DNA from: Gemmata massiliana
GTDB taxonomy: Bacteria; Planctomycetota; Planctomycetia; Gemmatales; Gemmataceae
Assembly (NCBI GenBank): GCA_000531095.1
Contig: HG799462.1
Span: 1,630,896 to 1,670,519 of the forward strand
Reading direction: 5' to 3'
Length of the DNA stretch: 39,624 bases
Shown piece after piece: positions 1-39,624 of this stretch. The translations under genes and the position numbers were made by a program. Each line of letters opens with the position of its first letter. Within the stretch, counting starts at the first letter, position 1. Below the pieces are notes generated by a model. That model searched no databases, was not told the DNA's origin, and saw only the letters and a list, made by a program, of their open reading frames with translations.

Positions 1-29
1 CAACTGCACGCAGGAACTCCAAGAATCGC

Positions 30-67
30 ATAACTTCGTATAGCATACATTATACGAAGTTATACGA
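30..67. other. loxP site, probably a mate-pair library linker
   Basis: Positions 30-63 are a perfect 34-bp loxP: two 13-bp arms (ATAACTTCGTATA and its complement) around the 8-bp spacer GCATACAT. The match to the Cre-lox circularisation linker used in 454 paired-end libraries, as I recall it, continues through ACGA to 67. The site is much more AT-rich than its surroundings and cuts directly into a coding sequence that has no 5' end. I read it as unremoved linker joining two unrelated genomic pieces, so bases 1-29 may not be contiguous with the rest. A native phage P1-type site is the alternative. Confidence 0.9.
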
Positions 68-172
68 GGCGCCGGTCCGCCGCTACGCCCCCGGCTCGTG
101 CCGCTCGTGCTCATCGGACTCGGGTTGCTGATCCTTTACGAAGCGGGCAGCTTCGGCCTGCTGCGGCCTTGA
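65..172 (+). pseudogene. CadD-like cadmium transporter, 3' fragment
   Basis: An open frame runs out of the linker and stops with TGA at 170-172, giving about 35 residues. It contains a hydrophobic helix reading LVPLVLIGLGLLILYEAGSF. As I recall the CadD cadmium-resistance transporter family, members end with a very similar LVP-VLIGLG-IL-E segment, so this looks like the last transmembrane helix of such a protein. The rest is missing because the linker interrupts it, so the truncation is probably an assembly artefact rather than a real deletion. The neighbouring heavy-metal efflux operon supports a metal-resistance role. The identification rests on one short segment. Confidence 0.5.
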
Positions 173-406
173 GGCGCATAGCGAGTGAGGCGAGGCTGTC
201 AGGAGCCCCCGCTGACGCGTCACCCACTCGGGCCGAATCCGACGGCCGATGCGGAGGGTCGCCAGGCCCGAGGCCCGGACCAATCGGGAGTTGATGAACC
301 GCATTCGAGTGCGGATGGCTGTCAGTGGAAGACGGACAGGAAGGAGCGAGAGATGACGAACGTACGCGGCTGGCAGCCGAGGCTCAGAGCGTGGTAAGGG
401 AAGCTG

Positions 407-847
407 ATGACTCGGCTCTCGGCGATCCTAGTTTGGGCTTGCAGCTTCGCGTTGCTCTTGACGAGCATGCCTTCAACAGGCTTTGCCTGGTGCCTCCGAG
501 AGGATGGGTCCATCCGATTCGAACTGACCGGGGCTGATGGCCGCTGCATCGACGCTGACGGCGCCATTGAGACTTCCGGTTCGACACCGCGGGGGATCCC
601 CTTGCTGAGTGACTTGGGCGACTGCGTCGATCTTGCCCTTTCAGGGATGCCTGCACTGCCGCAGGGAAGCCAAGTCAGGGAAGCAGTCTCGCCGATCGTG
701 GCCGTCTGGCCGCCAACCGTTTTCTTCGCCTGCTTGCTTTCCGGCGCACCCTCCGCACACGTGGAGAGGGCGACTCTCCCGAGTGACCGCTTACGGATTC
801 ACTACGAGAACCCGTTTCTCCGGGACACCATAGTTCTTCTTCTCTGA
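407..847 (+). CDS. secreted protein at head of metal-efflux operon
   Basis: A 146-aa protein with a classic Sec signal peptide: MTRLSAIL, a hydrophobic core to about residue 22, then a small-residue stretch with likely cleavage near GFA/W. The mature part begins with a cysteine-containing segment (CLREDGSIRFEL) and has further cysteines near residues 47 and 72, which could form disulphides or bind metal. It ends in the hydrophobic run TIVLLL. It lies 94 bp upstream of the czcC-like gene on the same strand and is probably co-transcribed. Small secreted proteins preceding TolC-type metal-efflux genes are familiar in planctomycetes from memory, but I know of no defined function. An AAGGGA-like ribosome-binding site precedes the ATG at 407. 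Confidence 0.65.
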   Translation: MTRLSAILVWACSFALLLTSMPSTGFAWCLREDGSIRFELTGADGRCIDADGAIETSGSTPRGIPLLSDLGDCVDLALSGMPALPQGSQVREAVSPIVAVWPPTVFFACLLSGAPSAHVERATLPSDRLRIHYENPFLRDTIVLLL

Positions 848-941
848 TCGTTACACCGTCTTCCCGTCCCAATCGAATTGCGGGGCAAGTGCGGGGTCGT
901 CCGCCTGGCCCGGTCAGTAACGTTCGCTCCTACTCGTCTCT

Positions 942-2294
942 ATGATCACGTGCCTCAGGGCTTCCCGAGCCGTTTTGCTCATCTTCTCTCTCGGCGTGTT
1001 CGGCTGTTCCCCCGAACTGCCGGAAATCGCTCCGTTGCCGACTGCAAGCGATCCCGATCAGGCCAGGGGTCCGAAGGTAGGTGTCGGATCAAGCGAGGCA
1101 CTGGCTGAGGGGTTGGTGGAGCCCTCAGGCGTCATAGGCCTTCGTGCAGCTTTGTCCGCCGCGCTGGCGCAGAGTCCGGAACTTGCCTCCTTCGGCTGGG
1201 TCGTCAGGGCGCGTGAGGCAGAAGTTCTTCAAGCATCGAAGCGGCCAAACCCTGACTTCACGATCGCGGCAGAAAACTTCGTCGGCTCAGGCGTGTTTGG
1301 AAATCAGGTGCAGTTCCAGAACACCCTTCAGCTAAGCCAGCTCTTTGAGCTCGGCGAGAAGCGTCAGAGGCGGACGGAGTCAGCAGCGTTCGCTCGAGAC
1401 GCGGCAACTCTCGAGTACGAGGCAAAGCGGGTCGAGGTGCTCGCCTCAACCACGCTCGACTTCATCTCGGTCGTCGGGAACCAGGAGGCGGTAGCGATCG
1501 CACGTGGCGCGAGGCTTCACGCAGAAGCGCTGCTTGACGCGGTGAGAAAACGAGTGTCGGCCGGCGCAGGTTCTGTCCTCGAAGAAGTCCGGGCAGAGGT
1601 GGCGGTGCGGCGCGCCACAATTGTTGAGCACCACGCAGAGCACGAACTCAAGAGCTCTAAACAACAACTCGCAGGGCGGTGGGGTAGCAAGGCCCCAAGC
1701 TTCACTGAGGTGAAGGGCGACGTCTATTCGACGCGACCGGTGCCGCCCTTTGAATCCCTCCTTGAGCGCCTCGACGCTGCTCCGGAGCGACAAGCATCGC
1801 TTGCGGTCGAGCGTCTGAAGATCGCGGAGGCAGCGCTCGCCCGAACGAAGCGGGTGCCCGATGTCGTAATCGGTGTCGGGTGGCGTCACGGGAGGGACTG
1901 GGACGATCAGGCAGCCGTTGCCGAACTGACCATGCCGCTCCAGGTGTTCAACCGGTTCGAGGGGGAGATCACCGCGGCGGAGGCGATATCGACGAAGGCA
2001 CCGGCCGACACGCGGGCAATCGAGGTGAGACTCCGAGCGCTCCTCTTCACCCTTTACCAGGAACTGACCCACGCTCGCGACGAGGTGACCGCGATGCGGC
2101 AGGAAATTGTCCCAAGGTCGGAGCGGGCACTGACACTCGCTCGTGACGGGTACTCGCAGGGACTATTCACGCAGCTCGAGGTCATCGACGCCCAGCAGAC
2201 GTTGACCGAAGTTCGGAAGGAGTACCTTACGGCAGGAACAACTTTTCACTGGCTGACCGCAGAACTGGAACGGGTGCTCGGTAGCGCCCTGTAG
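942..2294 (+). CDS. czcC: CzcC-like outer-membrane efflux protein (TolC family)
   Basis: A 450-aa outer-membrane factor for a heavy-metal RND pump; it would form the trimeric exit duct through the outer membrane. The N-terminus is a lipoprotein-type signal (SLGVFGC, lipidated Cys about residue 22). The body has two long alanine/glutamate-rich helical repeats typical of TolC/CzcC: residues about 70-240 with the DFTIAAENFVGSGVFGN region, and about 270-450, ending with the TQLEVIDAQQTLTEVRKEY motif seen near the C-terminus of CzcC proteins. It is followed after 24 bp by the adaptor gene and then the pump gene. The ATG at 942 has only a weak ribosome-binding site. The symbol reflects family and position; the transported metal is inferred. 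Confidence 0.85.
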   Translation: MITCLRASRAVLLIFSLGVFGCSPELPEIAPLPTASDPDQARGPKVGVGSSEALAEGLVEPSGVIGLRAALSAALAQSPELASFGWVVRAREAEVLQASKRPNPDFTIAAENFVGSGVFGNQVQFQNTLQLSQLFELGEKRQRRTESAAFARDAATLEYEAKRVEVLASTTLDFISVVGNQEAVAIARGARLHAEALLDAVRKRVSAGAGSVLEEVRAEVAVRRATIVEHHAEHELKSSKQQLAGRWGSKAPSFTEVKGDVYSTRPVPPFESLLERLDAAPERQASLAVERLKIAEAALARTKRVPDVVIGVGWRHGRDWDDQAAVAELTMPLQVFNRFEGEITAAEAISTKAPADTRAIEVRLRALLFTLYQELTHARDEVTAMRQEIVPRSERALTLARDGYSQGLFTQLEVIDAQQTLTEVRKEYLTAGTTFHWLTAELERVLGSAL

Positions 2295-2318
2295 GGAGTC
2301 AATAAGGAAGGAATTGCT

Positions 2319-3272
2319 ATGCCTGAGAAGCGACCTCAACTCATGACCCAGGCGAGACTGTGCATCGCGGTTGTCTTTGTCCTCCTTTCCCTCGGGTCCG
2401 TAGCCTTCGCAGGAGACGATGAGGGAGGGGAGGAACACGAGCACGGAGAAGAAGGAGGTATCGAGGCCCTTGACCCCGAGTCACTCGAGCGGGTCGGGGT
2501 CACGTTTCTCACCGCCGGGCCGCAGACGATTACCGTTACCCTTCCGCTAAACGGAACTCTTGTCCCGCACGAGGACCGAGTCACCCGAATCATCCCACGA
2601 TACCCGGGGATCGTGAGAGAAGTTCGAAAGCGGCTCGGCGATCCGGTCGCGAAGGGAGAAGTCGTAGCCGTTGTCGAGAGCAACCAGAGCCTCGGGCGGT
2701 ACGAGGTGCGTTCGGAGCTCGAAGGCTTCATCGCCCGTCGCGATGTCACCGTCGGAGAGTTTACGGCCGACACCGCGGCGATCTTCGAAGTAGCCGACTA
2801 CCGGGTGCTCTTTGCCGACTTCTTCGTTTTCCCGGCGGACCTCGGGAAAGTGCGGGTCGGGCAGAAAGTGTCCGTCGACGCGCCTGGCGACGAGCCGAGC
2901 CAGCACGCAACCATTTCCTTCATTTCACCTGTTACGGACCTGGCAACTCAATCCCGGTTCGCTCGGGCCGTGCTCGAAAACCCCCACGGACGTTACCAGC
3001 CGGGGATGTTCGTCACGGGGGAGGCGGTGCTCGATTCAATACCAGTCCCTGTCGCGGTTCAGAAATCGGCTGTCAGGACGAGTAAGGGGGAATCGATCGT
3101 CTTCATTCGCGAGGGCGAGCGGATCGAACCAAGGCCAGTTGAGATAGGGCGGACCGACAAGGAGTTCGCAGAGGTCGTGAACGGCGTCACGCCCGGCGAA
3201 ATCTACGCCGCGGGGAAGACGTTTGTGCTCCTCTCGGAACTCGAGAAAGGGGAGGCGGAACATGAAGACTAG
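2319..3272 (+). CDS. czcB: CzcB-like periplasmic adaptor of metal RND pump
   Basis: A 317-aa membrane-fusion protein linking the inner-membrane pump to the outer-membrane duct. A signal peptide (residues about 12-31, ending SVAFA) is followed by an acidic, histidine-containing stretch (DDEGGEEHEHGEEGG), common in heavy-metal adaptors and possibly metal-binding. A barrel-sandwich segment (IIPRYPGIVREVRKRLGDPV, about residues 90-110) and a beta-barrel region (VLFADFFVFPADLGKVRVGQ) follow. It is shorter than many CzcB proteins because the helical hairpin is short. AAGGAAGGA lies just upstream of the ATG at 2319. It sits between the czcC- and czcA-like genes in one operon. Confidence 0.85.
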   Translation: MPEKRPQLMTQARLCIAVVFVLLSLGSVAFAGDDEGGEEHEHGEEGGIEALDPESLERVGVTFLTAGPQTITVTLPLNGTLVPHEDRVTRIIPRYPGIVREVRKRLGDPVAKGEVVAVVESNQSLGRYEVRSELEGFIARRDVTVGEFTADTAAIFEVADYRVLFADFFVFPADLGKVRVGQKVSVDAPGDEPSQHATISFISPVTDLATQSRFARAVLENPHGRYQPGMFVTGEAVLDSIPVPVAVQKSAVRTSKGESIVFIREGERIEPRPVEIGRTDKEFAEVVNGVTPGEIYAAGKTFVLLSELEKGEAEHED

Positions 3273-3314
3273 CTGGGTGACAGTGGCTCAAAGCCCTTGG
3301 CGTAGTGGGGTACC

Positions 3315-6300
3315 GTGCTAGAGAATCTTCTCTCGTTCTCGATCCGGAACCGCCTTCTCGTCGTCCTCCTGACCCTCGGTGCGGCAGCAGCAGGGGCCGG
3401 TGCGCTCGCACGGCTTCCGATCGACGCCGTCCCAGACATCACGAACAACCAGGTTCAGGTCAACACCGTCTACCCCGCGTTCTCGCCGCTCGAGATCGAA
3501 AAACAGGTGACCTTTCCCGTCGAGACGGCGCTCGCGGGAATCCCAGGGCTCGACCACACCCGCTCACTCTCCCGGAACGGCTTCTCCCAAGTGAGCGCCG
3601 TCTTCTCGGAAGCGACCGACATCTACTTCGCACGGCAGCAGGTGAGCGAGCGGTTGACCCGCGCGCGGGGAGCGCTTCCTCCGGGGGCTGAACCCGCCAT
3701 GGGGCCCATATCGACCGGACTTGGCGAAGTGTACATGTGGGTCGTCGAGTACCACGACGACTCGGCCGCGGATGACGGAGGGGGGGAGAGCGGGCTTCTG
3801 CCAGACGGCACGTACCGTACCCCGGAGGGGCGGAGTCTGAAGTCACCGCTCGAGAAGGCAGCATACCTCCGAGAGATTCAAGACTGGGTTATCGCACCAC
3901 AGCTAAAAACCGTCCCAGGTGTGGCCGGAGTCGATACCATCGGCGGTTACCAGAAGCAGTACCTCGTCCAGCCGGATCCGCTAAAGCTCGTCGCTTTCGA
4001 GGTAACACTCGAAGACCTTTCCCGCGCGATCGACCGAAACAGCCAGAGCACCGGGGCGGGGTACATCGAGCAGGAAGGTGAAGCCTTAGTCGTCCGCTCC
4101 TCTGGGCTGCTGACGAATGAGGCGGAAATCGGCGACATCGTCGTCCGCGAGCGAGGCGGGATTCCGATCCGGGTCAGAGAGATCGCCGACGTGTCGCTCG
4201 GCGCCGAGCTCCGCACAGGGTCGGCGAGCGAGAACGGCGAGGAAGTTGTCGTGGGCACCGCACTCATGCTCATCGGTGAGAACAGTCGCACCGTGTCGAA
4301 CGCGGTCGACGAGAAGCTTACCGTCATCAACCGCTCGCTCCCGAAAGACGTCCGGGTCAAAACGGTCTTGAACCGAAAGAAGCTGGTCGATCAGACGATT
4401 GGAACGGTGGCGAAGAACTTGAGCGAGGGGGCAATCCTCGTCGTCGTTGTACTCTTTGCCCTCCTCGGAAACTTCCGTGCTGCGCTCGTAACTGCGCTCG
4501 CCATCCCGCTCTCGATGTGCTTGACAGCTATCGGCATGGTCCAGGCCCGCGTGAGTGGGAACTTGATGAGTCTAGGTGCCATCGACTTCGGGCTCATCGT
4601 CGATGGCGCGGTCATCATCGTCGAGAACTGCGTCCGGCGTCTCGCGGAACGGCAGCACGAGCTCGGCCGGAGACTCACTCTCTCGGAGCGTCTAACAACG
4701 GTCTTCGAGGCGAGTAAGCAGGTCCGGGGTGCGACCGCGTTCGGGGAGGCGATCATCATCATTGTCTACGTGCCAATCCTCTTCCTCACCGGTGTCGAGG
4801 GGAAGATGTTTCGGCCGATGGCTTCGACCGTCATTTTTGCGCTCGCGGCCGCCTTCGTTTTGTCTCTCACCTTCATTCCGGCGATGGTTGCTCTTTGCCT
4901 CCGTGGGGACGTGCGAGAGCGGGAAAATCCCGTGATGAGGATGATGAAAGCGGCTTACGAGCCGCTCCTTCGTCTCGCCCTCCGTGGGTCTGCCGCTGTG
5001 GTGGTGATCGGTGCAGGCTTCTTTCTCGGCACGCTCTGGCTTTTCTCCCAACTCGGGCAAGAGTTTGCCCCCACGCTCGACGAGAAGGATGTGCTCATTC
5101 AGGCACTGCGTATCCCGAGGACGAGCCTGACCGAGTCGCAGGAGATGCAGTTTGCTCTCGAACGCGAGCTCAGCAAGGAGCCGGAGGTCGAGTTCGTGTT
5201 CTCGAAGACCGGTACCGCCGAAGTGGCGGCCGATCCCATGCCGCCGAGCATCTCAGACACGTTCATTGTGCTACGGCCTGAGTCTGCATGGCCCGACCCT
5301 GGATTGGAGAAGGAAGAGCTTCTCGATCGCTTCAGAGAGATCGTCGAGAACATTCCCGGCCACAACTTCGAGTTCACGCAACCTATCCAGATGCGGTTCA
5401 ACGAGCTCATCGCAGGTGTCCGGAGTGACGTCGCGATAAAACTCTTCGGCGACGACTTTGGCCTGATGCTCCCTGTCGCAGAGTCCCTTTCCCGAGTCGT
5501 GAGCCAAATTCCTGGTGCTACCGACGTCAAGGTCGAGCAGGTGACAGGCCTTCCGCTTCTTGACGTGACCGTCAGGCGGCAGGCGGCTGCACGGCTGGGA
5601 CTCGATGTGAAGGACGTGCAAGAGGTCCTTCGGGTCGCTGTCGGCGGGAGCGAAGCGGGATTCATCTTCGAAGGGGACCGCCGGTTCGAGGTGGTGGTGC
5701 GACTCCCGGAGCGCCTCCGGAGTGACGTCGAGACGCTCAGGCGTCTTCCTGTCCCGCTCCGGCCGAGAGACGAAGTCGAGGCGGTCGTGAAAGAAGGCGG
5801 CCCACTCCACACACCGCCGAGATTCGTCCCGCTCGAATCCGTAGCCGACATCCGCCTCCTTGAAGGACCGAACCAAGTGAGCCGCGAGAACGGTAAGCGC
5901 CGGATCGTGGTTCAAGCAAACGTGCGCGGCCGGGACATCGGAAGCTTTGTCGAAGAAGCCCAAGCTGCGATCGACAGGGAGGTGACCATCCCCGCCGGCT
6001 ACTGGCTCGCCTGGGGCGGTCAGTTCGAGAACTTGGCCGCCGCAAAGAAGCGTCTCGCAGTTGTCGTCCCCGTCTGCTTCTTCCTCATTTTCTTACTCCT
6101 CTACTCGAGCTTCCGTTCCTTCCGGCAGGCAGCGATGGTGTTTAGCGCCGTTCCGCTCGCCCTCTCGGGCGGCATTGTCTCTCTCTGGCTTCGAGGGATG
6201 CCGTTCTCGATCAGCGCCGCCGTCGGGTTCATCGCTCTCTCCGGCGTCGCAGTTCTGAACGGGCTCGTCATCGTCTCGTTCATCAACGGTCTCCGTGAAG

Positions 6301-6575
6301 AGGGGCTACCTCGCGACGAGGCGATCCTCCACGGCTCACTCACCCGGCTTCGGCCGGTGCTCATGACGGCAATCGTAGCAGCACTCGGCTTTGTGCCGAT
6401 GGCACTCGCGACCGGCACCGGCGCAGAAGTCCAGCGACCGCTTGCAACGGTCGTCATCGGGGGCATCGTTTCTTCAACACTGCTCACACTGTTTGTCCTC
6501 CCAGCACTGTACCGACTGGCGACGAGAGAGGGCCAGGTCGTGGAGAGGGGGGAATCCAGCGAGGTATCACGATGA
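3315..6575 (+). CDS. czcA: CzcA-like heavy-metal RND efflux pump
   Basis: A 1086-aa inner-membrane proton/metal antiporter of the HME-RND subfamily. The proton-relay signature of transmembrane helix 4 is complete: GAIDFGLIVDGAVIIVEN with D424, D430 and E437, matching the spacing of CzcA D402/D408/E415 as I recall it. The usual two-fold layout is visible: helix 1 with LPIDAVPDITNNQVQ, a first periplasmic loop, a helix bundle about residues 365-560, a second loop, and a second bundle about 910-1060. The start is GTG at 3315, 42 bp after the adaptor stop. The pump probably exports a divalent cation such as Co, Zn or Cd; which one cannot be told. Its stop overlaps an ATG (ATGA) at 6572, although a better start for the next gene lies at 6602. 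Confidence 0.93.
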   Translation: MLENLLSFSIRNRLLVVLLTLGAAAAGAGALARLPIDAVPDITNNQVQVNTVYPAFSPLEIEKQVTFPVETALAGIPGLDHTRSLSRNGFSQVSAVFSEATDIYFARQQVSERLTRARGALPPGAEPAMGPISTGLGEVYMWVVEYHDDSAADDGGGESGLLPDGTYRTPEGRSLKSPLEKAAYLREIQDWVIAPQLKTVPGVAGVDTIGGYQKQYLVQPDPLKLVAFEVTLEDLSRAIDRNSQSTGAGYIEQEGEALVVRSSGLLTNEAEIGDIVVRERGGIPIRVREIADVSLGAELRTGSASENGEEVVVGTALMLIGENSRTVSNAVDEKLTVINRSLPKDVRVKTVLNRKKLVDQTIGTVAKNLSEGAILVVVVLFALLGNFRAALVTALAIPLSMCLTAIGMVQARVSGNLMSLGAIDFGLIVDGAVIIVENCVRRLAERQHELGRRLTLSERLTTVFEASKQVRGATAFGEAIIIIVYVPILFLTGVEGKMFRPMASTVIFALAAAFVLSLTFIPAMVALCLRGDVRERENPVMRMMKAAYEPLLRLALRGSAAVVVIGAGFFLGTLWLFSQLGQEFAPTLDEKDVLIQALRIPRTSLTESQEMQFALERELSKEPEVEFVFSKTGTAEVAADPMPPSISDTFIVLRPESAWPDPGLEKEELLDRFREIVENIPGHNFEFTQPIQMRFNELIAGVRSDVAIKLFGDDFGLMLPVAESLSRVVSQIPGATDVKVEQVTGLPLLDVTVRRQAAARLGLDVKDVQEVLRVAVGGSEAGFIFEGDRRFEVVVRLPERLRSDVETLRRLPVPLRPRDEVEAVVKEGGPLHTPPRFVPLESVADIRLLEGPNQVSRENGKRRIVVQANVRGRDIGSFVEEAQAAIDREVTIPAGYWLAWGGQFENLAAAKKRLAVVVPVCFFLIFLLLYSSFRSFRQAAMVFSAVPLALSGGIVSLWLRGMPFSISAAVGFIALSGVAVLNGLVIVSFINGLREEGLPRDEAILHGSLTRLRPVLMTAIVAALGFVPMALATGTGAEVQRPLATVVIGGIVSSTLLTLFVLPALYRLATREGQVVERGESSEVSR

Positions 6576-6601
6576 GGACGGCCGGTCTTCTGAGGTGGCA
6601 T

Positions 6602-6976
6602 ATGAAAAGAAATGCAATTATGCACGCAGCAGTCCTACTTCTGCTTGCCGGCTGCTCAGCCGAGCGGGCGGGCAGTGTCGTGATGAAGATCTCGACATCG
6701 GTAGCTCACGTCGAACTCCCACCCTCATCCGTTCGCGTCGGCGATCGTGTTGCTCTTATCGAGAGCCACTGCCCCGGAAAGATGACTCGCCGAACCCGCA
6801 AGCCGAAGTCTGACAAGTGCCGGAAGGTCGTTATTGGGACGGGTTCGGTGACGGAGATCCTCAACGACCGTTATTCGGTCGCCGAGTTCCCGGAAGGTCC
6901 TGAATTCGAGGAGGGGGACGCGGTCGACTTGTACCGGGGCCAGCCGGTAGGCACCCCGGGTGCCCACCGCCGCTGA
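6602..6976 (+). CDS. small lipoprotein of the metal-efflux operon
   Basis: A 124-aa protein beginning MKRNAIMHAAVLLLLAGC, a lipoprotein signal peptide with a clear lipobox, so it is probably anchored to a membrane facing the periplasm. The mature part contains two further cysteines (ESHCPGK and SDKCRK) separated by a basic stretch, then a small beta-rich domain ending in an acidic region (EFEEGDAVDLY). The start at 6602 is chosen because GAGGTGG precedes it and the signal peptide begins there; an upstream in-frame ATG at 6572 overlaps the pump stop and could also be used. Its place at the end of the operon suggests an accessory role in metal handling. I do not recognise the family. Confidence 0.65.
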   Translation: MKRNAIMHAAVLLLLAGCSAERAGSVVMKISTSVAHVELPPSSVRVGDRVALIESHCPGKMTRRTRKPKSDKCRKVVIGTGSVTEILNDRYSVAEFPEGPEFEEGDAVDLYRGQPVGTPGAHRR

Positions 6977-6981
6977 GGGGC

Positions 6982-7012
6982 GCCCTCGCGGCCGGGGATC
7001 GTGCGCGAGGGC
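6982..7012 (+). terminator. hairpin terminator after metal-efflux operon
   Basis: A perfect 9-bp inverted repeat, GCCCTCGCG / CGCGAGGGC, with a 13-nt loop starts 5 bp after the lipoprotein stop. No T-tract follows, so this is a candidate only. It sits between the operon and the next promoter-like site. Confidence 0.5.
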
Positions 7013-7045
7013 ATGGGCGGGAATTACCACGCAGGATCACAGCGA

Positions 7046-7074
7046 TTGTCGGCCCAGGGCCGGTGTTATTTACT
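7046..7074 (+). promoter_or_regulatory. sigma70-like promoter for the 925-aa gene
   Basis: TTGTCG (7046-7051) and TTTACT (7069-7074) are separated by exactly 17 bp and lie 28 bp upstream of the GTG at 7103. This spacing supports 7103 as the true start of the downstream gene, because the longer in-frame start at 7001 would lie upstream of the promoter. Confidence 0.45.
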
Positions 7075-7102
7075 ACCCGGTCTGATCCTGCATACTGCGG
7101 CG

Positions 7103-9880
7103 GTGACAAGAACATCGGCCGATACAAGCAGGCCGTTCTCCAGGAGCGGTGCCGAAGCACTTCGAGTTCATGAGATCGACTGGGTCGCCCCCGGAGCGAT
7201 CCGTGAGTCCTTCCTCGCGTCCCGCTCCGGGGACATCGGGCGAATCGTTGACGACGTTCGAGCGGTGGAGCGGAGCGGGTATAGGCTTGCCGACTTCCGC
7301 ACCGTCTTCACCGATTCACTCGTGAAGCAACGCACTCGAGGCGTCGAGCGGCTTATTCAAGTCCTCATTGAGAATCCGGTGCTGCTCGACGAATCGTGGG
7401 GCGATGCTCGACTGGGGCTCAAGGAGCTCAAGCAATTGCTCGCCCTCTTTCTTGAGGTGCCGGACTTTTGGGCCGAGGGCGGCCGTCTCGGGAGTCGCTC
7501 GACAGCCATCGGAAGACTTCTTCGCGACGGCCCCTCTGCCTGGATCGAGCAGGCCCGCGTCGGATCCCACGACGGTACCCTCGCGTGGAACGATCTTCTG
7601 TTTTCGCTCGTACACCTGCGTCATCCCACCCCGCTCGATGACGGGTGGCACGCATTGGCCGAAGCGAGAGCCGAAAGGGGATGGGAGTTCGAGCAGAACG
7701 GGGCGACCCTGATCCGCGCCTTGCGGGAAAAAGACGACCTCCCCCCGTCGCTCCGCTCACAAGTAGCAGCGACCCGGGCACGACAACTGGGCCTCGACTG
7801 GGGGACGTACCGCGAACTTCTCCTCCTTGTCGCCGAACTCCCGTCGCGGGAGGAAATCGTCCGAACGCTCGAGTCGGCGCATTGCGGGCTCGCCGACTAC
7901 GTGCGGATAGCAAGCCCTGAGCAGCTCCGAAATACTCCTGAGGACCTGCCGACGTTCCGAGCCGCGCTCGTCGCGTGGGCGGCTGAGGATCTCGCGGCGC
8001 GAGGGCGGGCATCCGCCAACCAGCTACTCGCCTTCCTGTCGCCTGACGAGCCGCGAGCATCTACGCCGGTACCACGAGATGACATCGAACAGCTATACGA
8101 TCTGCTGACCCTCCTGCCGGTGGAGCACTTTGTCCCGGAGTGGAGGACGTTGGCCGAGCGGGTCATAGCTCGTAAAGAGGTCGGACTAGCTGCGGCAATG
8201 ACGACTGATTTGGTCGACCGGGCCGCTCCGGTGGCCGCACTCCACCCGATCGGGACATTCTGGGAGCGGGGGATCGGCAACTCGCCCGATCTCGATACCG
8301 AATTAGCGGTCAGGGAACTGAAGCTGAGACTCACCGAGGGTAGTCGAGAAGGCGAGCCGGCAACATCTGGCAGGGTTCGCCCGGACACATGGAAGGAGCT
8401 CCTATCTGAGCTTCGATCGCGGTCGGAAACGGATCCGACACTCACAGCTACCGAGCTCGAGCGTCAGCTCCATCTCGTTTTGAACGAGGGGCGGGCGGCT
8501 GAAACCGCGGTGGCTAACTTCGTCCGAGGGCTTGCAGGAAAGGTGGTGTTCCGCCCTGACTTCTACCTGATCCTCTTCCGCCGCGAGGCACACCTTCGTC
8601 CAGTATCCTGGGCGACGCTGAGTGACCGGTGTCGAGAGTACGGCCTCTCGAAACCGATGGAGAACCGAGTCGCTCGCGAGCACTATCTTCGCGACGTCGT
8701 CGACTTCAAGCCGGGCGTCGATGCAAACCGGATGGGGTACATCGCGCGGCTGCTGAGCGAACCTGATGGCCGCGAAGCCCAGAAGCTATGGGAGGATTTC
8801 CGACCCGACGCGAAGTCGCAGTCAGACGGCGGGGCTGGCGGAAGGGTCAAACCGGGATACTCGTGGCAACGGGCCGCGCTTCTCTGGTCCCTCGCGCGAC
8901 GGGCCGACGATCGAGCAGGACTCGAGGCGCTCCTCTCGAACGGCGCGCTCGACCTACTCGGGGAGCGGCTCGGCCAGCCGATGCTGAGGAACGGCCTCCC
9001 CTCGTTCGACCGAAATGTCGTCGCGTTGGCGGCGGCGGGCGAGGGTGGGATCATCCCGCCTGACCAGGCCGACTTCCTGTCCGGTCCGGGGCGCCTTGAA
9101 ATCCCCTCCGACCGGGTTCCGCCAGTACTCCGGCAGGCAGAGATCGTGATTGCGGGCGAAACGGGGGCAGGCTCGATCCTCGCGATGTCCCTCATCCATT
9201 GGGGCTTCAGTCACGAGCGGATAACGCTACTCACCCGGCCTGACAGCGTACCGCCCTCATCGCTGGCGGCCGTACCGACGCATGGGCCGAAGTTCTTCGG
9301 CGTATCCTTTACATCCGACGACCAGTTCGTGAGAAGCCTGTACGCTTCGGCCGGTCGAGCTCCGATGAGTCGGTCGGGAGAAGTCGTGCGGGTCGAGCCT
9401 GAGAGATCCGGCCGGTACACGGTATCCATCCGGGAGTCAGGGTCGGAGCGGCAGCTCAGCGCGGACGCCGTCTTCTTCTGCTCGCGGCCCGGTCCGGATG
9501 CGAGTACCGAGCAGAAGGGCGGAGTGCGGTTCATACCCGAGTTGGGAGTCACGACGGGTATGGGTCACGATCCTTCGGCGCTCCGCTACAACCAGACGAC
9601 CATGGAAGTTGATGGACTTGCGGGAGACCACGGTCGCATCTTCGTGGTCGGGAATGCTGCCGCCACGGCAGCCGATCCAGATCTCGGCAGTCCGGAGAAG
9701 CTGCCGGTACAGGTCGGCCGAGCCATGACCGCTCTTATTGTTAAGCTCTCCGGACAGAAGCTTACTGAAGGTGTTCCCGAGGGAGAGTTCGTCTTCCGGT
9801 CGTTACGGCCCCTCCACACGTTGGCCCCGTTGCCGAGGCTGCCGAGGCTGTCAGAAACGCGGCGGCGGAAGGCGCGCTGA
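7103..9880 (+). CDS. 925-aa protein with flavoprotein-like C-terminus
   Basis: About 925 residues from GTG 7103. Residues 1 to about 680 are charged, leucine-rich and mostly helical, with no motif I recognise. The last 260 or so residues look like a nucleotide-binding oxidoreductase domain: a Rossmann-type beta-alpha unit (AEIVIAGETGAGSILAMSL), a strand pattern typical of pyridine-nucleotide-disulphide reductases (GRYTVSIRESGSERQLSADAV), and a GRIFVVGNAAATAA segment resembling the second FAD-binding motif with GN in place of GD. There is no CxxxxC redox pair. The C-terminus is basic. It converges with the nucleotidyltransferase gene, with 3 bp between the stops. Function unknown; a large helical sensor fused to a flavin or NAD domain is the most I can infer. 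Confidence 0.6.
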   Translation: MTRTSADTSRPFSRSGAEALRVHEIDWVAPGAIRESFLASRSGDIGRIVDDVRAVERSGYRLADFRTVFTDSLVKQRTRGVERLIQVLIENPVLLDESWGDARLGLKELKQLLALFLEVPDFWAEGGRLGSRSTAIGRLLRDGPSAWIEQARVGSHDGTLAWNDLLFSLVHLRHPTPLDDGWHALAEARAERGWEFEQNGATLIRALREKDDLPPSLRSQVAATRARQLGLDWGTYRELLLLVAELPSREEIVRTLESAHCGLADYVRIASPEQLRNTPEDLPTFRAALVAWAAEDLAARGRASANQLLAFLSPDEPRASTPVPRDDIEQLYDLLTLLPVEHFVPEWRTLAERVIARKEVGLAAAMTTDLVDRAAPVAALHPIGTFWERGIGNSPDLDTELAVRELKLRLTEGSREGEPATSGRVRPDTWKELLSELRSRSETDPTLTATELERQLHLVLNEGRAAETAVANFVRGLAGKVVFRPDFYLILFRREAHLRPVSWATLSDRCREYGLSKPMENRVAREHYLRDVVDFKPGVDANRMGYIARLLSEPDGREAQKLWEDFRPDAKSQSDGGAGGRVKPGYSWQRAALLWSLARRADDRAGLEALLSNGALDLLGERLGQPMLRNGLPSFDRNVVALAAAGEGGIIPPDQADFLSGPGRLEIPSDRVPPVLRQAEIVIAGETGAGSILAMSLIHWGFSHERITLLTRPDSVPPSSLAAVPTHGPKFFGVSFTSDDQFVRSLYASAGRAPMSRSGEVVRVEPERSGRYTVSIRESGSERQLSADAVFFCSRPGPDASTEQKGGVRFIPELGVTTGMGHDPSALRYNQTTMEVDGLAGDHGRIFVVGNAAATAADPDLGSPEKLPVQVGRAMTALIVKLSGQKLTEGVPEGEFVFRSLRPLHTLAPLPRLPRLSETRRRKAR

Positions 9881-9883
9881 GCG

Positions 9884-11179
9884 TCACAGCCTCCGGACCT
9901 GCGACTGCTGTCGCTCGATCTCGGCCGCGAGGTCGTGGGCGGGAAGCTGCGAGGGGGCCTCCTCGATCTGCCCATGAACGTGTGCGTTCCTCATGGGTTC
10001 CCGCGCAGCCCCGGTGTGCCTTGCAATGACCCGCCGCTCGACTTCCAGCAAGGCACGCGCATCCGCCTGGTTCCACCCCGCCTTGGAGGCGGTGAGCGTC
10101 ACGAGAAGGTGGCGAAATGAGAGGAACCGGGCTTCGACTCCCTCGACGAGCCCGACTTCTCGCGCGGCCTCCGCGGCACCGTACCCCCCGAAGAGTCGTG
10201 AGCCCCTGACATGCGGGAAGACGTACACGCCGATTCCGGAGAGGTGGTCGCAAACGCAAGTCCCACGGCCCCATTCGACGAACCTTACCGCCTGCGTTCT
10301 ATCCGGGTCGTACGACATCTCGCGGAGTGACTTGGAGACGCGGTGCGCATTCTCTTCCGTCGGCCTCACCCAGGCCTCGACCCTTACCGGCTCGCGTCCG
10401 GGAACGTACTGCTTCACGGCGTGACCCCCGACGAGGAGGTACTCGACGCCGTTGGCCGCGAACTCCTGGACGAGCCAGGACAGGACCGTGTTGTGGCACT
10501 CATCCCTCGTGAGCAGGAAGTCTCCGACTTTTCCCCCCGGCTTATAGGTCAGGGGGCGGATGAGCGGGACCGCGGGCGGCGCGCTCTTGATGACCTCCGC
10601 CATCGTACTCTCCGGTAAAGGGGCTTGTGACGGGCCGTAGCCCTTTGGGGGCGGCCTCTCTGCCCGAAGGGCAACCTTCGGAGTTCCCACGTCGAGGAGC
10701 GCCGCGTGGTCCTTCAGGTCCCGTTTCTGTTCGTCTTCGGTTTTCCGATCGCGGTGCGACTCCCACTTACTTCGGAGGAGGTGGTCGTAGGAGAGGTAGT
10801 TTGTGAGCACCCCTTGGAACGCTCTCGCGGCGCGCTTCTCCCAGGCACCAGCGAAGCCGCCGATCGTCGCTTCGCCAGCCGCCCAGGTCATTAGGTCGAC
10901 CCCGACGCCGGACCGTTCCTCGGTCAGGTGGACGCAGTTCCCGCGCTCTCTCAGGTCAAGTGCGATCACCCACCAGGTTCGCCCTGGAAGGGCGCGGCAG
11001 ACCGCTTGGGCCGCGAGTTCCGCGTTCTCGATGGTGGGTCTTATCCAGACGTCGATGTCACCGGGAATCCGGTCGGGGACGTAGTGGCGGACCGCGTAGC
11101 CGCCGACGACAATGTACTCAACCGCGTGAGCGTTCAGCTCCCGGACGAGATCCCGAAACAGCGAGTCCTTCGGTTCCAA
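9884..11179 (-). CDS. tandem nucleotidyltransferase, second domain degenerate
   Basis: A 431-aa protein made of two copies of a nucleotidyltransferase fold. The first (about residues 10-165) has VEYIVVGGYAVRHY, then GDIDVW with D41 and D43, and GVGVDLM with D95: the complete GG/DxD/D signature of the MNT/AbiEii-like superfamily. The second copy (about 230-390) keeps VEYLLVGGHAVKQY, but the acidic positions become R266, E268 and tyrosine (GIGVYVF), so it should not be catalytic. A proline-rich linker (about 175-215) joins them. The start is TTG at 11179 behind GAGGG, inside the end of the upstream RHH-like gene with a 62-bp overlap. Such pairing resembles toxin-antitoxin loci with nucleotidyltransferase toxins; that role is inference. 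Confidence 0.7.
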   Translation of the reverse strand: MEPKDSLFRDLVRELNAHAVEYIVVGGYAVRHYVPDRIPGDIDVWIRPTIENAELAAQAVCRALPGRTWWVIALDLRERGNCVHLTEERSGVGVDLMTWAAGEATIGGFAGAWEKRAARAFQGVLTNYLSYDHLLRSKWESHRDRKTEDEQKRDLKDHAALLDVGTPKVALRAERPPPKGYGPSQAPLPESTMAEVIKSAPPAVPLIRPLTYKPGGKVGDFLLTRDECHNTVLSWLVQEFAANGVEYLLVGGHAVKQYVPGREPVRVEAWVRPTEENAHRVSKSLREMSYDPDRTQAVRFVEWGRGTCVCDHLSGIGVYVFPHVRGSRLFGGYGAAEAAREVGLVEGVEARFLSFRHLLVTLTASKAGWNQADARALLEVERRVIARHTGAAREPMRNAHVHGQIEEAPSQLPAHDLAAEIERQQSQVRRL

Positions 11180-11702
11180 CTCGCTGCCCTCGAAGGAGGT
11201 CGCGTCTCGCTCGCTTCAGCACCTCGTGTGCGGCCACCCGAACCTCGTCCGGCTGGCTCATCCAGTAGCCGTTCGCCCGCTCGATCTGGTCTCTCGTCAG
11301 GAGCTGGGCGACGGTGAGCACGAGTTCCCCGTCGGCCGGGACGAGCTCGAGATCCTGCGGGTGAATGCGGGTAGGGGGATGGTCCATCATCTGGATCGAC
11401 TCTTCGATCCGGGCGGCGAGTTCGGGGTCCCGGTCACTCGGCCGCGGCCCTTCCAAAATCAACTCTTCTCTCTCCGCGGCTCCGGTGTTCCCCGTGTCAC
11501 AAGGGCGAGAACGACCAGCATCGAAGTAGTTGACGACGCCTGTGCCGGCTGCCTGCCCGAACTGGCTCTCGGCCGCAGTCGAAGCCAGGGAGTCGAGAGT
11601 CACACCCTCCGCTCGGGCACACTCCCTCATAGCCTGAAACGCTTTCCGGGAGACCCGGAGCGTAACCGGTATGTCGATCTCGTCGTGGTCATCAGAGCCC
11701 AT
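11118..11702 (-). CDS. RHH-like protein, possible antitoxin
   Basis: About 194 residues from ATG 11702, which has GTGAGG upstream; a longer reading from 11774 adds an unlikely leader. Residues about 8-40 (EIDIPVTLRVSRKAFQAMRE, then a helix with TLDSLASTAAESQF) look like a ribbon-helix-helix fold: a strand followed by two helices. The middle (about 60-110) is charged, and a helical C-terminal part contains LTRDQIERANGYWMSQPDEV. The gene runs 62 bp into the nucleotidyltransferase gene, so the two are translated together. An RHH gene overlapping a nucleotidyltransferase gene suggests an autoregulating antitoxin, but I do not recognise the family and the long overlap could reflect a sequencing frameshift near its end. 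Confidence 0.55.
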   Translation of the reverse strand: MGSDDHDEIDIPVTLRVSRKAFQAMRECARAEGVTLDSLASTAAESQFGQAAGTGVVNYFDAGRSRPCDTGNTGAAEREELILEGPRPSDRDPELAARIEESIQMMDHPPTRIHPQDLELVPADGELVLTVAQLLTRDQIERANGYWMSQPDEVRVAAHEVLKRARRDLLRGQRVGTEGLAVSGSRPGAERSRG

Positions 11703-12273
11703 CACGTGCCTCACCGCGGAGTATAGCACCGGTGAAGCGAAGAATTCTACGCGCGCGTGATGCGAGAAACTCAAGGAATCGACGCACCCGTGCGCGTCTA
11801 CCTTCAGCGTGCTGCGCTGTAAACACGCCGTTCTTCTCTCGCCTCCTGACTTTGAGGACGGTCCAGATGCGCGATGTTTACTTTCCGTCTACTCCGCTTC
11901 AAGCGAGGCGGCGGTGCCTTATCCGGCTGCGGCGCCGAACCGTCAGCACCGAAGGTGCGTTAGGTGTGCCCCCGATCAAGGCTGGCTACGACGTGCGATA
12001 CGCAGGAGCGAAGCGTCCGCAGGACGCGCACCAGAACTGAAACGAGGCGAACGAGTGCGCAGGAGGGCGCCGAGCCGAAGGTGACAACGGACGAACCGAA
12101 GAGCCGCGACGTCGCCACCGCAGAGTTCTGCCTTGGCAGCTCGCGCGAGGAAGCCTGGCAAAGCCGGAGCGAAGGATAGTACGGCCGGCCACGGACCACG
12201 GCCAGAAGCCGTGCACGCCTCTGGCCCGGGAAGGGGCGCGAGTGCGTTCCGAGGTGAAGGGAAAGAGAAGGAC
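11703..12273. other. gene-free region with short inverted repeats
   Basis: No credible coding sequence in about 570 bp; the open frames have arginine-rich, low-complexity translations. It contains short hairpins such as GCGTCC-GCA-GGACGC around 12017 and repeated motifs of the type agcgaagcg / gccgaagg. Similar texture occurs at 18183-18697. It may hold promoters for the RHH-nucleotidyltransferase pair at its left end; no clear -10/-35 pair was seen. Confidence 0.5.
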
Positions 12274-12295
12274 GGGGAGCGGCAAGCCGCTCCCC
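12274..12295 (-). terminator. hairpin terminator
   Basis: A perfect 10-bp inverted repeat, GGGGAGCGGC / GCCGCTCCCC, with a very tight loop lies 5 bp beyond the stop of the 107-aa gene on the minus strand and is followed there by a pyrimidine-rich run (CCTTCTCTTTCCC). It is well placed to end the two-gene minus-strand operon starting at 13037. Confidence 0.6.
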
Positions 12296-12299
12296 GCAG

Positions 12300-12623
12300 T
12301 TAGGAAGCGATCTCCGGGTTAAACGGGTTCACCCCGTACGCCTCGCACCAGTCTGAAAAGGACTTCCCCTTTCCGAGGTAGTCGCGGACGAGAGCCTCGG
12401 CCGCGAGGGCGAGCCGGGCGAGGACAACGACCTCTTCCACCGTGCAGACGAACCGCGGGTGGGTAAATGTCGTACCCCCGTGGTAGAGGTCGATGGAAAA
12501 CCGTGGAGCGTCGCCCACGGGTCCGGGGAGCGGGAAGAGAGTCGCCTGGAACGGCCCGAGTGTAAATGACACGACTCGGAAGTCGGAGGCGCCAAGAGTG
12601 GTATCTTCGGGGATGCGTGTCAT
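12300..12623 (-). CDS. hypothetical protein, 107 aa
   Basis: A 107-aa soluble protein starting at ATG 12623, 16 bp after the corrected stop of the DUF6573-like gene, so both form one minus-strand operon. The first 60 residues look beta-rich (FRVVSFTLGPFQATLFPL), followed by an amphipathic helix (VEEVVVLARLALAAEALVRD) and a C-terminal segment GKSFSDWCEAYGVNPFNPE. I do not recognise it. Position beside mobilization genes suggests an accessory protein of the element. A strong hairpin follows directly. Confidence 0.6.
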   Translation of the reverse strand: MTRIPEDTTLGASDFRVVSFTLGPFQATLFPLPGPVGDAPRFSIDLYHGGTTFTHPRFVCTVEEVVVLARLALAAEALVRDYLGKGKSFSDWCEAYGVNPFNPEIAS

Positions 12624-12639
12624 CGTCGCTCACCCCACT

Positions 12640-13037
12640 CTAGTCTTCACCAGGCAGCATGATGGTGATGACGGGCTCGCCCTCGTCCCCCGGCCCGCAC
12701 ACAGCGTAGAGCGGAACGAGGGGCGGCATCCCCGCCGGTTGCTGTTACGGACGTGGACCGCAAACGAGACCGTTGCCGTGTCCTCGCCCCGGCGGATCGA
12801 CGCCGCGAGCATGTGAAGGACGTCGTAGAGCCTTCCTACCTCGTCCTGACCGATGATGCCGGAAGGGACGGCGACGCACTTCTCCCACGCGGCGCGGGAG
12901 AGGGCGACACTGTACTTGAACCCCACCTCGCTCGCGATGGCACCCGCATCGACGAGTACGCCGTCACGCAGGGCGTCGGCGCGGGTGTAGCTGTGGATCA
13001 CTTCCGGCTGTTTCTCAGGCTGTTTCTTGTCGAACAT
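12640..13037 (-). CDS. DUF6573-like protein, frame broken at a G run
   Basis: The protein begins MFDKKQPEKQPEVIHSYTRA at ATG 13037, eight bases after GGAGG. It shares the pattern SYTRADALRDGVLVDAG...GFKYSVALSRAAWEKCV...GRLYDVLHML with the plus-strand gene at 18698, so they are paralogues. After VRNSNRR the frame is lost: as given it runs on to nonsense ending at 12630. Adding one G to the GGGG run (CCCC at 12730-12733 on the plus strand) restores MPPLVPLYAVCGPGDEGEP then ITIMLPGED and a stop at 12640-12642, matching the end of the paralogue (ITIMLPEED is LTIMLPEED there). The corrected length is 132 aa. The break is most likely a sequencing error. Function is unknown; this family is common beside integrative-element genes. 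Confidence 0.75.
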
Positions 13038-13171
13038 GAGCAGAACCTCCATTTTCTGGCGGTTATTCTGCGAGTTCGCGGAGTCGTTCTCGGAGGCCGA
13101 GAGTGTAATCACGGCTGGAACGCTCCCGTCCGGATTGAAGTGCGAGCGAAACCGCTCGTTACCGGCCGCTA

Positions 13172-13287
13172 GAAAAAAAGTTGCGTGTGCGCTCTGTCTA
13201 CACGTCGCAGCGGCTCGGGCGACACGCGCTGCTTCGCCCGCGGCGTACCTTGTGCGCGTGTAGACAGCAGGCGCGCGAAAAAAAGTT
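13172..13287 (+). other. candidate origin of transfer (oriT)
   Basis: This gene-free stretch lies between the divergent DUF6573-like operon and the relaxase operon. It is bounded by two identical 11-bp direct repeats, GAAAAAAAGTT (13172-13182 and 13277-13287). Inside are a perfect 11-bp inverted repeat, CTGTCTACACG (13194-13204) and CGTGTAGACAG (13257-13267), and a 7-bp stem, CGGGCGA / TCGCCCG (13216-13240). The plus-strand segment TGCGCTCTGTCTACACG (13188-13204) resembles the R388 TrwC nic site TGCGTATTGTCTATAGC as I recall it (TGCG, three different bases, TGTCTA). Position, symmetry and nic resemblance together suggest oriT; cleavage would be near 13199. Flanks 13038-13171 and 13288-13561 show no gene. 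Confidence 0.5.
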
Positions 13288-13561
13288 CGATGCTTCGATC
13301 TTCGAATGAAGCCCGCTGTCTCCGCGGCCCGTTACAGCTCGCTCCCGTGAATACGCACGCCGTAGCCGCTGGCTCTCCCGATTGGTAGGGCTTTCTCTCC
13401 CCCATAACGACAATGACTCGCGTGACTGAACCAGACGTACGCGGCTCGCGCATCGGCAGGTCAAGGAAACAGAAGCCTCGTCCGATGGGAGCCGTAGAAG
13501 GAGCGCTTTGAAGCAGGCACCGCTACACAACGAAGCAATGGTGGCGGAACAGAGGAGGTGC

Positions 13562-13864
13562 ATGAAGAAGAAGAGTACCGTCATCAGCTTTCGCCTCTCG
13601 CCGTCGCTCGCAAAGACGCTGCTCGACGCTGCCGCTGAACTGAACCTCGCGCCCGCAACCTACGCCCGGATCCTCGTCATCGAGGCGCTGTCCGACGCGG
13701 ACAGGGTCCGGCTCTTCGACGAGATCTCTGCCATCCGCCGCGGGGTGATGACAACGATTCAGAACCTCGAAGCAGCAGCGGTGGCGATCCTCGTCGACGG
13801 CGGGAAGGCAGAGCCCGAAGAGGCTGCGGCCTTCGTCCGCGAAAACCTCCACCGCGGGAGCTGA
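13562..13864 (+). CDS. MobC-like RHH relaxosome accessory protein
   Basis: A 100-aa protein from ATG 13562, preceded by GAGGAGG; an upstream in-frame ATG at 13508 lacks this support. The start MKKKSTVISFRLSPSLAKTLLDAAAELNLAPATYARILVIEAL is a ribbon-helix-helix pattern: a basic strand then two helices. The C-terminal half is helical (AIRRGVMTTIQNLEAAAVAI) and ends FVRENLHRG. It sits 7 bp before the MobF relaxase and just downstream of the candidate oriT, the place where plasmids encode TrwA/MobC-type proteins that bind oriT and assist nicking. The gene at 27203 has the same architecture before the second relaxase. Role inferred from fold and position. Confidence 0.65.
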   Translation: MKKKSTVISFRLSPSLAKTLLDAAAELNLAPATYARILVIEALSDADRVRLFDEISAIRRGVMTTIQNLEAAAVAILVDGGKAEPEEAAAFVRENLHRGS

Positions 13865-13871
13865 GGGCGTC

Positions 13872-16303
13872 GTGCTGTCCATTGCATCGGCCGCGGCGGG
13901 ACACGGAGGCTACTATCTGGACCTCGCCCGCTCGGACTACTACCTCGAAGCCGGCGAGCCGCCGGGGCGCTGGGCGGGTAGCGGCGCCTCAGCCGTCGGA
14001 CTGACCGGCATTGTCTCGCGCGACGCGTTCGAGAGCCTTCTTGCCGGAGAGCTGCCCGACGGGCAATCGGCCGTCCAGTTCCAACTGGGGAAGACGCACA
14101 AGGCAGGATACGATCTCACCTTCAGCCTCCCGAAATCGGTGAGTGCTGTCTGGGCGGTCGCGAGCGACGAGACGCGCCGGAGGATTGAGGAACTCGTCGA
14201 CCAGGCGATCGACCAGACCCTCGAATACCTGGAAGACACGGCGGCCTTCAGCCGCCGCGGGCGAGGCGGACTGACGCTCGACCGGGCCCGGCTCATCGCC
14301 GCGAAGTTTCTGCACGGGAGCTCCCGGAACCTCGACCCGCACCTTCACGTCCACGTCTTCGTAACAAACGTCTGCGTGCGCGAGGACGGGACAACAGGCG
14401 CCCTTTACGGCCCCGCACTCTTCCGGGCGAAGATGGCAGCCGGGGCCCTCTTCCGGGCAGAGCTTGCGCACCTCATAGAAACCGAACTCGGACTTGCCAC
14501 CGTGCGAGACCGAGCAAGCTTTCGGATCGAGGGCGTTCCCGCGGACCTTGTCGATCGTTGGAGCTCGAGGAGACACGCAATCGAGGAGGCGCTCGCTCGG
14601 AAGGGGTTATCGACGGCGAAGGCCGCGGCCGTCGCCGCTCTCGACACGAGGGGCGAGAAAGTCATCCTGCCCCGTGCGGAACTCTACCTCCGGTGGCAGA
14701 AGGAAGCGCTCGCCTACGGGCTTACCGAGGACACAGTCCGAAGCCTTCAGCGAGAGGTCGAGCGGGTCGATCCGACTGCCGAGCTCAAGACCTCCACCGC
14801 GCTCGCTCTCACCCGCATCACGAACCACCAGAGCCACTTCTCTGAGCGGGAGCTTGTCCGGTTTGCCGCCGAGGAGGCTCAAGGCCGGGGGGTCGGAGCG
14901 AACGCTCTCCTTCGAGAGGTAAAGGAGGTCCTTTCCACGTCCGCCGAGGTCGTTCGGCTCGGAACCATCCGCGGCGAGGTGAGGTACACGACAAGAGAGA
15001 TCCTCGCCCTCGAAGAACGGCTACTCGGGCTCGCCGAAGCGTCCCGAGGAGACGGCGCACATGTCGTCAGCACGGGGACGGTCAGTCAGGTCCTCGCCTC
15101 CCGCCCAACAGTGACCGGCGAACAGGCGGCCGCACTCATACACGTGACCCGCGGCGCCGGCGGGATTCAAATCGTCTCGGGCATGGCCGGCACGGGGAAA
15201 ACATTCTTGCTCGCCGCGGTCCGTGAGGCGTTCGAGCGGGACGGCTTCACGGTCGTCGGGGCCGCGCTCGCGGGGAAGGCTGCCCGCGGCCTCGAGGACG
15301 GGGCAGGCATTCGGAGCACAACGCTTCATTCGCTCCTCGCGCGCCTCGACGCAGGTGACTTATCGTTCGACGCCCGGTCGGTCCTCGTTCTTGACGAGGC
15401 GGGGATGGTCGGCACCCGGCAGATGGAGGCAGTCGTGCGGGCCGTGAGAGAAACCGGTGGCCGTGTCGTTCTCGTTGGCGACGCGAGACAGCTTCAGCCG
15501 ATCGAACACGGGGGGCCGTTTGCGGCGCTCGGAAGGCTTCTCGGTGAGGCCTCGCTCGTCCAGATACAGCGGCAGAAGGACGAGTGGGCAAGAGAGGCGG
15601 TAAAGGACATCGCAGCCGGGTGCGCGGGGCTCGCCGTCCGGGAGTTCATCGCCCGCGGCCTCTTCCACGTGTCGGATGACCGGGAGCTCGCCATGGGCGA
15701 GCTCATCCGAGTGTGGCGGGAGGAGGGGCTCACCCGCCCGGACACAGCACTCATCTTCGCTGCGACAAACCGCGAGGCTCGGGATCTTAACCGCCTAGCT
15801 CAGGCCGAGCGGAGGCAGGGCGGATCTCTCGGGGAGCCGGCCGCGGCCCTCGCTGGAGACCTCCTCCACGTTCACGACCGGGTCATGTTCACCCGAAACT
15901 CCCGCGCGCTTGGCGTCATGAACGGCGACCTCGGGACGGTTCTGAAACTCGTGGGCGAAAACCTCCTCGTTGTCCGCCTCGACTCAAGTGCCGTCGTCAC
16001 GGTGCCGCTTGCGGACTACGAGCACCTTCGGCTCGGCTACTGTCTGACCGCGCACAAGGGGCAAGGGGTCACGTGCGATCGGGCGTATGTCCTCCTTGGG
16101 GATGAGATGCAGGACCTTCACCTGTCCTACGTTCAAGCCTCGCGGGCGCGGACCGAAACCCATCTCTTCACGGACAGAGTGTCGGCCGGGGACAACTCTC
16201 GGACCTCGTCCGCGGGATGCAGCAAGAGCGGCAGAAGACGCTCGCCCACGACGTGGCTGACGAGAGCTCGGGGCTGAAGCGCCTTGCGCGTGCCGTCGAA
16301 TGA
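13872..16303 (+). CDS. MobF-family conjugative relaxase-helicase (TrwC-like), module 1
   Basis: The protein starts at GTG 13872 (VLSIASAAAGHGGYYLDL). It nicks one strand at oriT through a tyrosine and unwinds it for transfer. The relaxase domain (about 1-300) has paired tyrosines Y14/Y15 and Y23/Y24 and the metal-binding HLHVH (H157, H159, H161). The helicase domain has Walker A MAGTGKT (K443), VLVLDEAGMV, GDARQLQP and LTAHKGQGVTCD, all intact. As given, the frame ends at 16277 in a basic nonsense tail. Adding one G to GGGG at 16188-16191 restores QLSDLVRGMQQERQKTLAHD and a stop at 16301-16303 (about 810 aa). That corrected stop then overlaps the next gene's ATG (ATGA). Probably a sequencing indel. 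Confidence 0.9.
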
Positions 16304-18182
16304 GGACAACCCGGTCGCTTGCCAGGCGGGCGGGGGGGTAGCACTTGTCCTCTCCGTCCCGTTCTTCGCGGCCGCAGTCGTTCGGACCGTTGCAGTGTGC
16401 ACAGGGCTCGAGGGCCGCGTCGCACTCCTGTGGGCCGCGGCATCGCTCGCGACCCACGGCCTCTTGTTCGTCGGCACCCTTACGACGTCAGCACACCGCG
16501 GCTTTGCCGCGGGTGCTTCGCCCGCAAGAGTTGAGATCCTGACCGACCGAGCGCTCACGTACTACCTGGTGTCGGGGGTCATGATGGCGGCGACGGCGCG
16601 AGCGCTCGCACTTCTTCCGATCCCGTTCGGCCCGCTCGGCTGGCCGCTCGCGGGGACGGCCCTCCTCGTTACCTTCCGGCGCCATTTCTACCCCGGGGAA
16701 GATCACCTCCGCGGCAGACGCTTGCTCACCTACCAAGAGTGCCGCGCCAGAGCTCGCTCGCTCCTCGGCTCGGACGATCGCGGGCTTCCGTGGGGGGACC
16801 TCTGGGTTCCCACCAGGCTTTCTGTCCTGCACTTTCTCCTCGTCGGCGCTCCCGGCTCAGGGAAAACGCTCACCATCCGGATGCTCATGTCCGAATTCCT
16901 CTCCCGGATGACGGACGGCGCCGGGAAGCGGGCAATCATCTACGACGCGAAGCGGGACGTGGTTTCGATCCTCTCCGGGATGGAACCCGAGGTTCCGGTG
17001 AGGCTCCTGAACCCGTTCGACGCGCGGTCGGCGAGGTGGGCGATCGCAAAGGACGCGGCGTCTCCCGCCGTGTGCATGCAAATTGCCGAAACGCTCATCC
17101 ACGCCGAGGAGGGGCCGAATCAATTCTTCTCGCTCGCGGGAATCGAGGTCGTGGCAAACCTGATGGTCGCGTTCAACCTGTCAGCACCCGGTCGCTGGAC
17201 GCTCCGGGACGTCATCCTCGCGATCCGCGACCCCCGTCTCCTACGGACGATTCTCGCGCGGCGTGCCGAAACGCACGGGCCGCTCGTCCATTTCGAGGAA
17301 CCGCGGACGCTCGCAAACATCCTGTCCACGGTCCGCGTCCGGCTTGCTCAACTCGAGCCGATCGCGGCCGCCTGGGATCACGCAGACGACGAAGTGTCGC
17401 TCGACGAGTGGTCGAGGGGGGAGATGATTCTCGTTCTCGGGAACGACGAGACGAGCCGGGTGTGCCTCGATGCGCTGAACCGCGTCATCCTCCGGCGGTC
17501 CGTCGAACTCGTCCTGAACGGGCCCGAAGTCGACGACTGGCGAACGCTCTACGTCCTCGACGAAGTAGCGAAGGCGGGCAAGCTCGACTCGCTCGGAAGT
17601 CTTCTCGCCAAAGGCAGGTCGAAAGGCGTCTCCGCGGTCCTCGGCTTTCAGGACATGGACGGGCTTCGTGCCGTCTACGACAAGGAGGCAGACGAGATCG
17701 TCGGGCAGTGCGCGACGAAGGCGCTCTTTCGGCTGGAAAGTCCGGGGACGGCCGAGTGGGCGAGCCGCCTGATCGGCCAGACCGAACAGTGGGAACACCA
17801 GGTCACAACTGCACCTGCCGGTGACTCGACCACCCACCAGCGTACGAAGCGAGACGGAGTCCTCCCGTCAGAGTTTTTGTCCCTCCCGCCGGCGAGCAGA
17901 GACGGCGGGTTCTCGGGTTACTTCGTCGTCCCGACCGTCGGTGCATTTCACCGGACCTTGTCGCCACACGCCATCGGGAAGCTTCTTCGAGAGAAGGGGG
18001 ACGACCCCGACTTCGTCCCGCGGCCGGTTAGCGAGCAGTACCTGCGGCCCTGGACGGCGGACGACTTCAAGCGGCTCGGCCTGCCTGAGCCAGACGCTCC
18101 GCCGCCCCCGCCGGAAGACGACACGGGCTCGGGCCGACGTTCTCTCCGGGTCGTAAAGTCGCGGGAGCGAAGCGTGGAGTAA
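16300..18182 (+). CDS. TraD/VirD4-type coupling protein, module 1
   Basis: An inner-membrane ATPase that brings the relaxase-DNA complex to the secretion channel. Three or four hydrophobic segments occupy about residues 10-135, followed by Walker A GAPGSGKT and Walker B LYVLDEVAKAG, with the RAD-like motor core continuing to about residue 560. The C-terminus is proline-rich then basic. Two starts are possible: TTG 16284 as the sequence stands, or ATG 16300, which overlaps the corrected relaxase stop and gives a better basic N-terminus (MRTTRSLARRAGG) if one G is added to the seven-G run at 16332-16338. I prefer the latter (about 627 aa). No VirB-type genes accompany it. Confidence 0.85.
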
Positions 18183-18270
18183 CCACACTTCATTGTCGTT
18201 CACCCGCAACCCTTTCCCGAGCCCGCCGTCGCCGTCCGGGCTCCGCGCACGCTCCGTGCCAGGACTTCGT

Positions 18271-18460
18271 CCTGGTCCGCTTCGCCACGGACCGTGCTCT
18301 TGCTCCGCCCGCACGTCGACTCGCAGCTTGGACGGTCGCTCCGCTCCCTTCTGAGGGGCCGGGCCGGGGAGCCGTCCTCCGGTCGGGCAAGGCGGCACGG
18401 CTTGGCCAGGGGAACCCATGCCCGCTTCGCTCGGCGTGGGTTCCCCTGGTCCGCTTCGCC
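18271..18460. repeat. 16-bp direct repeat pair
   Basis: CCTGGTCCGCTTCGCC occurs at 18271-18286 and again, identical, at 18445-18460, 174 bp apart, each time just after the right arm of a hairpin whose own sequence differs. The pairing of hairpin plus shared tail suggests a repeated unit. Confidence 0.65.
18406..18449. repeat. 13-bp perfect inverted repeat
   Basis: CCAGGGGAACCCA (18406-18418) pairs perfectly with TGGGTTCCCCTGG (18437-18449) across an 18-nt loop. An outer pair GCACGGC / GCCGTGC (18395-18401 / 18465-18471) could extend it into a branched structure. Confidence 0.75.
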
Positions 18461-18544
18461 CTGCGCCGTGCAGCCCGGCCCGCCCTCCAGCCGTCTCCCC
18501 GCCCCGGGTGGTCGGCCTATCGGCCGTCTTTTTCTTGAACAGCA

Positions 18545-18617
18545 TCCGGCTGGGGTGGGGGGCGGCGTCTTCTCAACCAGTTCGTGAGAGAAGACGCCGC
18601 CCCCCACCCCAACCGGA
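18545..18617. repeat. giant hairpin, about 30 bp stem
   Basis: The left arm 18552-18574 (starting GGGGTGGGG, ending CGTCTTCTC) pairs perfectly over 23 bp with 18588-18610, leaving a 13-nt loop (AACCAGTTCGTGA). One more A-T pair, a single C/A mismatch and a further five pairs (TCCGG / CCGGA) extend the stem to 18545-18617. This is far longer than an ordinary terminator. Its place between a coupling-protein gene and a downstream cistron allows a role in transcription termination, RNA stability or single-strand DNA recognition during transfer. Confidence 0.8.
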
Positions 18618-18697
18618 AGCCGTTCGCGGGTGGGGCTCGGGGCAGCACTCGGCTCTCGCTGCGGCAATGACGCCGCGAAACACCTCACGGAGGAATT

Positions 18698-19075
18698 ATG
18701 ACCGACAACTTCGAAGTGATTTACGCCTACACCCGCTCACAGGCCCTCGCAGACGGCGTGCTGGTAGACGTCACGGATACCGCCCGAGAAGCGGGATTCC
18801 GCGTCCCCGTCGCCCTCACCTCCACCGTCTGGGAGCGATGCGTTTCGGTCCCCCGCGGGGCCGAAGGAGAGCAGGACGCCCGCGGCCGCCTCTGGGACGT
18901 GCTGTGGATGTGCCGGGTCGGAATCGGGGGCAAGCACCTCGACTCCCCTGAGGTGAAGTTCGGGCTCGGTGTCTATACCGGTGAGCGGAATGAGCTCGTG
19001 ACGCTCAAGGCGGTTATCGGGCCGGACGACGACGGCGGCCCGTGCCTGACGATCATGCTGCCGGAGGAAGACTAG
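18698..19075 (+). CDS. DUF6573-like protein, intact copy
   Basis: A 125-aa protein behind a perfect GGAGG (eight bases before ATG 18698). It begins MTDNFEVIYAYTRSQALADG and shows the same conserved blocks as the minus-strand gene at 12640: YTR..AL.DGVLVD, FR.PVALT, GRLWDVLW and the C-terminal IGPDDDGGPCLTIMLPEED. It has no membrane segment or signal. The family has, to my knowledge, no described activity but is frequently carried on integrative elements and plasmids. Here two diverged copies flank mobilization module 1, one on each strand. It is followed by a hairpin and the RadC-like gene, probably in one transcript. Confidence 0.75.
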   Translation: MTDNFEVIYAYTRSQALADGVLVDVTDTAREAGFRVPVALTSTVWERCVSVPRGAEGEQDARGRLWDVLWMCRVGIGGKHLDSPEVKFGLGVYTGERNELVTLKAVIGPDDDGGPCLTIMLPEED

Positions 19076-19082
19076 AAACGGA

Positions 19083-19108
19083 GCGGTCGGGGGTGCAACC
19101 CCGACCGC
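19083..19108 (+). terminator. hairpin between DUF6573-like and RadC-like genes
   Basis: A perfect 10-bp stem, GCGGTCGGGG / CCCCGACCGC, with loop GTGCAA starts 7 bp after the stop of the preceding gene. No T-run follows, so it could be a partial terminator or an mRNA-stability element. Confidence 0.5.
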
Positions 19109-19134
19109 CCCACACCATCACGGAGGATGCCCCC

Positions 19135-19626
19135 ATGATTATGCTCAAGAGCTTTGAACGTACCCCAAACCTCGCCGAACTGAAAGTGTCCTACCGCCGC
19201 GGGCGGGGTAGGGACTCGAACCAACTGACCATGCCCTTCGTCGTGACGAACCCGGTCACGGCCGAGCAGTACCTGAGAAGCGTCTGGGACAAGGACACGC
19301 TCGAACTCCGGGAAGAGTTCGTCCTCGTCTGCGTCAACACCGCCCACGAGGTGCTCGGCTGGGTGAAGCTTGCGACGGGCGGCATAGACGCCGCCGCGGT
19401 GGACCCGCGGCTTGTGTTCGGCGTCTCGCTCCAGGTCGCAGCGGCCGCGATCGTCATCGCACACAACCACCCGAGCGGTTCGGTGACACCGTCCATCGAG
19501 GACCGGGAGTTCACCTATCGACTGAAGGCGGGGGCCGACCTTCTCGATATCAGGCTTCTCGACCACCTGATTCTCGGACGAGACAAATCGTTCAGCTTCA
19601 GCCAGGCGGGGCTCCTGACGCCGTGA
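19135..19626 (+). CDS. RadC-like JAMM/MPN-domain protein
   Basis: A 163-aa protein consisting mainly of the RadC MPN+ domain, without the N-terminal helix-hairpin-helix region of full-length chromosomal RadC. The zinc-metalloprotease-like JAMM motif is complete: E61 in REEFVLVCVN, then HNHPSGSVTPSIED with H110, H112, S120 and D123. Such short RadC-like proteins are typical of plasmids, phages and genomic islands; their biochemical role is not settled, and the old link to DNA repair is doubtful. ATG 19135 follows GGAGG; an upstream in-frame ATG at 19042 overlaps the previous gene and lacks such a site. It is part of the module-1 accessory operon. Confidence 0.88.
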   Translation: MIMLKSFERTPNLAELKVSYRRGRGRDSNQLTMPFVVTNPVTAEQYLRSVWDKDTLELREEFVLVCVNTAHEVLGWVKLATGGIDAAAVDPRLVFGVSLQVAAAAIVIAHNHPSGSVTPSIEDREFTYRLKAGADLLDIRLLDHLILGRDKSFSFSQAGLLTP

Positions 19627-19733
19627 CACGAGCCCCCGGGGCTGCGGAGGCTCTGCTCCCTTTCGCGAGGAGCGGGCGTGTCCCAGCCGAAGTCGCTTCC
19701 GGGGGAGCCAGTCGCGACTGCCTTTTACAGCTT

Positions 19734-19755
19734 CGGGGGCAGTGATTCGCCCCCG
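19734..19755 (+). terminator. hairpin before the 95-aa gene
   Basis: CGGGGGC / GCCCCCG with an 8-nt loop lies 20 bp upstream of the next ATG. A perfect 12-bp palindrome, CAGTCGCGACTG, lies slightly upstream at 19709-19720. Together they could form a structured leader or a terminator for the RadC-like transcript. Confidence 0.4.
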
Positions 19756-19774
19756 GCTTTCAACGTGAGGGAAT

Positions 19775-20062
19775 ATGAAACGAGAACTCTTGGCTACCAT
19801 CGGCGATCGCACACTCGTGGTGATCGACGGCGTGGCGACGATCGAAGAGCGGGGAGCAGTGGTCCACACCGAAGACGACGGCGAGGCCTTCCAGCACTAT
19901 CTCGGTGTCTACTTCGGATGGCGGGTCGAACTGGCGATGGCGGTCAGGGCCACCCACGGCCGCGATGAGCGGCGAGAGGGGCCGACACCGGCTTACGACG
20001 AAAGGGACGAATCGGCGGGGAATCCGATCGAGCCGGATGATGATGACGGCATTCCGTTCTGA
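19775..20062 (+). CDS. hypothetical acidic protein, 95 aa
   Basis: A 95-aa protein from ATG 19775 with GAGGGA upstream. The first half looks like a compact alpha/beta segment (LLATIGDRTLVVIDGVATIE, then FQHYLGVYFGWRVELAMAV); the last third is charged and very acidic, ending EPDDDDGIPF. The DDDGIPF ending resembles the acidic tips of single-stranded DNA-binding proteins (DDDIPF), which recruit partner proteins. That resemblance is suggestive only, since no OB-fold is evident. It closes the accessory operon and is followed by a strong hairpin. Family not recognised. Confidence 0.6.
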   Translation: MKRELLATIGDRTLVVIDGVATIEERGAVVHTEDDGEAFQHYLGVYFGWRVELAMAVRATHGRDERREGPTPAYDERDESAGNPIEPDDDDGIPF

Positions 20063-20072
20063 CCTGACGAGA

Positions 20073-20103
20073 AGCCGCCGGGCACAAGCAGAGCCCGGCG
20101 GCT
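20073..20103 (+). terminator. strong hairpin terminator
   Basis: A perfect 11-bp stem, AGCCGCCGGGC / GCCCGGCGGCT, with a 9-nt loop begins 10 bp after the stop at 20062. There is no T-tract, as for other hairpins in this window, but the position at an operon end is convincing. Confidence 0.65.
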
Positions 20104-20741
20104 CAGAACGCATCACGCGAACGGCGACACCGACTGCGGACAACCCGGTCCCGAAAACACGTCAGAACCTGTGTGACCGAGGTTCGCCATCTGAAAGTGC
20201 AACCGCCAGACGCCATCACTGTGACCCCATAGCGGCACGACTCCCCCACGGCCACCCGGGACTCGCATGCTCAGTCATACCCGCGGAACGCCCCGTACCA
20301 CGCCGTCCACCCCCAAAACCACAACACACCTGCATCGTGAACCGATGCTCACGGGTCGCAGCGGTTTACACGCTCCCGTTTACAGATTTGCCACACGAAA
20401 CGGTCCGTTCGGTAAACACGAGCGGTGAGACTTGGCCACGTGGTGTCGGTTGCGATTCCGACAAGCGCCTCGCCGTTCGCTCGCGAGCGTAGACCGCGGT
20501 CCTCCCGCGTGACTGCGAACCAAGTGTCCTGTCATCGACCGCCGGTCCACTTTGCTCGCGAGGTTCCACCCGACCCACAGCCAAGCCACTTCTCGCCCCC
20601 TCGTGGAATTCCGTACCTGGAACTCAGATGCCGCGGCGCGATTGTCACGGAGTGGACAATGGCCAGGCAGGCCGTCGGGAGGGAATCCCGGAGATGGTGG
20701 GAACCGCGCCTGCCAGGTCACCCTCTTCGAGCAAAGCTCCC
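20104..20741. other. gene-free region with GTTTAC motifs
   Basis: About 640 bp without a convincing gene; the open frames have low-complexity, arginine- and proline-rich translations. It carries GTTTACA twice (20364-20370, 20378-20384) and the complement GTAAAC at 20412-20417, which could be operator or iteron-like sites. I see no clear promoter for the downstream methyltransferase. Confidence 0.45.
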
Positions 20742-21857
20742 ATGTCGACCCAGCCGCTTCAAACCATTCCGACTGGTCCGCTCGACCGGCTTCCCGCGGC
20801 GGCGCGAATGATCGAAGCAGTCAAAGCGGTCTACCGGGAGGGTCGGCGCGAGCTCGACGTGCGGTCCGAGCCCGAGGACGTTGCAGCGGACCGCGACCGT
20901 GTCGCTGCGATGGAAGAGGTGTTGAAGCGTGCGCTGCGAGACCGGGAGGAGCGGCTCTACGCCCAAAACCTCCTCGCCGAACTCCGGCTGCACCAGGAAC
21001 GCTGGCTCGGCAAGTGGCTTGCCGACAACGTCAACCACTCGGGCGGTGGCGACCGGCGGTCTTCGACGCGCGGCGGGACCGCAGCACGTGACCTGCCCGA
21101 TGGGATCTCGAAGAACCAGTCTTCCGCCTTCCAACGGCTCGCCGCGATGCCGGACGCGGCGTTCGATCGCTACCTGTCCGACGCCCGCGACGCACGAAAG
21201 GAGATCACGACGGCCGGTGCTTTGAAGTTCTCCATCGGACAACCTACGAAGAGCCCCAGCGCCCCACGTAGAGCTGTTCGTCACTCACTAATCGGATCGG
21301 TATCCTCCGCTCTCCGCCGTATTCGTGCTGAACATCCTCGGTTCGGGACGGTGTTCGTCGATCCGCCCTGGAAGGCAGGTACTGACGGGGATGACGGTGG
21401 CGGCGCAGACCAACACCTAACACTCTCGGTGGAGGAACTCGCCCGCCTTCCGGTCAGCGAGGTTGCGGCAGAGGACTCGCACCTTCACCTTCTCGTCCCC
21501 GATGAGTTCTTATTCGACTGCCCGCCCTTACTTTCGGCGTGGGGGTTTACTTACCGGGGGGTATTCGTCTGGACGACGCCTGAGACAATGCCGGGGAGCT
21601 TCTGGCGGGTCGCCCACGTGTGCATGGTGCTCGGGGTCCGCGGGAGCCGATCGTTCAGCGACCGATCTATTCAAAGCTGGGCCGAACTTCGAACGCGGCA
21701 GCATCGAGCGGAGGTGGTTCGCTCACTCCTCAGGCAGGTCAGTCCCGGCCCCTACCTCGATCTCTTCGGTCGCAGAGCGGGTGCGGGATGGGTATGCGGT
21801 GGAAGTGATCTCGTGCTTGCACGATTTGCGACGAGCGGTGAGGAACAGCGGGTCTAA
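20742..21857 (+). CDS. MT-A70-family DNA adenine N6-methyltransferase
   Basis: A 371-aa protein from ATG 20742. The C-terminal half carries the MT-A70 signature VDPPW (D207-W210), then the SAM-methyltransferase core with HLHLLVPDEFLF and WGFTYRGVFVWTT, ending near a YLDLFGRR motif. The N-terminal half (about 1-170) is helical and contains EERLYAQNLLAELRLHQERW and GISKNQSSAFQRLAAM, similar to the leader part of phage and island methyltransferases that have a helix-turn-helix region. No restriction endonuclease is nearby, so it is a solitary methyltransferase, plausibly protecting the element or marking its DNA. The longer in-frame start at 20628 gives an unlikely leader. Target sequence unknown. 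Confidence 0.82.
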   Translation: MSTQPLQTIPTGPLDRLPAAARMIEAVKAVYREGRRELDVRSEPEDVAADRDRVAAMEEVLKRALRDREERLYAQNLLAELRLHQERWLGKWLADNVNHSGGGDRRSSTRGGTAARDLPDGISKNQSSAFQRLAAMPDAAFDRYLSDARDARKEITTAGALKFSIGQPTKSPSAPRRAVRHSLIGSVSSALRRIRAEHPRFGTVFVDPPWKAGTDGDDGGGADQHLTLSVEELARLPVSEVAAEDSHLHLLVPDEFLFDCPPLLSAWGFTYRGVFVWTTPETMPGSFWRVAHVCMVLGVRGSRSFSDRSIQSWAELRTRQHRAEVVRSLLRQVSPGPYLDLFGRRAGAGWVCGGSDLVLARFATSGEEQRV

Positions 21858-21937
21858 GATGAGGTGGCGGCGTGGTGGGTTCCCGACGTCCTGTTGGAAA
21901 ACCACCGATTGCGGGTCAGTTGCTGGTGTCGTGCTGA

Positions 21938-22849
21938 TCAGGGCTTGGAGCAGGCGGCGAGTACCAGCTCGACCTTGCCCCAGACCTCGGCCCGCACCAT
22001 CGACTCCCTCGGATGCCGCGTGAACACCCCGAGTTGTTCGGGTGTGACGTGCGCGACGGGCTCGGTCGTCAAACCGAGCTCATCGGCGCGTTTCCGCACG
22101 CGGGGTAACCCGACCACGACGGCCGCTCCGAACCCGGCCGCCGCCAATTCCAATGCGGCGAACGGTGACCGAAGGATGAGGTCACCCCGTCTCCGCACCG
22201 CCCGCGGCGCGCACCTGACCCACTGGCTCGGCAATCCCGACGGGAACACGCGCACCTCCTTGCGCTCACCGGCCCACGTGACGAGGAGTGGGACTTCGAC
22301 CTCGCACGGAGTGAAGCTCACCAGGTTGTGGAATGCAGTGCTTGACTCGTCGCGGTCGTGGAGGGCCACAATCGCATCGACTCGAAAGTCGACAAGAGAC
22401 TGCATCGCGCGGGGGAACGAGGAAAGGTCTCGGGCATGGGCAACCGGTACCCCATCCGCCTCGCCCCCGAGCCGGCCGAGCGCCGGCGCCAGAGCCGCTT
22501 CGAGTACCGCGCCCCACGCCCCGACCCTAGCCGGTCGGTCGCGAAGCTTCTCCCTCTCCGGGTTCAGGAACTGGAGGTACGCAGCCTCGAACCGATCGAG
22601 GACGGCCTCCGCTTCCGCCGTGAGATCCGTGCGGCCTCCGTTTTTGTAAGCGGCGGCCACGAACGGAAACTCGAACTTTCTCTCAAGCACCTCGAGCGCT
22701 TTCGCGAACTCACGGTGACGCGGAGTCAACTCGTTGTCCGCGAAGAACTGAAACAGCCGCAGGTCGGGGTTTTGGCGTTTCATCTCGCGGAGCTGGGCAA
22801 GCATGTGGAGCGCGGTCAGTACGTCGATCTGCACTTTTGGACGGGCCAT
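21938..22849 (-). CDS. divergent LysR-like regulator A
   Basis: A 303-aa protein from ATG 22849 with GGAGG nine bases upstream; an earlier in-frame start at 22882 lacks such a site. Residues about 10-95 follow the outline of a LysR winged helix (ADNELTPRHREFAKALEVLE, then the segment ending RTDLTAEAEAVLDRF, comparable to the usual LT-AG motif). The rest resembles the two-lobed effector-binding domain but is diverged: VDAIVALHDRDES, VPLLVTWAGERK, AALELAAAGFGAAVVVGLPR. It is probably a transcription regulator with an unknown ligand. It reads in the same direction as the next LysR-like gene but is separated by a 267-bp gap with no gene. Confidence 0.55.
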   Translation of the reverse strand: MARPKVQIDVLTALHMLAQLREMKRQNPDLRLFQFFADNELTPRHREFAKALEVLERKFEFPFVAAAYKNGGRTDLTAEAEAVLDRFEAAYLQFLNPEREKLRDRPARVGAWGAVLEAALAPALGRLGGEADGVPVAHARDLSSFPRAMQSLVDFRVDAIVALHDRDESSTAFHNLVSFTPCEVEVPLLVTWAGERKEVRVFPSGLPSQWVRCAPRAVRRRGDLILRSPFAALELAAAGFGAAVVVGLPRVRKRADELGLTTEPVAHVTPEQLGVFTRHPRESMVRAEVWGKVELVLAACSKP

Positions 22850-23116
22850 TGAAGAACCTCCGGGCCGGACGGTCGGTGTCATCTCCGAGTCTGACCTCGG
22901 GACACCGGACGGTCCGGAAAAAGGGTGTGAACCAGAACGAACGTCGGATACCCGGATGGAAGTGAGAAAGTGCGCCAGCCGATCCTAACTCCACGCGTCG
23001 AACTATGCCAATTGCAGGGAAGAGTAGCGCCCGGCCTCCGCTCAACTCAACTCAGGCAGCCGGCGGCAATGTCGCCCATCGAGAATTGCCGCCCAAAGTG
23101 CGCTCCGCTCCTGCGC

Positions 23117-24127
23117 TCATTGCGAACGTGACCGCTCGGTAGGGGAGAAGTAACCTGGAGCATTCATCGTCTCGGTCATCATCGAAACAAACTCTCGGAG
23201 TTCAGCGGGCGCTGTTTCGTCGAAGCGCAGCCTGAGGATCACCCCGTAGTCCGTCGGTTCGCCGTCCGGAAGCGGGAGCACGCCGACCTCGGCCTCCACG
23301 TCCGGCGAGTCGAGGCAGTCCTTGTAGACCCCGGGCATAATTCCGAAACCAACCCCCTTTCGGACGAATGCGAGCACCTCGACGAAACTGGTCACGACTA
23401 CTCGTCCGGTCAGCACGTCGGCGTGGGCACGGGGGATCAACGAAGCCCACTTCGGCGGAAACCTCCGTGGGATGACGAGTCGGCGGTTTGCAAAATCGTC
23501 GGCGGACTTCGGCCGTACCTTCCAGGCCAGCGGGTAAACGACGACCGGACTCACCCCACCGCGGACGAGGGGTCGAAACTCCAGCTCGTTGCTGTACGCT
23601 TCCATGCTGAGCCGGCCGGTGTCAGCCAAAAACGCGCAGCCCAACTTCCTCCGACTGATCAGTTCGAGCATCGTGTCGAGGTTGCGGAAGTCTCGGAACG
23701 AGAGGCGCACTTGCTGATGCTTCCGCTGTTCGAAGTACTGCCCGATCGCCGGCGCGAGCATGTACGCCGTCGAGAACACGAATGAGCCGACGGTGTACCG
23801 GCTCACGCTCACCTGCGGCGATTCCTCCAGCTTGTCGAAGAAGCTCCGCACCTGCTCAAGAAGCAGGCTGCCGGCCTCGGTCACCCGGTAATAGCCGGTT
23901 TTCTTCTTCGGCGCGTCAAAGACCCTGACCTTGTACCTCTCTTCGATCAGGTCGAGGTACTCGGAGAACTTCCTATTGTCGAGCCACGGCGCGTATGTCT
24001 CGCGGAAGTGACTCATGGCCAATTTCGGATCGTCCTTGAGTGCGTCAGCGAACCGCAACGCGAGATCGCAAGCGATGATCAGAGAGGGTGGGTACTTTGG
24101 CGGAGGCGGCACGCTGAGCTCCGGCAT
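23117..24127 (-). CDS. LysR-like regulator B
   Basis: About 336 residues from ATG 24127; TTG 24166 is an alternative start 13 codons upstream, and neither has a good ribosome-binding site. The N-terminal 110 residues form a winged-helix region (DLALRFADALKDDPKLAMSH ... KFSEYLDLIEERYKVRVFDA ... GYYRVTEAGSLLLEQV), longer than a standard LysR head. The C-terminal domain is clearer than in regulator A: VSRYTVGSFVFSTAYMLAPA, VRLSFRDFRNLDTMLELI and VVTSFVEVLAFVRKGVGFGI, the periplasmic-binding fold of LysR effector domains. It is probably a repressor/activator of nearby genes. The two adjacent LysR-like genes may be a diverged duplication. Confidence 0.65.
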   Translation of the reverse strand: MPELSVPPPPKYPPSLIIACDLALRFADALKDDPKLAMSHFRETYAPWLDNRKFSEYLDLIEERYKVRVFDAPKKKTGYYRVTEAGSLLLEQVRSFFDKLEESPQVSVSRYTVGSFVFSTAYMLAPAIGQYFEQRKHQQVRLSFRDFRNLDTMLELISRRKLGCAFLADTGRLSMEAYSNELEFRPLVRGGVSPVVVYPLAWKVRPKSADDFANRRLVIPRRFPPKWASLIPRAHADVLTGRVVVTSFVEVLAFVRKGVGFGIMPGVYKDCLDSPDVEAEVGVLPLPDGEPTDYGVILRLRFDETAPAELREFVSMMTETMNAPGYFSPTERSRSQ

Positions 24128-24570
24128 CAAGGAGGAGGGCGACTGGGAGTAGGCGAAGTAACCCAAAGTCTGCTCTTTGGATCACGACCTCGCGCGGTGC
24201 AATCTTACCTCACGCCGATTGCACCGGGTAGGTCGACCGCCGCTGTTTCGCCGCAGCGCCTACCGGTGACTCCTGTCGAATGACTCGTGCCTCGCCGCAG
24301 GACCGCAAAGGCGTGATATGAAAATGAAGAAATTCTCTGGAACACGACGCGCCGCTTTGAGTATAGTGACCGAGGGGTCGTGTCGAGGCGGTGCCTGCCG
24401 CATTCCGTCGTAGCCGCGCAGACCACGACAGACGACGAATCGAGCGCCTCACCCCTCACCGGCAGGAACGGCCGGATCCCATCACGACAAGGATCGTCCT
24501 CTCTCTTCGTCACTGCCAATGGGTGGTGTGAACGCGGTGCGCGCACGCACCGGGAAGGAGGTCTTGCGCC
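24128..24570. other. gene-free region with weak promoter-like site
   Basis: About 440 bp between the regulator and the VWA-kinase operon. A relatively AT-rich stretch (about 24310-24370) contains TATAGT at 24362-24367, a possible -10 box about 200 bp upstream of the first gene. No convincing -35 box and no coding sequence. Confidence 0.3.
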
Positions 24571-24972
24571 TTGAAAAGCTTCCACTGGCTAATCCTCTGG
24601 CTCGCGGGGCTTGCCCGTGACGCGGTCGGAAGGCTTCTGTCAGCCGAGATCCGGCTGGGAACCGCGATGGCCCGGGAGGAGTTCTTCGCTCAGGCAGAGC
24701 TCCAAGCCGCCGAGTTCGAGCGGACTAACCGCCCCGAACTCGCGGCGGCCATTCGGGTCGAGATCGCCAGGCTCAAGAACGAAGACGCACTGAGTTCGGG
24801 CGGCGGGCCGGGCGCATCAGCCGTGGCCCCGCCGAGCCCCGAACCGCAACTAGCCGAAGCGCCCACGGACGACAAACCCGCCGCCCGGCGGGGTGCCAAG
24901 AAGGCCCTCCCGCAGTCCCCCTCGTCGGCGGATCCGTACGCTCCGCCACCCGGTCCCCCCTGGTTCAAGTAA
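24571..24972 (+). CDS. small membrane-anchored proline-rich protein
   Basis: A 133-aa protein starting at TTG 24571 behind a strong GGAAGGAGG. It begins with a short hydrophobic stretch (FHWLILWLAGLA) that could anchor it, followed by a charged helix (AREEFFAQAELQAAEFERTN) and a long alanine/proline-rich, low-complexity tail ending PPPGPPWFK. No domain is recognised. It is the first gene of an operon with a VWA protein and a YegI-like kinase, in the position where related loci carry a PP2C phosphatase; it is not a phosphatase. It may scaffold or localise the complex (inference). Confidence 0.6.
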   Translation: MKSFHWLILWLAGLARDAVGRLLSAEIRLGTAMAREEFFAQAELQAAEFERTNRPELAAAIRVEIARLKNEDALSSGGGPGASAVAPPSPEPQLAEAPTDDKPAARRGAKKALPQSPSSADPYAPPPGPPWFK

Positions 24973-24986
24973 CGGAGGTCACGAAC

Positions 24987-25805
24987 GTGACGCTGAAGAT
25001 CCATCAACATGATCGTTTCCGGATGAGGAAGCGGTTCTTCGCCCCGGCCGCTGTAAGGCGGGGCGGTGCCGCCACGGCTGAGCAGCCTCGTGCGACCGCG
25101 GACGGAGTGCCCCTGGAGGTTCCGGGCGACGACACTGCCGAGCCGGAGATCAAGACGGACACCGGCTCGGAGAACTTCCAGACGCAACATCTCGTGCTCC
25201 TCTGCCGCGACCAGAGCGGAACGGCCGGGCAGTATCGCGAGAAGTACATGGCGGCAGAGAAGGAATTCTGTGGAGAGATCAAGTCCGACCGAATGACGGC
25301 GTTCTCGATCCTGGGCGCTCAGGTGCAGTTGGGCGGCGGAAGGGTCGAGAAGTCCTCCTTCAACCAAGCGAGTGGCTGGAACCTGGCCGAACTCATCGGG
25401 TGGGGGGGCGACACTCCGCTCGGCCACGCCCTCGCCGCGTCCGTCGATCACATCCTCGCCGAAGCGTCACGCCTCCGGCAGGCCGGTGTCCCGGTTGGAA
25501 AGCTCCTGCTCATCGTCGAGACCGACGGCGAAGCGACCGACGGCGAGTGGTGGGACAGGGCGCTCCCCAAGGTTCACAAGGCCGAGCGGGAGGAGAAGCT
25601 CCTCGTCTTCCCGATCGGCATCGGCAACGTGGTCCCCGCCATCAACAGGATTAGCTGCAAGCGACCGGCCGCCATCCTCAAGGACGACAACATCGAGGGC
25701 TTCTACAGGTGGCTCGCCGAAGTGCTCGGGCGAGTCAGCCGGTCGCGGCCCGGCGAGGAGATCGAGCTCCCTCCGACTGACGAGTGGCGTCGCATCAAGG
25801 GCTGA
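24987..25805 (+). CDS. VWA-domain protein (YegL/TerY-like)
   Basis: A 272-aa protein from GTG 24987 behind GGAGG. Residues about 65-250 form a von Willebrand factor A fold. The metal-ion-dependent adhesion site is nearly canonical: D75-Q-S77-G-T79 (DxSxT rather than DxSxS), TPLGHAL for the second threonine, and VETDGEATDGEW for the distal aspartate. Such proteins, with a kinase and often a PP2C phosphatase, form the TerY/YegL-type triads thought to act in phosphorylation-controlled stress or defence responses. Here it precedes the kinase gene by 63 bp. The N-terminal 60 residues are basic and probably disordered. No signal peptide, so it should be cytoplasmic. Confidence 0.8.
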   Translation: MTLKIHQHDRFRMRKRFFAPAAVRRGGAATAEQPRATADGVPLEVPGDDTAEPEIKTDTGSENFQTQHLVLLCRDQSGTAGQYREKYMAAEKEFCGEIKSDRMTAFSILGAQVQLGGGRVEKSSFNQASGWNLAELIGWGGDTPLGHALAASVDHILAEASRLRQAGVPVGKLLLIVETDGEATDGEWWDRALPKVHKAEREEKLLVFPIGIGNVVPAINRISCKRPAAILKDDNIEGFYRWLAEVLGRVSRSRPGEEIELPPTDEWRRIKG

Positions 25806-25821
25806 TCGGCTGACTGTCCCT

Positions 25822-25846
25822 AGCCCCTCGCTGCCCGCGAGGGGCT
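25822..25846 (+). terminator. hairpin within VWA-kinase operon
   Basis: A perfect 9-bp stem, AGCCCCTCG / CGAGGGGCT, with a 7-nt loop starts 17 bp after the VWA stop and ends 22 bp before the kinase ATG. It may attenuate or process the transcript to set the ratio of the two proteins. Confidence 0.45.
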
Positions 25847-25868
25847 GCCCCCATTGGTACTTCCAGCC

Positions 25869-27206
25869 ATGACCGTGTACTACGGGTCGACCGGCACCCA
25901 ATACCAGTCGGACGGTCGCACTGCCCGAAAGGGCGGTGGCGGCACGTTCAGCAGGACCACGGACGACCCGACGGTCGGCGTGAAAATCTGGCACGACCGC
26001 AAGGCCGCGCCTCACGAAGCAGATCGTTGCCGCTGTCTCATGCGCTGGGTTCCAAAGCCCGCGAACACAATGCTTCCGATCGACATCGTTTCAGAGGTCC
26101 CCGGAGGCCCTCCCGTCGGCTGCGCTGTCCCAGTCGCGGAAGGCGAGAACTTGGGGGTCATACTCAACCCCGCGGCCCGGACGGCTGCGAACATCATCCT
26201 GTCGCAAAGAGACCTTATCGGCATCGCTGCGAACACGGCCGAAGGCATGGACGGCAACCACGCCGTCGGCCTCGAAGAGTGGGACGTTAACCTTGGGAAC
26301 CGGATCGTCGGCAGCCGCAGGGTCAATGGCCGCTACCCCGTCTACGGTATCGACACCGACTCCCGGGCTTTTCGGGCGATGGTTGGTGGCGGGCTCGTGA
26401 ACTTCGACTGCCACGTCGGCCAGTCCGAATTCCTGCCGCCCGAGGTGTCGGGTAAGGACTTACGAAGCGTCCGTCGCGGGAAGCCGAGCGACGTCTTCGG
26501 GCTCGCGATCCTCGTGTGGATGCTCCTCAAACAGGGCAGTCACCCGTTCGCCTGGCGACACCTGAAAGGCGGCGCGGTCCCGGCACTCGACCAGATCATC
26601 CGCGACGGCGGCTGGCCGTTCTCGCCCCAAAAGCCGCTCCCGGCCGACGTCACCCCGGTCGATGTGGGCGTCCGGTTCCGCGACCTCCCGCCAACGATTC
26701 AATCGCTTTTCACCCGCGCCTTTCGCGACGGGCACTCGGACCCCTCGAAGCGCCCGTCCGCCCGGGAGTGGGCGGACGCACTCACCGCATGGGAGCGGCA
26801 GACGAGCCGTGCTGCGGCTGACGCGAGAGCGTACCTGTCAGCCCTCTGGCGGCTCATCGGGGGTAGGGCTGGACTCGGCGCGGTGGCCAGGGTCGCTGCG
26901 CTGTTCAAAAGGCCATCGAAGAAGGCTTTGCCGCCCGTGGCTCCTCGACGCGGAAAGAGGCGGCTCCGGCTCCGGGTCCCGGCACTCCTCCTCGTTCTGG
27001 CCGCGGTCACCGGCGGAACGATCTACGGCGTGAAGTACATCGCCCCGTTTCGTGGAAGTCCGGACGCCGCTGCGCCTTCGAAGCCAGTTGCGCCTGCCGG
27101 CCAAAAGGGCTCTCGCCCGCTCCCACCTGACGACCTGTTTGACGGCGTCCCTCTCTGGGACGAACTCCATCGTGAAGTGAACGCTGAGCGGAGGAAGATG
27201 CCGTGA
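25869..27206 (+). CDS. YegI-like protein kinase with C-terminal membrane helix
   Basis: A 445-aa protein from ATG 25869. The kinase outline is clear: glycine-rich loop GGGGTF (22-27), K39 in VGVKIW, a catalytic loop WDVNLGN with the D+5 N spacing (this family uses GDxNxxN rather than HRD-KxxN), GIDTDSRAF in place of DFG, FLPPEV in place of APE, and DVFGLAILVWMLLKQGSHPF. These match the YegI/TerY-associated kinases as I recall them, so it is probably active despite unusual motifs. A basic region precedes one membrane helix (LRVPALLLVLAAVTGGTIYG), leaving a short C-terminal tail outside. Its stop overlaps the next start (GTGA). No PP2C gene is visible nearby. Confidence 0.75.
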   Translation: MTVYYGSTGTQYQSDGRTARKGGGGTFSRTTDDPTVGVKIWHDRKAAPHEADRCRCLMRWVPKPANTMLPIDIVSEVPGGPPVGCAVPVAEGENLGVILNPAARTAANIILSQRDLIGIAANTAEGMDGNHAVGLEEWDVNLGNRIVGSRRVNGRYPVYGIDTDSRAFRAMVGGGLVNFDCHVGQSEFLPPEVSGKDLRSVRRGKPSDVFGLAILVWMLLKQGSHPFAWRHLKGGAVPALDQIIRDGGWPFSPQKPLPADVTPVDVGVRFRDLPPTIQSLFTRAFRDGHSDPSKRPSAREWADALTAWERQTSRAAADARAYLSALWRLIGGRAGLGAVARVAALFKRPSKKALPPVAPRRGKRRLRLRVPALLLVLAAVTGGTIYGVKYIAPFRGSPDAAAPSKPVAPAGQKGSRPLPPDDLFDGVPLWDELHREVNAERRKMP

Positions 27207-27499
27207 ACGACTCGAACGAGAAGGACAAGATCATCTTCCGGTCCCGCGAGGTGTACGAGCGGTGTGTCGAGAAGGCGAAGCTCCGCAAGTGCTCGCCCAA
27301 CCAACTGGCCCGCGAGCTGGTCAAGATCGGCCTCGATCAGGGGTGGGCGGACGGCATGCCGATCACCCAGGCCCCACCGCCCATCGACGAGTATCGGGCG
27401 CTCCTCAGGAAGGCCGCCTGGTGCCTCATCGTCGCCTTGAGTCCCACCATGGACGAGGTCCAGGCGGACCAATTTCTTCGCGAGACTTTCGACGTCTGA
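27203..27499 (+). CDS. RHH accessory protein of module 2
   Basis: A 98-aa protein starting at GTG 27203, overlapping the kinase stop by four bases. It begins with a strand-helix-helix pattern (KDKIIFRSREVYERCVEKAK, then a helix containing CSPNQLARELVKIGL), a ribbon-helix-helix-like unit, followed by a helical C-terminal part (EYRALLRKAAWCLIVALS ... DQFLRETFDV). The layout parallels the gene at 13562 before relaxase 1, including the similar ending FLRETF versus FVRENL, so I take it as the relaxosome accessory protein of the second mobilization module. A second oriT may lie in 27500-27578, but I see only the short palindrome TAGCTA there. Confidence 0.55.
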   Translation: MNDSNEKDKIIFRSREVYERCVEKAKLRKCSPNQLARELVKIGLDQGWADGMPITQAPPPIDEYRALLRKAAWCLIVALSPTMDEVQADQFLRETFDV

Positions 27500-27578
27500 G
27501 GTGACCGTCGGACGGGCCATGCTCCTCGCCGCTCTGGCGGCTGCTCGCCGTCTTCCTGACGGTAATAACAACGTATAG

Positions 27579-30500
27579 CTACTACACGGGGTCGTCCGCG
27601 TCTCAGCGATCCGAGGCGACGGTAACTATTACGTCAACCAGACGCTCGCCGACGAGCGGGGCTGGTATCTGTCATCGGAGGGCCTCGGAACTTGGTACGG
27701 CCGGGGGCTCGAACGGCTCGGGCTGAAGCTGGGAGCGCAGGTGCTCCAGGACGTGTTCAAGCGGCTCATGCTCGGCTTCGGGCAAAACGGCGAGCCGCTG
27801 GTACAGAACGCGGGGGAGAAAAAGCGGCACGCGGGGGAGAAGAAGCGGCGCGCGGGTACGGAGCTCAACTTCTCGACGAGCAAACATTTTGACGTTCTTT
27901 ACGCTCTCGCCAATGACGAGGAGCGGGCAAAGCTACGGGCACTCTTTCAGCGGTCAGTCGAGGCCGTCCTCGACCACATCCAGCGCGAACACGCGTGGTG
28001 CAAACGGGGCCACGACGGGAAGCGGAGCGAGCGCTGCGACCTGTCGATCGCGCTCTTCTTCCACGAAACGAATCGCGCCGGCGAACCATTCCTGCATTGC
28101 CACGCGGTCGTGCTCGGCGTTGCCGCGAGGCTCGACGGGACTACCGGCGCAATCGACCACGGGCCGCTTTACCACGTTCAGCGACTCGCCTCGGTCCTCT
28201 TCGACCTGCACCTTGTTCGAGGCTTGAGAGAGGAATTCGGGGTCTGTGCTCTTCGGAACGGCTACAGCTTTCGCGTCCCGGGTGTCCCGCAGTCGCTCAC
28301 CGAGGTCTGGTCCAGCCGGAAGCGACAAATTGACGCCCGGCTCGAGAAGACCGGCGAAGCGAAGACGCCGAAGAACGCCGAGGAGGCCGCAAAAAAGACA
28401 CGCCAGGAAAAGCGAGGCTGGGACCGGGCCGAGCGGCGAACACGGTGGGCGTTGGAGGCATCCACACACGGGATCGACATTGGGGAAGTTCTCCGCCGCG
28501 GCCGCACCGTAAAGGCCCTCACCCCAGATGTCGAGGCGGCGCGGGCCGAGGAGGCGGTGAGAGGGGCTGCCGAGGCGCTCCTCCGTGATGTCGACGCTTT
28601 CACCCGGAAGGAACTCGTCATCAAGGCCGGCGTCAGGTGCCTTGATCAAGGGGTGGCCGTCGAAACACTTCTCGCCACCATCGACCGGGCGCTCGCGAAC
28701 CCGCTCGAACACAACCTCCGGGCGGCCGGGACGAAACGCGGCGAGCCCGTCTTCCACTATTGGGATCCGCCGGAGCCGAAGCCCGCGGCCTACATCCCGA
28801 AGCCCCCAACGGCCGAGTCCAGCACTTCGGCCCCCCGCCCGGGCGACGATGCAGCCCGCCCGACGCCGAAAGCAGACAGCGTCCACCCACCGGAGCGGGA
28901 ACGCCGGCCATCGCCGGGACAACACACGCATGCATCAACTGATCAGCCTTCCGTAGCCGATGGAGGTTCCCTCGGCTCTCGGGCGAAGCCGTCCCTCCCC
29001 GAGTGGGCGAGCGAGTTTGCCACGATCCAGGCGCTCGCCGAACGACTGCTGACCGAACCCGTCCGGGCGTGGCTTCTCGTTCGGAAGGTGGCGAACGCGC
29101 TCGTCGCCACTTACGGACACTTCACGCTCGAAGAGCTCACCGCGGCAGCGGCGAAGCGGGGTGGGCGGCGCGTCTCCGAAGGCCAGATCGCCCTCGCCGC
29201 GGGCCGGCTCCTTGCGCACCCCCTCGTCACGGGTTTTGTGCAGACAGGCGAGCGAAACGGCGCGGCCGTCTTTACTTCGCGAGCTCACGAGCGGGCCGAG
29301 CTGAAGTTCCTCCGCGAGGCGGGGCGGCTCGCCGAGCGCCGGGGCCGAAAAGTCGGTAAGCGGATCCTTGATGGAGGGGCCGCTCGCCTCCTTGCGAAGG
29401 GCGAGGAATTCGTCCGCGCGCTCCGCGGCCTCGTCCACCCGAAGAGCCGGCTCGGTCTTCTCGACTGCCCGTCCGGGGAAAGCAAGGCGAAGCTCCTCCA
29501 CGAACTCGGCCGCGTGTACGAGGGCTCAGGGTTCCGGGTGCGGTTCGCCGCTCCGACCGGAGCTTCGGTCGAGTCGTTGAGGAGGCAGACCGGAAAGCCT
29601 GCCTCAACCGTCCACCGCATCATCCAGGACGCAAGCACGGCTACCCTCTGGACAGTCCTGAAGTGGCTCCGGCTGCGCGGGCCGGGGTCGCTCAGTTCAA
29701 AGCTCAAAGCCGCGGAGAACATCCGCAAGCCGTTCGACAAGCTCACGAAGAAGGACGTGGTCGTCGTCGACGACGCGCACCTCCTCGGTACGAGGGAGGG
29801 TGCAGAACTCTTCGCCTTGGCACGGAGGGCCGGCGCGAAAGTCATTCTGATCGGCGACAGCGCCCGCGCCCCTGGAGTGTTCGCCGGCGGTGGCTTCCGG
29901 CACCTCACGGATCGCCACCGCACCTACCGAGTGAAGCCAGAGGTCAAGCTCGACCGGGCCGAGTCGATCGCGGCTTTCCTCCTCCGACAGGGCAACGCCT
30001 TCGGTGCGGTCAAGACCCTCGAGCGCGAGGGGCGGCTCTGGCGGGAGACGAGCTACGACGAGGCCGCGAAGTGGCTTCTCGAGCGGTACGGGAAAAACGG
30101 AGGCCTCCTCGAACCGGCTCGACATCTCGTCGTTACGAGCACGAACCGGGAGGCCGCAAAGCTCAACAAGCGGATCCAGCGGGAGCGGAGAGAGCGGGGG
30201 CTTCTGGGCATCGCTGCCGTCAGGCTCCCGGACGGCTCGTGGGCACGGTCCGGTGACCGGGTCGTCTTCACGCGGTCGAGTTTCCACCTCGGAGTGAAGA
30301 CCGGGCACTCGGGCACCGTCGTGTCGGTGAACCCGATCCTGAAAACGGCGACCGTCAGTCTCGACCGTGGGGGACGGGTTTCCGTTTCGGTCACACGCTT
30401 CCCGCACCTTGCGCTCGGGTACGCGTCCTCGGTTCCCCGGGCGTCAGAGCTCGCTCCGGCCCGGATCTACGCACTCGCCCGCGGCGGCGGGTTCTTCAAG

Positions 30501-30692
30501 CAGTCGGTGCTCGCCCTCCTCGAGCAGGCAACCGGCCGAGTCGATCTGTTCACCACGCTCCGGAACGACCGACTCACCGAGCTTCTCACGCGTGACGGCT
30601 CGAAAACCTTCGCCGTCTCGCACCGCACCGACCTGACCCAGCAGCAGGACCCGGGTCAGTCGCAGTCGCTCCACCAGGAACTCCGTCCCTGA
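27579..30692 (+). CDS. MobF-like relaxase with degenerate helicase half, module 2
   Basis: Open from 27579 to 30692, up to 1037 aa. The N-terminus is MobF-like: VRVSAIRGDGNYYVNQTLAD (tandem Tyr), then WYLSSEGLGTWYG, and FLHCHAVVLG supplying the metal-binding histidines. No start codon precedes the tyrosines: an in-frame TAG lies at 27576-27578, and the first usable start (GTG 27741) would remove them. The C-terminal helicase half is recognisable but decayed: Walker A reads CPSGESKAK (lysine kept, GKT lost), Walker B VVVVDDAHLLG, motif III GDSARAPG lacks the usual Gln, and the KGQG motif is absent (SSVPRAS). It may nick DNA but probably cannot unwind it, perhaps relying on relaxase 1. The missing start may be a sequencing error. 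Confidence 0.8.
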   Translation, partial: LLHGVVRVSAIRGDGNYYVNQTLADERGWYLSSEGLGTWYGRGLERLGLKLGAQVLQDVFKRLMLGFGQNGEPLVQNAGEKKRHAGEKKRRAGTELNFSTSKHFDVLYALANDEERAKLRALFQRSVEAVLDHIQREHAWCKRGHDGKRSERCDLSIALFFHETNRAGEPFLHCHAVVLGVAARLDGTTGAIDHGPLYHVQRLASVLFDLHLVRGLREEFGVCALRNGYSFRVPGVPQSLTEVWSSRKRQIDARLEKTGEAKTPKNAEEAAKKTRQEKRGWDRAERRTRWALEASTHGIDIGEVLRRGRTVKALTPDVEAARAEEAVRGAAEALLRDVDAFTRKELVIKAGVRCLDQGVAVETLLATIDRALANPLEHNLRAAGTKRGEPVFHYWDPPEPKPAAYIPKPPTAESSTSAPRPGDDAARPTPKADSVHPPERERRPSPGQHTHASTDQPSVADGGSLGSRAKPSLPEWASEFATIQALAERLLTEPVRAWLLVRKVANALVATYGHFTLEELTAAAAKRGGRRVSEGQIALAAGRLLAHPLVTGFVQTGERNGAAVFTSRAHERAELKFLREAGRLAERRGRKVGKRILDGGAARLLAKGEEFVRALRGLVHPKSRLGLLDCPSGESKAKLLHELGRVYEGSGFRVRFAAPTGASVESLRRQTGKPASTVHRIIQDASTATLWTVLKWLRLRGPGSLSSKLKAAENIRKPFDKLTKKDVVVVDDAHLLGTREGAELFALARRAGAKVILIGDSARAPGVFAGGGFRHLTDRHRTYRVKPEVKLDRAESIAAFLLRQGNAFGAVKTLEREGRLWRETSYDEAAKWLLERYGKNGGLLEPARHLVVTSTNREAAKLNKRIQRERRERGLLGIAAVRLPDGSWARSGDRVVFTRSSFHLGVKTGHSGTVVSVNPILKTATVSLDRGGRVSVSVTRFPHLALGYASSVPRASELAPARIYALARGGGFFKQSVLALLEQATGRVDLFTTLRNDRLTELLTRDGSKTFAVSHRTDLTQQQDPGQSQSLHQELRP

Positions 30693-30720
30693 TCCACAAC
30701 ATCACTAATGGAGGAAGGTC

Positions 30721-32310
30721 GTGTCTGCCATGTCCGAAACGGAGAAGCTCGCCCTCGTCACCGGCGTCGCCGGATGCGTCGGTTTGGCCATCCTCCACGA
30801 GATCTTCAGGCCCCGCGGCCGGCCGCACCTCACGCACCGCCGGGGGGCAAAGCTCCTTACGAAGGAGGAAGCCGACACGGCGGCGACCGCGAAGGGACAC
30901 GGGCCGTTTGCGCCGCCCGTCGGCTTTCGGGGCCTCGCCTTCGGCGGCCTCTGGCTCCCCTTTACGTTCGCGTTCACCGGTTTTCTGTGGATTGGGGCCA
31001 TCGGGGTCGGGAAGACTTTGCTCTTTGTCCAGTTCCTCAGAAGCGTCCTTGAGCTCGTCGCCGAGCGCGGGTCGCGGGCGAGGTTCTTCGTCTATGACCC
31101 GAAGCGGTCGTTCGGGCGGCTCGTCTGCGCCGCACTCCCGCCGCACGTGCCGGTCTACCGGCTGAACTTCCTCGATAGGCGATCCGTGTGGTGGGATCTC
31201 GCCAGGGACTTCCGCACACCTGCGGAACTCCACCAGCTCGCGAGCTTTCTCATCCCGGCCGACAAGAACGAGATCCAGAAGTACTTCCGGGACGCCGCGC
31301 GGGCCCTGGTCTTCGCAGTACTCCTCGGCCTCTCGGTCGCCGCGCCCCAGTCCTTTGTTCTCCGGGACGTTTGCCTCATCTGCCGCGATAAGAAGCGCAT
31401 GAAGCACTTCCTGTCTCTGACTCCGGAGGGGAAGGATGCAGCCTCGACCTACCTCGACGCGACGTCCGCACCCGACGTGGTAGCGACCCTCGGGTCCTGT
31501 CTGGACAAGCTCCAGATCGTTGCCGCGTGCTGGCAGCACTCAAAGACCCCCTTCAGCATCACGCAGTTTATGGACGAGGAAGCGGTTCTGCTCCTCGAAC
31601 TCGTCGACTCGTCGTCCGAGGTTCAGAAGCTCCTCTACCACCTGGCATTCCGCCGGTACTCGGACGAGGTTCTGTTCCGCGACGACCCGCGGTCGCTCTC
31701 CGGCGCCCTCTTCGACGAGCTCCCGAGTCTTGGCGAAATCGACCTGACACCGCTCACGACCAAGGGCCGGTCGGCGGGCGCGGTGGTCGCAGCGTCGGCC
31801 ATGTCGCTCCCGGCCCTCGAGGAGTCGCTCGGCGGGCCCCAGAGGGCGAAAGCCCTTCTCGACACCCTTCGCACGCGAGCGTTCCTCACCATCGATTCCG
31901 ACGAGACCGCAGAGTACTGCTCGAAGCAGATCGGAGACGAGGAGGTGGACGAGATCACGTGGCCGGTCACCGACCCGCGCGGGAAATCCCAGAATGGGCG
32001 GCAGGTAAACGAGAGTCACGCCGTGAAGCCGCGGCGCCTGGTCACCGCGGACGAGATCAAAACGCTGCCCGCCACGGATTTCGCCGGCGGTACGGTCGCC
32101 GGCTTCTTCCGATTGCCGGAGATCGGCACCTATCGCGCGGACGTCCGGTTCCGGGACGGATTCCCCCCGCTCGCGCTCGATCCGGCCATCCCCGAATACG
32201 ATCCCCGGCCGGGTGACGAGATGCGGCTCGCTCCGTTCACGGCGGTTGATCTCAAGCGGCTAAACATCCCGGACAACAAGCTCACCCGAAAGGTGTTCGG
32301 CGTCGTCTGA
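30721..32310 (+). CDS. TraD/VirD4-type coupling protein, module 2
   Basis: A 529-aa protein starting at GTG 30721 (or ATG 30730) behind GGAGGAAGG. It has one or two hydrophobic segments (LALVTGVAGCVGLAILHEI near residue 10, and a weaker one at about 74-92), an intact Walker A GAIGVGKT (K98, T99), and a Walker B-like FDELPSLGEI. It differs strongly from the coupling protein at 16300: fewer membrane helices, about 100 residues shorter, different motifs around the ATPase core. It lies 28 bp after the second relaxase, so each relaxase has its own coupling protein. The substrate is presumably the module-2 relaxase complex. Confidence 0.82.
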   Translation: MSAMSETEKLALVTGVAGCVGLAILHEIFRPRGRPHLTHRRGAKLLTKEEADTAATAKGHGPFAPPVGFRGLAFGGLWLPFTFAFTGFLWIGAIGVGKTLLFVQFLRSVLELVAERGSRARFFVYDPKRSFGRLVCAALPPHVPVYRLNFLDRRSVWWDLARDFRTPAELHQLASFLIPADKNEIQKYFRDAARALVFAVLLGLSVAAPQSFVLRDVCLICRDKKRMKHFLSLTPEGKDAASTYLDATSAPDVVATLGSCLDKLQIVAACWQHSKTPFSITQFMDEEAVLLLELVDSSSEVQKLLYHLAFRRYSDEVLFRDDPRSLSGALFDELPSLGEIDLTPLTTKGRSAGAVVAASAMSLPALEESLGGPQRAKALLDTLRTRAFLTIDSDETAEYCSKQIGDEEVDEITWPVTDPRGKSQNGRQVNESHAVKPRRLVTADEIKTLPATDFAGGTVAGFFRLPEIGTYRADVRFRDGFPPLALDPAIPEYDPRPGDEMRLAPFTAVDLKRLNIPDNKLTRKVFGVV

Positions 32311-32330
32311 CCCGTCCGTCGGTCGGGGTC

Positions 32331-32365
32331 TTTCGCGCGGGCTGCGTGTCGCAGCCCGCGCGAAA
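32331..32365 (+). terminator. 16-bp perfect hairpin after coupling protein 2
   Basis: TTTCGCGCGGGCTGCG / CGCAGCCCGCGCGAAA with a TGT loop, beginning 20 bp after the stop at 32310. A perfect 16-bp stem is a strong terminator candidate, and the run of T or A at its ends would serve both strands weakly. The lipoprotein gene starts 44 bp later, so it may be separately or partially co-transcribed. Confidence 0.7.
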
Positions 32366-32409
32366 ACCTCCTTCCCAACCCCAGGATCTGAACTTCGAAG
32401 AGGTGCTCT

Positions 32410-33762
32410 ATGCGATGGTACTTAAGGCTACTCGCCCCGCTCGCGGCGCTGGCCCTTCCGATTCTCTCTACCGGCTGCGGGCCCGCGCCCGTGGCGGCCG
32501 CCAACCAGTCGTCGAAGGAGACGGCGTCCCTTGACCGTAAGGCAGCCTCCCCCCTCCCGCCCATTTCGCAGGGGCGCGATGTCTCGCTGTACGAAAGCGC
32601 CCTTGACGCTGACCCGGCCGTCCAGCCCGCCTGGTTCGCTTCCCATGCCATGAAGCGAAGCGAGGCGGATCTCTATGACCACTACGAGAAGAACCTCCGG
32701 CCGAAACTCGACCGGGCTCGAATCGGGAAGGACTGGGAGTCGAGTTCGGCCGCGCTCCCCGCATTCCTCGAAGCGGCGAGAATTCTCGAGGCAATGGCCG
32801 ACGACGTGATCCGCGCGGACGAGAAGTTTCAGCCCATCGCAGAGAAGCACCGGAAGGACTTGGCGCGGGCACCGCCGAGCTACCGCGCCGCCGCCGCGAG
32901 GTGGCGAGAGAAGAGCGCCGAGGAAACCAACCGTGTGATTCGGGAGAGCTATGCGAAGTTCGCCGAGAACGCGGAGATCTTCGCTGTCGTGATCGAGGAG
33001 CGGGCCCAGGCTTTCGCGAAGTTCGAGGCCGAAGTGGTGCTCGCCCTGAAGTTCACGAGGAAGACGCGAGAGCTGCTCCGAGAGTTTCAGGTCTTCGCGA
33101 GCCTCGCGCCGTCCCTCGACACGTCCGACCTCCGCACCCAGTACCGGGACCAGCTCCGGGTGTACGTCGGGGCCTTCGGCGAATTCCTCACGCTGCACGA
33201 GGAGTGGAGCACGACCCTGCGGGCAAAGCCCCTCCCGACGAAGCCGACCGAGAGGCCTACTCCAAGGCCTTCCCCTCAGCCGAGCCCGGAGTACACGTCG
33301 CCCCAGGGGGGCTCGCAGCTCGTTCACGCGAAAGTCTCCCGAACGCCGAACCCGGACACCGTCGCGCAACTTTCCGCGGAGAACAGCGGGCGGTCCATCC
33401 AAGCCCTTCTCACCGACCTTCGGTCCGAACACTCCGCGCTTACCGCGCGGGTACGCGGTTACACGGATGCAACGCTCCCCACGGCCATCCGGACCGACCT
33501 CGACCGGTACACGCAGCGGGTGAACTACTTTCAATCCATCGAACACTGTCCGGTGAACAAAAACGGCTGGGCGATCAGCTTGTCGTGCTCTGCCGACATC
33601 GACGCCGGCGCCTACCTGCCGATCGTCAGGGGCGACAGCCTCACCTACGTCGGCGTCGTCCGAGTCGGCCCCCGCCTCAGTAACAACCAGTTCGCCCTCT
33701 CGCCCGTACGCGGCGACCTCGTGAAGCCCGGAGATTACGCGATTCGGATCCCCACCCGGTAG
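32410..33762 (+). CDS. 450-aa lipoprotein of module 2
   Basis: It starts at ATG 32410 behind GAGG with a lipoprotein signal (LAALALPILSTGC, lipobox STGC, Cys about residue 23). The mature protein has a long helical, coiled-coil-like section (about 75-280) rich in Glu, Lys, Arg and Ala, a Thr/Pro-rich linker (about 275-300, KPTERPTPRPSPQPSP), a second helical segment, and a beta-rich C-terminal module with three cysteines or fewer and GDSLTYVGVVRVGPR...LVKPGDYAIRIPTR. It should sit on the cell-envelope side. Position after relaxase and coupling protein suggests a surface role such as mating-pair contact or entry exclusion, but this is inference; no family recognised. Confidence 0.6.
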   Translation: MRWYLRLLAPLAALALPILSTGCGPAPVAAANQSSKETASLDRKAASPLPPISQGRDVSLYESALDADPAVQPAWFASHAMKRSEADLYDHYEKNLRPKLDRARIGKDWESSSAALPAFLEAARILEAMADDVIRADEKFQPIAEKHRKDLARAPPSYRAAAARWREKSAEETNRVIRESYAKFAENAEIFAVVIEERAQAFAKFEAEVVLALKFTRKTRELLREFQVFASLAPSLDTSDLRTQYRDQLRVYVGAFGEFLTLHEEWSTTLRAKPLPTKPTERPTPRPSPQPSPEYTSPQGGSQLVHAKVSRTPNPDTVAQLSAENSGRSIQALLTDLRSEHSALTARVRGYTDATLPTAIRTDLDRYTQRVNYFQSIEHCPVNKNGWAISLSCSADIDAGAYLPIVRGDSLTYVGVVRVGPRLSNNQFALSPVRGDLVKPGDYAIRIPTR

Positions 33763-33799
33763 CACCACCCCCGTTGCCACGCGATCGGAGGACATCGTC

Positions 33800-34228
33800 A
33801 TGTTGAGGTCGAAACACCGACACCGCCCGAGTGACCAGAGCACAATCGCGACGGTCTCGCTGTCGGCGAATCCGAAAGAGGAGGCCGAATCGCCGGCGGG
33901 CGAGGGGTTGATCGCCCGCCTCGATCAGCTCCAAGTGATCCTCCTCGAGATCCAGGCTCGGCTCACGACCGTTCTCCTCCCCGAGAAGGAGGCGTTCACG
34001 CCGGGCGAGTTCGCCGAGGCCACCGGCTTGAGCACCTACACCGTGCAGGACCACTGCCGGAGGGGACGCCTTCAAGCGACGAAGGCGCTTTCCGGCCGGG
34101 GGGGCGAGCGGGGATGGCGGATCTCCCTCGACGAACTCAAGCGGTATCAACGCGAAGGGCTGCTTCCCGAGCAAACCTCGCGGGAGGCCCGGCCCGCACT
34201 ACCTACTTCAGCCGAGGTGCGCTCATGA
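33800..34228 (+). CDS. helix-turn-helix protein, excisionase-like
   Basis: A 142-aa protein from ATG 33800. The N-terminal part is polar, then a helix (GLIARLDQLQVILLEIQARL) that may mediate dimerisation. Residues about 65-115 form a MerR/Xis-type winged helix: FTPGEFAEATGLSTYTVQDH, CRRGRLQATK, and GWRISLDELKRYQREG, the usual arrangement of a DNA-binding domain of the excisionase-like helix-turn-helix-17 type. It may bind attachment-site DNA or regulate module genes. Its stop overlaps the start of the next small gene (ATGA), so the two are co-translated. A second, shorter protein of the same type is encoded at 34536. Confidence 0.68.
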   Translation: MLRSKHRHRPSDQSTIATVSLSANPKEEAESPAGEGLIARLDQLQVILLEIQARLTTVLLPEKEAFTPGEFAEATGLSTYTVQDHCRRGRLQATKALSGRGGERGWRISLDELKRYQREGLLPEQTSREARPALPTSAEVRS

Positions 34229-34422
34229 CTGACGACCTCAGCAGCGTCGTAGACGAAGCGTTCGACGAGGTGCTCTCGATCCTCTTCCGCGCGCTCGAGG
34301 GCGACCGGGATGGGGACGAAATCGTGAAGCTCACCGGCGCCATCATGCTCGTCGTCGGCCGGGCGGTCGGCGAGGCGGGCCGCATCGAGCGGTGCCGGCG
34401 GGTGACGCCCAGCAACAACTGA
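34225..34422 (+). CDS. small hypothetical protein, 65 aa
   Basis: A 65-aa acidic, mostly helical protein (MTDDLSSVVDEAFDEVLSIL ... AIMLVVGRAVGEAGRIERCR). It begins at ATG 34225, overlapping the preceding stop by four bases, which is the main evidence that it is real. No motif recognised. It lies between two excisionase-like genes near the element's right end. Confidence 0.5.
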   Translation: MTDDLSSVVDEAFDEVLSILFRALEGDRDGDEIVKLTGAIMLVVGRAVGEAGRIERCRRVTPSNN

Positions 34423-34535
34423 CTGGGCGGGAGAGCGAACGCGATCGCTCCCCCGCGCCCTGCTCCGATCGAGCGACTCGGCTCCGACCCCGAACCGACC
34501 GCCCCCTCAGGGCTCCCGTTCTAAAGGCCGATGCC

Positions 34536-34754
34536 ATGACCGACGAACGATTCCTGACCGTAAAGGAGGCAGCCGAGCGAGCGCGGGTTTCGCGCTCGCT
34601 CGTCTACACCTGGTGCGAGGAGCGGCGCCTGCCCCACGTCCGGGCGGGCGCCGCCGGGAAGAGAGGGCGGATCCTCATCCGCCCCGAAGATCTCGATGCC
34701 CTCCTCAAGGAGTGCGAGGTTGAGCGCCATCCGCTTCTCGGTGCGGGCGGGTAG
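34536..34754 (+). CDS. excisionase-like HTH protein (Xis type)
   Basis: A 72-aa protein from ATG 34536; a longer in-frame start at 34392 yields a non-protein-like leader. It is almost entirely one winged helix: FLTVKEAAERARVSRSLVYT, WCEERRLPHVRAG, and ILIRPEDLDALLKECE, the standard helix-turn-helix-17 excisionase layout. It is convergent with the tyrosine integrase gene and overlaps its 3' end by 50 bp, a typical xis-int neighbourhood. The likely role is to direct the integrase towards excision. The antisense overlap could let each transcript reduce the other. Confidence 0.75.
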   Translation: MTDERFLTVKEAAERARVSRSLVYTWCEERRLPHVRAGAAGKRGRILIRPEDLDALLKECEVERHPLLGAGG

Positions 34755-35793
34755 CCTTCGCCGCTGCATCCTTCAGGTGGTCCACGCGATGAGACAGCCG
34801 TGCGTAGAACTTGTGGAGCGTCGCCGTGTTCGTGTGCCCGAGGAGGGTCGCGACGGTCGCATCCTGCACCCCGCTCTCGAGGGCGTCGGTCGCGAACGAG
34901 CTCCGGTAGGTGTAAGCGACGACCCCTTTCAACTCCGGGAACCGTTCACGGAGCCGCATGAACCGGATGCGGACTGCGTTCCGGGTCCAAGGCTTCCCGC
35001 GCGAGTTGAGAAACAAAGGATCCGCCGGGTTGTGGGCAACGAGCTCGCGGGTGAGTTCGACGGCCTCCGGCGACAAGTAGACGAGCCGGGGCTTCCCGGT
35101 CTTCTTCGCCGTCTTGTGCTTCTTGAGGATCCAGAGCCCGCTCTCGAAATCGACGTCGGCCGCGGTGACCCGTGCGACCTCACCCGGCCGGCAGCCGGTC
35201 AGCGTCATCGCGTTCACGAACCGGCGGAAGGCCAGATCCCGGATCGACCCGAGGATGGTGTCCCGTTCCTCGGCCGTGAGCGTCCGGTCGCGGGTCAGCG
35301 CCTTCGGCTTCCGCACGTGGGCGATCGGGTTCTTCGGGATGTGCTCTTCCTCGACGGCCCAGTTGAACGCCCGCTTGACCGCCCCGAGCGCCTTGTTCGC
35401 GGACGTCGGGTTGTAGCCCTTGACCTCGAGCCACTTCTTGACGTGCTTCTTCCGGAGCCGGGTGACGCGGAGCTTCCCCCACATCTCCTTGAACGGAGTC
35501 AGGAGATCCCGGTACCACCGGGCCGTCGGCGGCTCGTGCTCGCGACGGCTGTGTTCGATGAAGCCGTCAAGAACGTGGGAGACAGTGACCCAGGACGGGG
35601 CGAGCGGGTCGGCCGCTGCCTTCTCTTGGGAGTACTCGCGCGCGGCGAGCTCCTTTAGGAGTTGGTCCTCGGCCTGCTTCCGGCCGTCGCGGGTATTGGG
35701 GGCTTTGACGAGGCGGAGTTGATCGTAACGGCCGTTCTCGCGGAGCGAGGCGTACCACCAACCGGTCTGCTTGCGGAACCACACCTTCTGCAT
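34705..35793 (-). CDS. int: tyrosine-type site-specific integrase
   Basis: A 362-aa recombinase from ATG 35793 (GAGGG upstream; the frame continues upstream without a better start). It has an N-terminal SAM-like core-binding domain (about 60-160, WVTVSHVLDGFIEHSRR ... LRKKHVKKWLEVKG) and a C-terminal catalytic domain: first Arg in TGCRPGEVARVT, Lys region KKHKTAKKTGKPR, box II YTYRSSFAT, GHTN, and the nucleophile tyrosine in LHKFYARL. The first histidine of HxxR is Tyr here, a variation found in some recombinases. It lies just downstream of the 3' end of tRNA-Pro, so it should integrate the element there. Everything left of 35926, at least to the first module, is presumably the element. Confidence 0.9.
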   Translation of the reverse strand: MQKVWFRKQTGWWYASLRENGRYDQLRLVKAPNTRDGRKQAEDQLLKELAAREYSQEKAAADPLAPSWVTVSHVLDGFIEHSRREHEPPTARWYRDLLTPFKEMWGKLRVTRLRKKHVKKWLEVKGYNPTSANKALGAVKRAFNWAVEEEHIPKNPIAHVRKPKALTRDRTLTAEERDTILGSIRDLAFRRFVNAMTLTGCRPGEVARVTAADVDFESGLWILKKHKTAKKTGKPRLVYLSPEAVELTRELVAHNPADPLFLNSRGKPWTRNAVRIRFMRLRERFPELKGVVAYTYRSSFATDALESGVQDATVATLLGHTNTATLHKFYARLSHRVDHLKDAAAKATRPHREADGAQPRTP

Positions 35794-35846
35794 GACTAGA
35801 CCCTCTTGGGATGGACCACGGCGGTCCCGCAAGGGTCTGTCGAGAG

Positions 35847-35880
35847 CCCCCTCCTGGTTGCAGCCGGGAGGGGGTTTCTT
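35847..35880 (+). terminator. rho-independent-like terminator near attachment site
   Basis: CCCCCTCCTGG / CCGGGAGGGGG (11 bp with one G-T wobble), loop TTGCAG, followed by TTTCTT on the plus strand. It would stop plus-strand transcription from the excisionase side before the tRNA. It lies upstream of the integrase start on the minus strand, so it might also form in the integrase leader. Confidence 0.55.
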
Positions 35881-35887
35881 CACTTCC

Positions 35888-35907
35888 TGTGCACTTATCT
35901 TGTGCAC
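35888..35907. repeat. TGTGCAC direct repeats, possible integrase arm sites
   Basis: TGTGCAC occurs at 35888-35894 and 35901-35907, 13 bp apart, between the tRNA end and the integrase gene. Short phased repeats in this position often bind the integrase N-terminal domain or Xis; this is inference from position. Confidence 0.35.
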
Positions 35908-35925
35908 CCGTCGTCGTAAGTCTAG

Positions 35926-35950
35926 TCGGGCTGACAGGATTCGAACCTGC
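35926..35950. other. inferred attachment site (3' end of tRNA-Pro)
   Basis: The T-arm and acceptor end of the tRNA is the usual core for tyrosine integrases encoded next to a tRNA. A second copy of this segment should mark the other end of the element; I did not find one in this window (the best partial match, CCTGTCAGCCC near 26836, is only 11 bp and lies within the kinase gene). Confidence 0.45.
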
Positions 35951-36000
35951 GACCTCTTGGTCCCGAACCAAGCGCTCTAGCCAAGCTGAGCTACAGCCCG
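35926..36000 (-). tRNA. tRNA-Pro (anticodon CGG)
   Basis: Read on the minus strand from 36000, the 75-nt sequence folds completely: acceptor CGGGCTG / CAGCCCG with discriminator A, D-arm GCTC / GAGC, anticodon arm CTTGG-TTCGGGA-CCAAG giving anticodon CGG (proline CCG codons), a 5-nt variable loop, and T-arm GCAGG-TTCGAAT-CCTGT. CCA is not encoded. The 3' end points towards the integrase gene 133 bp away. Confidence 0.95.
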
Positions 36001-36194
36001 TCAACTCTCAATTGTGAAGTAATCCTATCCGGGACACAGCGAGAGTCAATACCAACCAATTTGTGCAGGGCCGTGGGGGCCGTTCGGGTGCAGGACCGGG
36101 TCATTGAAAGTTTCACCTTGGTGAGTTTGGGGAAGTTGCTATTTGGGTTGCTTTGCCGCACGCAATTGGCATGCGGGGTGCTCGGACAATTGCG

Positions 36195-37127
36195 ATGAGT
36201 AACCCGTGTCTGCTGGCCGCCTTGGCCACGGTTCCCGATCCCCGATCGCGCCAGGGGCGCTCGTTCTCGTTCCCTCCGATCTTCGCCTTGCTCGTCGTCG
36301 GCGTTCTCTTGGGGCGCCGCTTGCCCGGGGCGATCGCCCAACTCGCCGACGAGTATGGTGGCGACTTCGCCTTACTTCTCGGATGCCCACGACGACGATT
36401 GCCCACGACTTCCACGCTCTCCAAGCTCCTCCCACGGATTGACGTTCTGGAGTTGGAGGCGGTTCTGCGTAACTGGATCGCGACCCGCCTGCCGCCCGGC
36501 GACACGCTCGTCGTCAACGCGGACGGCACGTGCGTTCGCGGCAGCGCCCACCGATCCGCACAACGGCCCGGCGTTCACCTGTTGCCCGCCTTTGCTCCGC
36601 GCGTCCAAGCCGTTCTGGCCCAACTCCGCGTCGATACCAAGACCAACGAACACAAGGCCGCGCTGGAGTTGCTCAACATCCTGCCCTCGCGTCGGGGCGG
36701 GTGCATCGTCACCGGCGATGCGATGTTCACGCAAACCGAGGTGTGCCAAGCGATTCGAGATCGCAACGACGACTACGCGCTGGTGGTCAAGGGTAACCAG
36801 CCCGCCCTGGCCGTGGATACCGACGCGGGACTCGCATTCGCCGCTCAAGCGGCGACGTTTCCCCCCCCGAAGGGCGCGTGCCGCCGAAGGAATCGACGCC
36901 CGGCCCACGGTTCGCGCGAACAACCGAGAAGGGACACGGTCGAGTTGAGCACCGGACGTTGGAGAGCACGGCGATCCTGACGGCGCATCAGAAATGGCCC
37001 GGGCGGAAGCAAGGCTTCCGCGTGCGCCGGTGGGGCATTCGCAAGGGCAAGGCGTACGAGGACGTGGTCCACGGGATCACCAGTCTGCCCCCGGAGAAGG
37101 CCGATGCGAAACGGCTGCGGGAGTTAG
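36195..37127 (+). pseudogene. ISAs1-like transposase, frameshifted and truncated
   Basis: It starts at ATG 36195 (MSNPCLLAALATVPDPRSRQ). It has ISAs1-family features: LVVNADGTCVRG (first acidic residue), RVDTKTNEHKAALELL, GCIVTGDAMFTQ (second), DYALVVKGNQPAL, and after a frame change TTEKGHGRVEHRTLE and VHGITSLPPEKADAKRLREL. The frame is lost at the eight-C run 36861-36868; one more C would join the two parts (PPPEGRVPPKES). It is cut at 37127 by the IS701 copy, losing the C-terminal catalytic part. A possible left end is CAGGGCCGTG at 36066 (low confidence). As part of a nest of insertion sequences it is inactive. Confidence 0.75.
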
Positions 37128-38610
37128 TACTACAGCGCAGGCTGTCGCTACCTACTTGGGGGCGGTCCGCGTTCGGCGAGGCGCCGCTTGCGGTGACTGA
37201 GGGCGGCGCGGCGGTTGCGCTCCTGTCGCCACCGAGACCATTTCAGGATCTCGTCCACGCCCCAGACTCGCACGTCCAACAGGAGCAGCAGCGCACGCAC
37301 TTCGGGTACGGTCATCTGGGGTTCTTTTTTCCCCCAACGGCTGCTTCCGCAACACCAAGAACGCCAGGGCCAATACCGACAACGCCGTGTGGTGGTGCCA
37401 CCCCACCCAACCCCGCGTCTCGTATTCGTCCAGCCCGCACTCGCCCTTGCACGACTGGATGTCTTCCTCAATGGTCCAACGCACCCAACGCACTCGAGCC
37501 GACTTCTCCAGCGATGCCTCTGCAGGCGCGTTACTCCGGTGATATTTGATATCCGGTTCCTGGCCCAACGAGCGACGCACCAGCAACCGCTCGGTCGGCC
37601 CGGGCAACTCGTCCTCGCAGAACCACACCGGCACCTCGGCGTACTCGCACATCCGCGGGCCCTGACTGCCCTCGCCCGCGACCACGCGACGCCAGGCACC
37701 GGCGGGGAGGGCGGCGGCGATCTCATCCACGCGCCGTCGGCCCCCGACCACCAACGGCTTGGTCGGGGGCCGCCCCCGTGCCGGTCGCGGGCGCTGGTCC
37801 GCCGGGATCACCCGCGGGGCTTCGGTCCACACCTGAGTACCCGAGGAGACGTCCAGCACATACCACTTGCCCCGCGCCCGAACCCCTTGAACGAACGTCG
37901 GGTTGTCCCCGTACACGCAATCCCCACCCGCCCATCGGAACGGCACGCCGGCGGGCACCGGGTCCGCGAGCATTTCCAGGGCCAGGGCCGGCTTGGTGCG
38001 GAAGATTACCTCATCGGGAACCCCCGCCTCCTTGCGGCGAACCGGGTCCGCGGCCCCGTCCTCGGGCAGGAACAACCGGCGGTCCACGAACGTGTGGCCC
38101 TTCGCCGAGCAGTAGTTGGCGAACACCGCGACCTGGCAGTTGTCGGTGCGCCCCCAGGGTGCCCGAGTACTGGCGCTTGACCCCGACCGACTTGCCCCCT
38201 TCTTGGGAAACCCGGTCTCGTCCGAGTTCCACACCGCGCCCGCATCGCCCAACACATCCAGAACCTGGAGGCGCAACGGGGCGAGAACGCCCGCGTCCTT
38301 CCACGCCCCCGTGGTGACAAACGCCTGGAGGGACCGGGCCGGGCCGCCGTCGAGTGCCTCGGCGATGTTCTCGGCGTTGCGTCGGTCGCCGCCGCGCAAC
38401 AGTCCCTGAACGAACCGCCGCGCGTGGGCCTGATTCCCGTCGTGACCGAACAGCGGGGTGTAATGGTCCAGGAACTGATCCAACTCGGGCTTCAACACCT
38501 TCAACTGTTGCTCGTCCATGAGCCCAACCTCGCCGCGATGATAGCGATCCAATGAGTTTGTCTTGTACCCGATCCTCGCGTAGAAGAGCAGCCCACGCTG
38601 CGCTGTAGTA
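37128..38610 (-). mobile_element. complete IS701-family insertion sequence
   Basis: A 1483-bp element with terminal inverted repeats sharing a perfect 13-bp start, TACTACAGCGCAG (37128-37140 and complement at 38598-38610). It is flanked by TTAG on both sides (37124-37127 and 38611-38614), which fits the 4-bp YTAR target duplication known for IS701. It carries one transposase gene on the minus strand. It separates an ISAs1-like fragment from an IS4-like fragment. Confidence 0.88.
37148..38519 (-). CDS. IS701-family transposase, three homopolymer frame errors
   Basis: It starts at ATG 38519 (MDEQQLKVLKPELDQFLDHY). A DDE transposase: first aspartate in WNSDETGFPKKG, second in GGDCVYGD, glutamate near IEEDIQSCKGECGLDEYETR. 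Three frame breaks are visible. One G missing at C5 38195-38199 and one G extra at C5 38151-38155 together turn the expected KSVGVKRQYSGTLG into nonsense, and one base too many near 37325-37335 (C5/T6) breaks the C-terminus. Correcting all three gives an unbroken 456-aa protein ending WSRWRQERNRRAALSHRKRR and a few more residues, with stop at 37148. The net length change divides by three exactly. The gene is probably intact in reality. Confidence 0.85.
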
Positions 38611-38614
38611 TTAG

Positions 38615-38952
38615 TGCGGGAGCAGCTGGAGACGCGCGGGTCACTGGACCCGGCGATCGGGGTTCTGAGTGTGGTCGCGGTGGCCCTGGTGAACCTGCGC
38701 CGGCTGGCCTCGGGTCTTGGGGCCGCGGACCGGCCCGCGCACGAGATGGTTCCGGGGCGCGGGGCGCTGGGTCTCAGCGCGTGGCGCGACAAGGCCCCGC
38801 GCGCGTTGAGCGCCGGGGCGTTCGTACAGGCCCTGGCCCGGTTGGGTGGGTGGATCCCGCGCAAGCAACCGCCCGGGTGGGTGGTCCTCTGGCGCGGGTG
38901 GATGAGGCTGCACACCGTCCTCGAATTCGAGTCCGCAACCCCAAAAATGTGA
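38615..38952 (+). pseudogene. IS4-like transposase C-terminal fragment
   Basis: About 112 codons open from the IS701 border to TGA 38950-38952. The segment REQLETRGSLDPAIGVLSVV and the ending LARLGGWIPRKQPPGWVVLW then RGWMRL resemble the C-terminus of IS4/Tn5-type transposases as I recall them from planctomycetes. The 5' part is absent. Removing IS701 and one TTAG joins this fragment in frame to the ISAs1-like fragment on the left, although they look like different families. No right terminal repeat was identified. Confidence 0.6.
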
Positions 38953-39107
38953 TCAACTGAAAGGTGTTAACGAACGGGTGGAACTATACAACCGCGAGAA
39001 CTAAACGGCCTTGGCGGGAGGCGGTTGTGGCGTTCTGTCGCGGTCGGGTGGATACTGGGCGGTACGGTTTGCTGTGCCCATTGGTGTGAAGCGCGTGGGA
39101 GCAAGCG

Positions 39108-39242
39108 ATGCGCCGGCGGCTGGTCGGTTTCGTCCTGTTTGGGATGGTACTTGTGGTTGTGGCGTGGGTTTTGCGCGAAATCGGGTGGCACCGCGTTGCC
39201 GCAACGGACGTGGAGCCGATGCCGTTCGAGTACCGGGGATGA
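39108..39242 (+). CDS. small single-helix membrane protein, 44 aa
   Basis: ATG 39108, preceded by GGGAG. It encodes MRRRLVGFVLFGMVLVVVAW followed by a short polar tail ending VEPMPFEYRG: a basic start, one membrane helix (about 5-22) and a cytoplasm-external tail. Too short for family assignment; the good hydrophobic pattern and ribosome-binding site argue it is real. It lies 30 bp before the next gene, possibly in one operon. Confidence 0.45.
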   Translation: MRRRLVGFVLFGMVLVVVAWVLREIGWHRVAATDVEPMPFEYRG

Positions 39243-39272
39243 GCGTCGGGTAGCGCGACCCGGCGGTACGGA

Positions 39273-39500
39273 ATGGCCAGACACTTGATCGAAAGCCGAG
39301 ACTTGGTCGGTCGATCAAAGGATTACATCCTCACGCAACTCGGGGCAACGCTCACTGATCGCACAGAAGGAGGGCTGGAATGGTATCTGGGGCGACGGAA
39401 GGGCGGTGCCTCGCTCATGTGGGACTATGAAGGGTATCTGGTCGTCACCCTCAACGACCGCGGGGAGTGTGAGAAGGCTTACATCTACGAACGAGACTGA
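39273..39500 (+). CDS. hypothetical protein, BamE/SmpA-like outline
   Basis: A 75-aa soluble protein from ATG 39273 (MARHLIESRDLVGRSKDYIL ... LGATLTDRTEGGLEWYLGRR ... YLVVTLNDRGECEKAYIYER). The pattern 'LVG-S---I---LG' followed by 'WYLG' and then two beta strands resembles the small BamE/SmpA-type fold (helix pair then beta sheet), common in planctomycete hypothetical proteins. No signal peptide or lipobox. Function unknown; assignment tentative. The remaining 124 bp of the window hold nothing I can identify. Confidence 0.55.
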   Translation: MARHLIESRDLVGRSKDYILTQLGATLTDRTEGGLEWYLGRRKGGASLMWDYEGYLVVTLNDRGECEKAYIYERD

Positions 39501-39624
39501 TACTCCGGTGGCTCGCACAGCCGGCGAGTTCGATGGCGTGCATTACTTCCATCATTCAATGGAAATGCTTTAACAATCAGTTGATACACCTAAATGAGAA
39601 CGCGCCGCGGGCCGGGAAGACTTC

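Follow-up and report, generated by a model that had tools for sequence, protein, structure and literature searches.

A loxP site in a Gemmata massiliana genome assembly that matches a Cre-lox mate-pair linker

The site and its closest described counterparts

Two described sequences come closest to the site analyzed here, the loxP of phage P1 (X03453.1) and the 42-base linker of Cre-lox mate-pair libraries such as those of the Roche 454 Titanium type. According to the available passages of the papers cited, the Roche kit is based on Cre-LoxP and its linker marks the junction (PMC3253782), and 454 Titanium paired ends carry 42-bp loxP linkers (PMC6992861). An excerpt of PMC5199103 prints the linker 5'-CGTAATAACTTCGTATAGCATACATTATACGAAGTTATACGA-3', together with its reverse complement, among its mate-pair adapter sequences, and the same 42 letters are likewise given as a mate-pair adapter in an excerpt of PMC5710592; between them, these excerpts describe its use in Illumina projects on guppy and ginseng. 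Among the titles, abstract openings and passages on residual linkers that we consulted, none was about loxP residue in bacterial assemblies. For Gemmata massiliana, the relevant passages of PMC4672568 describe a draft assembled with Newbler 2.8 from a 454 Titanium 3-kb paired-end library and a shotgun XL+ library, comprising 417 contigs in 22 scaffolds, 9,249,437 bases and 64.07% G+C. The genome analyzed here (G000) has 22 contigs and 9,269,192 bases, about 20 kb off the published draft length, with 63.9% G+C in the 27 stretches fetched from it, and we infer that it is likely this published draft.

The window, by which we mean the whole 39,624-nucleotide stretch analyzed from contig HG799462.1, starts with the first base after a 271-N scaffold run. 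Its left end is organized as follows, with L113 denoting a fetched stretch that covers the sequence to the left of the gap:

1..29, no strand assigned: sliver of 29 bases that separates the linker from the 271-N scaffold gap preceding the window; it would be either missing cadD codons or a mate tag whose source locus is not in the assembly
30..63, + strand: perfect loxP, core of the library linker
64..67, + strand: ACGA, right-hand tail of the linker as printed in PMC5199103 and PMC5710592, a tail present at 24 of 28 sites
68..172, + strand: C-terminal piece, in two frames, of a CadD-like cadmium transporter gene (PF03596), with the N-terminal part at L113:9203-9683

The loxP at 30-63 is perfect, consisting of two 13-bp arms around the spacer GCATACAT, and it is the sole match in the window at up to three mismatches; none of 100 shuffles gave one. 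Its 34-bp core is identical to phage P1 loxP, but the letters that adjoin it on the right are those of the linker, such that window 30-67, ending in the linker's right-hand ACGA, shares an unbroken run of 38 letters with the 42-letter linker of Cre-lox mate-pair libraries. A reading made from the sequence alone had identified a perfect loxP plus four bases matching the 454 paired-end linker, and the comparison with the printed letters bears this out. To the left of loxP the window reads TCGC, where the published linker reads CGTA, and the right-hand tail alone is present. Because this left tail is missing, the window site is an incomplete copy of the linker.

Sibling sites in the genome and in a close relative

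A whole-genome search of G000 for both loxP arms at the right spacing gave 28 places, and no such palindrome was found in any of 58 relatives, making G000 the only match among the 59 genomes searched. When the sites are oriented by their spacer, the right tail ACGA is present at 24 of the 28 and the left tail CGTA at 13, and nine sites are identical to the linker over its full 42 letters. CGTA is missing at the other 15, among them the window site, which also belongs to the nine of these 15 in which GC adjoins loxP. In other assemblies, TGC precedes loxP at four of seven Sediminibacterium sites and at all three Actinobacillus sites. The G000 sites are also concentrated near assembly gaps, with 10 of 28 within 100 bases of an N run and 11 of 28 within 250, whereas positions drawn at random from these 27 stretches come that close in 0.7% and 1.8% of cases, respectively. 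Multiple dispersed copies in a single assembly, and none in its relatives, are as expected of a Cre-lox mate-pair linker, and the copies often adjoin gaps. Reading-frame continuity across the linker, a measure too noisy to be decisive, agreed at 4 of the 28 sites (L115, L124, L129 and L131). Two sites, L114 (9196-9453 and 10049) and L120 (left flank, 10252-10834), have in common pieces of what is apparently one repeated element, suggesting that contig breaks caused by repeats are places where linker residue accumulates.

We also searched for second copies of the sequence flanking each site, using about 24 bases on each side of all 28 sites (56 flanks, two of which were too short) and allowing up to two errors within the window plus the 27 fetched 20-kb stretches. 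Seven sites have one flank with a second copy in their own stretch, at offsets of 2038 (L109), -226 (L121), 4011 (L123), -2454 (L127), -1818 (L128), 6104 (L130) and -2448 bases (L132). All seven copies are on the same strand, and in all seven the order is consistent, left flanks recurring downstream and right flanks upstream. The copies extend for 40-145 bases away from the linker with no more than three mismatches, and in the direction of the linker they stop 0-7 bases beyond the point four bases from loxP. This pattern is the prediction for a read of the form end-linker-start from a circularized fragment; two of the seven mate distances, 226 and 6104 bases, sit poorly with 3-kb fragments. 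Within the fetched stretches, the remaining 21 sites have no flank copy in their own stretch, and copies located in other stretches (L115 right, L120 left, L126 right and L130 right), which look repeat-like, were not counted.

The relative G008, which belongs to the same genus and is represented by one complete contig with zero loxP, could be compared with G000 at six of the 28 sites (L112, L119, L135, L109, L128 and L114), places guessed from synteny (60 stretches of 20 kb) being usable for L109, L114 and L128 only. All six sites have flanks that run collinearly with G008 over the extent visible, the right flank of L114 matching over only 395 bases at 84%. At four of the six, ordinary sequence of near-equal length occupies the linker's place in G008. 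Specifically, there are 41 bases of linker material vs 40 in G008 in a putative metal-dependent nuclease gene (L112), 41 vs 38 in a putative inositol-phosphate synthase gene (L119), 35 vs 34 in a putative glutamate synthase gene (L135), and 133 bases of tag plus linker vs 131 at L109. Same-length replacement fails at L128, where a repetitive gene carries two linkers (206 bases in G000 vs 116 in G008), and at L114, where 1005 bases in G000, including 475 N and the repeated element, correspond to 29 in G008. At three sites the sequence replaced by loxP is open in the orthologues. The sibling sites differ in this respect from phage P1 loxP, as loxP here replaces ordinary sequence at four of the six comparable places. 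We reject the idea that the linker was, as a general rule, simply inserted into intact DNA, because G008 has real sequence of near-equal length in its place at the same four sites. Drawing on these six comparisons, with flanks collinear over the extent visible and near-equal lengths at four, we conclude that the linker for the most part takes the place of real sequence and does not join distant loci.

The split cadD gene and the 29 bases before the linker

The CadD-like C-terminus that had been noticed to the right of the linker is present and ends at window 172, in two frames, though its PF03596 match is weak (14.7 bits, below the cut-off of 26.2). To the left of the gap, the N-terminal and middle portions of a CadD-like transporter are encoded on the same strand at L113:9203-9683, spread over two frames by an apparent frameshift, and they score 37.4 and 31.2 bits against the same profile, both over its cut-off. 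The N-terminal, middle and C-terminal pieces match known CadD proteins (PF03596) in order, such as the one encoded on a Hymenobacter radiodurans plasmid (EPD59_RS00095), but here the gene is broken by the gap, the linker and apparent frameshifts. The frame changes affect both halves (L113:9450-9530 and window 68-100) and by inspection lie near homopolymers, as expected if they were 454 errors. Since the N-terminal half sits beyond the gap in the same orientation, cadD is probably whole in the organism, in agreement with the proposal of the sequence-only reading that the cadmium transporter is intact. Its further proposal, a false join to a distant locus, is not supported: because the other half of the same gene lies beyond the gap there is no large false join, the sequences that border the gap and linker on either side being one gene in the right order, and the flanks of sibling sites are collinear over the extent visible in all six comparisons. 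The N-terminal stretch of cadD was found in G000 alone among the 59 genomes and in none of the 58 relatives, and a PF03596 profile search of 199 genomes of the phylum gave four matches including G000, two of them over the cut-off, again including G000. The gene forms part of a heavy-metal region that extends from L113:6827 to window 6575 and also contains a putative P-type ATPase and a putative CzcCBA-type efflux set. This region may have been acquired, because the cadD N-terminal stretch is absent from the 58 relatives.

The origin of bases 1-29 themselves can be read in two ways, and we lean towards the view that they are part of cadD and supply its missing codons. Placed in frame between the cadD pieces, they contribute ten residues to a match that covers PF03596 positions 100-187 with no length change and scores 59.8 bits, a score for which the frame and length of the sliver were picked after the sequence was seen. 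Control peptides in which the sliver residues were replaced scored lower, with 51.1 bits for ten X, 53.5 for nine X, 52.5 and 50.9 for the two other frames and 54.8 for the reversed residues, and 30 peptides translated from 29-mers drawn at random from this genome gave 48.1-56.5 bits, none reaching 59.8. The other reading, in which bases 1-29 would be, besides the linker, the other tag of one mate pair and would come from a distant locus, is a serious contender to which we give somewhat less than even weight. It draws on the seven sibling sites that carry a short tag with its other copy 0.2-6.1 kb off, and on third-position G+C, as only 4 of the 10 sliver codons end in G or C, unlike cadD, in which none of 143 ten-codon windows is as low; across four neighboring genes, 2.4% of 2549 such windows are. 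Against it stand the profile scores just given, with their exact profile length, and the presence of the remaining half of cadD beyond the gap. Moreover, if bases 1-29 came from another locus of a nearly complete assembly, a second copy would be expected, yet none was found in the assembly with a 22-mer at two mismatches or with two exact 15-mers, nor was there another copy of the whole 29-mer, at up to three errors, in the fetched stretches. Because there is no second copy, the mate-pair order seen at sibling sites cannot be demonstrated at the window site.

Origin of the linker letters and loxP in other assemblies

We conclude that the window loxP is almost certainly a left-over circularization linker of a Cre-lox mate-pair library, of the 454 Titanium paired-end type. 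An unremoved mate-pair linker is also what the sequence-only reading had proposed, and it is consistent with the printed linker letters, the 28 sites in this genome against none in 58 relatives, and the association with gaps. In constructing such a library, loxP adaptors are added to both ends of a sheared fragment and Cre closes the circle, which upon re-shearing gives reads of the form end-linker-start. A read in which the linker went unrecognized was then probably assembled whole, so that linker letters became part of the consensus where a contig ends within cadD. Coverage at the site was probably low, and in weakly covered stretches generally, linker-bearing reads may have fixed the consensus while the register was held by other reads. 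As a laboratory residue, the window loxP says nothing on the biology of the organism; it is an ordinary artifact of no biological novelty.

Other explanations differ in the library invoked or treat the sites as genuine. The linker letters could be left over from another type of Cre-lox library, such as an Illumina mate-pair library prepared with the Roche adaptor, and not from 454 reads, in keeping with the use of the same 42 letters for guppy and ginseng in the excerpts of PMC5199103 and PMC5710592. We consider this unlikely, given that 454 libraries are the only ones mentioned in the passages concerned of the candidate source paper (PMC4672568) and that the frame changes in both halves of cadD, near homopolymers by inspection, are such as 454 data give. 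Far less probable is a native dispersed family of loxP sites used by a resident Cre-like recombinase. The 28 near-identical palindromes would suit such a family, as would the 37 tyrosine-recombinase family matches in G000, three of which lie near sites. The first, divided between two frames, is some 1.1 kb from the site at C5:318866, the second some 5 kb from that at C1:619174, and the third is in the window at 34705-35907 (PF00589 at 34792-35277), about 34.7 kb from the window loxP. However, none of these three matches P1 Cre (query from X03453.1) at E 1 or better. The P1 Cre search of G000 returned three other tyrosine recombinases, 27-30% identical, plus one match at E 0.5, and the three lie 72.8 and 50.8 kb from the nearest loxP or, in the third case, on a loxP-free contig. 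An adjacent Cre-like recombinase, which the sequence-only reading had named as evidence that would count against an artifact, was looked for, and we found no P1-Cre-like gene within 50 kb of any of the 28 sites. In addition, the letters neighboring loxP are those of the linker, and we reject a native lox family with a resident Cre on the basis of the loxP-free relatives (0 of 58 with a site), the distances of the Cre matches, and the replacement by loxP, at three sites, of sequence that is open in orthologues. We would give next to no credence to a last explanation, that the 28 sites are genuine chromosomal loxP produced by an unknown process that swaps about 34 host bases with hardly any change in length. 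The window recombinase is adjoined by a putative transposase reading frame (window 36153-36980).

The left-over linker constitutes a data-quality warning, in that such residue can overwrite real sequence besides interrupting it, so that the genes affected seem broken or cut short. The 28 such places in this reference genome, and the same letters in other assemblies and a phage record, can lead gene calls and searches for lox-like sites astray.

Scanning other public assemblies for exact loxP gave at least 130 sites in at least 102 stretches from at least 19 organisms. Among the 130 matches listed, 102 carry both linker tails, 119 at least one and 11 neither. The artifact is thus not rare in public assemblies, because 119 of the 130 listed sites carry one linker tail or more. 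Two of the 11 listed sites with neither tail are in Escherichia, for which phage P1 is a natural source of loxP. In the record of Lactococcus phage Q33 (JX564242.1, 17548-17581; L231:1501-1534), a loxP with ACGA on its right and AGTA on its left lies where the portal gene is annotated to begin. It is apparently residue of the same linker, and the portal gene start may consequently be wrong. Contig 116 of Aeromicrobium sp. PE09-221 (L081) and plasmid unnamed3 of Alicyclobacillus fastidiosus (L085) each contain a loxP with no linker tails but with identical 12-base flanks on both sides, possibly reflecting a common vector or contaminant in these unrelated organisms. Sites without the 454 tails were also observed in Sedimentitalea (L054) and in two Salinispora (L070 and L090). 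The right flank of the Sedimentitalea site starts like what we take to be an Illumina adapter, which suggests a different Cre-lox mate-pair kit.
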